Assembly: GCA_031268885.1 (NCBI GenBank)
Contig: JAIRWR010000031.1
Coordinates: forward strand, 1 to 41,835
Reading direction: 5' to 3'
DNA: 41,835 nt
DNA from: Synergistaceae bacterium
GTDB lineage: Bacteria; Synergistota; Synergistia; Synergistales; Synergistaceae
The position numbers and the translations under genes are program-made. The notes below the pieces were generated by a model. The model was given only the letters and a program-made list of their open reading frames with translations, did not search any database and was not told the origin of the DNA. Positions 1 through 41,835 of this stretch are shown here, piece by piece. How positions within the stretch are numbered: position 1 is the first letter of the stretch; every line of letters begins with the position of its first letter.

Positions 1-252
1 GAGGCGATTATCACGATATCCACGACGTATTACTGGAACCGGACTCACCTCATATTCGCCTCCTCTCAACTCCAGTCCAGGTTGGAGCACTTCACGGAGG
101 AGATGGCACGGCATCAGGAGGAGATAGCCAGCCTGAGCGAGAGCGTGACGTCGATCAGGCTGGAGCGCGCGAAGGAGCGCGGGTATCTTCTTGGAGCGCT
201 GGCCGTGGGATCCATTATCGGCTGGCTGGCCGAGAAGTTTATTGGGCTGTGA
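1..252 (+). CDS. C-terminal part of a coiled-coil membrane protein
   Basis: Frame 1 is open from the left edge to a TGA at 250-252, giving 83 residues of a protein that begins outside the window. The visible part has a charged heptad-like stretch (about residues 28-60, rich in E, R, Q and L) that should form a coiled coil. It is followed by one hydrophobic segment (GALAVGSIIGWLAEKF, about residues 66-81) at the extreme C-terminus, which looks like a tail anchor or last membrane helix. No catalytic motif is visible and the family is not recognised. It converges with the tRNA-Ala gene, and the hairpin at 288-317 lies between them. Confidence 0.6.
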   Translation, partial: EAIITISTTYYWNRTHLIFASSQLQSRLEHFTEEMARHQEEIASLSESVTSIRLERAKERGYLLGALAVGSIIGWLAEKFIGL

Positions 253-280
253 GAGATGCGAGTCTGGATTGAGTCTGAGG

Positions 281-317
281 TAAAAATAAGGGTTCAGGAG
301 ATTTCCCCTGAACCCTT
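281..317 (-). terminator. Intrinsic terminator after tRNA-Ala
   Basis: A perfect 11-bp inverted repeat (AAGGGTTCAGG at 288-298 and CCTGAACCCTT at 307-317) has an 8-nt loop. On the minus strand it is followed by CTTATTTTTA, which acts as the U-rich tract. It lies 9 nt past the CCA end of tRNA-Ala. Confidence 0.8.
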
Positions 318-326
318 GCTATCACT

Positions 327-402
327 TGGTGGAGCTGATGGGATTCGAACCCACGGCCTCCTCCGTGCGAGGGAGGCGCGCTCCCAACTGCGCTACAGCC
401 CC
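327..402 (-). tRNA. tRNA-Ala(CGC)
   Basis: The reverse complement folds as a full 76-nt cloverleaf. It has a GGGGCTG/CAGCTCC acceptor stem, discriminator A and an encoded CCA, and a GTTCGAATC T-loop. The anticodon arm is CCTCC-CTCGCAC-GGAGG, so the anticodon is CGC and reads GCG (Ala). Confidence 0.95.
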
Positions 403-418
403 AAACTACACGTTGATC

Positions 419-446
419 ATTCTATCATGCGTTATAGGCTTGTCAA
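419..446 (-). promoter_or_regulatory. Sigma-70 promoter of tRNA-Ala
   Basis: On the minus strand TTGACA (441-446) is followed after 16 nt by TAGAAT (419-424), about 17 nt ahead of the tRNA 5' end. The matches to both hexamers and the position fit a strong stable-RNA promoter. Confidence 0.75.
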
Positions 447-574
447 GCATGATTATCTCCCCTAAATCCACAGACTAGATGCTTGATAGTGGCGTCAAAT
501 CCGGTAATAGTGGCGTTTTACGTAAAATTATACTTCTGCCAGCGGATTGAAAAAATAGATTCCTGAAATCCGCA

Positions 575-1084
575 TTACTTGTTCAAAATTGAACTAGCGT
601 AATCAGCGTCTTTTTTGAAAACATCAGACGAGTGAGGAGGTTTCGCCTCTCCTCGCAGTTTTTTCACCTCTCCCGCGATCATTCCGGCGGCTATCTTAAC
701 ATAATCGGAGTAGGGCAAGTCTGCAGCGCCGGCTATCGATATTTCGCACTTGTTCACCGGAATCAGGATTTTTTTGGCACGGCACCCGCCTATTTTGCAT
801 GCCATGTTTGGCGTGATCTCTCCAAACATAGAATTCGCGACGACAATGCCAATAGGGCCGGAAATGATGTCCGCGTCCGCACACGCTACGACGACGGGAT
901 TCTCGCCGGTTGCGCCATAATCCGCGCCAGCTCCTAGCATAGCGACAGTTGCCACGGAATTGGTCCCGATGGCTAAAATTTCACTGTCTGGCGCGCAACA
1001 CCCCAATCTCCTCACCGCGGAGATGAGACTCTTCCCCAGTGCCCCACCCTGTCCGTCCACTACGACAATTTTCAACGGAAACAC
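575..1084 (-). CDS. DUF3842 family protein
   Basis: About 169 aa. The N-terminus KIVVVDGQGGALGKSLI, followed by GTNSVATVAMLGAGADYGATGEN, is the typical pattern of the DUF3842 family. Those proteins are small, of unknown function, occur in Clostridia and Synergistota, and have a glycine-rich nucleotide-binding-like start. A CKIGGC pair and the later N-K-C could bind metal, but this is inference. The open frame begins at a TTG at 1096 that touches its own GGGAGG. The GTG at 1084 lies 12 nt from the same GGGAGG and keeps the conserved start, so I prefer it. It is the last gene of a leftward run starting near 5151, about 85 bp after the zinc-ribbon gene. Confidence 0.8.
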   Translation of the reverse strand: MFPLKIVVVDGQGGALGKSLISAVRRLGCCAPDSEILAIGTNSVATVAMLGAGADYGATGENPVVVACADADIISGPIGIVVANSMFGEITPNMACKIGGCRAKKILIPVNKCEISIAGAADLPYSDYVKIAAGMIAGEVKKLRGEAKPPHSSDVFKKDADYASSILNK

Positions 1085-1169
1085 GGGAACGTACAACCTC
1101 CCAAATCGCTGCTAGGGTCGATGAGAGGCGCCCAGTGACAGAAGAGACTCCAGCGGCTTAGAGCGCTCA

Positions 1170-2105
1170 TCAGCCGGCCCACTTTGTCGCGGCTTCATCG
1201 CCAAACCTCTGAACATCCGAGATCAGAGCGCCGACCTCCGACATCATAACATCCGTCTGCTCGGCGGGAAGCCCGGCATCGTATCTGCCGAGACCCTTCG
1301 AATGCCTGACAAGAGATATCGGCGATACATTCTGCCGTTCGGAATAGATCCGCAGGGCCATCGTCTTGTGGTGGGAGATGAGTATCAGAACCAATCCTAC
1401 AATTAAAATTCCAAACGGAGCAGCCGTCGAAATTCTGAAAACCCCTAACGGCACAGCAGTCAACAGATTGAGGAAGAGAAGACCCACCGCGCCGAACGAG
1501 ACTATTATTCCAGACAGGAGTTCGGAGAAGCTCCAACCCCGGCCGTAGCAACACTCGAAACCGCGGTAGGACTCTATTGGAATCTCTCGAACACTGTGTA
1601 CGTTCTCCCCCAACGACCTATAAATAATTCTTCTGTTTGTCACGGTCAGATATCCCTTGAAGTTGTCCTTCTGGGAGCTATACCAGGGCGCGATGCGCTC
1701 CAGACACAAGTACGTCCTGAGCGCGATCTCTCCCTCGGCTAGGATCATATCACCAGCAACAGAGGCAATGGTCGCGCTGGACCTGTACTTCTTCTGGAAC
1801 ACTGGAGGAGTCTCTTCGCGATCAAGGTCCGCGCTCTCCGGTATTTGACCGGACTCCCACTGATTCGATTGCGGAACCGGATCAGGATCTGGGGCAAATC
1901 GTCTCGCGGGCTGAGGCTGACTGTGAGAATGCTGCTCCGAGCGCTTGGGAATGGGCTGTACCGCGGGCTGAAGGTTTTTAGAGATAAGACTCGTCAGGCT
2001 TCCATCCTGTAACACAGTCTTCCGCGCCGCGTTTACCTCCGCGCCGCAATTTTTGCAGTACCTCGCGTTATCGTGAACCTTCAAACCGCAGCTGCCGCAC
2101 AGCAT
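1170..2105 (-). CDS. Zinc-ribbon, PH-like membrane protein
   Basis: 311 aa starting at ATG after GGAGG. Residues 1-22 form a four-cysteine zinc ribbon (CGSCG ... CKNCG) of the zinc_ribbon_2 type. A Pro/Gln/Ser-rich linker follows (about 30-105). Then comes a beta-rich region with GYLTVTNRRIIYRS, the signature of bacterial PH-like domains, in which a protein surface replaces the lipid site. Two or more hydrophobic segments follow (FSELLSGIIVSFGAVGLLFL and FGILIVGLVLILIS). The likely role is a membrane-associated scaffold, but the function is unknown. It lies 49 bp downstream of the Synerg-CTERM gene. Confidence 0.7.
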   Translation of the reverse strand: MLCGSCGLKVHDNARYCKNCGAEVNAARKTVLQDGSLTSLISKNLQPAVQPIPKRSEQHSHSQPQPARRFAPDPDPVPQSNQWESGQIPESADLDREETPPVFQKKYRSSATIASVAGDMILAEGEIALRTYLCLERIAPWYSSQKDNFKGYLTVTNRRIIYRSLGENVHSVREIPIESYRGFECCYGRGWSFSELLSGIIVSFGAVGLLFLNLLTAVPLGVFRISTAAPFGILIVGLVLILISHHKTMALRIYSERQNVSPISLVRHSKGLGRYDAGLPAEQTDVMMSEVGALISDVQRFGDEAATKWAG

Positions 2106-2154
2106 TTACATCCCTCCTCAGCAGACGTCACGCCCACCATCCAGACTGTTTACT

Positions 2155-2784
2155 TCACTTAGGCTTACGGAACCTCACCGACATCTTGCGAATAAAAAAG
2201 CACGCAACGAGCGATAATGGGCCGGCGCCGCTGTCGCATCCGCTTTCGGTCTCGGGAACGCTCGGTCTCTCGGTTCCGCTCCGCCACATCGCGTTATCCG
2301 CGTTAACCTCGCACTCGCCCACCGTATCTATGTCGATATAGCCGCGAAGACTTATAGTGCCAGAGTTCACGCCCGTAAAGGACACGGTGTAGGTCAGCTT
2401 GTCTATGGTGATGGGCGGCAGATTGAACGGGTCGCTCATCGATGGGTTGAAGTTTCTGACCTCGATGGGTATTGGATAGTTGTGATCGTCCGACTGTTCC
2501 CACGCGTCTATGTGGAACCCGGTGGCCTCAAGTATCCCTTGCATGTTATATCCTGTAATCCTCTCAACCCCGTTCTCCATCGTAGATCTCAAGGTAAGAG
2601 TCCCGTTGTTGGTCAGGGATATCCGAACAAACCCCTTCTCCGCGAATCCTCCTCCGCTTGTCAGCCACCTTGCGCCTCCTCCTATGCGATACTCCGCCGC
2701 CAGCGATGAGCCCGAGAAAAAGAAAAGCGCCAGTAAAACCGCTATCGCCGCTGGAATAGCCTTGAACCGTTTGAAGTCCCGCAT
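2155..2784 (-). CDS. Secreted protein with Synerg-CTERM-like sorting tail
   Basis: 209 aa from the ATG at 2784, placed 5 nt after GGAGATG; the frame is open further upstream but lacks a better ribosome site. Residues 1-29 are a signal peptide (basic start, hydrophobic FKAIPAAIAVLLALFFFSG, cleavage near SLAAEYR). The middle is a beta-rich region of unknown function. The tail has an SGCDSGAGPLS motif, a short hydrophobic run (LVACFFI) and a basic end (RKMSVRFRKPK). This matches the plan of the Synerg-CTERM sorting signal, in which a Cys/Gly-rich motif precedes a membrane segment and an Arg/Lys end. The mature protein is predicted to sit in or on the envelope. Confidence 0.65.
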   Translation of the reverse strand: MRDFKRFKAIPAAIAVLLALFFFSGSSLAAEYRIGGGARWLTSGGGFAEKGFVRISLTNNGTLTLRSTMENGVERITGYNMQGILEATGFHIDAWEQSDDHNYPIPIEVRNFNPSMSDPFNLPPITIDKLTYTVSFTGVNSGTISLRGYIDIDTVGECEVNADNAMWRSGTERPSVPETESGCDSGAGPLSLVACFFIRKMSVRFRKPK

Positions 2785-2910
2785 CGTTACATCTCCTCCA
2801 ATTCTCCATGTTGTCACAATACCGCCTCAATCCGGACCTCCGCCCGCGTTCTCCCCCTCCGCGCGCCAAAGGCATCAGAAACCCGGTCAGCCGGCTTCGG
2901 TTTTACCGTT

Positions 2911-3546
2911 CTAACTCTTTGCCTTGGGTTTCCTAAAGACTTCGACCTTTGCCGGCGGGAGGTTGTAGAGGACGAAGTGGGACCTCACCTTTTTGAAAGT
3001 GGGAGGTACGTGGAGCATCTTCCCCACCAGGGCATAGGTAAACTGAACGAAAAGCCCGCCGGGTGAGAGCGCGGCGTCTATTTCAGCCATTATCGCCGAT
3101 CCGACGTCAAATGGGAGGCTGCGGAAGGGCAGGCTCGAAATGATCGCCGTTATCTTCTCGTTCCTGTTGATATGATTTCTCATCTCCTCAGCGCCGCAGC
3201 ATATCACATTGATGGATGGAAAACGTTTCGACAGGCATTCAGCAAGCACCGGGGATTTCTCCACGACGACCATCCTCTCGGGAGGAACTCCCCTCCTCAG
3301 AAGCCCCTCGGTGACGGGACCGGTTCCAGCGCCGAGCTCCACAAAGATGCCTGACTTCAGCAGACCGGGAGAGAGAGCTCCGGCCATTTCGTCAGCAAGG
3401 GCCGGAGAACTCGGAAAGAGGGTGCCCATCACACGCGGCTGCCTTATCAGTTCTTTTAAAATGAGGTATTGGCGTTGCACTCGCATTCTGTTTCTTCCTA
3501 CGAATCCGTTGAATCTACTCTCTGTTTTATCGGGACTCCAGTTCAC
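2911..3546 (-). CDS. SAM-dependent methyltransferase, phospholipid N-methyltransferase-like
   Basis: 211 aa. The SAM motif I is clear (FVELGAGTGPVTEGLL), with an acidic strand 2 (VVVEKSP). Motif IV-like ISSLPFRSLP corresponds to the NLPY-type loop of the KsgA/PmtA group. The N-terminal pattern VMGTLFPSSPALADEMA is typical of bacterial phospholipid N-methyltransferase-like proteins. The true substrate is uncertain: phosphatidylethanolamine or another small lipid. The GTG at 3546 lies 9 nt from GAGGGAG; an ATG at 3486 after AGGAAG is an alternative. It follows fprA by 32 bp, so it is probably co-transcribed. Confidence 0.7.
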   Translation of the reverse strand: MNWSPDKTESRFNGFVGRNRMRVQRQYLILKELIRQPRVMGTLFPSSPALADEMAGALSPGLLKSGIFVELGAGTGPVTEGLLRRGVPPERMVVVEKSPVLAECLSKRFPSINVICCGAEEMRNHINRNEKITAIISSLPFRSLPFDVGSAIMAEIDAALSPGGLFVQFTYALVGKMLHVPPTFKKVRSHFVLYNLPPAKVEVFRKPKAKS

Positions 3547-3578
3547 AAATCACAACTCCCTCGGTTGACCAAATTTAA

Positions 3579-4799
3579 TCAGATATCCCTTACCGCCGCC
3601 GCCATATTTTTTCCCAGTTGTCCGCACATTTCGAGATCATCACAAGACGGACGTGATTTTATATCTATCGTCGGATCGACCAGCTTCCATCCACCCTTGC
3701 TTCTCTCCACAAAAGCCTGCATCTCCTTCAGGGCGGCGGATGCCCAGCTATAAGTTCCGCAGAGGCCGATGCGGCGGCCCGTCATATTCTTATTCTCCAA
3801 GAGACGGAGTAGGGCGGCTATGGGCGGGAATGCTTCCATGTTGTATGTGCAACACGAAAGAACGAGGCCCCTGTACTTCCAAACATCCGTAGTTATGAAG
3901 GACATGTTGGAGCGCGAGGCGTCGTATACACGAACCGGCTTTACGCCAGCTTGAGCAATGCTCCGGGCAATCGCGTCGGAAGCTGTCTTCGTGTTGCCGT
4001 ACATGGAGCCGTATACCACAACGACTCCCTCCTCAGTCTCCTGTCGGCTCCACTTCTCGTAAATGTCAATGACGTGTCCTGGACAGCTCCGCCAGATGGG
4101 CCCATGCGCCGGGCATATCATTGAAACATTGAGTTTACGCACCTTTTCGAGAGCTTTCAGAGCCTGTCTGGAAAACCGGCCTACTATATTTACATAGTAT
4201 CTCATCATCTCTTCCGTGACCAGGTTCAAGTCAGCTTCGTCGTCGAATATCCCTCCCTCGACAGCGCCAAATCCGCCGAATATGTCGTTCGAGAACAGGA
4301 TTCCATTCGTTTCGTCATAAGACACCATGCTCTCCGGCCAGTGAACCATCGGAACCGTGACGAACACGAGACGCCGCCCTCCGAGATCGAGAGTGCCGCC
4401 CTCCTTGACCTCAACAAATCCTCCCTCGACTCCGTAGAAGTTTTTCAGCATCTCCGCTGTCTTCGCGTTGCCCACCAGCTTGACTTCGGGATACAGCCTC
4501 CGCAGCAGGGCAAGCGCCCCGGAGTGGTCGGGCTCTACATGGTTTATCACGGCATAGTCAAGGGGAAGGCCGTCCAGGAGACGGTTAAGCCTCGAAAAAA
4601 AACCGTCCATATAAGCGCCCTTCACAGTATCGATGAGGACAGTCTTCTCGGCCTTGATAAGGTAGGAGTTATACGCCATACCGTGGGGGAGGTCCCACAT
4701 GCCTTCGAATTTGTCCGTCTCCCTGTCGCAAACCCCTATCCAGAAGACCGAGTCAGCAACCTTAACCGCGTCGCGCGTATCACAGATCGCTCTTGCCAT
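3579..4799 (-). CDS. FprA-family A-type flavoprotein (flavo-diiron oxidoreductase)
   Basis: 406 aa, the usual length of two-domain flavo-diiron proteins. The N-terminal metallo-beta-lactamase domain (about 1-250) carries the H-x-E-x-D-H iron motif (NHVEPDHSGAL) and further ligands in VHWPESM, FSNDIFGGFG and CPAHGPIWR. The C-terminal flavodoxin domain begins at VVVYGSMYGNTKTAS, the FMN phosphate loop. Such enzymes reduce O2 to water, or NO to N2O, in the cytoplasm and protect anaerobes; electrons come from rubredoxin or F420H2. The ATG lies inside the end of the upstream YvyF-like gene (20-nt overlap), so the two are probably translationally coupled. Confidence 0.92.
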   Translation of the reverse strand: MARAICDTRDAVKVADSVFWIGVCDRETDKFEGMWDLPHGMAYNSYLIKAEKTVLIDTVKGAYMDGFFSRLNRLLDGLPLDYAVINHVEPDHSGALALLRRLYPEVKLVGNAKTAEMLKNFYGVEGGFVEVKEGGTLDLGGRRLVFVTVPMVHWPESMVSYDETNGILFSNDIFGGFGAVEGGIFDDEADLNLVTEEMMRYYVNIVGRFSRQALKALEKVRKLNVSMICPAHGPIWRSCPGHVIDIYEKWSRQETEEGVVVVYGSMYGNTKTASDAIARSIAQAGVKPVRVYDASRSNMSFITTDVWKYRGLVLSCCTYNMEAFPPIAALLRLLENKNMTGRRIGLCGTYSWASAALKEMQAFVERSKGGWKLVDPTIDIKSRPSCDDLEMCGQLGKNMAAAVRDI

Positions 4800-5151
4800 G
4801 TCTGTCGTTTCCGTATGTCGTGGTGGGCTGGTTCTTTACGTCTGAGAGCGAGATGCTCTTTTGAAGATCCGCCAGAAGTTTCTTGCGCCGTCTTTCCAGC
4901 TCAATCTCCTCCGTTCCAGGCGAGTCGCCTTCCTCAAACTTGCCCTCAAGTATGAGGATATCGACAAGTCTCCTGTCCTCTCCCAGCGCCTCCGCGAGTT
5001 CGGCTGCGTTAGGGCCTTTTTTGGGATTGTCCCTCAGATACGCGCAAGCCTTCTCGTAGACGATATCGAGCAGTTTTCGGCATGACGAGCATACATCGCC
5101 CGATGACGAACCGAAAACCTTTCCGCATACATTACATGTAGTCATCTCCAC
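4780..5151 (-). CDS. YvyF-like (TIGR03826) zinc-ribbon protein
   Basis: 123 aa. The N-terminus has two CxxC pairs (CNVCGK and CSSCRK), followed by the helical pattern VYEKACAYLRDNPKKGPNAAEL and LILEGKFEEGD. That layout is typical of the flagellar-operon-linked YvyF/TIGR03826 family: zinc ribbon then an HTH-like segment. A Glu/Arg-rich C-terminal helix follows. The frame extends up to 5202, but a -10 box TATAAT lies at 5202-5207, so the upstream starts would not be transcribed. The GTG at 5151 sits 8 nt after GGAGG; an ATG at 5145 is also possible. No flagellar gene is in the window. Its role next to an O2-reducing FprA is unknown. Confidence 0.7.
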   Translation of the reverse strand: MEMTTCNVCGKVFGSSSGDVCSSCRKLLDIVYEKACAYLRDNPKKGPNAAELAEALGEDRRLVDILILEGKFEEGDSPGTEEIELERRRKKLLADLQKSISLSDVKNQPTTTYGNDRHGKSDL

Positions 5152-5201
5152 ATTCAACACCTCCACAATATTCACCAGTGTCCCGAGTGACCATTTGCGC
5201 A

Positions 5202-5207
5202 ATTATA
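5202..5207 (-). promoter_or_regulatory. -10 box for the YvyF-fprA run
   Basis: The minus strand reads TATAAT here, about 51 nt upstream of the chosen GTG at 5151. The -35 region is only loosely conserved (TTTTGG-like). The box would start leftward transcription through the YvyF-like gene and fprA. Confidence 0.5.
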
Positions 5208-5316
5208 CTACTTTAGCGCCAACTCCAAAAATTTTTTCCGTAAGTTCATCAAGTCTCGATCTGATCGACAAAAAAACAACTAGGTAATATTATCAATGGT
5301 TAATACCGCGCGAGTT

Positions 5317-5327
5317 TGCTATATAAT
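5317..5327 (+). promoter_or_regulatory. Extended -10 promoter of the mmd operon
   Basis: TGCTATATAAT combines an extended -10 (TGC before TATATA) with an overlapping perfect TATAAT at 5322-5327. The -35 match is weak. Transcription from about 5333 leaves a 170-nt leader, which rules out the upstream in-frame ATG at 5296 as the start of mmdA. Confidence 0.5.
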
Positions 5328-5332
5328 GGTGT

Positions 5333-5502
5333 GGCTCGTTATCAGCTCGGGTGGATGTTTTAAAGAACTATGGCCTCGATTCGCCCGGGGACAGCGGAGG
5401 GATTCCGCTGAAGTGGAGTCAGCGTCGGGGAATGACCCGGAGCGCGGCTTGCAGACTAGTTCGCGCCGGGTTATAAGGCACACTAAGGGAGGTTTGTCAG
5501 GT
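5333..5502 (+). other. Structured 5' leader of the mmd operon
   Basis: The stretch between promoter and mmdA can form at least two strong hairpins. One pairs CAGCGGA (5392-5398) with TCCGCTG (5404-5410). The other pairs CCGGAGCGCG (5437-5446) with CGCGCCGG (5462-5469), with one bulged base. The second ends 15 nt before the AAGGGAGG ribosome site at 5485-5492, so it could influence translation. I do not recognise a known riboswitch class. No peptide with a good ribosome site is visible in it. Confidence 0.35.
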
Positions 5503-7062
5503 ATGGCGGATCGTACAATCGATCAACTCTGCGAGAGTCTTCTCGAACGGCGAGAAGAGGCCTCGCAGGGCGGTGGTGAACGCGCAATCGCCAAACAGCA
5601 CGAAAAGGGCAAGCTGACTGCCAGGGAGAGGATAGACAAAATCCTCGACCCGGGCAGTTTTGTCGAGCTTGATGAGCTAGTGGAACATCGCTGTTCTAAC
5701 TTTGGCATGGAGAAGAGCGTTTTTCCAGGCGATGGCGTGGTAACAGGTTACGGAACGGTCGAAGGACGCATTGTCTATGTGTTCAGCCAGGACTTCACCG
5801 TTATCGGCGGGTCGCTCGGCGAGGCGCACGCCAGGAAGATCTGCAAGGTCTTAGATCTCGCGGTCCAAAACGGCGCGCCGTGCGTGGGCATCAACGACTC
5901 CGGCGGAGCCAGGATTCAGGAGGCGGTGGACGCCCTCTCCGGGTATGGCAACATTTTCTTTCGCAACGTAAAGGCTTCGGGAGTGGTGCCGCAGCTTTCG
6001 GTGATCGCCGGCCCGTGCGCGGGCGGCGCGGTCTACAGCCCGGCGCTCACGGACTTCGTCTACATGGTGGACAAGGTTGGCATAATGCACATTACGGGGC
6101 CACAGGTCATAAAGGCAGTCACCGGAGAGGACGTAACATCAGAGCAGATCGGCGGAGCCAAGGCGCACAACAAGACGTCCGGAGTCGCGCACTTCTTTGC
6201 CGCAAGCGAGGATGACTGCTATGAGCAGGTTCGTAAGACTCTGTCGTTTCTGCCGAGCAACAATCTGGAGGAACCCCCCTTCAAGGAGACAGGGGACGAC
6301 CCGAACCGCGCCGACATATCCCTCCGGGAGATAGTGCCGACAAACCCGAACAAAGGCTACGACGTGCGGGATGTCATCCGGCGCGTCGTTGACAACGCCG
6401 ACTTCTTCGAGGTACAGTCGATGTACGCGACAAACATAGTCACCGGCTTCGCGAGGGTAGGCGGGCATGTCATAGGAATAATCGCCAACCAGGCAAGGGT
6501 CATGGCCGGATGCCTTGACATCGACGCGTCCTGCAAGGCCGCCCGGCACATCCGCATCTGTGACTCGTTCAACGTCCCGATAGTGACGTTCGAGGATGTC
6601 CCAGGATATCTCCCAGGCCTCAATCAAGAGATGGGCGGCATCATAAAACACGGAGCGAAGCTCCTTTACGCCTACAGCGAGGCCACGGCCCCTAAGATAA
6701 CGGTAGTGCTTCGCAAAGCTTACGGCGGCTCGTATCTGGGTATGTGCAGCAAGGACCTGGGGGCCGACGTCGTGTTGGCGTGGCCGCAGGCGGAGATAGC
6801 GGTCATGGGCGCGGAAGGCGCGGCGAATATAATATTCCGCAAGGAGATAGAAGCGGCCGCGGACAAGGTCGCGACTCGTGCGGAAAAGATAGAGGAGTAC
6901 CGTGAGGCGTTTGCCAACCCCTACGTGGCGGCGGCCCGCGGATTTGTGGACAGGGTCATCCTCCCGGAGGAGACGAGATTCGCGCTTTATCAGGCGATTG
7001 TAATGACAGAGGACAAGCGTGAACTGCGCCCGAAACGCAAGCACGGAGTAAACCCAGGTTAA
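5503..7062 (+). CDS. mmdA: Methylmalonyl-CoA decarboxylase alpha subunit (carboxyltransferase)
   Basis: 519 aa from the ATG at 5503, 10 nt after AAGGGAGG. This subunit moves the carboxyl group of an acyl-CoA, most likely (S)-methylmalonyl-CoA, to biotin on the carrier protein. Both crotonase-like halves of the carboxyltransferase fold are present. The N half has NDSGGARIQEAVDAL (about 131-145) and GPCAGGAVYSPALTDF, which form the acyl-CoA oxyanion hole. The C half has RKAYGGSYLGMCSK (about 404-417) for carboxybiotin. The length fits methylmalonyl-CoA decarboxylase alpha or propionyl-CoA carboxylase beta, and is shorter than glutaconyl-CoA decarboxylase alpha (near 590). No biotin carboxylase gene is adjacent, and the downstream Na+ pump subunits point to decarboxylation. 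Confidence 0.92.
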   Translation: MADRTIDQLCESLLERREEASQGGGERAIAKQHEKGKLTARERIDKILDPGSFVELDELVEHRCSNFGMEKSVFPGDGVVTGYGTVEGRIVYVFSQDFTVIGGSLGEAHARKICKVLDLAVQNGAPCVGINDSGGARIQEAVDALSGYGNIFFRNVKASGVVPQLSVIAGPCAGGAVYSPALTDFVYMVDKVGIMHITGPQVIKAVTGEDVTSEQIGGAKAHNKTSGVAHFFAASEDDCYEQVRKTLSFLPSNNLEEPPFKETGDDPNRADISLREIVPTNPNKGYDVRDVIRRVVDNADFFEVQSMYATNIVTGFARVGGHVIGIIANQARVMAGCLDIDASCKAARHIRICDSFNVPIVTFEDVPGYLPGLNQEMGGIIKHGAKLLYAYSEATAPKITVVLRKAYGGSYLGMCSKDLGADVVLAWPQAEIAVMGAEGAANIIFRKEIEAAADKVATRAEKIEEYREAFANPYVAAARGFVDRVILPEETRFALYQAIVMTEDKRELRPKRKHGVNPG

Positions 7063-7076
7063 GGAGAGGTAGAATC

Positions 7077-7442
7077 GTGGATTTTCAGTTTGTAGGCTAT
7101 AAGGGCGGACTTGCTATGTCAGTCATAGCGTTCAGTATAGTATTTCTTGTAATAGGAGGGCTCATGTTGGTGATGATGCTTTTGAAGTTCGTTTCAAGCG
7201 CCTCTGGCGAGACATCAAAACCCGAGGTGAAACTCCAGCCGGTCGCTGTCGGCGCTCCTGCGCAAAACCTGAGAGCGCCGGCTGACGACGGGGAGCTCGC
7301 GGCCGTAATCACGGCGGCGATATCGGCATCCATGGGGGCTGGCGTCAAGGTTCTCAGTTTCTCACAGACACGGAGCCGGATTGCTTCATCTGTGTGGAGG
7401 ATGAACGCCAGAATAGAGAACTTGGAGGGTTTCGCCGATTGA
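7077..7442 (+). CDS. mmdD: Na+-pumping decarboxylase delta/gamma (OadG-type) subunit
   Basis: 121 aa starting at GTG after AAGGAGAGG, 14 bp past mmdA. One N-terminal membrane helix (MSVIAFSIVFLVIGGLMLVM, about residues 14-33) is followed by a Lys/Pro/Ala linker. A C-terminal region then reads AAVITAAISASMG ... SSVWRMNARIENLE. This is the OadG/MmdD plan: a small membrane anchor that assembles the carboxyltransferase and biotin carrier on the beta subunit. OadG-like proteins diverge quickly, so position and architecture carry most of the weight. Confidence 0.85.
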   Translation: MDFQFVGYKGGLAMSVIAFSIVFLVIGGLMLVMMLLKFVSSASGETSKPEVKLQPVAVGAPAQNLRAPADDGELAAVITAAISASMGAGVKVLSFSQTRSRIASSVWRMNARIENLEGFAD

Positions 7443-7536
7443 TCTTCGCGTCGGGCGAAAGATGAGTTAGAATAACTTTAACTGATTCATCCAAGGTTAA
7501 ACAATACATAACGACTCGTGAGGAGGTTTTTTTGAA

Positions 7537-7950
7537 ATGGCTCGTAGTTACAAAGTGTCCGTTAACGGGAAATCATATGATGTAGTGGTGGAGGAACAGG
7601 GCGGAGCCGCGCCGGTGGCGGCGGCTCCGGTGGTTGTTTCGGCCCCTGCGGCGGTTCCAGTTCCAGCGGCCGCCCCAGCGCCCCAGCCGGCGGCCGCCGC
7701 TCCCGCGCCGAAACCGGCAGCCGCGGCTCCGGCTGGAGGAACCCCTGTAACATCTCCAATGCCCGGCAAAATATGGAAGCTCCCAGTCCGGGAGGGGGAC
7801 TCCGTGACAGAGGGACAGCTTGTCCTGATTCTCGAGGCGATGAAGATGGAGAACGAGATATTCGCGCCGGTTGGCGGCAGTGTAGTGCAAATAAACTGTA
7901 AGGAGGGAGACTCCGTAAACACGGGCGATGTTCTCATCGTCATAGGCTAA
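7537..7950 (+). CDS. mmdC: Biotin carboxyl carrier protein of the decarboxylase
   Basis: 137 aa with a strong GAGGAGG ribosome site. The N-terminal 20 residues (SYKVSVNGKSYDVVVEE) are followed by a long flexible Ala/Pro linker (about residues 25-68). The biotinyl/lipoyl domain then carries the EAMKMENE motif, with biotin on Lys103. The carrier shuttles carboxybiotin between the alpha subunit and the membrane beta subunit. The Ala/Pro linker is encoded by very GC-rich repetitive DNA. It lies between the delta and beta genes in the same direction. Confidence 0.95.
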   Translation: MARSYKVSVNGKSYDVVVEEQGGAAPVAAAPVVVSAPAAVPVPAAAPAPQPAAAAPAPKPAAAAPAGGTPVTSPMPGKIWKLPVREGDSVTEGQLVLILEAMKMENEIFAPVGGSVVQINCKEGDSVNTGDVLIVIG

Positions 7951-7987
7951 GCCGATTTAGACTTGGTTTTGGAGTTAGACAAAAATA

Positions 7988-9142
7988 ATGAACTATGTAG
8001 AAGTTTATTTTAGCGCGCTGTGGGGTATATGGCAGAATTCCGGATTCGTAGGAATGACGTGGAGACCCGTCGCAATGATTGTAGTCGCGTTCGTCCTCCT
8101 CTATCTGGCGATAAAGAAGGGGTTCGAGCCGTTATTGCTGCTGCCTATAGCGTTTGGCTGTCTTCTGGCCAATCTGCCGCTATCTGGAATCCTGGAGGGT
8201 GTCACCGAAAACAACATCCACGGGGGGTTTTTGTACTGGATCAAACTTGGCATCGACCATGAGATATATCCGATAATAATATTCATGGGTATCGGCGCTC
8301 TGACAGACTTTGGACCACTCCTTGCCAACCCAGTCACGTTTCTTCTCGGGGCGTCGGCGCAACTCGGCGTATTCGTAGCGGTCATCGGAGCAATGCTGTG
8401 CGGCTTCACCATCCAAGAAGCCGCCGGAATTGGGATAATCGGCGGCGCGGACGGTCCCACAGCGATATATCTCTGCAGTAAGGTCGCGCCGCAGATCCTC
8501 GGCGCGGTGGCGGTCGCGGCGTACAGCTATATGTCGCTCGTCCCCCTGATCCAGCCCCCGGTCATCAGACTGATGACATCGAAGGCCGACAGGGCGATAA
8601 GAATGGACCAGCTCCGCCCCGTATCGAAGCTGGAGAGGATCCTGTTTCCGATACTCTCGACCATCCTCTGCGGGCTGATACTGCCGCCATGCGTTCCGCT
8701 CGTGGGCATGCTGATGTTCGGCAACCTGCTGCGCGAGTCAGGTTGTGTCGAACGACTGAGCTTAGCCACTCAGAACGAGATCCTGAACATGACGACGATA
8801 TTCCTCGGGATATCGGTCGGCTCGACCATGGCGGGAGAGACGTTCTTACAGATCGACACAGTCCTGATCATAGGTCTCGGCTTTGTTGCCTTTGGGGCGA
8901 GCACTGTGGGAGGCCTGGCGCTCGGACAGGCATTAAAGATCATGTCCGGAGGCAAGATAAACCCTGTTATCGGGTCCGCTGGCGTTTCGGCGGTCCCGAT
9001 GGCGGCCCGAGTAGTTCAGAGGGTCGTGCAAAAGGAGAACCCAGGCAACTTCCTTCTCATGCACGCCATGGGGCCGAATGTCGCCGGGGTCATCGGCACC
9101 GCGGTCGCGGCCGGTTCTATGCTCACGCTGCTTACGCGGTGA
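7988..9142 (+). CDS. mmdB: Na+-transporting methylmalonyl-CoA decarboxylase beta subunit
   Basis: 384 aa, very hydrophobic, with around nine or more membrane segments. It contains the OadB family signatures GIIGGADGPTAIYLCSK (near residue 155, with the Asp implicated in Na+ binding and carboxybiotin decarboxylation), FLGISVGSTMAGETFL, and the C-terminal SAGVSAVPMAARVVQ and HAMGPNVAGVIGTAV. The subunit decarboxylates carboxybiotin and exports Na+, so fermentation of succinate or propionate-forming amino acids conserves energy. It is the last gene of the operon and is followed by a terminator. Confidence 0.95.
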   Translation: MNYVEVYFSALWGIWQNSGFVGMTWRPVAMIVVAFVLLYLAIKKGFEPLLLLPIAFGCLLANLPLSGILEGVTENNIHGGFLYWIKLGIDHEIYPIIIFMGIGALTDFGPLLANPVTFLLGASAQLGVFVAVIGAMLCGFTIQEAAGIGIIGGADGPTAIYLCSKVAPQILGAVAVAAYSYMSLVPLIQPPVIRLMTSKADRAIRMDQLRPVSKLERILFPILSTILCGLILPPCVPLVGMLMFGNLLRESGCVERLSLATQNEILNMTTIFLGISVGSTMAGETFLQIDTVLIIGLGFVAFGASTVGGLALGQALKIMSGGKINPVIGSAGVSAVPMAARVVQRVVQKENPGNFLLMHAMGPNVAGVIGTAVAAGSMLTLLTR

Positions 9143-9169
9143 CAGGGACAGACTGACGCGCACGCAGAC

Positions 9170-9212
9170 AAAATGCCCGTCGGAGCGAGTTGAATACCGG
9201 CGGGCGTTGTTC
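9170..9212. terminator. Bidirectional terminator between mmdB and the FGGY kinase
   Basis: GCCCGTCGG (9175-9183) pairs with CCGGCGGGC (9197-9205) apart from one mismatch. The right side continues GTTGTTCTTTATTT, a U-rich tract for the rightward mmd transcript. The left side read on the minus strand gives ATTTTG. It separates two convergent genes. Confidence 0.7.
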
Positions 9213-9213
9213 T

Positions 9214-10746
9214 TTATTTGCGCTGCAATTCGGTGATCAGGTTGAATGAGGCAGGCATTGTCTCATTTAGCAGCTTCCTCTGAATAGTGTATGCTCTGCG
9301 GTAGTATTCGGTGTTTTCCTTGTTCGGTGTGTAGACTTTCCCGGCCGAGACCTGTCTCTTGACCGCTCTTTCGATGTCTGGAATATCTCCGACCGCGTAC
9401 ATGGCTACCGTTATGTCAGCTCTGACAGCGCCTTCCGTACTCTTCATCGTGGTGACATTGATATCCAGCATATCGGCTTTAATCTGATTCCAGAGATCAT
9501 TCTTGCTGCCGCCCTCGGTAATTACGAGGCTGTCCGGTTTGACTCCGTTCTCACGCAGAGAATCTACAATCATGAGGTATTCGTAGGCTATGGATTCCAT
9601 GACCGCTCTCCACAACTCACCCTGTTCCGTGTTCGTGGTCATATTGAGAAAACAGCCGCTCGCGTGCTGTAGATCTCCGCTCGTCTCGCCTCCGGTGAGG
9701 TATGGGAGGAAGAGCGTCCCATTTGCTCCGGCAGGGATTCTCTCCGCCTTCTTCTGCAGCTCCGCGTAGTAGTCGTCGGCCTTGTCGCATACGTTGTCCT
9801 TAAACCATCTGAGAGACAGTCCTCCAGCCCTGATTATTCCCCAGTACATGTAGGTATCTGTCAGTGTTCCGGTATTGAATATCAGGTTCGTTTTGCGAGT
9901 GAGGCTATCGTTGATGCCATCGGTGACTACGGCGAACATAGCGGCGGTTCCCGCGACGTCCGCCGACATTCCAGGTTTCACCAGGCCGCAGCCCAGAATC
10001 GACTGCATGGTATCTCCCGCGCCGGCGACTATCGGGACACCGGCGGGCAGACCGGTATTTTTTGCCTCTTCCTCGCACAGATGTCCGATGATGTCCCACG
10101 GCTTCACTATCTTGGGCAGAATTTTCATCGGTATATCAAGAGCCTTCATCTGTCTCTCAGACCATCTCTTATTAACAGCGTCGAAGCCGATTACCCAACC
10201 TGACATAGTAGCCCAGTCCGTAAACGCCTCTTCCGCTGGCAGATTGGCAAGACGTGAGAGAATGTACGGACCGTTGTTCATGACCTTTACTCCGTTCTTT
10301 TTGAAAGGCTCACTGTTCTTGAGGAACCATCTGGCGAACATGGGAGGGAACCACGATTCCATTGCGGAATTGCCGCATTCCTCGATCCATATCGGCTTCA
10401 CGTGCTCGCTGACCCATTTGACGTCGTCAATTGTCCGCCCGTCGAGATATGTGATATAAGGCGTTATCGCTTTACCGTCAGGCCCTATGCCGACGATGCC
10501 GCAGATTACGCCGTCCCCGCAAATAGCCCTGACATCCGCCGGATTGACTCCGCTCGTCTTCAGGCACTGTCTTATCCCCTGGCGAACTGATCTCAGATAG
10601 TGGTCAGCATCCATGTCAACCCAGTTCGCCGCGGGAGACTCAATCTTGCTGGGAATGATATGCTCTGCAACACACTCCATCTCTTCACTGTAGATTACAG
10701 TCTTGGTACTCTGCGTCCCGCAGTCGAACCCGACATAGAACTTCAA
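9214..10746 (-). CDS. FGGY-family carbohydrate kinase
   Basis: 510 aa, the normal size for FGGY kinases such as xylulokinase. The N-terminal ATPase motif FYVGFDCGTQSTKTVIYS opens the protein. Phosphate 2-like VAGAGDTMQSILGCG lies mid-protein, and the C-terminal adenosine-type motif is VITEGGSKNDLWNQIKAD. The enzyme phosphorylates a sugar or polyol with ATP. The exact substrate cannot be read from sequence, although xylulose-type kinases resemble it most. I chose the TTG at 10746, 7 nt after AAGGAGG, because it places the conserved strand directly at the start; upstream codons lack this. The SUI1-like gene ends 20 bp upstream, so the two are probably one transcript. No sugar transporter is nearby. 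Confidence 0.88.
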   Translation of the reverse strand: MKFYVGFDCGTQSTKTVIYSEEMECVAEHIIPSKIESPAANWVDMDADHYLRSVRQGIRQCLKTSGVNPADVRAICGDGVICGIVGIGPDGKAITPYITYLDGRTIDDVKWVSEHVKPIWIEECGNSAMESWFPPMFARWFLKNSEPFKKNGVKVMNNGPYILSRLANLPAEEAFTDWATMSGWVIGFDAVNKRWSERQMKALDIPMKILPKIVKPWDIIGHLCEEEAKNTGLPAGVPIVAGAGDTMQSILGCGLVKPGMSADVAGTAAMFAVVTDGINDSLTRKTNLIFNTGTLTDTYMYWGIIRAGGLSLRWFKDNVCDKADDYYAELQKKAERIPAGANGTLFLPYLTGGETSGDLQHASGCFLNMTTNTEQGELWRAVMESIAYEYLMIVDSLRENGVKPDSLVITEGGSKNDLWNQIKADMLDINVTTMKSTEGAVRADITVAMYAVGDIPDIERAVKRQVSAGKVYTPNKENTEYYRRAYTIQRKLLNETMPASFNLITELQRK

Positions 10747-10766
10747 GACAAGCCCTCCTTCTCGCG

Positions 10767-11207
10767 TCAATTCCCTCTGACGATCTTTTTCGCTCCGTTC
10801 TTGGCGAACCATAACTCGGCTCCGCGCATGACGTCTCCATGGAGGATCACGCGCGAACCCTCGATATGGCCCCCGCAGCCGAGTCCCTTTCGTAACGCCT
10901 TCGCTACCGCCTCCAGAGTTTTTTCGTCCGGTTCCAGCTTGAACGCCACCGCCGTAACGGTATGCCCTCTTCTGCCGGTAGTCTCTCTGTTCATCGTAAT
11001 CTGGGATGTTCGGCGAATGAACTCGGTCAAGTCGGTTTTTCGCTCGGATATGACCTCAGCGGTTTGGCCGCCAGCCGCTCCGGTATCTGCCGGATCATCC
11101 TCCGCGTAAACGCTCAGCGCCTCGCCAATCGATACCGGCAAGACGCTGCCTCCGAGCGCAATATCAGTGATCGTCTCGCCCTTCCTCTTCTTCCTGGACA
11201 CTGACAC
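10767..11207 (-). CDS. SUI1/YciH-like translation initiation factor homologue
   Basis: 146 aa from the GTG at 11207, 6 nt after GGGGGTG. The C-terminal half (about residues 60-146) has the eIF1/SUI1 layout: GHTVTAVAFKLEPDEKTLEAVAKAL, then the basic GLGCGGHIEGSRVILHGD loop, which in eIF1 and YciH contacts the 30S P-site region. The N-terminal 55 residues are variable and low in similarity. In bacteria YciH is thought to act as a stress-linked initiation factor-like protein; the role here is inferred. Only a minority of bacteria carry SUI1 homologues. It precedes the FGGY kinase by 20 bp. Confidence 0.85.
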   Translation of the reverse strand: MSVSRKKRKGETITDIALGGSVLPVSIGEALSVYAEDDPADTGAAGGQTAEVISERKTDLTEFIRRTSQITMNRETTGRRGHTVTAVAFKLEPDEKTLEAVAKALRKGLGCGGHIEGSRVILHGDVMRGAELWFAKNGAKKIVRGN

Positions 11208-11392
11208 TCATATCACCCCCGCGCGACTCCGATATATGCGACATTTTAGCACGACACCGCGGCGCTGGTTATGGATCGGCCAGAGATTACAGGACAGGCG
11301 CGTCAGACGTCGCGAAGCATTGTTGCCCAAATTCAGTCATACCATGCGCTAAGCTGTTCTGACACGTCTGCCATGAGGGTTTAAAATCATCT

Positions 11393-11421
11393 TTGCCTCA
11401 ACAGGATTTCTATGATAAAAT
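11393..11421 (+). promoter_or_regulatory. Sigma-70 promoter of the ferredoxin gene
   Basis: TTGCCT (11393-11398) and TAAAAT (11416-11421) are separated by exactly 17 nt, 80 nt before the ferredoxin ATG. Confidence 0.6.
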
Positions 11422-11500
11422 GTACAAATCGCGGCGGGTCAGTGTTTACAACATGGCCCGTTTTTTTCAGAGCAAAAAAAGATGGATGGGAGGGTTTTCC

Positions 11501-11674
11501 ATGGCAAAGGCGGCAGTAGATCAGGATACCTGTGTCGGCTGTGAGGCTTGCGTTGGAGCGTGTCCGACGACCGCGATCAGCGTGAACGACGGCAAGGCTT
11601 CCGTCGATTCCGAGACATGTGTGGAGTGTGGGGCGTGTGTTTCAACATGCCCAGTGAGCGCAATTTCCCAGTAA
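11501..11674 (+). CDS. 2[4Fe-4S] ferredoxin
   Basis: 57 aa from the ATG at 11501 after GGGAGGG. Two complete cluster motifs are present: CVGCEACVGACP and CVECGACVSTCP (C-x2-C-x2-C-x3-C-P each), separated by the usual pseudo-symmetric spacer. This is a classic clostridial-type low-potential electron carrier of the cytoplasm, probably serving 2-oxoacid:ferredoxin oxidoreductases and hydrogenases of amino-acid fermentation. It is monocistronic, with its own promoter and terminator. Confidence 0.97.
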   Translation: MAKAAVDQDTCVGCEACVGACPTTAISVNDGKASVDSETCVECGACVSTCPVSAISQ

Positions 11675-11683
11675 CCAAAGACT

Positions 11684-11712
11684 AGAGCGCTCCGCTTCGG
11701 GAGCGCTCTTTT
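11684..11712 (+). terminator. Intrinsic terminator of the ferredoxin gene
   Basis: AGAGCGCTCC (11684-11693) and GGAGCGCTCT (11700-11709) form a perfect 10-bp stem with a 6-nt loop, followed by TTTT. It sits 10 bp after the ferredoxin stop. Confidence 0.92.
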
Positions 11713-11722
11713 AAAAGTTGTC

Positions 11723-11914
11723 TACCAGCTCGTTTTAAATCTTCTCTCGTACTCTTCGGTCAGCGCCTTTGGACATCTGAGCGCCGCGCACAAAGTTCAC
11801 CTGGCCGCCGACAGCTGAAAACTGGCGCAGGCCGAAACTCTCGGCGCAGATCTGGCCCATCAGTTCAACCTGAATACAGGAGTTGATGGAGACGAATTCG
11901 TAATAGTCTCTCAA
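11723..11914 (-). pseudogene. Relic of a 4-hydroxybutyrate/acetyl-CoA CoA-transferase
   Basis: The minus strand between the porin stop and the ferredoxin terminator encodes about 45 clear residues of the CoA-transferase/acetyl-CoA hydrolase family: EFVSINSCIQVELMGQICAE, then SFGLRQFSAVGGQVNFVRGA. In 4-hydroxybutyrate CoA-transferases the same block lies in the C-terminal domain. After MSK the frame runs to a stop at 11735, while the neighbouring frame reads ALTEEYERRFKTSW to a stop at 11723, a plausible C-terminus. The piece therefore looks like a remnant with an internal deletion and frame change. The remaining 350 or so residues are absent. Its neighbours, an acylating aldehyde dehydrogenase and an iron alcohol dehydrogenase, fit the same pathway. 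Confidence 0.7.
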
Positions 11915-11924
11915 GTGCTGGCAA

Positions 11925-13466
11925 CTAGAACGCTATGAACGTGCGGAGGCGGATTATATGGTCATCGCCTACTCTCCCGGGGCCGCCATTGACAAGATTC
12001 CCGGCGGCATCGGTAAAACCTCCATAGTCGATGTTGTCATACATAAGCTCGAACTCTACAGCCGGGTTTATCCGATAAGCCACGCTAACCGCCCAGTTGG
12101 TCGCGTCGTCAATGCCAGCGGTGTCATAATCGGCCATGGAGAAGTGGAGGAATGTGCGCCACGTGTCATTCCACCGCTGGCGCGCGGTTATGCCATACAC
12201 CTTTGTGGTGTTCTCGTTATCACGATACGGCTTGTTGCCGAGAATATCCGCTCCGCCGAGAGTTATAGCTCTGTATGTCGGCGGAGTCTGCTTTGCGAAA
12301 TTGTTATCGATATTCGCGTACTCCAGCCAAACGCTGGTGAACTTCAGCGCCTCCTGTTTTACGTCGAGGATTATCTTCCAAGCGCTCGCGCTATCATCCG
12401 GATTCCGAACCCTTGCCTGCCAGTCGTCTCCGAGACCCTGATGATAGTACATGCCCTTCAGTTCGATATCTGGCGTGAAATTGAAGCCGAAAAACGCTCC
12501 AAGCGTATAAAGGTCGGTATCGCTGTCACGGGCGGGGGCTGGATTGTCGATTTCTTCGTCTGTCATCCAGTAATAGAGCATCAGACCGCCTCGTAACCTC
12601 TCGCTGATGTCGAAGTTGGCCAAACCGGCGATGAGGAAGTTTTCGAGATCCCCGGGGAGATTCTCCGCCAGAGAAGGAAGTCCGGCCGCATCGTTGGCGG
12701 TCTGACGGGCAACGACCAGCTCAAGGTGGGTAAGACCCCAGTCCCTTTTGAATTTGAACATGTTGGCGTCAATGTCGCCGAAGATCGCGTTACTGGCGGT
12801 ATAGAAGTTAAGGTCAGCCTCCCAGTCGAAGTTCGAATGCCCCACAGTCAGGCTGATGTCATAAGGGAGCTTCGTAGTTACCTCATAGTAATCCCATATC
12901 ACCCCCCTGGTAGCGTTTCCGTTGGAACCGAGGCGTGCCATGAATGTAGTGGTCTCGTTGATACGTCTGTTGATCCAGAAACGGTATCGGTTGAGGTCGA
13001 AGTGATTCTTGCCGGCTATGTGGGGGTAGTAGTCGGTATCGCCAGTTCCGAAATTCGCGTCGAAATTCAAATGACCGGCCATGTTCCAACCACCGATATC
13101 CTCCTCGAGAATCGCCACGCGTTCATCAAGGGAATCGACCCTCACACCGAGCGCATCCAGCTCATCCCTGAACTCTATGACCAGGCGTCTCATCGTCTCG
13201 ACGTCCTGCTTGCTGGCCTTATCGAGGTCTACCTTTGCCAGTAAGCGAGCTATCATTGACGCCATCTCGTAGCGTGTGGCAGGCTGAGCGCCCTTGAAAA
13301 AACCGTCCGGATAGCCTAAGATCACACCGTTGCTGGCGAGCCGCGATATCGCGTCGTATGCCCAATGGCTGGCCGGAACGTCCATAAACGGGTTCGTCGC
13401 CGCAAAAGAAGGAACCGTGAGCGCGACAAGAATCACTGCTGCTGCAACTATCGCGAATCTTTTCAT
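11925..13466 (-). CDS. SLH-domain outer-membrane porin (OmpM-like)
   Basis: 513 aa from the ATG at 13466 (MKRF), 12 nt after GGAGG; a TTG directly against GGAGG is less likely. Residues 1-22 are a signal peptide ending at SFA. An SLH domain follows (about 25-80: FMDVPASHWAYDAISRLAS, ILGYPDGFFKG, TRYEMASMIARLL), which binds peptidoglycan or its modified polymers. A short coiled coil (about 85-120) is next, then a long beta-strand-rich region ending in Phe (RLRTFIAF), the usual mark of a beta barrel inserted by BAM. This layout is the OmpM-type porin of diderms without Lpp/OmpA tethers: it forms channels and holds the outer membrane to the wall. Monocistronic. Confidence 0.88.
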   Translation of the reverse strand: MKRFAIVAAAVILVALTVPSFAATNPFMDVPASHWAYDAISRLASNGVILGYPDGFFKGAQPATRYEMASMIARLLAKVDLDKASKQDVETMRRLVIEFRDELDALGVRVDSLDERVAILEEDIGGWNMAGHLNFDANFGTGDTDYYPHIAGKNHFDLNRYRFWINRRINETTTFMARLGSNGNATRGVIWDYYEVTTKLPYDISLTVGHSNFDWEADLNFYTASNAIFGDIDANMFKFKRDWGLTHLELVVARQTANDAAGLPSLAENLPGDLENFLIAGLANFDISERLRGGLMLYYWMTDEEIDNPAPARDSDTDLYTLGAFFGFNFTPDIELKGMYYHQGLGDDWQARVRNPDDSASAWKIILDVKQEALKFTSVWLEYANIDNNFAKQTPPTYRAITLGGADILGNKPYRDNENTTKVYGITARQRWNDTWRTFLHFSMADYDTAGIDDATNWAVSVAYRINPAVEFELMYDNIDYGGFTDAAGNLVNGGPGRVGDDHIIRLRTFIAF

Positions 13467-13564
13467 AGTTATGCACAACCTCCTTGATTGCGTTGTTGTA
13501 GTAAGCTATATCCTTCTTTAAGTTACACTGTGATCAGCATACTTGACGTCAGCGCTTACTTGCG

Positions 13565-13700
13565 GCGGCAGCGACAGACATTACCCTATGGAAGCGCTGA
13601 TAAATGGCAAAACGGCGTTCGGCCGTTTCACCGATTTCAATCAGCGCTTCCTTATGTCACCTGATTTCGAACGGGAGTTAATGTCTATGCTGAGCGCCAG
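13565..13700. repeat. Nested inverted repeat between porin and aldehyde dehydrogenase
   Basis: A perfect 12-bp inverted pair (GGAAGCGCTGAT 13590-13601, ATCAGCGCTTCC 13640-13651) encloses a second hairpin (AAACGGC/GCCGTTT around 13610-13628). Further out, CAGC-AGACATTA (arm near 13569-13583) pairs with TAATGTCT-GCTG (arm 13679-13691). The whole forms an imperfect palindrome of about 130 bp without a U-tract. It may be a small non-autonomous mobile element or a structured RNA; no gene is visible in it. Confidence 0.5.
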
Positions 13701-13760
13701 CAAACACTGGATTTGATTATTTTGGCTTCAGGCCGCCGGTTTCAGATCCTGCCTGCTCTC

Positions 13761-15131
13761 CTATAAATCCCACGTCTCCTCGTAGGTTGGGGTTTTGAAG
13801 TCCTTGATCAACCCGGAGACTTTTGTGATATTGTACATCTGTTCGTACTGGAGGTTTTCGGAGATCATATTTCCGCCCCAAGTTCCACCGCCCAGCGTCA
13901 GAGTCGGAGGGAGGCCGTTTTCAGGTGTGCATCCGGCGCCGGCGGCGCCGATCTGCTCTACCAGCAGACGCCCTACTGGCAGTTGTTCTCCGCAGTAGAC
14001 AATCCTCTCTCTGTCTGTCGAATAGATGATCGATGTGTGACCGGCGCCCTCTATCAATAGGTTTGTCCTGCCCATCGCGCACGCATCCTCAAACTTGTCG
14101 TATGTAATGAATCTCAGCACGGGGAACATGATCTCCCTGCACAGGGGCTCATCCTTCCCGAATTTTTTCAGTTCGATCAGCAGGAGCGTCGTGTCTTCGG
14201 GGATGTCCACTCCCAGAATCTTGCAGGCGGCATGAGGCGTTTTGCCGACTATAGCGCGATTGATCGGTCCGTTGTCCGGAAATATAATTGGACGAATCTT
14301 ATCGATGACCGATTGATCTTCCAACACATAACAACCTTTTGCCTTAAATACATCCAACACTTCTTCTCTGCGGGCCGTGGGGATGTACAGGGTCTGCTCT
14401 CCCGTACAGAGCACGCCCAGGTCATAAGTGCGGCTTCCGATGATGCTAAGAACCATCCTCTCTATCTCTTTGTAGTCCTCATCCAGTATGACCTGCAGGT
14501 TGCCCTGTCCAACGCCGTAAGCCGGTGTTCCGCTGGAGTATGCCGCCTTCACCATGCCGGCCCCGCCAGTGGCGATAATGAGATCGGCCGCGCCCATCAA
14601 CAGACCGGTGAGCTCAATGGTGGGCTCCTCGATGCACTGAACGAGACCTTCCGGCGCTCCCAACTTGTTCAACTCTCCAACGATTAGATCCACCGTATGT
14701 TTGGTACACTTCTTTGCGTTGGGGTGCGGAGCTACGATGATAGCGTTGCGTCCTTTAAGACCGATCATGATATTAAAAGCGGACGTGGTCGTTGGGTTTG
14801 TGCTCGGTACGACGGCCGCGATAACCCCTCTGGGCTTGGCAATGGTAGTCACATTTTCTATCGGATCGTAATCTATAACGCCGACCGATTTCTTTCCCTT
14901 CAGGTAATCCCACATTACGCCGAGCGCGTCGTGCTTGGCGACCTTGCTTTCGACTGAACCAAAATGAGTCTCCTCAACTGCCTCATTCGACAGAGCTCTG
15001 GCGTTGTCGAGGACAATCTTACCTGCCGCGCGAACCATCTTATCAACCTGCTCCTGGTTGTAACCCTCGATCTTGTCGATCGCCGCTTTTGCTTTTTTAA
15101 TCAAGCTGTCTATATATTCCTTGCTGCTCAT
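13761..15131 (-). CDS. CoA-acylating aldehyde dehydrogenase
   Basis: 456 aa starting at ATG after GGAGGAG. The aldehyde dehydrogenase fold is clear. The cofactor region is RGVIAAVVPSTNPTTTSAFN (about 101-120), TGGAGMVKAAYSSGTPAYGVGQGN is typical of the acylating subgroup, and the catalytic Cys242 lies in GVLCTGEQT. The enzyme converts an aldehyde plus CoA and NAD(P)+ to an acyl-CoA, or the reverse. Its length (near 450) matches SucD-like succinate-semialdehyde, acetaldehyde and sulfoacetaldehyde dehydrogenases rather than the AdhE fusion. With the iron alcohol dehydrogenase upstream and the CoA-transferase relic downstream, a succinate semialdehyde/4-hydroxybutyrate or acetaldehyde/ethanol step is likely; which one is not decided by sequence. 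Confidence 0.88.
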   Translation of the reverse strand: MSSKEYIDSLIKKAKAAIDKIEGYNQEQVDKMVRAAGKIVLDNARALSNEAVEETHFGSVESKVAKHDALGVMWDYLKGKKSVGVIDYDPIENVTTIAKPRGVIAAVVPSTNPTTTSAFNIMIGLKGRNAIIVAPHPNAKKCTKHTVDLIVGELNKLGAPEGLVQCIEEPTIELTGLLMGAADLIIATGGAGMVKAAYSSGTPAYGVGQGNLQVILDEDYKEIERMVLSIIGSRTYDLGVLCTGEQTLYIPTARREEVLDVFKAKGCYVLEDQSVIDKIRPIIFPDNGPINRAIVGKTPHAACKILGVDIPEDTTLLLIELKKFGKDEPLCREIMFPVLRFITYDKFEDACAMGRTNLLIEGAGHTSIIYSTDRERIVYCGEQLPVGRLLVEQIGAAGAGCTPENGLPPTLTLGGGTWGGNMISENLQYEQMYNITKVSGLIKDFKTPTYEETWDL

Positions 15132-15414
15132 ATTTACATCTCCTCCTAGTTCACAGTGCCTTATCGTTTTTTTCTTCGCCGAGAATGTGTATTACACCCG
15201 ATATCGACATCTCGCTCTATCTCTCTCCCGGATGATGGAAGACGGAGCGGATTGCCTTACCCTGTCGCTTATCAACTGAGCCATATCTACAACTCTGGTT
15301 CATCAGACAGGCTCATATGCCGTACCATCGAAACCCATGTCAGCGCTCGCGTCATTTAGAAATCTAACCGGCATCGACTCCCTGAGATTACGTTGGATCC
15401 GGACATATCGCGGT

Positions 15415-16572
15415 TTATTTCCCGTAGTATGCTAGTCTGACCAGAGCCTTCCACTGTTCGGGGGTTGGAACCCGCGGCGCTCCAAGCGTACAGATGTCTG
15501 ATATCGACTTGCTGACGATTGATTCAAAACGTTTTTCGAACGCGCTGTCGTCCTTGACAAAATCTTTCATCCCCTTGGGTATGCCGATCTTATCGTTTAA
15601 GGTTTTCACTACATCGAGCAGCGACTTCGAATCTACCAGAGATGCTAGCCGGCGGTAGCGTTTCAAGGTCTTCTCGTCGGCTTCATTGAACTCGATGATA
15701 TACGGCAGCGTGATCGCGTTTGCCAATCCGTGAGGCACCCCCAGCTCGCCTCCGAAGGAGTGGGCTATACTGTGAGTAATCCCCAGATGGCTGTTCGCGA
15801 ATGCTATTCCAGCCATGTTCGCCGCGACCAGCATCTTCTCTCTCGCAACTACGTCTTTTCCGTTTTCAACGGCTTTTGGCAGATATTCGTGAGCCAATGT
15901 GAACGCCGATATCGCCAGACCGTCCGAATATGGGGTGGATAGGGTGCATACGTATGACTCTATGGCGTGGGTTATCGCGTCAGCTCCTGTCGACGCGGTA
16001 AGACCTCTGGGCAGAGATATGGAATACCGGGGATCCAAAATGGCTATATCCGGAACAAATCTACCCTCCATGCACAATATTACGAACTTCTGCAGCTTAT
16101 CGACGTCTTTTACGACCGCCACCCTGGTCGATTCGCTTCCTGTGCCGGCGGATGTCGGTATGCAGCAGATTCTCGCCTTTTCCCTCAATTTCGGGATTAT
16201 ATTCGGCACCGCAACCTCAGCCAGTTCGGTCTTCTCGGGATTCTCGTAAAAGACCCAGATGGTCTTTGCCGCATCCATCGCGGACCCGCCGCCAAAGCCG
16301 ATGATCCAATCGGGCTCAAATTTCCTTGCCGCCTCGATGCCCTTCTTGATGGTTGTAAATGTGGCGTCCTCTTCGATTTTGTCGAATTTTTCCCACTTGA
16401 AACCGCCCTTCTCCAGAGCGTCGGTGACCGGTTTCAAAAGTCCGAGATCCTCGAGAATTGTTCCGGTCATGACGATAAAAGCCCGTTTTTTAGCCGAAGG
16501 AAGTCCCGCAAGCGCGCTTGTCGCGTCCTCACCGAAGAAAATTCTGTCGCCGCCTAGTTTTGCCAGATCCAT
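15415..16572 (-). CDS. Iron-containing alcohol dehydrogenase
   Basis: 385 aa from ATG after GGGAGGG. The NAD(P) site WIIGFGGGSAMDAAKTI and PTSAGTGSES are present. The metal ligands lie in TGADAITHAIESYV (Asp, His) and GITHSIAHSFGGELGVPHGLAN (two His, with the family signature). The family interconverts an alcohol and an aldehyde; 4-hydroxybutyrate, ethanol, butanol and sulfoacetaldehyde enzymes all fall in it. Transcribed in the same direction as the acylating aldehyde dehydrogenase 283 bp downstream, which would use or supply the same aldehyde. A strong promoter lies 450 bp upstream. Confidence 0.9.
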   Translation of the reverse strand: MDLAKLGGDRIFFGEDATSALAGLPSAKKRAFIVMTGTILEDLGLLKPVTDALEKGGFKWEKFDKIEEDATFTTIKKGIEAARKFEPDWIIGFGGGSAMDAAKTIWVFYENPEKTELAEVAVPNIIPKLREKARICCIPTSAGTGSESTRVAVVKDVDKLQKFVILCMEGRFVPDIAILDPRYSISLPRGLTASTGADAITHAIESYVCTLSTPYSDGLAISAFTLAHEYLPKAVENGKDVVAREKMLVAANMAGIAFANSHLGITHSIAHSFGGELGVPHGLANAITLPYIIEFNEADEKTLKRYRRLASLVDSKSLLDVVKTLNDKIGIPKGMKDFVKDDSAFEKRFESIVSKSISDICTLGAPRVPTPEQWKALVRLAYYGK

Positions 16573-16595
16573 AACGTACCCTCCCGTAATGTTAG

Positions 16596-16756
16596 ATCGT
16601 ACACGTTCAAGAGGCCTAAGAGTCCATCCTCGCGAGAGATTGCCGCAACTGACTCTGTCCGCGTCGAATTCTCGGGAGAATTTGAGTAAATCTACAAACA
16701 GTCATGGCAATCCGTAATGAATTTGACCCCTATACCGTGTTGAACGTATACGTTAA
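16596..16756. promoter_or_regulatory. Pair of operator-like sites upstream of the alcohol dehydrogenase
   Basis: The plus strand at 16739-16756 reads TTGAACGTATACGTTAA and contains the perfect palindrome AACGTATACGTT. The minus strand at 16596-16610 reads TTGAACGTGTACGAT. The shared core TTGAACGT-R-TACG-W-T occurs twice within 160 bp, once just 24 bp before the alcohol dehydrogenase ATG. This suggests binding of a dimeric regulator; which one is unknown. Confidence 0.4.
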
Positions 16757-17032
16757 TCCGCTTCTCCTCGCACGTTTCGAACCTTCATGCGCACCTAAAA
16801 TAGTCTTTACGAAATCAAATTGCCATAATCTCAGGATGAATTGCCGATTATTGATTTTTCATGGTGCGAACAACACTTAACAGCCATAACTCCAAATATA
16901 CTTGTAGTTATGACCATTGATCTTCGGCACGCGGATAACACTCTTGCCTGAGAAAAAATATGCATACAAGCAATGCGCTATCATGCGTTTTTATTCACTT
17001 GATAAATACAACTGAGTTTCGGATGCAAGTAC

Positions 17033-17061
17033 ATAATAATTAAAATGATCAAAATTGTCAA
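17033..17061 (-). promoter_or_regulatory. Sigma-70 promoter reading toward the alcohol dehydrogenase
   Basis: The minus strand has TTGACA (17056-17061) and TATTAT (17033-17038) with exactly 17 nt between. It points to the alcohol dehydrogenase and would give a leader of about 450 nt. Confidence 0.6.
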
Positions 17062-17368
17062 GACCAGTTGATATAGATAACACACAAATGCATCAAACTG
17101 GCTTAATGTGTAGTATGACTTAATTTATGAACTGCATGACCAGCCTCAAACCACAGATTGGCGACTTTAGATCTCGACAAGTGCTGTCCAATTTTCGCGA
17201 CCAAATCACCGCAATATTGACAACAGTAAAATTGGCAGCAGTGATAACGATATACGAAACTCCGCATAATTAACCAGATAATCATGAATTTTAAAGAAAA
17301 GGCCACTTTAGAGCGATATGCCGTGAGAATATTTATGGGTTTTTAAGCGAAGGTAGGAGTGATCGCTC

Positions 17369-18334
17369 TTGAAAGCTGTGAGGGTTGGCGTGGTTGGCGT
17401 TGGACATCTGGGGGTTCATCATGCGAGGGTATATACCGAGATCCTGGGCGCGAATCTGGTCGGCGTCGTGGACGTCGATTGCGACCGCGCCCACGACGTG
17501 GCGGAGAGTCTTGGCGTCCCGGCTTATACTGACCTTGAGATATTTCTCGATGAGGCGAAGCCCGATGCGTTGAGCATAGTCGTCCCGACTGTACGGCACC
17601 TCGATGTATCGAGGAGAGCCATGAAACGGGGCGTTCACCTGCTGATCGAAAAACCGGTCACGGCAAGCACGGAAGAGGCGGAGGAGCTGCTTCGCATCGC
17701 GAGCGACAGAAATCTCATCCTGCAGGTTGGTCACGTGGAGCGGTTCAACTCGGCAATTCAACAGGTGCGCGAGATCGTCAGCGAGCCTCTTTATATTCAG
17801 TCACGCAGGATGGGGCCGTTCTCGAATCGCGTCTCCGACGTAGGGGTCGTGCTTGATCTGATGATTCACGACGTGGACATAATCCTCTCCCTAGTTCACT
17901 CCGACATCGTGGATATATCGGCGATGGGGCGGTGCGTCAGGACGGACCATGAGGATCTCGCGTCGGCTCAGATATGTTTCGCCAACGGCACAATTGCCCA
18001 TATAATGGTGAGCCGTGTCACGGAGAAGAGGATGCGGACGCTCGAAATAACCGAGCCGGAGCGTTATCTGATAGTGAATTACGAAACTCAGGACATAACG
18101 CTCCACCACTGTGTTCAGCATGTGGGACGCGGCATGGTCGAAGTGGTAGAGCACCCCGTATTCCCAAAGAGGGAACCGCTGAAGCTCGAACTCCAAGACT
18201 TTGTAAACTGTATCAGGGAGGGACGGGAACCGCTCGTCGGCCTGAGGGACGGCAAGAGAGCCCTGGAAATTTGCGTGACCATGCTCCGCCAGATCCACGG
18301 CGAGTCCGCGGTCGGAGGCGCGCAGGTCGTCTGA
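17369..18334 (+). CDS. Gfo/Idh/MocA family oxidoreductase
   Basis: 321 aa with a TTG start about 9 nt after AGGAGTG. The N-terminal Rossmann motif VGVVGVGHLGVHHARVY, an acidic end of strand 2 (GVVDVDCDRA), and the family motif LLIEKPVT (Lys of the E-K-P active-site loop) are all present. The C-terminal domain includes GHVERFNSAI and LMIHDVDIILSL. The latter pattern (D-x-x-I/MHD-x-D) is shared with oxidoreductases such as GnnA, which oxidises UDP-GlcNAc at C3 for N-linked acyl chains in lipid A and often accompanies lpx genes. No lpx or gnnB gene is in the window, so the substrate is open. It converges with the chromate transporter genes. Confidence 0.85.
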   Translation: MKAVRVGVVGVGHLGVHHARVYTEILGANLVGVVDVDCDRAHDVAESLGVPAYTDLEIFLDEAKPDALSIVVPTVRHLDVSRRAMKRGVHLLIEKPVTASTEEAEELLRIASDRNLILQVGHVERFNSAIQQVREIVSEPLYIQSRRMGPFSNRVSDVGVVLDLMIHDVDIILSLVHSDIVDISAMGRCVRTDHEDLASAQICFANGTIAHIMVSRVTEKRMRTLEITEPERYLIVNYETQDITLHHCVQHVGRGMVEVVEHPVFPKREPLKLELQDFVNCIREGREPLVGLRDGKRALEICVTMLRQIHGESAVGGAQVV

Positions 18335-18353
18335 GGGGCTCCGTCAGGTCTCC

Positions 18354-18917
18354 CTAAAACTTGAGGACGATACCGGCCAGGGCCGCGCCTACAATGTAAA
18401 AGATAGGGTGGCCCTTGTATTTTTTCATGAGGAGAAATATCATCGCAAACAGCAGTATCTGCCTATAGTTCAGGATATCCTGAACCACGCCGGTTTTCCT
18501 GTAAGAAGGTATATCGAGAAGGGTTATTTTTATTATGCCGAGCGCGGCGGAAGCTATCAGCGCCGTCACGGATGGCCTTATGCCATAAAACGCGGCTTTC
18601 ACGAAGCGGTTTTCCTTGAACCCATCCAGTATCCTCACGACAATGGAGAGAATGAAAAATGACGGAACAATGATAGAGAGGGTTGCGATTATGCCCCCCG
18701 GTATACCGCCGGCCGCATAACCCGCATAGGTTGCCATGTTCAGTCCTATCGGCCCTGGGGTGGACTCTGAAATCGCTATCATGTCGATCAGCGTCTCCCT
18801 GGAGAACCAAGTGTATTTATCGGCGAGCTGATAGAGGAAGGGTAGCGTGGCAAGCCCGCCGCCGATGGAAAACAGCCCTATCTTCAAGAACTCGTATATG
18901 AGAGTTAAATACGTCAT
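18354..18917 (-). CDS. Chromate transporter, short CHR-type subunit (second gene)
   Basis: 187 aa, hydrophobic, with about five to six membrane helices and the CHR fold marks LFSIGGGLATLPFLYQL and ISESTPGPIGLNMATYAGY. Short CHR proteins act as pairs encoded side by side. This gene begins inside the stop of its partner (ATGA overlap, 18914-18917). Members are annotated as chromate or anion transporters, but the physiological substrate in most is not established. Confidence 0.85.
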   Translation of the reverse strand: MTYLTLIYEFLKIGLFSIGGGLATLPFLYQLADKYTWFSRETLIDMIAISESTPGPIGLNMATYAGYAAGGIPGGIIATLSIIVPSFFILSIVVRILDGFKENRFVKAAFYGIRPSVTALIASAALGIIKITLLDIPSYRKTGVVQDILNYRQILLFAMIFLLMKKYKGHPIFYIVGAALAGIVLKF

Positions 18918-19465
18918 CGGATCTTACCTACGCCGAGCTTGATGGCTATTCCGGCTGCCGCGCCGGCGATCACCGGCAGCACAGGCGATATATCGATGAA
19001 CGTAAAGGCCAGAAGCGCTGCCGCGAATATGACGAGGCCGGCGGCGTCTTTAACGCCGCTCTTCCACATGCTCACCGCCGAGCTGACTATAAGGGCAGCG
19101 ACCGCCACCCTTATGCCATTAAACGCGTGTCTCACGAAATCGAGATGCTGGAAATTTTTGATGAACGTCGCTATTATCAGGATTATGATCAACGACGGCG
19201 AGGCCATGCCCAGAGCCGCCGCGACGAGGCCTGGAGTCCTCTTCCTGCCATAACCCACGAGCATCGAAATATTTATCGCGATAATGCCGGGCAAGCTCTG
19301 GCTTATTGCGTAATAATCAATGACTTCCTCGTCGGTCGCCCAACCGCGCTTCTGAACTATATCCTTCTGGAGAAGGGGCAGCATCGCGTACCCCCCTCCG
19401 AACGTAAACATGCCTACCTTGAAGAATGCCGAAAAAATCTGGATCAACTCATACACAGCAATCAC
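18914..19465 (-). CDS. Chromate transporter, short CHR-type subunit (first gene)
   Basis: About 183 aa. KVGMFTFGGGYAMLPLLQKD is the CHR signature near the N-terminus, followed by AISQSLPGIIAINISMLVGY and several membrane helices. The frame opens at 19501; the GTG at 19465 after an AGAGGA-like site gives a start close to the first helix, but the start is not certain. It forms a two-gene unit with the following CHR gene, with antiparallel topology expected for the pair. Confidence 0.82.
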   Translation of the reverse strand: MIAVYELIQIFSAFFKVGMFTFGGGYAMLPLLQKDIVQKRGWATDEEVIDYYAISQSLPGIIAINISMLVGYGRKRTPGLVAAALGMASPSLIIILIIATFIKNFQHLDFVRHAFNGIRVAVAALIVSSAVSMWKSGVKDAAGLVIFAAALLAFTFIDISPVLPVIAGAAAGIAIKLGVGKIR

Positions 19466-19543
19466 CCGCAACGCCAGCCCGATCCTCTGGCAACATAACA
19501 ATAGCAGTCCAACAATCGCGCAGCGCCGCCGGTCAGCTCTTTC

Positions 19544-19906
19544 TCAGTTGAACTCTCTACGCTCCTTGATTCTGGCGGCCTTTCCGCTGAGCTTGCGCAG
19601 GTAGTAGAGTTTAGCGCGCCGCACCTTGCCCAGCCTCGTCACCTCGATCTTGTCGATCGTAGGACAGTGAAGAGGGAATATCCTCTCAACGCCAATCCCA
19701 CCTGACATCTTGCGTACGATGAAATTCTCCTTCAAACCGCCGTGCTGACGTCCGATTACGACCCCCTCGAACACCTGAATCCGCTCGCGGTTGCCCTCCT
19801 TTACCTTGACGTGCACCTTGACCGTGTCGCCAGCCCGGAAGGCCGGTATCCCCTCCTCAGGCTTGCGATATCGCTTCTCCACAAGCGCTATCCTCGGATC
19901 TATCAT
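19544..19906 (-). CDS. rplS: 50S ribosomal protein L19
   Basis: 120 aa. The sequence is highly conserved: [41 protein letters not shown], and a basic C-terminus [21 protein letters not shown]19 lies at the 30S-50S interface. It is the last gene of the ylxM-ffh-rpsP-khpA-rimM-trmD-rplS block, about 100 bp after trmD. Confidence 0.98.
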
Positions 19907-20005
19907 CAGCCTCTTCCTCCTTTGGATTTTTTAAGTTGTGTCAACCCGCGTTCAAACGGGAGCCAATATCTTCACAGAGTGCCTGTAAACGCTACTCCAT
20001 CAGCG

Positions 20006-21274
20006 TCATCTAAAACCGAAGAACCTGTCGAGAACTATTCCTACGGCGCTTCTCACCGACAGGTGATTGTAGACCCCCCGGCCTCCCATTATCGGAGCCA
20101 TCACGGCGTCCGCGAAGTCAAAGACTTCATCCGACAGGCCATATCCCGTTCCGAACAAAAACACAGTAGGCCTGTCCTGTTCCAACAACCCACTTTTGAC
20201 TCTCGTCCAATGCAACGCTCCCATTCGCGGTTTCGCGGTGGTAGCGACAGAAAATGGCACACTCCGCTCCCTCTCCTCCACCCACTTCAAAGCTTGGGTG
20301 AACGCCCCGAATGTCTTCACGCGCCTCATTGCCTCCGCCCTGTCGGGATTGAACGAAGCTCCATACCCCTCCGTCCAGTGGGAAGCCACCTTTTTTATCA
20401 TTTCACGCTGCGTATGAAGCGGCGTCGCCACCATATATTTTTTTATGCCGTAAGTCAGACACGCTCTGGCGATATCGTGCAGATCCAGGCCCGTAATCGC
20501 GGTCGTTCCAACCATGCCGTTTCTGTTGAGCACAGGATGGTGCAGTTGAAGGACATATACGCCTCTCCCGAGGTATGGCATTATCCCAGCCCGAGCAACT
20601 GCGTCCGGTCTACGGGAAATGGTACGCTTCGCGGACTCCGCCCTCCTGAACGACTCTATCGCGCTCCGGTCTCCACCGAGCAGCACATCTGGAACGGTCC
20701 TTCCGGCGAACTCCGCCGGCCTCGTGTAATGGGGGTGGTCCAGCATCCCAGAGAAGAACGAATCCTCCTCCACGGCATCTCGTCTGCCGACCACTCCATC
20801 CACAAGACGAGAGACGGCATCCGTAATAGCCAGAGCGGGTATCTCTCCTCCGGTCAGAACAAAGTCTCCCAACGATACCTCCAGATCCGCGCAACTCTCC
20901 GCAAACCGCTCGTCTATGCCCTCGTAGTGCCCGCAGACTATTACAAGATTCTTCTCGCATGATATCCTGTGCAGATCCTCCACAAGTTCCTGATACAACC
21001 TGACACCCTGAGGGCTCGGGCAGACTACGTACCGTTCGCTCCTGCCCGCTATGGAATCGACCGCCGCCATAAGCGGACCCGCCATCAATACCATACCACC
21101 TCCACCGAAGCTGTAGTCATCAATCTGCCTGTATCTTCCTTCGGCGAAATCCCGTATATTTACGATCGAGACGTCAACCTTTCCGGATTCAATCCCTCTC
21201 CCGAGCACACTTAAAGAGAGAACTCCCCGGATGAGGTCCGGAAACGCCGTAACGATTGAGATTCGGGGTTTCAA
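20006..21274 (-). CDS. trmD: tRNA (guanine-37-N1)-methyltransferase fused to a Methyltrn_RNA_4-type RNA methyltransferase
   Basis: 422 aa, about 180 longer than a normal TrmD. Residues 1-235 are TrmD: SIVTAFPDLI at the start, FGGGGMVL, GHYEGIDER, and the trefoil-knot SAM loop SLGDFVLTGGEIPAL. It makes m1G37 in tRNAs. After a short linker, residues from about 240 carry a second SPOUT-like domain (YVLQLHHPVLNRNGMVGTTA, TPLHTQREM, PTVFLFGTGYGL), resembling PF09936, which elsewhere is a separate protein of unknown RNA target. The TTG at 21274 overlaps the rimM stop and follows GGAGGGG by 8 nt; upstream codons are rejected because they lie inside rimM. Confidence 0.9.
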   Translation of the reverse strand: MKPRISIVTAFPDLIRGVLSLSVLGRGIESGKVDVSIVNIRDFAEGRYRQIDDYSFGGGGMVLMAGPLMAAVDSIAGRSERYVVCPSPQGVRLYQELVEDLHRISCEKNLVIVCGHYEGIDERFAESCADLEVSLGDFVLTGGEIPALAITDAVSRLVDGVVGRRDAVEEDSFFSGMLDHPHYTRPAEFAGRTVPDVLLGGDRSAIESFRRAESAKRTISRRPDAVARAGIMPYLGRGVYVLQLHHPVLNRNGMVGTTAITGLDLHDIARACLTYGIKKYMVATPLHTQREMIKKVASHWTEGYGASFNPDRAEAMRRVKTFGAFTQALKWVEERERSVPFSVATTAKPRMGALHWTRVKSGLLEQDRPTVFLFGTGYGLSDEVFDFADAVMAPIMGGRGVYNHLSVRSAVGIVLDRFFGFR

Positions 21275-21798
21275 TCCCAGAGCCCCTCCATTAGGAACAC
21301 GCTTATCGATCCTCCGGCGACGTCTATCCTCCTCACCACATCGGCCACAGCCGGAATCATCTTGACGCTGCCATCCTCGGCGCGAACCTGATAGACGTCG
21401 TTGCCCCCTGTGGATATCACATCCTCGATTACGCCGAGCTTGTCCCCGCTCTCCGCCTCCAGCACATCCAGGCCTATGAGGGAGTCTATCCAATACTCGC
21501 CCTCCGGGAGCTCGACTCGCTTATCGTTCGCGATAGTCACGGTGTAACCTGAAAGCGCCTCCGCGGAATCCCTGTCAGATATTCCGGAGACCACGGCCAA
21601 GAACTGCCCCTTGCCCGAGTGAGCCGTGATGCTGATTATTTCAAGCTCCCTGTCTGGTTTGCCGGGCATTTCGACGTAAAGCGTCCGCATACCGAAGAAG
21701 CGCGCCGGATAATCGGTAAGCGGATAAATCCTGAGGGTCCCCTTGACTCCGTGCGCGCCAACAATCTTTCCTATTGTTGTTCTGCTGACCGGACACAT
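21271..21798 (-). CDS. rimM: 16S rRNA processing protein RimM
   Basis: About 175 aa. The N-terminal domain has TIGKIVGAHGVKGTLRIYPL and the C-terminal PRC-barrel has EYWIDSLIGLDVLEAESGDK, GNDVYQVRAEDGSVKMIPA and an IDVAGGSI end, all standard for RimM, which binds S19 during 30S maturation. The ATG at 21798 follows GAGG by 5 nt. The frame is open to an ATG at 21843 within khpA that follows AAGG, so a slightly longer form is possible. Its stop overlaps the trmD TTG by 4 nt. Confidence 0.95.
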   Translation of the reverse strand: MCPVSRTTIGKIVGAHGVKGTLRIYPLTDYPARFFGMRTLYVEMPGKPDRELEIISITAHSGKGQFLAVVSGISDRDSAEALSGYTVTIANDKRVELPEGEYWIDSLIGLDVLEAESGDKLGVIEDVISTGGNDVYQVRAEDGSVKMIPAVADVVRRIDVAGGSISVFLMEGLWD

Positions 21799-21826
21799 CG
21801 CCCCCTCGGCGTCCTTTTTACAATTC

Positions 21827-22066
21827 TTACGCAAGATCGACATCGACCTTCTCGCCAGGTTTGACGGATGCCGCCTTTGTTACGAGCCTGATCGCGTTTA
21901 TCGTGGCGCCTCGTTTTCCAATGATGCGGCCGATATCATCCTGAGCTGTGGTTATCGTGATCATCACCGCTCCGGCCTCGCTCTGCTCACTCGTCACCTT
22001 CACTTTTTCCGGGTGGTTGACGAGCCTGCGAACTATGTAATCAACTATTCCGCCATAATCAGGCAT
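21827..22066 (-). CDS. khpA: KH-domain RNA-binding protein KhpA
   Basis: 79 aa, a single type-II KH domain with the GxxG loop in RIIGKRGATINAIRLV and a final basic/acidic tail (EKVDVDLA). KhpA proteins bind RNA, often with KhpB, and influence cell size and division in other bacteria. The position between rpsP and rimM is the conserved one. It starts 12 bp after the rpsP stop. Confidence 0.95.
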   Translation of the reverse strand: MPDYGGIVDYIVRRLVNHPEKVKVTSEQSEAGAVMITITTAQDDIGRIIGKRGATINAIRLVTKAASVKPGEKVDVDLA

Positions 22067-22078
22067 CTTATTCTCTCT

Positions 22079-22354
22079 CTAGGCCTTCGCGGCCTTGCCC
22101 TCTGTGAACCTGTCCCACACTCCAACCCTGCGAAGGAGAGCGCGAGCCGTATCCGACGGGATCGCCCCCTCTTTCAGCCAGTGCATCGCGCGCTCCTCGT
22201 TCACTCGGACATCCGCCGGATCGGTCATAGGATTGTACGTCCCCAGCATCTCGATAAAACGGCCGTCCCTGGGCGAACGTGAATCAGCCACAACCAGACG
22301 GTAAAATGGAGCCTTCTTTTTTCCGTGACGCGCCAAACGAATACGTACTGCCAT
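22079..22354 (-). CDS. rpsP: 30S ribosomal protein S16
   Basis: 91 aa: [20 protein letters not shown] at the N-terminus, then [17 protein letters not shown] and [20 protein letters not shown], all diagnostic of S16. It starts about 107 bp downstream of ffh. Confidence 0.98.
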
Positions 22355-22460
22355 CTGTTCTTACACACCTCCTGATTTGATCTATATTCAAGAAAGAGTT
22401 CACGGAACCCGGCGGAAGATGTTTATGCCAGGTCATCTCGCGAACTGTTTCAGGTACAAC

Positions 22461-23816
22461 CTATCTTTTAAATAGATTTTTCATCATGCCCTTGGCCTTG
22501 AACGGCTTCATGCCAGTCTTGCCCATCTTCCCGAGGGATTTCATCATGCTCTTCATCTGTTCGAACTGGGCCAGCACCTGATTCACCTGCTGAACGCTTG
22601 TGCCGGAACCGTCGGCTATGCGCCTGCGCCTACCGCCCTTTATTATCTCTGGCTGTCTACGCTCCTTCACCGTCATCGACAGTATTATGGCTTCAGTATA
22701 TTTTATCCTCGACGGATCGATATCAGCCCCCTTGAGCGCCTTGGCGCCGCCTGGAATCGGCAGCATCTCCAACACCTTGTCGAGGGGGCCGAGCTTCTTG
22801 ACCTGCCTGAGGTGAAGCAACATATCCTCCATAGTGAACCTGTTCTTCTTCAAGCTCTCGGCAATTCTCTCTGCATCGTCGTCCGTGGTCGAGCGCTCCA
22901 GCTTTTCCATGAGAGAGGCCATGTCGCCCATGCCCATTATACGCGAGGCTACACGCTTCGAGTCGAACGGCTCCAGATCCTCAACCCGCTCCCCAACGCC
23001 GGCAAGCTTGATCGGAACGCCGGTCGCCGCCTTTACGGCCAGGGCAGGACCGCCGCGCGCATCCCCGTCCATCTTTGTCAGTATCACGCCAGTGAGCCCC
23101 AGCCGCTCGTTGAAGACCTTTGAAACCTCCACCGCCTCTTGCCCGGTCATCGAGTCCACAACAAGCAGAATCTCGAACAACGGTAGGCTTGACTTCATGC
23201 TCTCCAGCTCGGCCATCAATTCGTCATCCAGCTGTAACCGGCCGGCCGTGTCAAGAAGTATCAGATCGCACAGGTGATCTTCGGCGTAAGCGAGCGATCT
23301 TTTGGCAACCGCGACGGGGTCTCCCTCTCCCTGTTCCGGACCGAAAAAGGCTATGCCGGCCTTTTCAGCAAGAGTGCGGAGCTGATCCACGGCAGCCGGC
23401 CTGCGAAGGTCGCAGGCCACAACGAGCGGCTTGTGCGAATTGGAAAACCTCTTCGCTATCTTGACGGTCGAAGTGGTCTTGCCGGACCCCTGGAGGCCGA
23501 CCATCATGTAGATAGTTGGGGGTTTGGGAGATATCAGCATCGGCACGGGCTCCCTCCCCATTATGCCGACGAGTTCCTCGTACACTATGACCGCCACCTG
23601 CTGAGCCGGAGTAATGGAGTTCAGCACGTTCGAGCCAGTCGCCCTTGCCCTGATGGCCTCCACGAGGTCTTTTACAACCTTGTAGTTTACATCCGCTTCG
23701 AGCAACGCCATCCGAACCTCACGCAACGCGGAAGAGATGTCCTCCGCTGTGAGTCTTCCTCTGCCCCTCAATCCCGCGAATATACCTTCAAACCTCTCCT
23801 TGATAGCCTCAAACAT
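22461..23816 (-). CDS. ffh: Signal recognition particle protein Ffh
   Basis: 451 aa from the ATG at 23816 (MFEAIKERF). The N domain (1-95) is followed by the GTPase G domain with GLQGSGKTTSTVKIA (P-loop), DLRRPAAVDQL, DTAGRLQLDDEL and TKMDGDARGG. The C-terminal M domain has LEMLPIPGGAKA, a GSGTSVQQVNQVL RNA-binding helix and a Met/Lys-rich end (MMKSMGKMG-like). Ffh with 4.5S RNA targets nascent membrane proteins. The start overlaps the ylxM stop by 8 nt; upstream codons in the open frame lie within ylxM and are rejected. Confidence 0.97.
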   Translation of the reverse strand: MFEAIKERFEGIFAGLRGRGRLTAEDISSALREVRMALLEADVNYKVVKDLVEAIRARATGSNVLNSITPAQQVAVIVYEELVGIMGREPVPMLISPKPPTIYMMVGLQGSGKTTSTVKIAKRFSNSHKPLVVACDLRRPAAVDQLRTLAEKAGIAFFGPEQGEGDPVAVAKRSLAYAEDHLCDLILLDTAGRLQLDDELMAELESMKSSLPLFEILLVVDSMTGQEAVEVSKVFNERLGLTGVILTKMDGDARGGPALAVKAATGVPIKLAGVGERVEDLEPFDSKRVASRIMGMGDMASLMEKLERSTTDDDAERIAESLKKNRFTMEDMLLHLRQVKKLGPLDKVLEMLPIPGGAKALKGADIDPSRIKYTEAIILSMTVKERRQPEIIKGGRRRRIADGSGTSVQQVNQVLAQFEQMKSMMKSLGKMGKTGMKPFKAKGMMKNLFKR

Positions 23817-24168
23817 CTTCCGATCTCCCCTCCAGCGAGAGCAGTCCCGACACCCTGTCCAGAAAAGCCCTTGGCAGCTCCGACTCGGCGATAATCGACG
23901 AGAGCGACTCAAGTTTTCCCCTGATATCCCTCAATTTCAGGTTTCGCTCTATCTCCTCCAAATAGTCCCTCGATCTCTTGATAAGATCATAAGCGCCCTG
24001 TCTCGTCATTCCGAGTTCAACGGCAAGCTCTGCAATCGAAAGATCGCCAAGCAGGACAAGCTCACACGCAATCCTTTGTTTTTCGGTCAAAAGAGAGGAG
24101 TAAAGATCGAAGAACTCGCCGAAGCGAACTCTCTGTTTCAACAGTATCTCGTCTTGAAGCGCTTGCAT
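23809..24168 (-). CDS. ylxM: YlxM-family SRP-associated HTH protein
   Basis: About 119 aa. LYSSLLTEKQRIACELVLLG, then LSIAELAVELGMTRQGAYDL, is the YlxM pattern, a sigma-factor-region-4-like helix-turn-helix. YlxM binds SRP components in some Gram-positives. The start is at the ATG 24168 or a TTG at 24177 (8 nt after GGAG). The open frame reaches 24204, but that codon lies inside the -10 box, so it is excluded. The gene's 3' end overlaps the ffh start. Confidence 0.88.
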   Translation of the reverse strand: MQALQDEILLKQRVRFGEFFDLYSSLLTEKQRIACELVLLGDLSIAELAVELGMTRQGAYDLIKRSRDYLEEIERNLKLRDIRGKLESLSSIIAESELPRAFLDRVSGLLSLEGRSEDV

Positions 24169-24202
24169 TGAACTCAACAGGCACCACTCCACATCGATAG
24201 GC

Positions 24203-24231
24203 ATTATAGGCGACTCGAAGAACTATGTCAA
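24203..24231 (-). promoter_or_regulatory. Consensus sigma-70 promoter of the ylxM-ffh operon
   Basis: TTGACA (24226-24231) and TATAAT (24203-24208), both perfect, with exactly 17 nt between, on the minus strand. Transcription should begin near 24196, some 28 nt before the ylxM ATG. Confidence 0.88.
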
Positions 24232-24294
24232 GTAAAAAACTTGACCCTCAAACCACAGGTCGCGCTAGTGCCTTATAAAGTCTACTGGAGTGTT

Positions 24295-24388
24295 CAAAGT
24301 TCTTCTACGTATGCCGGTTCGATTATCGACTCGTAGTATTCAGTGACACAAGAACTCCGGTCAGTTGCTCAAATTCCTCTTTCATCAT
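24295..24388 (-). pseudogene. Relic of a small phage- or ICE-type gene
   Basis: The minus strand starts with ATGATGAAAGAGG after GGAGGAG and reads KEEFEQLTGVLVS; then a frame change is needed to continue as TEYYESIIEPAYVEEL to a TGA at 24295. Combined, the two frames give a sensible acidic protein of about 31 residues. It resembles, from memory, short proteins starting KEEFExLTG with YExIE-type repeats that are seen in phage and conjugative-element gene sets. A one-nucleotide difference separates the frames, so it is probably decayed. Confidence 0.4.
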
Positions 24389-24389
24389 C

Positions 24390-24545
24390 TGAGATCTCCT
24401 CCTCTTGTTCCAGCCTTGCTTCATCACCGTCATCGCGCTCACTGCCGATCATCGCGCCGCACACTCCCGGCTCCTGCTCTGGTGATGGTCTCCGTTTCCC
24501 GGCCGGTGACCTTGCCGCTTAGGTTGTCATGGTGCGGTGTGATGT
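24390..24545. repeat. Island repeat, copy C
   Basis: 156 bp that match 25879-26035 over their whole length with few differences and one single-base indel, and match 27815-27881 over their left third. Shared blocks include GCCTTG-TTCATCACCGTCATCGCGCTC and GGTGATGGTCTCCGTTTCCC. On the minus strand this copy encodes a fragment reading MIGSERDDGDEARLEQ...DERGI and stops, the same peptide seen at the end of the gene at 27639-28040. It is therefore a gene fragment rather than a transposon end. Confidence 0.75.
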
Positions 24546-24615
24546 AGAGATAATATTATATTGCTAGCTAGCTGTCAATAACTAAATGAAATCTTAGCTA
24601 TCTTTTATTTGTTGA

Positions 24616-24645
24616 TTGCTTTTCCTGGTTTGAATATTATATAAT
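24616..24645 (+). promoter_or_regulatory. Promoter of the RHH-PIN module
   Basis: TTGCTT (24616-24621), 18 nt, TATAAT (24640-24645), in an AT-rich stretch 31 nt ahead of the RHH start. Confidence 0.6.
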
Positions 24646-24675
24646 GTTGATATCAGCGAAGGAGGAGGGTTTTTC

Positions 24676-24834
24676 TTGTCAGAAATGTCTGATAAAAAAC
24701 AAGTTATCGTAACAGCTCGCGTGGATAAAGAGTTACGCCAAGAATTTCGTTCGCTTCTCATGAAAAAAGGAGTTACGGTACAAGACTACATTGCTGAACA
24801 CATTGAGAATTACGTCAAAGAACATAGCAAGTGA
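24676..24834 (+). CDS. Small ribbon-helix-helix-type protein
   Basis: 52 aa from a TTG 6 nt after GGAGGAGGG (an internal ATG at 24685 is too far from it). The strand QVIVTARVDKELRQEFRSLL followed by KKGVTVQDYIAEHIENYVK is a typical RHH/Arc fold: one beta strand then two helices. It is likely a DNA-binding autoregulator or antitoxin. It lies 66 bp upstream of a PIN gene with the same direction, with a relic of an HTH gene between them. Whether it neutralises that PIN protein is inference. Confidence 0.6.
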   Translation: MSEMSDKKQVIVTARVDKELRQEFRSLLMKKGVTVQDYIAEHIENYVKEHSK

Positions 24835-24843
24835 GGGGACTTA

Positions 24844-24896
24844 GCCGAACTGTGGATAGCATCAGAGCCGAGATATCCGCCTCCAAGGAGGGGTAA
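24844..24896 (+). pseudogene. 3'-end relic of an HTH gene ahead of PIN gene 1
   Basis: GCCGAACTG then AGCATCAGAG-CGAGATATCCGCCTCCAA matches the last 54 bp of the HTH gene (26365-26418) with small indels and substitutions. No start or 5' part is present. The same DNA now provides the ribosome site (AAGGAGG) of the PIN gene. This shows that a PIN gene once followed such an HTH gene directly. Confidence 0.65.
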
Positions 24897-24900
24897 CCAC

Positions 24901-25389
24901 ATGAAGAAGCTGCGTATTTACCTCGACACCAGCGTTATCAGTCACCTCGACGCGCCGGATGTGCCTGACAAGGAAGCAGACACTAAACGGCTGTGGGAGG
25001 ATATTAAAGCGGGAAGGTATGAGGCGTTTATCTCGCCGGTGGTTGTGGCAGAACTTAATGATTGTCCGGAACCAAAATTATCATATCTTAGAGAGCAGTT
25101 AAAGTTAATCGACTACGTGGTTTTGGGAAAAAATGATGAAGTTACATATTTGGCGGAGCGATATGCGGCAGAGGTGCTAAAGAAAAAGAGTTTTACAGAT
25201 TGTCAGCATATCGCTTATGCTTGCGTATATGATTGTGACATGGTTATCTCGTGGAATTTCAAACATCTCGTCAACTATAAAACCATTATCGGTATTAAGA
25301 GCGTGAATGCGCTTGCGGGATATCGCGAGATGATGATTTATGCGCCAACAAATATCGTAGAAGGGGGCGATGACGACGATGATAGTTAA
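24901..25389 (+). CDS. PIN-domain protein (VapC-like RNase), module 1
   Basis: 162 aa with an AAGGAGG ribosome site. The PIN acidic residues are in place: LRIYLDTSVISHLD (Asp9), VVVAELND (Glu), SFTDCQHIAYACVYDCDMVI (Asp twice), then SWNFKHLVNYK. PIN proteins of this type are Mg2+-dependent RNases and usually toxins of type II toxin-antitoxin pairs. The C-terminus ends GGDDDDDS, unusually acidic. Downstream are two genes of the IPKPEIS family, the first overlapping this gene by 20 nt, so translation is probably coupled. Its paralogue lies at 27042-27515. Confidence 0.85.
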   Translation: MKKLRIYLDTSVISHLDAPDVPDKEADTKRLWEDIKAGRYEAFISPVVVAELNDCPEPKLSYLREQLKLIDYVVLGKNDEVTYLAERYAAEVLKKKSFTDCQHIAYACVYDCDMVISWNFKHLVNYKTIIGIKSVNALAGYREMMIYAPTNIVEGGDDDDDS

Positions 25390-25591
25390 TATTCCTAAGC
25401 CTGAAATCAGTCCTAATTTTACGGTTGAGGATATCCGTAACCTTCGAAACTGGTACGATGCGATACAGGAAGGAATGACATCGGCAGAAAGGGTTGCCGA
25501 CATGGAACGACGTGGGGAAGACGCATTGAGACGGCTTGGGTTGGACACCTCCGCTAAAAGGTTGGAGAAGCAGCTTTCACATGATTCATGA
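25370..25591 (+). CDS. IPKPEIS-family small protein, first copy of module 1
   Basis: 73 aa (or 70 from the ATG at 25379). The N-terminus MIVNIPKPEISPNFTVEDI is nearly the same as in the next gene and in 27517-27714. The second half (ADMERRGEDALRRLGLDTSA) differs completely from theirs. It is acidic to amphipathic and mostly helical, as expected of an antitoxin that wraps a toxin, and overlaps the PIN stop by 20 nt. I do not recognise a named family. Antitoxin function is inferred from the genetic linkage only. Confidence 0.7.
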   Translation: MTTMIVNIPKPEISPNFTVEDIRNLRNWYDAIQEGMTSAERVADMERRGEDALRRLGLDTSAKRLEKQLSHDS

Positions 25592-25778
25592 TATACCAAA
25601 GCCGGAGATAAGCCCGAACTTCACTATTGATGATATCCACAAGATACGCGAGTGGAATTACGAGCGCCGGAAGGATGCGACTATTGAAGAACGTTTGTCA
25701 GATATCAATAAGGGTTTCGAAAACACTCGCCGCGCCATCGAAGAGATACGCCGCTCTAAAGAAGTAAAGGCAGTGTAG
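25581..25778 (+). CDS. IPKPEIS-family small protein, second copy of module 1
   Basis: 65 aa from the ATG at 25581, inside the end of the preceding copy (11-nt overlap). HDIPKPEISPNFTIDDIHKI, WNYERRKDATIEERL, and the tail RRAIEEIRRSKEVKAV. The length and tail match the single copy of module 2 (27517-27714). Predicted to be two or three helices. The 3' end of this gene begins the long repeat shared with module 2. The function is not known; antitoxin is the best guess. Confidence 0.7.
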   Translation: MIHDIPKPEISPNFTIDDIHKIREWNYERRKDATIEERLSDINKGFENTRRAIEEIRRSKEVKAV

Positions 25779-26035
25779 CGCCGATCGTCAGCACGGCACA
25801 GAGTGAGGCGTAATACTAACATTCGGCCCTGTGGCTGGGAACACGGACGCCCCGGGCCGAATTCAATAAAACCGCATTTGAGATCTCCTCCTTGTCGTTC
25901 CAGCCTTGTTTCATCACCGTCATCGCGCTCACTGCCGATCCTCGCGCCGCACGCTCCCGGCTCCCGCTCTGGTGATGGTCTCCGTTTCCCGGCCGGTGAC
26001 CTTGCCGTTCTGGTTGTCATGGTGCGGTGTGATGT
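25728..26035. repeat. Island repeat, copy A
   Basis: 25728-25945 aligns without gaps to 27664-27881 at a constant offset of 1936 bp with about a dozen mismatches, and 25879-26035 aligns to 24390-24545. The repeat runs from the last 17 codons of the IPKPEIS gene through non-coding DNA, a conserved hairpin, and then the reversed end of the gene relic also found at 24390 and 27820. Copy A is a junction of both partial matches. Confidence 0.8.
25821..25862. terminator. Conserved hairpin after module 1
   Basis: ATTCGGCCC (25821-25829) and GGGCCGAAT (25854-25862) form a perfect 9-bp stem with a 24-nt loop. The same hairpin lies after module 2 (27757-27798), where loop bases changed but the stem did not. 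There is no U-tract, so it may be a processing site or 3'-end protector rather than a true terminator. Confidence 0.45.
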
Positions 26036-26157
26036 GTTTAGACGTGTCCGCCTTGGGTAATGCATATATAGTGCCTATATGGATACTATTAATCATCAGT
26101 AAAAATACCTATTTAGTCCCTACTGCGGCACTTTATAATATTTAGGGAGGTGACGAA

Positions 26158-26418
26158 TTGGATAATTTGAATGGAGATTATTTGACTACGCCGGAAGCAT
26201 CAGAGATTAGCCACAAATGCGAGAGCTTCATAAAGCGTTTATGCCGTGACGGACGTTTGCTAGGTGCTAAAAAACTAGGTAAGACTTGGCTTATCCCCCG
26301 CACGTCTATCGAATCCTACACCCCTGGCAAGCGTGGCCGCCGCGCCAAAAAAGAGACGCTGGCCGCCGAACTGGAGAGCATCAGAGCTGAGATATCCGCC
26401 TCCAAAGAGAAGATATAG
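26158..26418 (+). CDS. Excisionase-like helix-turn-helix protein
   Basis: 86 aa with a TTG start after AGGGAGG. DYLTTPEASEISHKCESFIKRL, then RDGRLLGAKKLGKTWLIPRTSI, is the HTH_17/excisionase type of winged helix (MerR-like), which recognises DNA at repeated sites. A basic linker (GKRGRRAKK) and an acidic helix (AAELESIRAEISASKEK) follow. The gene stops 1 nt before hicA. It is probably the regulator or an antitoxin component of this locus. Its 3' end recurs as a relic upstream of PIN gene 1. Confidence 0.78.
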   Translation: MDNLNGDYLTTPEASEISHKCESFIKRLCRDGRLLGAKKLGKTWLIPRTSIESYTPGKRGRRAKKETLAAELESIRAEISASKEKI

Positions 26419-26419
26419 C

Positions 26420-26635
26420 GTGGGATTCGTTACCACGGCGGCGGAAATAATAGCTTTCCTCGCGTCGAATGGCTATCACAAAGAGACAGGCGGGAATCAC
26501 GGTGTAAAGATGGTAAAGGGCGGGAATAGAATACCGATTCCTATGCACAGGAGAGACCTGAAAACCGGTACGGCGAGCGGGATTTTGGCGCAAGCTGGTT
26601 ATACGATCAACGACCTTATGAACTGGAGGCGATAA
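26420..26635 (+). CDS. hicA: HicA-family mRNA interferase toxin
   Basis: 71 aa from the GTG at 26420, right after the HTH stop. The double-stranded RNA-binding-like fold of HicA is visible: EIIAFLASNGYHKETGGNHG (catalytic-type His in GGNHG), RIPIPMHRRDLKTGTASGIL and QAGYTINDL. HicA cleaves mRNA independently of ribosomes until bound by HicB. The open frame extends upstream within the HTH gene, but those codons have no ribosome site. Confidence 0.88.
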   Translation: MGFVTTAAEIIAFLASNGYHKETGGNHGVKMVKGGNRIPIPMHRRDLKTGTASGILAQAGYTINDLMNWRR

Positions 26636-26640
26636 TAATA

Positions 26641-26949
26641 ATGGGACGTTCTTACATTCTAAGCCTGATTTTTTACCCTCAAAAGAACGGCGGCTATACG
26701 GTTATATGCCCGGAATTACACGGGGCAATCACCGAAGGCGACACAATAGACGAAGCCGCCGAGAATATACGCAACATTATTGCGGACTTTTTACCCGAAC
26801 GGGTAAGCGCTTCGCCCGAGGATGAAGAAACCATGAGAGATGGCCTTTGCATGAGGGGGAAGATGTTCCAGGAACTCGAAATAACCGTAGAGGACGGAGA
26901 AGTTGTTTTCCCTCCGCTTGGGACTAAGGTCGAGCGCGTAGCTATATGA
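26641..26949 (+). CDS. hicB: HicB-family antitoxin
   Basis: 102 aa. SLIFYPQKNGGYTVICPELHGAITEGDTIDEA is the partially degraded RNase-H-like HicB fold, followed by a helix (ENIRNIIADFL). It lacks an obvious C-terminal RHH or HTH domain, so DNA binding may come from the HTH protein at 26158-26418. Five bp separate it from hicA. Confidence 0.9.
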   Translation: MGRSYILSLIFYPQKNGGYTVICPELHGAITEGDTIDEAAENIRNIIADFLPERVSASPEDEETMRDGLCMRGKMFQELEITVEDGEVVFPPLGTKVERVAI

Positions 26950-27041
26950 ATAGGCAGCAGAAAAAATGGCGAACCTTTACAATGTGCCCTTTGACGATAT
27001 CCGAACAGCAATATCAGATACCTCCAAGGAGGAATAGCCAC

Positions 27042-27515
27042 ATGAAGAAGCTGCGTATTTACCTCGACACCAGCGTTATCAGTCACCTCGATCAGCAGGA
27101 CGCGCCGGAACGCATGGCTGAGACTCACAGACTGTGGAGTAAAGTCAAGTCTGGTGAGTTTGATATCGTGATCTCAGATGTGGTATTGGGCGAGATAAAC
27201 CGCTGTGAGGAATGCAAGAGGAACACGCTGTATGGATATCTTGCCGAGATAACATACGCCACTGTTGCCGTTGACGAACGCGCTTTAGAGATTGCCAGCC
27301 GCATCATTGACCTAGGGGTGTTGCGCCAAAAGAACCTGAACGACTGCCGTCATATAGCTGCCGCGATAATAAGCGGTTGCGATATTATCGCGTCATGGAA
27401 CTTCCGACACATGGTAAACCACAATACAATCATGGGAGTCAAAGCTATCACAGCGCTTGAGGGTTACAAAGATATGCTGATTTATGCTCCGTCCAGCCTT
27501 ATAGGAGGTGAATGA
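27042..27515 (+). CDS. PIN-domain protein (VapC-like RNase), module 2
   Basis: 157 aa from ATG after AAGGAGG. It shares the exact first residues with module 1 (MKKLRIYLDTSVISHLD) and the PIN residues: Asp9, Glu in VVLGEINR, and Asp pairs in LNDCRHIAAAIISGCDIIAS. The middle is strongly diverged. Frame codons upstream (from 26946) lie in the hicB-PIN gap and are not preferred. The stop is followed 1 nt later by the IPKPEIS start. Confidence 0.87.
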   Translation: MKKLRIYLDTSVISHLDQQDAPERMAETHRLWSKVKSGEFDIVISDVVLGEINRCEECKRNTLYGYLAEITYATVAVDERALEIASRIIDLGVLRQKNLNDCRHIAAAIISGCDIIASWNFRHMVNHNTIMGVKAITALEGYKDMLIYAPSSLIGGE

Positions 27516-27516
27516 T

Positions 27517-27714
27517 ATGATCCACGACATTCCGAAGCCGGAAATAAGCGCTGACTTCACAATTGACGACATACGTAAAATCAGAGACTGGCACTATGAG
27601 ATTTTGAAAGACGCTACAAATGAGGAGCAGATCGACTTTTACCACAGAGAATCCGAAGATGGCCGCCGCGCCATCGAAGAGATACGCCGCTCCAAAGAAG
27701 TAAAGGCAGTGTAG
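27517..27714 (+). CDS. IPKPEIS-family small protein, module 2
   Basis: 65 aa from the ATG at 27517, 7 nt after AGGAGGTG. HDIPKPEISADFTIDDIRKI, WHYEILKDATNEEQI, tail RRAIEEIRRSKEVKAV. The same length as the second copy of module 1. No third partner follows. A probable antitoxin of the upstream PIN protein, by linkage and conservation. Confidence 0.72.
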   Translation: MIHDIPKPEISADFTIDDIRKIRDWHYEILKDATNEEQIDFYHRESEDGRRAIEEIRRSKEVKAV

Positions 27715-28040
27715 CGCCGATCGTCAGCACGGTACAGAGTGAGGCGTAATACTGACATTCGGCCCTGTGGCTGGGAACGCCGACGCACCGGGCCGAATTC
27801 AATAAAACCGCATCTGAGATTCCCTCCTTGTCGTTCCAGCCTTGTTTCATCACCGTCATCGCGCTCCTTGCCAATCATCGCAAGATACTCGGCGCGTTCC
27901 TCAAGCCATGACTGGCGCGGTTCTTTCCCGAGTTCCGCCCAAAGCCTCAAACACTCGGCTTGATGCGCCTTTTCTTTGGCGATTTCCGCCTCAAGCCGTT
28001 GACATTCATTTAAATTAGCCCTAAAATCACGCTTAGACAA
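27639..28040 (-). CDS. Unrecognised coiled-coil protein, possibly with an altered C-terminus
   Basis: 133 aa from a TTG 7 nt after AAGGAGG, a good start. The first 60 residues form a charged, mostly helical segment (RLEAEIAKEKAHQAECLRLW, SWLEERAEYL). The following part (ERDDGDETRLERQGG) is shared with the relic at 24390-24545. Past that, the gene reads antisense through the repeat B DNA and the IPKPEIS gene end, so the last 50 residues are likely an accidental extension after truncation. The family is unknown. It lies downstream of the XRE regulator in the same direction. Confidence 0.45.
   Translation of the reverse strand: MSKRDFRANLNECQRLEAEIAKEKAHQAECLRLWAELGKEPRQSWLEERAEYLAMIGKERDDGDETRLERQGGNLRCGFIEFGPVRRRSQPQGRMSVLRLTLYRADDRRYTAFTSLERRISSMARRPSSDSLW
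27664..27881. repeat. Island repeat, copy B
   Basis: Gap-free match to 25728-25945, as described for copy A, from inside the IPKPEIS gene to the shared fragment CATCACCGTCATCGCGCTC. The hairpin ATTCGGCCC/GGGCCGAAT recurs at 27757-27798. Confidence 0.85.
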
Positions 28041-28060
28041 TTAAATACCTCCTTCGTTAC

Positions 28061-28086
28061 GCCGCCTCTCGCCGGGCGGCTTTTTT
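28061..28086 (+). terminator. Rho-independent terminator of the island's rightward genes
   Basis: GCCGCC (28061-28066), 8-nt loop, GGCGGC (28075-28080), TTTTTT. It would stop rightward transcripts leaving module 2. Confidence 0.75.
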
Positions 28087-28090
28087 ATTG

Positions 28091-28294
28091 TTACATCGCG
28101 AGACCGTTTGAATCAAACACGTCAACTTCTTGAACAACGCCAAGAAAAGAACACAGCTTTGCGCGAGTTGCCGCCCCTGGGACCTGCCGCCGGTTCTCAA
28201 TGGCGCTGATGGTCGCTGGATGGATCCCAATACCACAACAAACATCGATAGCTTTCAATCCCTTGCCGCGCCGAACCTCCTGCAATTTAGTCAC
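28091..28294 (-). CDS. XRE-family transcriptional regulator
   Basis: 67 aa from a GTG 8 nt after GGGGAGG. VCCGIGIHPATISAIENRRQVPGAATRAKL is a Cro/cI-type helix-turn-helix; almost nothing else is present. A likely autoregulator of the short XRE-coiled-coil pair, with an intergenic region of 50 bp between the two genes. Such regulators are common in phages and toxin-antitoxin loci. Confidence 0.8.
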   Translation of the reverse strand: MTKLQEVRRGKGLKAIDVCCGIGIHPATISAIENRRQVPGAATRAKLCSFLGVVQEVDVFDSNGLAM

Positions 28295-28436
28295 GTGCCT
28301 CACCTCCCCTGCGTTAACATTGACAGCGTGCCACTGACACTGCTACTGGTACGATGATACGGCCCGAATCCTGGTTTGTCAAGGTTGGTGAGGTTTTTTG
28401 TTTTTGCCTTGGCTGGAACACATACGGAACACAGTA

Positions 28437-28472
28437 AAGAAAAAGGCCTCAAAGGAAATCCTCTGAAGCCTT
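28437..28472 (-). terminator. Terminator after tRNA-Lys
   Basis: The minus strand forms AAGGCTTCAGAGG-ATTT-CCTTTGAGGCCTT followed by TTTC, an imperfect 13-bp stem right behind the CCA end of tRNA-Lys. Confidence 0.75.
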
Positions 28473-28480
28473 GGTATCTC

Positions 28481-28556
28481 TGGTGGATCGCACAGGAATC
28501 GAACCTGTAACCCCCTGATTAAGAGTCAGGTGCTCTGCCAGTTAAGCTAGCGATCC
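28481..28556 (-). tRNA. tRNA-Lys(CTT)
   Basis: 76-nt cloverleaf: acceptor GGATCGC/GCGATCC, discriminator A, encoded CCA, anticodon arm CCTGA-CTCTTAA-TCAGG. The anticodon CTT reads AAG. Confidence 0.95.
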
Positions 28557-28596
28557 ATATTTAAAAATACTGTAATACAAGAGACACTACACTAGC

Positions 28597-28675
28597 TGGG
28601 GTGAACGAGGGGAATTGAACCCCCGCCCTCTGGATCCACAATCCAGCGCTCTAAACCAACTGAGCTACGCTCACC
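28597..28675 (-). tRNA. tRNA-His(GTG)
   Basis: Acceptor GTGAGCG/CGTTCAC with discriminator C opposite the extra G-1, encoded CCA, and anticodon arm CTGGA-TTGTGGA-TCCAG. The anticodon is GTG. It is transcribed with tRNA-Lys downstream. Confidence 0.95.
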
Positions 28676-28700
28676 ACCCCTTGCGTCACACAACTTGTAT

Positions 28701-28730
28701 ATTCTACATAATAGTGCGGTTCAATGTCAA
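28701..28730 (-). promoter_or_regulatory. Promoter of the tRNA-His-tRNA-Lys unit
   Basis: TTGACA (28725-28730), 18 nt, TAGAAT (28701-28706), minus strand, 26 nt ahead of tRNA-His. Confidence 0.7.
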
Positions 28731-28860
28731 TAACGAAATATCGCCACCAAAACTCTAACCCAGACAGTCGGAACATGTCCTATATGCTGTAATAATAAGC
28801 ATTTACGGGAATTCGAAGTCGATGCGATACCCATATTTTTAGCGTAGCGGAGATTTTGGA

Positions 28861-29763
28861 TCACCGTGACAGATCGACTCTCACTGTGTATTTCTTGATA
28901 AAACCGATTGGATGGTACGACATCTTTGCATCGCGCAGCCCGGGATCCGCCATGTCCTCCTCGCGGTTGACGATTTTGAAATTCCTGCCCTGGCGCGTCA
29001 AAAACTCGTGGTTGATTACTTGATATGCCGCGCTGTATTCCAGACTCGCTTTCTCGAAGTGGATCATGACGAGTTCAGGGTCGGCGACCTCGGCTATCGT
29101 GTAGGCCACAACGCGTCCAAAGACCTCTATCGCTCCGCCCATCATCTGAGGAAGCTGGTTCCAGTTTCCCAAGATGTTACGTACAATTCCGTCACTCTCC
29201 CTCTCTATGCTGCCGGAATCGTCGAAGACGCGGTATGATTCATTCCACTCCTTCTGAAATTGAATTATATCCTGGATATTCTCCGCGGAGATCGGCACAT
29301 AAACGTACGGGTACTGTTTAATGAACTGGTGTATCCTATTTCGCTTCCGCACATAGTTCTTTCCCGATAACTCGGCGAGATCATCCACCATATGCAGATA
29401 CTCCCAGCTCGCCCTGTTTTCTACTACATCGAGCGAATCTCCGAACTGTTCCTTCCATATATTCAACAAGGATTCGGGCACAAGCTGGAATTCGGCCTCG
29501 GATCCAAACCTCGACCTTATGATATCCGCCCAGTCGCCACGGCCCCACTCTCCCACTGGCGCAAGATAGTGTTCGGGCGGCACGTCTCCTCGAATCCAGA
29601 CAAGTCTCTCCTCTTCGTCGAAGGCCATTTGATAACCTAAAGCCCTCTCCCAACACAACAATACGCCAGATGAGTAATCTGATGATTTTTGAGAAGCCAG
29701 TTTCCATAATTCAAGGTAGTTTTTAATGGTGTCAACGTTGATGGATTTAAAAAATAGTCTCAC
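28861..29763 (-). CDS. DUF2156 / phosphatidylglycerol lysyltransferase C-terminal-like protein
   Basis: 300 aa from the GTG at 29763 after GGGGGC. It has the double GNAT-like layout of DUF2156: YLHMVDDLAELSGKNYVRKRNR mid-protein, VYVPISAENIQDI, and a C-terminal GRNFKIVNREEDMADPGLRDA (the ERED region: NREEDMGxxGLRxAK). These soluble proteins resemble the aminoacyl-transferase domain of MprF, but their substrate is unknown. The frame is open to 29955, but the extra residues have no family likeness and no ribosome site. Confidence 0.85.
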   Translation of the reverse strand: MRLFFKSINVDTIKNYLELWKLASQKSSDYSSGVLLCWERALGYQMAFDEEERLVWIRGDVPPEHYLAPVGEWGRGDWADIIRSRFGSEAEFQLVPESLLNIWKEQFGDSLDVVENRASWEYLHMVDDLAELSGKNYVRKRNRIHQFIKQYPYVYVPISAENIQDIIQFQKEWNESYRVFDDSGSIERESDGIVRNILGNWNQLPQMMGGAIEVFGRVVAYTIAEVADPELVMIHFEKASLEYSAAYQVINHEFLTRQGRNFKIVNREEDMADPGLRDAKMSYHPIGFIKKYTVRVDLSR

Positions 29764-30142
29764 AAACAAGCCCCCAAATGATAGTTGATGTTTCAAACAA
29801 TACTTTAACACAAACTTCGTAACGAGAGAAGATAGAATAACGGCCCTCAAACCACAGGCTGAAGAGTTTGGATCCCTGTTGATACTGTTTATCTCTGAAT
29901 TCATGCGGTATTGTTTTCGCACACGGCTGGTCTTGTCAATCAGCCGCGCGAACAAACCGGCTAAAACCAGTCTGGATCATGTGAATACGTAGAAACAACG
30001 TCTTCTGGCTTGTATCTTCTCACTTTTGAGAATTTCAGGCTTCAGCAGGCCCAAAAATTTGACAATGCCGGAATTGCAGAGGATAATACGGATTGAAGAC
30101 TTGGGTAATTTATAAAACACCACCCCACAAGCACCACCCCGC

Positions 30143-30179
30143 ACAAAAAATGCGTTCTACCCCGGAGCGCATTTTTTGT
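30143..30179. terminator. Strong hairpin with A- and T-tracts, bidirectional
   Basis: ACAAAAAATGCG (30143-30154) and CGCATTTTTTGT (30168-30179), perfect 12 bp with a 13-nt loop and T-run on each strand. It could stop transcripts in both directions, but no gene ends close by; an unrecognised short RNA might lie between 29960 and 30140. Confidence 0.6.
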
Positions 30180-30271
30180 TTTCGTGTATTTATAAGGTCA
30201 CTACACCTCAACCGTCGGCGATAAAGCGGCACACCCCTGAAAAATAAAATACTCACGCTGAGCGCGCCCGT

Positions 30272-30301
30272 TTGACTTATTTCCCGATCTTATGTCATAC
30301 T
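30272..30301 (+). promoter_or_regulatory. Probable guaA promoter
   Basis: TTGACT (30272-30277), 18 nt, CATACT (30296-30301), 45 nt ahead of the guaA ATG. The -35 is good, the -10 moderate. Confidence 0.4.
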
Positions 30302-30345
30302 CGCTTGTATGATAGACACATATAAAAGAGACTGGGAGGTGCGAG

Positions 30346-31914
30346 ATGTCCAGCCGAACTAACATAAAAGATTGCGAAAAAGACGGTGGCATCGTAATTT
30401 TAGATTTTGGCTCTCAGTATACTCAGCTCATCGCGAGAAGGGTACGGGAATTTGAGGTCTACAGCGAAATTTTGCCGTGGAACTCTTCCATAAGCCGCGT
30501 GCTTGAATCACATCCCAGAGGGGTGATACTGTCCGGCGGACCGCGCAGCACAATCGGCCATGACGCTCCATATATAGACGCGTCGATTCTCGACGGTTCG
30601 CTGCCGGTGCTTGGAATCTGCTACGGAATGCAGCTGATCGCGCACGCGCTCGGGGGCAGGGTTCAGCACGGGAGGCTCGGAGAGTACGGCCGGACAAGGG
30701 TTATTTTCGACCGGTCCACCGCCTCCGCTATCACAAAAGGACTTCCGGACAGCGTTGATGTCTGGATGAGCCACTGGGATGAGGTGATCTTCCTCCCCGA
30801 AGGAGCTCTGCCGCTTGCCAGCAGCGAGTCTGGGACGTGCGCTGCCTTCTCAATGATGGATGGCAGGATACAGGGGCTTCAGTTTCACCCCGAGGTGGAA
30901 TCGACCGAGTACGGCCGAGAAATGCTCTCCGCTTTTATATTCGACGTATGCGGCGCCAAGGCTAACTGGAAGCTCGGAGACTGGGCGGAACACGCCATGG
31001 AGGAGATATCCGAGTCGGTGGGCGGTTCCGACAGGGTGATATGCGGGCTGTCCGGCGGCGTTGATTCGACCGTGTCGGCGGTTCTCTCCTCGAAGGTCCT
31101 GGGCGACAGGCTGGACTGTATCTTCGTCGATCACGGCTTTTTGAGGAAAGACGAACCTGAACAGGTATTGGAGATGTACGAAAGACTGAAGCTGAGAGTA
31201 CATCGCGTCAACGAGTCAACGCGTTTTCTGAATGCCATAAACGGCGCTACCGAACCCGAGCAGAAGCGCAAGATCATCGGCGAGCAGTTTATCAGGGTGT
31301 TCGAAAGAGAGGCCAAGCGTCTCGGCAACGCGAAGTGGCTTCTTCAGGGGACGATATACCCCGATGTCATAGAGAGCGGCAGCGCCGGCGGAGATGTGAT
31401 AAAGAGCCACCACAACGTCGGAGGGCTGCCCGAGAAGATGGACATGAAACTGCTCGAACCTCTTCGTGAACTCTTCAAGGATGAAGTACGCAAGATAGGC
31501 CTGATGCTCGGCATCCCCGATCACTTCCTGAAACGCCACCCGTTCCCAGGGCCTGGTCTTGCCATCCGCTGTCTTGGCCCGCTTGAGAGGACGCGGCTCA
31601 ATACGCTGCGCGAGGCCGACGCCATATTCATATCGGAGATAAAGGCGGCTGGCCTCTACGACTTGATCTGGCAGGCGTTTTGCGTTCTCCTTCCGGTGAG
31701 GAGCGTCGGCGTCGCCGGAGACATCCGCACATACGGCGAGACCGTGGTTCTAAGGACGGTAACGTCGCTCGACGCTATGACCGCGGAGTCGGTTCACCTG
31801 CCCTGGGAAGTAATAGACAGGGTCGTGAGGAGGATCTGCGGAGAAGTGCCCGGAGTCGGCCGTGTCGTCATGGATGTGACGGGGAAACCTCCGTCTACAA
31901 TCGAGTGGGAGTGA
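30346..31914 (+). CDS. guaA: GMP synthase (glutamine-hydrolysing)
   Basis: 522 aa from ATG after GGGAGGTG. It converts XMP, ATP and glutamine to GMP. The class I glutamine amidotransferase domain starts VILDFGSQYTQLIARRVRE, has GICYGMQLIA (catalytic Cys near residue 93) and LQFHPEVEST (His, Glu). The ATP-pyrophosphatase P-loop is CGLSGGVDSTVSA, followed by the dimerisation domain with HPFPGPGLAIRCLG and the C-terminal KPPSTIEWE. Monocistronic, rightward. Complete and normal in length. Confidence 0.98.
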   Translation: MSSRTNIKDCEKDGGIVILDFGSQYTQLIARRVREFEVYSEILPWNSSISRVLESHPRGVILSGGPRSTIGHDAPYIDASILDGSLPVLGICYGMQLIAHALGGRVQHGRLGEYGRTRVIFDRSTASAITKGLPDSVDVWMSHWDEVIFLPEGALPLASSESGTCAAFSMMDGRIQGLQFHPEVESTEYGREMLSAFIFDVCGAKANWKLGDWAEHAMEEISESVGGSDRVICGLSGGVDSTVSAVLSSKVLGDRLDCIFVDHGFLRKDEPEQVLEMYERLKLRVHRVNESTRFLNAINGATEPEQKRKIIGEQFIRVFEREAKRLGNAKWLLQGTIYPDVIESGSAGGDVIKSHHNVGGLPEKMDMKLLEPLRELFKDEVRKIGLMLGIPDHFLKRHPFPGPGLAIRCLGPLERTRLNTLREADAIFISEIKAAGLYDLIWQAFCVLLPVRSVGVAGDIRTYGETVVLRTVTSLDAMTAESVHLPWEVIDRVVRRICGEVPGVGRVVMDVTGKPPSTIEWE

Positions 31915-31927
31915 TATACTTAAGCGT

Positions 31928-32003
31928 AGGCCTTCTATCGATGGCAACCTCCTTTAGCGCGGAGACTATAAGAAGGTATTATACAAAATCGATCAGAAGG
32001 CCT
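31928..32003. repeat. Inverted repeat between convergent guaA and the amino-acid dehydrogenase operon
   Basis: AGGCCTTCTATCGAT (31928-31942) and ATCGATCAGAAGGCCT (31988-32003) are complementary over 14 positions with one asymmetry. They are separated by 45 bp. No U-tract follows either side. It may act as a weak bidirectional terminator or be a relic element. Confidence 0.45.
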
Positions 32004-32046
32004 CAACCCCAAAGATTGACAGATTAAGAACTCTGAACTCTCAAGC

Positions 32047-33195
32047 CTATGTAATATGAGGCTCCATTATGAGTTCACCCCGCGCGAAGCGTCTATAATC
32101 AAGCACGGATAGATCTATATCGGGTGTATTGCCGGTCAGCTGCTGTGCCAGGACCTTTCCGGCTATGGGAGAGAGCATGAACCCATGCCCAGAGTACCCG
32201 GTGGAGTGGTAGAAGTTTTTTACATCCGTCTCGCCTATTATGGGAGATCCATCCGGAGTCATATCGTAGAGCCCAGCCCAGTGCCGCACAATCCTTATCT
32301 CCTTAGTGACGGGCAAAATCCTGTTCAGCACTCGGCTCATCGCTGTTATGAACTGCCATGTCGTTTTGTTCTCGAAATCCTGAGGATGTCCTGCCGGGCT
32401 CATTCCGCAGATGATTGAGCCGTGGGGGCGCTGCTGGATGTAATAGTTGCCGGAGAAGCTCATAAGCATCGGAGGGCATACCCCAGCCTCTACAGGTTCG
32501 GTGATCATTATCTCGTGCCGCTCTCCCCAGTTGGGAAGGTCCACGCCGGCGAACTTCGCCACTATCTGGGAGCAGGCCCCGGAGCAGTTTATAACCACGT
32601 CGGCGTCGATGTGTCCCCTGGAGGTGTCGATCCCTGTGGCTCTGCCGCCTTTTACGGTGATCCCAGTGCATTCGGTCCTTTTATGATAGGAGACGCCGAT
32701 TCTCTTAGCGGCCTCCAGATACGCGAAGGCTGTCAGAAATGGGTCGGCGTGACCGTCGCGCGCGTGGTATACAAAGCCGGTGGCGTCGGACGCATCGAGA
32801 GCGGGACATATCTCCCTGGCCTCGGAGAGGGTCACCGTCTTGCTCTTGATCCCAAGGCCGTTCTGCAGCGCAATCCCCTTCTTCAGGTTCTCGAATTCGC
32901 TGTCGGAGTACGCTATCAGGAGATATCCGCCCTGATTCAGTCCGACGGACATGCCCAGTTCGGCATCGAGGTTTTCGAAAATATCGAGCGCCGCGATTCC
33001 CAGACGGCAGTTCATCTCCGTACCCCATTGGGCGCGTATGCCGGCCCCGCATCTTCCTGTTGATCCGCTGCATACCGTCCCCTTTTCGACGACTACGACG
33101 TCATGCCTGCCGAATCGGGCGAGGTAATACGCGGTCGCGATACCCACAATACCCCCGCCTATTATTACGACGTCTGCCCTGTCTTTCCACTCCAT
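32047..33195 (-). CDS. DAO-family FAD oxidoreductase, beta subunit of a multi-subunit amino-acid dehydrogenase
   Basis: 382 aa from ATG after GGAGGTG. The FAD-binding motif VVIIGGGIVGIATAYYLARFG, then VVVEKGTVCSGSTGRCGAGIRAQWG, is the DadA/HcnC/SoxB-type N-terminus. The C-terminal motif is GYSGHGFMLSPIAGKVLAQ. Such subunits oxidise a secondary or primary amine of an amino acid (proline, hydroxyproline, glycine, sarcosine or a D-amino acid) and pass electrons to partner subunits. It starts inside the end of the BFD-type gene (31-nt overlap). Confidence 0.88.
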   Translation of the reverse strand: MEWKDRADVVIIGGGIVGIATAYYLARFGRHDVVVVEKGTVCSGSTGRCGAGIRAQWGTEMNCRLGIAALDIFENLDAELGMSVGLNQGGYLLIAYSDSEFENLKKGIALQNGLGIKSKTVTLSEAREICPALDASDATGFVYHARDGHADPFLTAFAYLEAAKRIGVSYHKRTECTGITVKGGRATGIDTSRGHIDADVVINCSGACSQIVAKFAGVDLPNWGERHEIMITEPVEAGVCPPMLMSFSGNYYIQQRPHGSIICGMSPAGHPQDFENKTTWQFITAMSRVLNRILPVTKEIRIVRHWAGLYDMTPDGSPIIGETDVKNFYHSTGYSGHGFMLSPIAGKVLAQQLTGNTPDIDLSVLDYRRFARGELIMEPHIT

Positions 33196-33479
33196 GCGGG
33201 TTCACCTCCCTCCGACGCGAGCAAGCCGGTCTTTATGGGTTTGACCGGAGGGCGGACAGTCCCGGCCTCGATCTGGTCGATGGGCGTTCCAAGCCAGCGG
33301 GACAGCTCGCGCAGTATTATGTCATGGCAACCTCTGCCCTGGCATGGCCCCATGCCGACGCGAAGGATCCTCTTCAATTCGTTGATCGTATCGCAGCCTC
33401 TGTCAATCCACTCCCTTATCTCATCGATAGTGATCTCCTCGCATCTGCATACGATCACCTCTTTTTTAGCGCCGCCCAT
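33165..33479 (-). CDS. BFD-type [2Fe-2S] subunit
   Basis: 104 aa from the ATG at 33479 (a GTG at 33488 is possible). KEVIVCRCEEITIDEIREWI and GMGPCQGRGCHDIIL carry the four cysteines (CxC ... CxxxxC) of the bacterioferritin-associated ferredoxin-like/NirB family. It links the DAO-type beta subunit to the FAD-containing alpha chain; in homologous systems this domain is the alpha subunit's C-terminus. Starts next to the stop of the ferredoxin-like gene. Confidence 0.85.
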   Translation of the reverse strand: MGGAKKEVIVCRCEEITIDEIREWIDRGCDTINELKRILRVGMGPCQGRGCHDIILRELSRWLGTPIDQIEAGTVRPPVKPIKTGLLASEGGEPAWSGKTGQTS

Positions 33480-33480
33480 C

Positions 33481-33987
33481 TCAAACACCCGCCTTTATCG
33501 CTCTTATGCCGTTCGCGAATTCCCTCGGGGCTGATACGTGAACGACATAGGTCTTGTCTCGTTTCGGCTCGATTACAGCCTCCACCGTTCCGCGCGCGAG
33601 GGCCTCTCCGCCGCGCCCCAGGCACGTGACGGTATCACCCTTTGATGGCAGCGGCAGCATCTCATAGGGGAGCTTATACAGCGCCTTGTCCTCGCTGAAG
33701 GCAAGGTCGATGACAAAGCATGCCAGCCCGGGACATGCCGCGACGCAGATCGCGCAGCCGGTGCACTTTTCGTAATCTATCAGAGGGGTATCGTTGATAT
33801 CCGAGAACGGAAGTATAGCCCCAGCCGGGCAACTCGTGGCGCACGGGTTGCATGGTATGCGCTGAGGGCACTCGACTATGACGAGTCCGCCCTTCTTGGC
33901 CCCCCACAACCCGCTCGGCGGGCGAATCGCTCCCTGCCGTTCGTCCGTCAGGATTCCGCTGTTGAAGAGGAGATCATTTTCGCTCAT
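33481..33987 (-). CDS. 4Fe-4S ferredoxin-type subunit
   Basis: 168 aa from the ATG at 33987, 7 nt after GGGAGGTG. An eight-cysteine arrangement CPQRIPCNPCATSCPAGAI and CTGCAICVAACPGLAC suggests two [4Fe-4S] clusters. The C-terminal half (YEMLPLPSKGDTVTCLG, TVEAVIEPKRDKTYVVHVS) is beta-rich. This subunit likely carries electrons out of the dehydrogenase to a ferredoxin or quinone-type acceptor. It overlaps neither neighbour except for 4-nt spacing to the FAD gene. Confidence 0.85.
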   Translation of the reverse strand: MSENDLLFNSGILTDERQGAIRPPSGLWGAKKGGLVIVECPQRIPCNPCATSCPAGAILPFSDINDTPLIDYEKCTGCAICVAACPGLACFVIDLAFSEDKALYKLPYEMLPLPSKGDTVTCLGRGGEALARGTVEAVIEPKRDKTYVVHVSAPREFANGIRAIKAGV

Positions 33988-33991
33988 CTTT

Positions 33992-35089
33992 TCACACCTC
34001 CCACTCATCGCGCGACACCTTGCCGATGCCGGAGCGAATCTTGGCTCCTACCTCTCCAGCCCTCAGACGGTTGAGGCGAGCCCAGTATTCGTCAAGTTTT
34101 TCCATCTTCGCCGGAAGGCCGAGGCTGTCAGCGGCGCAGAGACCTGCGATGCGGCCCTCCACCATGGCGGCGCTCGCCTCCTCTATTCCCATGGCGTCGC
34201 CGGCTGACCAGAAGTCCGGGTTCGATGTTCTCATGGTGCGGTCTCGTTCCGCGACCGAGCCGCAGAGCTCCGGCACGTATCTCATTCTGCACCCCGCGTG
34301 GGAGAGTATCTCCGTGGTCGGAGAGAGCCCCACGGCCAGGCAGATGACGTCACACTCGATGGTCCGCTCGAGCCCTGTGGGGTTGAATTTATCGTCCAGC
34401 TCCATTATCACCGCGCCCTCGACCACGCGCTCGCCCAACGCCTCCTTGACGGAGTGCCTGAGTAAAATCGGTATCCCAAGCCTTCTTATCTTCGCGGCGT
34501 GAACCCAGTACCCGCCGATCTTAGGCATCGCCTCCACCACAGCGGCGACCTCCACTCCCGCCTGCGTCATCTGGTAGCTGACGATGAGCCCGATGTTCCC
34601 CGCGCCAACCATGAGAACCCGGCGCCCAGGCGTCACTCCATAGACGTTCATCAGAGTCTGTACGGCGCCGGCCCCATACACGCCGGGAAGATCGTTGTTT
34701 GGGAACGGGATGAGCCGCTCTGACGCGCCAGTGGCCACTATCGTCCTCCGTGCCTTGATCCGGGCGCAGGAATCCTCCCCGCGCATAGCGGTGAAGGTCT
34801 TATCCTCGATGTAGTAGCCGGTGACCGTCGTATTAGTCAAGGCCTTGACCTTCCCCTCGTTCTCCCTGATCTCATCCAACAAAATATCAGCGATTTTGTA
34901 TCCTCGCGTCCCGGCGTACTCGTCCCTGCTCCCGAAGAATTTGTGAGTCTGTTTGACAAGCTGTCCGCCAAGCCGAAGGTCGCCTTCGACTATCAGCACA
35001 TCCGCGCCGCACGAAGCGGCCTCCGCCGCCGCCGACAACCCTGCCGCCCCACCGCCGACCACGAGAATGTCAGTAGAGATATCCGTCAT
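33992..35089 (-). CDS. NAD/FAD-type oxidoreductase, alpha subunit of the amino-acid dehydrogenase
   Basis: 365 aa. TDILVVGGGAAGLSAAAEAA, then LRLGGQLVKQTHKFFGS, form the N-terminal FAD site; RRVLMVGAGNIGLIVSYQM is the second Rossmann motif; NPDFWSAGDAMGIEEASAAMVEGRIAG lies near the C-terminus. This is the HcnB / proline-dehydrogenase alpha type. No BFD domain is fused to it; the BFD chain is separate at 33165-33479. Confidence 0.9.
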   Translation of the reverse strand: MTDISTDILVVGGGAAGLSAAAEAASCGADVLIVEGDLRLGGQLVKQTHKFFGSRDEYAGTRGYKIADILLDEIRENEGKVKALTNTTVTGYYIEDKTFTAMRGEDSCARIKARRTIVATGASERLIPFPNNDLPGVYGAGAVQTLMNVYGVTPGRRVLMVGAGNIGLIVSYQMTQAGVEVAAVVEAMPKIGGYWVHAAKIRRLGIPILLRHSVKEALGERVVEGAVIMELDDKFNPTGLERTIECDVICLAVGLSPTTEILSHAGCRMRYVPELCGSVAERDRTMRTSNPDFWSAGDAMGIEEASAAMVEGRIAGLCAADSLGLPAKMEKLDEYWARLNRLRAGEVGAKIRSGIGKVSRDEWEV

Positions 35090-35101
35090 GTCACCAACAC
35101 C

Positions 35102-35440
35102 TCACTCAGAGATAATAGGAGCTATGAGGGCCCGCCCCTTACCGCGCTGCGTCTCGACCTTCATTCCGGCCGCCAGTGGCGTGACGCATGTTCTCACGTT
35201 TGGAATTCCATCGACAACCATAAAACAACTGCTGCACTTTCCAATGGCGCAGAAAAATCCTCTAGGGCGCTTCATATTTGGGGTCTCACGATAGACTCTG
35301 ACGCCATTCGCGTGAAGAGCGGCCGCGATCGGAGCACCCTTGAAGCCCTCCATAGCCACCCCATCAAATGTGAACCAGACTCTCTCTTCTCGCTTGAAGT
35401 AAGACAAGTCAAGCACCGGATGTTCCGCAATGAGCTCCAT
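35102..35440 (-). CDS. [2Fe-2S]-binding subunit (HcnA-like)
   Basis: 112 aa from the ATG at 35440, 8 nt after GGAGG. A plant-type ferredoxin domain with FTFDGVAMEGFKGAPIAAAL, FCAIGKCSSCFMVVDGIPNV, and a fourth Cys in RTCVTPL. HcnA-like subunits supply the [2Fe-2S] centre of heteromeric amino-acid dehydrogenases. First gene of the five-gene operon, 12 bp before the alpha subunit. Confidence 0.9.
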   Translation of the reverse strand: MELIAEHPVLDLSYFKREERVWFTFDGVAMEGFKGAPIAAALHANGVRVYRETPNMKRPRGFFCAIGKCSSCFMVVDGIPNVRTCVTPLAAGMKVETQRGKGRALIAPIISE

Positions 35441-35462
35441 CGATATTTCCTCCATTCTCGAG

Positions 35463-35702
35463 TCAGATCGGGCGATTTTCGTAACAACCGACCGCGGAAT
35501 GAGATTTCAGCGCGATGATGATCAATTCTCTCCCTCTGATGTATCCGTTGGCACAGGCCACTGTGGATCGTTTGAGTTCGAGATGGTTTACGTCGTGAAG
35601 CAACACCTCGCGGACGCTCCCGAGGATTTTAGCGAGACCGTGCGCGAACCGCATGTAGCGACGAAGCTTCGAATGAATATCGCGCAAGCTGCCGGAGTGC
35701 AT
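35463..35702 (-). pseudogene. Truncated YheO/DauR-like PAS regulator
   Basis: 79 codons from an ATG with GGAGGGG upstream. RYMRFAHGLAKILGSVREVL, then LHDVNHLELKRSTVACANGY and IRGRE, is the N-terminal PAS_6 domain of the YheO family (EVVLHD and ANGxxSGR in relatives). The sequence loses similarity at the next residues and stops. The C-terminal HTH_22 domain is missing, so the regulator is a fragment of about a third of the normal 210-240 residues. It lies directly upstream of the dehydrogenase operon, where DauR-type repressors of D-amino-acid operons are found. Confidence 0.6.
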
Positions 35703-35920
35703 ATCGCATCCCCCCTCCGCCCTTATTCAACTGTGTTCGAAACAACCGATGCGCTAATATTAGGTAACTATTCTATGTCAGTAGCGGAACGGAGAATAAT
35801 TTTTCGCGCGACAGCAATATTCACGCTAAACGCACAAATCAGCCCTAGATATCATAGCTTGAGGGCGTTATCTTACATCGAGGCTTGAGCCGGCTAGTTG
35901 GATCGTGAGAGACGCAACTG

Positions 35921-36172
35921 TTATTTATCATCCTTTACGTCTCCCGCGCGAGCACGCCAGACCAGCCAAGGCAACCGCTCAGAAAAAGCGGGGTTTCTCC
36001 AGTTTTTCTTGACAGCTAGCCTCGAAAGGGTTCCAAACACAACAACTGTCGCGAAGAATATCGGAGAATCCGTCAGGAGAGCGATCACAAAGACTATAAA
36101 CGCCGCTAACGCGAATACGTTTCTGTAGAAATTCTGGGACGCCCTCCCGACTCCTGGATTCAGACCGAACAT
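35921..36172 (-). CDS. Small two-helix membrane protein of the TRAP operon
   Basis: 83 aa. VFALAAFIVFVIALL and SPIFFATVVVFGTLSRLAV are two membrane helices, with a basic/charged C-terminal tail. It lies 10 bp after the dctM stop, in the same direction. I know no named family. It may help the transporter or be a leftover of the next gene. Confidence 0.55.
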   Translation of the reverse strand: MFGLNPGVGRASQNFYRNVFALAAFIVFVIALLTDSPIFFATVVVFGTLSRLAVKKNWRNPAFSERLPWLVWRARAGDVKDDK

Positions 36173-36182
36173 TCGACAGATC

Positions 36183-37499
36183 TCACCACGCGGTTCCTAA
36201 TACCATATGCGGCAGGAACAGCACTAGTTTTGGGAAATAACCGACGAATACGAGCGCCGGGAACCAGCAGAGGGCTATAAACCACAGTGTGGGCTTCATC
36301 ATCTCATTTATGGGCGTGTTTGAAAGCCTCCCCGACAGGTACAGAACTGGCGCGGCGGGTGGAGTGATGCACCCGAGCCCCGTGTTGACTCCCACGACAG
36401 CCGCGTAGTGAATAGGGCTGAAGCCGAGATGAATGATGATGGGCATCAGTATCGGAGTGGTCAGGGTCACGACACTGATATCGTCCATCAACATCCCCAT
36501 GATAACGAGGAAGATATTTATCATCCCCATGATGACCCATTTGTTCGCGGAGACCGAGTAAAAGAGATGCAGCACCTTGCCCGGAAGGTCCTCTAGAATG
36601 TAGAGCCGGCTCAGCATCGACACCGAATACAGCATTACCATTATGACGCCGATCGTCACTCCCGACTCTATCAGACAGTCGCACAACCCCCTGAAGGTGA
36701 GCCCCTTGTAGACAAACATACCGACAGGTATGGAGTAGAGCACAGCCAGGGCGGAAGCCTCCGTGGGCGTCATTATGCCCCCGTATATCGTGCCGAGGAC
36801 TATAACCGGCAGGAAGAGGGCGGGGATGGCCAATACGCCGCGCTTCTTGAAGAGCGCTTTTTTCTCTTCCCATGTGCGTTTTTTAGCCACCAGGACCGAT
36901 GGACTGTCCCGCAGAAGCCAGATATTGGCCAGGGAGATCAGCACGGTGACCAATATCCCGGCCGAAACAGTCGACAGGAAACATGCCAGCACCGATTGGC
37001 CGCTTATCCAGGCGAAGATTATAAGCGTCGCGTTTGGCGGTATCAGAAGCCCCAGGAGCGACGCGTTGGCCATGAGAGCCGCGGTATGTCCCTTTGGGTA
37101 TCCAGCCTTTTCGAAACGGGGGAACATGATGGAGCCGATACATGAGAGAGTGGCGCAGGCCGCGCCAGTGATCGATCCAAAGACCGCGCACGATACGGTG
37201 CCGACCACCCCGAGACCGCCCTTTACACTGCCGCAGAAGACGTCCACGAAGTCTATGAGCTTTTCGCCTATCTTGCCCTTCTCCATCAGTCCGCCGGCGA
37301 TGATGAACATGGCAATCGCCATGAGCGACACTGACGACATCTGCAGGTATCCGTGAGGGAGAAGCTGGGCGGGGTTGTAGCCCATGCCGTCCGGGCCGCC
37401 GAAGAATATCAGCCATGCTGAGGACGCCATAAAGCTCACTGGCACCGGGACCCCGATTAACAGGGTTACTATAAGTATCAAAAGCGCTATATAGATCAC
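36183..37499 (-). CDS. dctM: TRAP transporter large permease
   Basis: 438 aa from GTG, in 4-nt overlap with dctQ. About 12 membrane segments; DctM family marks are PVSFMASSAWLIFFGGPDG, GSITGAACATLSCIGSIMFP, GLLIPPNATLIIFAW, TPTEASALAVLYSIPVG, and TPPAAPVLYLSG. This is the ion-driven transmembrane chain; TRAP transporters typically use a Na+ gradient, which the mmd decarboxylase would generate. Confidence 0.96.
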   Translation of the reverse strand: MIYIALLILIVTLLIGVPVPVSFMASSAWLIFFGGPDGMGYNPAQLLPHGYLQMSSVSLMAIAMFIIAGGLMEKGKIGEKLIDFVDVFCGSVKGGLGVVGTVSCAVFGSITGAACATLSCIGSIMFPRFEKAGYPKGHTAALMANASLLGLLIPPNATLIIFAWISGQSVLACFLSTVSAGILVTVLISLANIWLLRDSPSVLVAKKRTWEEKKALFKKRGVLAIPALFLPVIVLGTIYGGIMTPTEASALAVLYSIPVGMFVYKGLTFRGLCDCLIESGVTIGVIMVMLYSVSMLSRLYILEDLPGKVLHLFYSVSANKWVIMGMINIFLVIMGMLMDDISVVTLTTPILMPIIIHLGFSPIHYAAVVGVNTGLGCITPPAAPVLYLSGRLSNTPINEMMKPTLWFIALCWFPALVFVGYFPKLVLFLPHMVLGTAW

Positions 37500-38026
37500 G
37501 CCTCACGCCCCCTTCCCAGCATTACGGTACAGAGGAAAAGATTTCTCAGGAAATAGACCTCCATGAAAATCAGGCCGGCGAATATGCTGGCGTGGGAGGT
37601 CCATAGCGGTATGCGCCATATCATGCTCGTGGGTTTGAACGTAAAGTTTCCAAGCGGGCCCGCGAAACTGAATTTGAAGTATCCAAACCCATAATAGACA
37701 AAAAGTCCGCAGGCCACGCATGCCGCCAACCATCGCAACACCCTGAGCACCCTTCTCGCCAAATTGTCGGGAAAGTAGGCGTCTACTATATCCGCGGTGA
37801 CATGGGAGTTATTGTAAGCTCCATACGCGGCTCCCATAAAATACAACCAAAAGGCTACGAGAACCGCGATTTCGTCATAACCCATAAAGTTGACCTTAAA
37901 AATATACCTGCTCAGCGCCGCACCCGTTATGAGCAAGGTCATCAGGAGAGAATTCACGATGAGGATTATCGAGAAGAACCCCACTACGATCCTGTCGAAC
38001 AAATTTTTCTTGGCTTCATCGGGCAT
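37496..38026 (-). CDS. dctQ: TRAP transporter small permease
   Basis: 176 aa, four membrane helices: FFSIILIVNSLLMTLLITGA, then DEIAVLVAFWLYFMGAAYGA, VLRWLAACVACGLFVYYGFG, and a last helix near SIFAGLIFMEVYFLR. The pattern Y-IF-x5-GYDEI and H-V-T-A-D is typical for DctQ. Separated from dctP by a terminator-like hairpin, and overlaps dctM. Confidence 0.93.
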   Translation of the reverse strand: MPDEAKKNLFDRIVVGFFSIILIVNSLLMTLLITGAALSRYIFKVNFMGYDEIAVLVAFWLYFMGAAYGAYNNSHVTADIVDAYFPDNLARRVLRVLRWLAACVACGLFVYYGFGYFKFSFAGPLGNFTFKPTSMIWRIPLWTSHASIFAGLIFMEVYFLRNLFLCTVMLGRGREA

Positions 38027-38046
38027 TTTATCAAACCTCCGTAACC

Positions 38047-38083
38047 AAAAAGGCGGGAACAGTCAAAAAATGTGGTTCCCGCC
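38047..38083 (-). terminator. Intercistronic hairpin between dctP and dctQ
   Basis: On the minus strand GGCGGGAAC (38075-38083) and GTTCCCGCC (38052-38060) form a 9-bp stem followed by TTTTT. Such an attenuator after the binding-protein gene gives more DctP than permease, as is usual for binding-protein-dependent transporters. Confidence 0.85.
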
Positions 38084-38215
38084 TCGTTGGGTAGCTTGTT
38101 ATATCCGCGGTCTCCATGGACAGCCCTGTCCATCACGCGGGTGTCTCAGAATCTCCTCCAAAAGTTGGCGAATACACACTGCCATTTATAACAGTTTCGA
38201 ATATACTGACAGTTT

Positions 38216-39226
38216 TTATTTTGGACCGAGTTCCTTCACGAATTCGTCTATAAACTCCTTGGTCATTGTGCTGGCGAGCGCGGGCCACGTTCCGGCGGCC
38301 GCTCTCTGCAGCTCAAGAAGCTCAGCCTGTGTATAGCGGAAGACCTGGATGCCGCTGTCCTCCATGAGCTTCATGTATCTCTCGTCCTCATTCTTCGCCT
38401 TAGGCACGCTCTCCTCGGCGTATCTGGCCACGACCTCGGCTATGATCGCCTGATCCTCGGGCTTCAGCTTGTCCCACGTCTTCATGCTGATGAAGTACGG
38501 CTCGACCTCTATGGAGTAATTAAGCTGATACCAATATTTCACGACGTCCTTCAGTATTGAGTAAGCGGCTGCCGGCGGCAGTCCGTCGACCGCGTCCACG
38601 ACGCCGGTCTGGAGAGAGGTGTAGAGGTCGGAGTAGGGTATCGTCATGGTCCGGAAGCCCATGGCCTCTGCTGGAAGCTGGTACGCCTGCATGTTAGGCA
38701 CGCGGCAGAGGACTCCTTTATCCACCTTCGGGTTGAGCGGCTCAACCAGGGGTTTCGTGCTCGCAAGCCCGATGAACCCCTCCACGTTGAAGCCAAGGAA
38801 TTTGACGCCCAGCGACTGGTTCAGCTCGTTCATCTTGTTATAAGCCCAACCGCCCGTCTTGAAGACCTTCTCAAGCGTCTCATAGTCGGTCGCGAAGTCG
38901 TTTATATAGACGAAGTTCATGCGCGGATCAATGTCTCCGGGAGCGGAGATCATCGCAATGTCGATAGTCCCCTTGATGAGTTCCTGATGAACCAGACCAT
39001 AGTCTCCGAGCTGATTGGCCGGATAGACCCTGACTTCGATACGTCCGTTCGTGCGCTCGCCTATCTCCTTCGCTATTGAGTTCATATATCCGGTTCCCGG
39101 ATGTTCCGGCGGAAGCTGACCGGCGAAACGAAGTGTCATTTCCGGCGCTGCCGACGCCATCATTGGGGCGAAAACCACAAAAACGAAAACCATACACGTA
39201 AATGCCGCGATAAGATATTTTTTCAT
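38216..39226 (-). CDS. dctP: TRAP transporter substrate-binding protein
   Basis: 336 aa. Signal peptide: KKYLIAAFTCMVFVFVVFAP, cleavage near SAA-PEM. The DctP pattern is present: LRFAGQLPPEHPGTGYMNS, EVRVYPANQLGDYGLVHQEL, the substrate Arg in VLCRVPNMQAYQLPAEAMGF, and SLQTGVVDAVDGLPPAA. It binds an organic anion in the periplasm; the Arg makes a salt bridge with the carboxylate. Its Arg-containing motif differs in details from dicarboxylate binders, so the ligand may be an amino-acid-like anion. Next to the amino-acid dehydrogenase operon, the ligand may be its substrate. Confidence 0.93.
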   Translation of the reverse strand: MKKYLIAAFTCMVFVFVVFAPMMASAAPEMTLRFAGQLPPEHPGTGYMNSIAKEIGERTNGRIEVRVYPANQLGDYGLVHQELIKGTIDIAMISAPGDIDPRMNFVYINDFATDYETLEKVFKTGGWAYNKMNELNQSLGVKFLGFNVEGFIGLASTKPLVEPLNPKVDKGVLCRVPNMQAYQLPAEAMGFRTMTIPYSDLYTSLQTGVVDAVDGLPPAAAYSILKDVVKYWYQLNYSIEVEPYFISMKTWDKLKPEDQAIIAEVVARYAEESVPKAKNEDERYMKLMEDSGIQVFRYTQAELLELQRAAAGTWPALASTMTKEFIDEFVKELGPK

Positions 39227-39666
39227 TATCTACATTCACTCCTCATCGACCTGTTATCTAGACCCGAATCACGAGGTCTTCCAAAGGGAAATCTGACAAG
39301 CCGCGATAAAAAAACTGTCAGACACGCGCAAATACTAATAAATCATGGAGAGGATCTCGAGCACCACCTCTTTCATTTTCAGTATTGCAACTAAGTGTCA
39401 TCTTAACTTTAAGGGTACATTAGTAAATAATGATTTAGATATATACTCGATTGTGGGAAATTAATACCCGGCCAATCGGTCATATGTACATGAGCTGCTT
39501 ATAGTATTTCACATAGACGACAGAATAGCAACCCTCGTTTAGTAAATTTACCAAATGTTATTCAGCGTCATATCACATCCACTTATTGTAATCAAATATA
39601 CATTCCGAAAATAACAATTCATTCGGATATTCCAAATTAGAGTGAAAAAAGTGTGCGAATTATATT

Positions 39667-39695
39667 ATTATTTCCGATGACCCATTTTTTGTCAA
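39667..39695 (-). promoter_or_regulatory. Leftward promoter ahead of dctP
   Basis: TTGACA (39690-39695) and AATAAT (39667-39672) with 17 nt spacing. Its -35 is part of the palindrome at 39691-39728, so a structure-related or dual function is possible. Confidence 0.5.
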
Positions 39696-39728
39696 GAGCC
39701 CCCCCAGCCATGATGTGGGGGGCTTGAC
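39691..39728. repeat. Palindrome with a G/C run after the PLP-enzyme gene
   Basis: GTCAAGAGCCCCCC and GGGGGGCTTGAC pair with one or two bulged bases around a 10-nt loop. No U-tract follows directly on the minus strand (ACAAAAAATGG). It may be a weak terminator of the PLP-enzyme gene. Confidence 0.5.
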
Positions 39729-39783
39729 TTAGGAAACACGTAAAATTCTTAATCCAGAATCGGCGATAGTCCTTGGCGGGGCG

Positions 39784-41259
39784 TTATTTAGCAAGTAGTC
39801 CTGTCATGTCGTTGAACTGGTCGATCAGGGCGTCTATCTGGTCAATCTGCCTCTGCACTCCGATGAAGGATTTTTCCTGGCGGTACCACTGATCGTCCAG
39901 AGATTCAGCGGTCTTTCCCTGCTGCTCTACCCATGTGAAGTACTTTAAATTGTGAATTTTCTTGCGCTCGGGATACGACAGTTCCAGCATATTGTCCATC
40001 CGCGTTCCCATCAGGCTTGCCGAAAAGTCCCGGACGGCTTGCGTGACGCCGTAATCTCCGAACTCCTTCCGCAGCTCCTCTATTCTGGACTGGTACATGG
40101 CCGCCGAGTCCGTCAAGATCGTTGCGACTACGTCATCTCCGGTCAGCTCGTAATATTTCGCGAACTTGATGGCGCAGAGCACGTTGGAGACACCCGATAT
40201 CCCCATCAGGGACAGGTCCTCGGCCTGTTCCGGAGCGAGCTTTGCCTCGTCCATGAGAAACTGTCTGCCCGTCGGTTCGCAAAACAGGCGAAAGACGGCC
40301 ATGGCGTCACGGTCGTCTATCGCTATGGCCATATCCGTATTCTTTACGTTGTGAATCCATGGGATGTGCTTGTCTCCTATGCCCTCTATACGATGGGCGC
40401 CGAAGCCGTTGTTTAAGATAGTGGGGCACTGCAGGGCCTCGCCTGCCGCTATGCGGCTCTGAGGATACTTCTGTTTCAGATAGTCTCCGCAAGCGAGAGA
40501 TCCGGCGGAACCGGACGAGACGCATACCCCGGCGAAGCTGCCGCGCTCGCCCTTTATGCTCTCGAACGCCTGTTCTATCGCGGGCCCGGTTACGCCGTAA
40601 TGCCAGATGTAGTTGCCCATCTCGTCAAACTGGTTGAATACCGCTATGTCACCGCGCGTCGCGCGAAGTTCATTTGTCTTGTCGAATATCTCCTTGACGT
40701 TGCTCTCCGTCCCTGGAGTGGCTATGACCTCGCCGGCGATCTTCGAGAGCCATTCGAAGCGTTCGCGGCTCATCCCTTGCGGCAGGACAGCGATGGAGTC
40801 GCAAGCGAGCAGTCTCGAATTGAAAGCGCCGCCCCTGCAGTAGTTTCCCGTCGACGGCCACACGGCCTTCTGGGATGTCGCGTCGAACTGTCCGGTGACA
40901 AGCTTCGGCGCCAGGCAGCCGAACGCGGCGCCCACCTTGTGGCAGCCGGTTGGAAAAAATTTTCCTATCATGCAGATTATTCTGGCGTCCACCCCTGTCA
41001 ACCCGCTTGTAAGCTCCAGGAAATTGGGCGAGGAGAAGAGCCCGCCGCGCTCTTTTCTCTCGTTCTTCCAGGTGACGCGAAACAGGTTGACAGGGTCTGT
41101 GTCGTCGATGCCGGTTTTGCGAAGCGAGTCCAATATCCTTTGCGGCACTCCGGCAAGGGGGTCCTTCATCTGCCTGAAGGTAGGCATGACAACGTTGTTC
41201 TCCCTTGCCCGCCGCACGTTTTTTTCGAGGTTTCGCGCGTTTATCTCAAGATTGATCAC
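39784..41259 (-). CDS. Fold-type II PLP-dependent enzyme (tryptophan synthase beta / cysteine synthase-like)
   Basis: 491 aa from the GTG at 41259, 8 nt after GGAGG; the GTG at 41274 touches AGGGGAG and is less likely. FFPTGCHKVGAAFGCLAP is the PLP-lysine region (HK), WPSTGNYCRGGAFNSRLLAC is the substrate/cofactor loop (S/T-x-GN), and VCVSSGSAGSLACGDYLKQ provides the PLP-phosphate loop. It is longer than cysteine synthase (about 300) or TrpB (about 400) and has an extra C-terminal helical region of about 100 residues. It may be a beta-elimination or beta-replacement enzyme; the substrate is unknown. A glutaredoxin-like gene lies 26 bp upstream in the same unit. Confidence 0.8.
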   Translation of the reverse strand: MINLEINARNLEKNVRRARENNVVMPTFRQMKDPLAGVPQRILDSLRKTGIDDTDPVNLFRVTWKNERKERGGLFSSPNFLELTSGLTGVDARIICMIGKFFPTGCHKVGAAFGCLAPKLVTGQFDATSQKAVWPSTGNYCRGGAFNSRLLACDSIAVLPQGMSRERFEWLSKIAGEVIATPGTESNVKEIFDKTNELRATRGDIAVFNQFDEMGNYIWHYGVTGPAIEQAFESIKGERGSFAGVCVSSGSAGSLACGDYLKQKYPQSRIAAGEALQCPTILNNGFGAHRIEGIGDKHIPWIHNVKNTDMAIAIDDRDAMAVFRLFCEPTGRQFLMDEAKLAPEQAEDLSLMGISGVSNVLCAIKFAKYYELTGDDVVATILTDSAAMYQSRIEELRKEFGDYGVTQAVRDFSASLMGTRMDNMLELSYPERKKIHNLKYFTWVEQQGKTAESLDDQWYRQEKSFIGVQRQIDQIDALIDQFNDMTGLLAK

Positions 41260-41285
41260 TTCGCCGGCCTCCACTCCCCTTCCGT

Positions 41286-41546
41286 CTACTTCAATGCCTC
41301 CTCGTACACCTTGACAATCGCCTCGCGGCTCGGCACGCCCTCATGAATCTTTTCGCCGTCCACGAAGAACGTAGGCACATAGTAGTAATCGAAGCGTCCG
41401 GCGTACTCTGGCTCCTTTGTCTCGTCGGTGATTTCTATATCGACCGCGCTGAACTCCGGCCGCTCGGAGCATATCTCCTTCATGAGCGCCCGGGCTCTTT
41501 TGCAGTGAGGGCACGTCTCCATAATAAACATCTTTACCTCTTTCAC
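41286..41546 (-). CDS. Glutaredoxin-like redox protein
   Basis: 86 aa from the GTG at 41546, 9 nt after AGGAG. KMFIMETCPHCKRARALMKE has a CPHC redox centre, then VDIEITDETKEPEYAGRFDY and YYVPTFFVDGEKIHEG with the cis-Pro in VPTF. Glutaredoxin/thioredoxin fold. Such proteins reduce disulfides or deliver electrons; alongside the PLP enzyme it suggests sulfur or selenium amino-acid chemistry, which is inference. Confidence 0.85.
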   Translation of the reverse strand: MKEVKMFIMETCPHCKRARALMKEICSERPEFSAVDIEITDETKEPEYAGRFDYYYVPTFFVDGEKIHEGVPSREAIVKVYEEALK

Positions 41547-41628
41547 GACGAACAACTCCTCTTTCTCTTTATTTTGAAGCACTGACATCTCTTATTTCCG
41601 AATCACCGTGTATCCTATCGCACTGTTT

Positions 41629-41835
41629 TTAGAGCGAGAGTACGTCTTTTTCGCTTAGTCCGGTCATTTCGACAATGTCGCTGACTGACATTTTGCGGGC
41701 AAGCATCCTCCGAGCGACCTCAAACTTGCCTTTCTCCACGCCCCTTCCCATGCCTATTTCTATGCCCTCTTCAATACCCTTTCCCATGCCTACTTCAATA
41801 CCCTTCTCTATGCCTATTTCTATGCCCTCTTTCAT
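41629..41835 (-). CDS. C-terminal end of an Rpn/PD-(D/E)XK transposase-like protein (partial)
   Basis: 68 residues visible; the gene continues past the right edge. The tail has a tetrapeptide-type repeat (GIEIGIEKGIEVGMGKG) followed by KFEVARRMLARKMSVSDIVEMTGLSEKDVLSL, an HTH-like pattern. This is the usual end of Rpn-family recombination-promoting nucleases (PDDEXK_2), in which the G-x-E/K repeats are followed by a helix-turn-helix. The nuclease domain is outside the window, so the activity cannot be judged. Confidence 0.7.
   Translation of the reverse strand: MKEGIEIGIEKGIEVGMGKGIEEGIEIGMGRGVEKGKFEVARRMLARKMSVSDIVEMTGLSEKDVLSL

What the first reader, a model, noticed from the sequence alone, without database searches (positions are those of the whole stretch)
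24901..27714. Two PIN-IPKPEIS modules as a candidate undescribed toxin-antitoxin family
Seen: two PIN-type genes (24901-25389, 27042-27515), each followed in overlapping or near-overlapping arrangement by a 65-73-aa protein starting IPKPEIS-x-x-FT. The PIN genes share the first 17 codons exactly and the catalytic acidic residues, but diverge in the middle, as expected of toxins that need specific partners. Known: VapC-type PIN toxins normally have an antitoxin encoded upstream with an RHH, AbrB or HTH domain. Here the partner is downstream and has no visible DNA-binding domain. I infer a toxin-antitoxin system with a distinct antitoxin fold.
Basis: partly seen in the sequence, partly recalled or inferred. 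Interest (0 to 1): 0.75.

Follow-up and report, generated by a model that had tools for sequence, protein, structure and literature searches.

The report
PIN toxin with unnamed downstream antitoxin
Two gene pairs in this bacterium belong to a widespread but unnamed kind of probable toxin-antitoxin system, in which an RNA-cutting-type PIN toxin gene is nearly always followed, usually overlapping, by a small helical protein of a family absent from the databases searched that most likely neutralises it.

Summary
The window has two PIN genes and three IPKPEIS genes (one missed, 25581-25778), in an array with HTH_17, HicA, HicB and RHH-like genes and direct repeats. The host genome, a Synergistia bacterium, has five such PINs, all followed by an IPKPEIS relative. 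In 80 loci from many phyla, all 78 evaluable PINs have the partner directly downstream; start codons overlap the PIN stop in 61 of 70 intact pairs. In 183 Synergistia genomes every full-score PIN (25/25) has a partner. In the reverse direction 35 of 52 partner genes sit by a PIN; several others carry PIN remnants. No full-score PIN lacks a partner, while partners without an intact PIN are common: the polarity expected of toxin and antitoxin. The partner matches no Pfam, NCBIfam, PHROGs, PADLOC or PDB family and is predicted to be an extended arm plus two helices, not a DNA-binding fold. More distant PIN branches carry related partners, so IPKPEIS is one branch of a wider family. Verdict: a reversed-order type II toxin-antitoxin module with an unnamed antitoxin family. 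Toxicity, neutralisation and complex formation are inferred, not shown.

The parts
24901..25389 (+). PIN1: PIN/VapC-type predicted ribonuclease toxin (162 aa)
   Evidence: PF01850 E 8.6e-5; D9, E51, D100, N119 conserved in alignment A4; predicted fold of a relative matches VapC toxins
25379..25591 (+). IPKPEIS-a: probable antitoxin of PIN1 (alternative start 25370); overlaps the PIN1 stop
   Evidence: both PIN1 and IPKPEIS-a have their best or joint-best relatives at one locus, L030 (PIN 64%, partner 60%)
25581..25778 (+).
27042..27515 (+). PIN2: PIN/VapC-type predicted ribonuclease toxin (157 aa)
   Evidence: PF01850 E 1.4e-5; A4
27517..27714 (+). IPKPEIS-c: probable antitoxin of PIN2; its ribosome-binding site overlaps the PIN2 3' end
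   Evidence: AlphaFold2 model: arm 1-15, helices 16-30 and 35-64, mean pLDDT 93.8
24676..24834 (+). RHH-like small protein upstream of PIN1 (candidate separate regulator; weak ParG similarity)
   Evidence: PF09274 E 0.0013, below cut-off; RHH-like ORFs also directly upstream in C119 and some relatives
26158..26418 (+). HTH_17 (excisionase/MerR-like) DNA-binding protein at the head of the second module
   Evidence: PF12728 E 3.2e-9; an HTH_17-like ORF abuts the PIN gene in L030/L115 and L120
26420..26635 (+). HicA-like toxin
   Evidence: PF07927 E 2.8e-8
26641..26949 (+). HicB-like antitoxin, directly upstream of PIN2
   Evidence: PF15919 E 1.8e-5, just below cut-off; HicB-like ORF upstream of this PIN also in L037, L107/L113, L118
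24853..24890 (+). 38-nt remnant of the 3' end of an HTH_17 gene just before PIN1
   Evidence: 92% identical to 26372-26409 inside the HTH_17 gene
24880..24968 (+). conserved 5' cassette end: RBS plus first codons of PIN (89% identical to 27021-27109)
25728..26040 (+). conserved 3' cassette end: 3' end of antitoxin gene b plus downstream repeat; copies at 27664-27881 (94%) and C119:1668-1980 (93%)
24386..24545 (+). left direct-repeat copy flanking module 1 (93% identical to part of 25728-26040)

Best explanation
Each PIN-IPKPEIS pair is a type II toxin-antitoxin module in reverse order. The upstream gene makes a VapC-type PIN ribonuclease that would cut a cellular RNA and stop growth. The overlapping, probably translationally coupled downstream gene makes a roughly 55-90 aa antitoxin: an N-terminal extended arm (IPKPEIS-x-x-FT) followed by two helices (core DDIxKIRxxxYExxKxMTxEE), which most likely binds the PIN domain and blocks its active site. 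The antitoxin has no DNA-binding domain, so any transcriptional control must come from elsewhere: in some Synergistia loci a separate HTH_17 or RHH gene lies just upstream; in most other bacteria no such gene is present. In this genome the pairs sit in cassettes with conserved ends and a divergent middle, which suggests that toxin body and cognate antitoxin are exchanged or diverge as one block. Shown: gene order, linkage, conservation, absence from known families, loss asymmetry. Inferred: RNase activity, toxicity, neutralisation, complex, regulation.
For: Linkage from the PIN side: 78/78 evaluable loci in genome contigs, 25/25 full-score PINs in 183 Synergistia genomes, 37/37 in 27 other genomes. 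Linkage from the partner side: 35/52 in Synergistia (unselected) and 45/47 elsewhere. Coupling: 70/70 intact pairs start within +10 nt of the PIN stop, 61/70 overlapping. Polarity: no full-score PIN without partner, but partner genes with broken or missing PIN are common: six loci with interrupted PIN and intact partner, six truncated PINs beside intact partners, 14 solitary partners of which four keep PIN remnants. Co-inheritance: distances of PIN and partner correlate (Mantel r 0.56, p 0.0005, 44 non-redundant pairs). PIN fold matches VapC toxins. Partner: two helices plus arm, no structural match.
Against: No experiment; no toxicity, RNase or binding data. The AlphaFold2 read-through fusion of one natural in-frame pair (L077) gave mean pLDDT 89.5 and pTM 0.72, but no inter-domain error or coordinates were available, so binding is not demonstrated. 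About a third of partner genes in Synergistia are not beside a PIN, so the small protein may sometimes have another role. The loss asymmetry is partly expected because PIN is the longer gene.
Confidence: 0.8

Rival explanations
1. The small protein is not an inhibitor but an obligate cofactor or targeting subunit of the PIN nuclease (two-subunit RNase), not a toxin-antitoxin pair.
For: Near-invariant linkage, translational overlap and purifying selection fit any obligate two-subunit enzyme.
Against: A cofactor should be lost with or before the enzyme; instead intact partners persist beside broken or vanished PINs, tandem extra partners occur (window 25581-25778; L030, L034, L036), and the genes lie in variable arrays with other toxin-antitoxin genes (HicAB).
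Confidence: 0.12
2. Three-gene module: the upstream RHH or HTH_17 protein is the true antitoxin (as in canonical VapBC) and the IPKPEIS protein is accessory.
For: RHH or HTH_17 ORFs lie directly upstream of some PINs (window 24676-24834; L030, L034, L062, L072, L120, L122); Makarova et al. 2009 (PMC2701414) describe MerR-like HTH genes associated with PIN toxins.
Against: Most loci have no such gene upstream but unrelated genes or intergenic DNA; its type changes between loci (HTH_17, RHH, HicB, none) while the downstream partner does not.
Confidence: 0.05
3. A decayed or domesticated pair with no current toxic activity in this genome.
For: Relatives show many truncated PINs and solitary partners; repeats and remnants around the modules show turnover.
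Against: Both window PINs are full length with all catalytic positions kept and each has an intact partner with a recognisable ribosome-binding site.
Confidence: 0.03

Closest known systems
VapBC (PIN toxin VapC, upstream VapB antitoxin)
   Same: Toxin is a PIN domain protein; predicted fold of a relative matches S. flexneri, R. felis and M. tuberculosis VapC; distant Leptospira and Thiodictyon relatives are annotated 'VapC family toxin'.
   Different: Antitoxin gene is downstream, not upstream; antitoxin has no RHH, AbrB, Phd or HTH domain and matches no VapB family.
Reversed-order type II systems (higBA, hicAB, mqsRA, rnlAB)
   Same: Toxin gene first, antitoxin second; the review PMC4803016 lists these as the few known cases.
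   Different: Different toxin folds; from general knowledge, most of their antitoxins carry a DNA-binding domain.
PIN-HicB pairs of Synechocystis (toxin first)
   Same: PIN gene precedes its proposed antitoxin (PMC4963859 table, e.g. slr5116-ssr5117).
   Different: Partner there is HicB, not the IPKPEIS helical protein.
PaaR-PaaA-ParE and omega-epsilon-zeta tripartite systems
   Same: A separate regulator gene in the operon (PMC4803016), as in the window's HTH_17/RHH-bearing modules.
   Different: Toxin is ParE or zeta, antitoxin precedes toxin; here the regulator is optional and absent in most lineages.
PIN-associated MerR-like HTH, DUF433, COG2886, DUF104 and DUF217 antitoxins (Makarova et al. 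2009, PMC2701414)
   Same: Candidate antitoxins found by linkage to PIN genes.
   Different: All have or are inferred there to have DNA-binding folds; none is described as the IPKPEIS type.

Membership tests
Type II toxin-antitoxin system (general) | Two small adjacent co-directional genes, usually overlapping | tested here: met
   70/70 intact pairs start within +10 nt of the PIN stop; 61 overlap
Type II toxin-antitoxin system (general) | Toxin gene inhibits growth when expressed alone | not testable with these tools
   needs growth assay
Type II toxin-antitoxin system (general) | Antitoxin protein binds and neutralises the toxin | tested here: inconclusive
   Fusion model pTM 0.72, pLDDT 89.5, no interface metric available
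Type II toxin-antitoxin system (general) | Toxin not found without antitoxin; antitoxin may be found alone | tested here: met
VapBC | Toxin is a PIN domain with conserved acidic triad | tested here: met
   PF01850; D9 at least 90% conserved, E51 and D101 invariant
VapBC | Antitoxin gene upstream of toxin | tested here: not met
   partner is downstream in all evaluable loci; upstream gene variable or absent
VapBC | Antitoxin with DNA-binding domain (RHH, AbrB, HTH, Phd) | tested here: not met
   no family match in 50 members; predicted arm plus two helices; no fold match
HicAB | HicA-type toxin | tested here: not met
   toxin is PIN; a separate HicAB pair lies at 26420-26949
Tripartite TA with separate upstream regulator (PaaR-PaaA-ParE type) | Dedicated DNA-binding regulator gene in the operon | tested here: inconclusive
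   present in the window modules and some relatives, absent in most

The most novel reading that the evidence does not exclude
The window shows a recombination-built cassette system. PIN toxins and their cognate downstream antitoxins are swapped as one variable block between a conserved 5' end (RBS plus first PIN codons) and a conserved 3' end (antitoxin C-terminus plus downstream repeat), with left-over antitoxins stacking behind new pairs. This would diversify toxin-antitoxin specificity much as polymorphic toxins do, and would rest on a widespread unnamed antitoxin superfamily spanning Synergistota, Bacillota, Bacteroidota, Planctomycetota, spirochaetes and possibly cyanobacteria.
Probability: 0.35. 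Interest if true: 0.7.

Novelty: new variant of a known kind. Interest (0 to 1): 0.58.

Why it matters
If right, a large set of PIN genes now annotated without a partner, or with the partner left as 'hypothetical protein', is a coherent reversed-order toxin-antitoxin family with an antitoxin that is all neutralisation domain and no DNA-binding domain. That gives a simple pair for studying how PIN toxins are inhibited and how cognate specificity evolves, and a profile that would let annotators find these modules in gut, termite-gut and rumen bacteria.

Tried and rejected
Chance similarity of short ORFs: rejected by 78/78 linkage and low dN/dS. Membership of the partner in a known family: Pfam, NCBIfam, PHROGs, PADLOC and PDB profile searches gave only sub-threshold, inconsistent hits. 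Upstream RHH/HTH_17 gene as the real antitoxin: absent in most loci. Phage origin: no match in the phages collection; a few IMG/VR contigs carry the pair. Fusion modelling: a first alignment misplaced the partner rows; using seven PIN rows fixed this, but the tool returns no interface error, so binding stays open. Genus-level empty-site comparison: synteny with three congeners ends just after the ylxM-type gene at about 24245, so the array lies in a variable region, but no clean empty site was found. Literature searches found no description of this pair, in open-licence papers only. The hhalign negative control A3 versus A4 gave probability 0.2%.
Full report
What is in the sequence. Two PIN genes (24901-25389 and 27042-27515) and three, not two, IPKPEIS genes lie in the window: a (25379 or 25370 to 25591), b (25581-25778) and c (27517-27714). 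The PIN proteins are 47% identical, hit PF01850 at or just above its cut-off and keep the acidic residues D9, E51 and D100/D101. The whole run is: a direct-repeat copy (24386-24545), an RHH-like ORF (24676-24834), PIN1, a, b, a repeat (25728-26040), HTH_17 (26158-26418), HicA (26420-26635), HicB (26641-26949), PIN2, c, and a partial repeat (27664-27881). It lies between a ylxM-type gene and tRNA-Lys/tRNA-His (28481-28674). Synteny with three congeners ends at about 24245, just after ylxM, so this is a variable region.

Linkage seen from the PIN. The same genome holds five PINs of this kind and all five are followed by an IPKPEIS relative. A scan of 84,980 species genomes with the two-PIN alignment returned 80 loci from Synergistaceae, Lachnospiraceae, Oscillospiraceae, Bacteroidales, Planctomycetota, Fibrobacter, a myxobacterium and others. 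One PIN ran off its contig and another had 32 nt of DNA after it; all 78 others have the partner immediately downstream (77 by a strict motif, L037 by inspection). Among 70 pairs with an intact PIN every partner starts within +10 nt of the PIN stop and 61 overlap it. In 183 Synergistia genomes, 25 of 25 PINs of at least 180 bits have the partner. In 27 further genomes, 37 of 37 PINs of at least 200 bits do.

Linkage seen from the partner. In the Synergistia survey, not selected for having a PIN, 35 of 52 strong partner matches lie beside a PIN. The rest include two at contig ends, a short fragment in C76, and 14 solitary genes; of these 14, three have a PIN remnant detectable by profile (L179, L180, L183) and a fourth (L170) keeps what looks like the PIN C-terminal tail. 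In genomes chosen through the PIN scan 45 of 47 lie beside a PIN, six of those PINs being truncated.

Polarity. No full-score PIN lacks a partner, whereas intact partners next to broken or missing PINs recur: L075, L078, L084, L101, L102 and L108, six more, and the solitary genes above. This is what is expected if PIN is the toxin and the small protein the antidote. Caveats: PIN is the longer target for mutation, and some breaks may be assembly errors.

The partner protein. Fifty members share a core, S-x-x-F-[TD]-[IV]-[ED]-D-I-[HR]-K-I-R followed nine residues later by MT-x-x-E, with D18 and R23 invariant. No member matches a Pfam, NCBIfam or PHROGs family meaningfully or a solved structure. 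The AlphaFold2 model is an extended arm (1-15) and two helices (16-30, 35-64), mean pLDDT 93.8, with no PDB fold match. There is no recognisable DNA-binding fold. The PIN part of a natural in-frame pair (L077, stop read through) models as a VapC fold: best matches include S. flexneri, R. felis and M. tuberculosis VapC. The antitoxin segment is also confident in that model, but no interface error was available, so binding is inferred.

A wider family. A sister PIN branch (ETTVFNYYFD type) in Synergistia is followed by small proteins of the form LDAIRxxLYEETKDMTPEE; profile comparison links them to the IPKPEIS family (E 4e-9). More distant PINs on Leptospira plasmids and viral contigs have overlapping small downstream proteins that link to the sister branch (E 4e-9) and more weakly to IPKPEIS (E 3e-6; negative control E 0.25). 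PINs of a Thiodictyon and a Kovacikia plasmid have similar-looking small downstream ORFs, not tested by profile. Two of these PINs are annotated 'VapC family toxin' with the partner left as 'hypothetical protein' or unannotated. So IPKPEIS is one branch of a broader PIN-plus-downstream-helical-partner superfamily.

Regulators. The gene upstream of PIN varies: HTH_17 (L030/L115, L120), RHH (window, C119, L034, L062, L072, L122), HicB (window, L037, L107, L118), or unrelated genes or intergenic DNA in most loci (outside the window these types were assigned by eye). A 38-nt remnant of an HTH_17 gene lies just before PIN1. DNA binding therefore looks like an optional extra supplied by another gene, as in tripartite systems such as PaaR-PaaA-ParE (PMC4803016).

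Cassette structure. Aligned module DNA is 87-100% identical over the RBS and first PIN codons, falls to 30-67% over the PIN body (up to 77% for the closest pair, PIN2 and C127) and the first part of the partner gene, and, for PIN1, PIN2 and C119, rises again to 90-98% over the last codons of the partner gene and 150-300 nt beyond. PIN1 and its partner a both have close relatives at locus L030 (64% and 60%), whereas b is closest to c of the other module (71%). PIN and partner distances correlate (Mantel r 0.56, p 0.0005, 44 non-redundant pairs). This fits exchange or joint divergence of the toxin-antitoxin block between conserved ends, with b as a left-over antitoxin; gene conversion of the ends after duplication is the alternative.

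Known or new. Type II systems with the toxin gene first are few (higBA, hicAB, mqsRA, rnlAB; PMC4803016), though PIN-HicB pairs in that order have been listed in Synechocystis (PMC4963859). The PIN-associated antitoxin families proposed by Makarova et al. (PMC2701414) have DNA-binding folds. I found no description of the present partner family in open-licence papers; subscription papers were not searchable. It works like VapBC, but is not VapBC by gene order and antitoxin class. I rate it a new variant of a known kind.

Noticed in passing
window 26158-26949: HTH_17 gene followed by a HicA-HicB pair sits directly upstream of PIN2; the HicB-PIN-partner order recurs in L037, L107/L113 and L118, suggesting a composite toxin-antitoxin unit in Synergistia.
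   Followed up: partly
window 24386-24545, 25728-26040, 27664-27881; C119:1668-1980 and 2978-3133: A 150-310 nt repeat flanks the PIN modules and shares sequence with the 3' part of a minus-strand ORF (27639-28040); possible recombination substrate.
   Followed up: partly
L212 (IMG/VR contig), 2980-3168: Solitary intact IPKPEIS-type gene just downstream of what looks like a tyrosine integrase 3' end, with no PIN nearby; could be an antitoxin kept or carried by a mobile element.
   Followed up: partly
L060, L074, L089 upstream of the PIN gene: A conserved 57-71 aa ORF (IDGLEPTPEMKELLEKEKRGEITMEEIRDIFN) about 62-66 nt before PIN looks, from memory, like a VbhA-type antitoxin motif.
   Followed up: no
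L043, L069, L086, L087, L090, L104, L105 upstream of the PIN gene: A conserved roughly 96 aa ORF (MKMDREEIYEMVIREMTETAVRERNE...) lies about 112 nt before PIN in many Lachnospiraceae; function unknown.
   Followed up: no
window 28861-29955 and L121: A large minus-strand ORF near the array (looks like DUF2156/lysyltransferase type, by eye) has a homologue directly next to a PIN module in another Synergistia genome (L121), hinting at a shared insertion neighbourhood.
   Followed up: no
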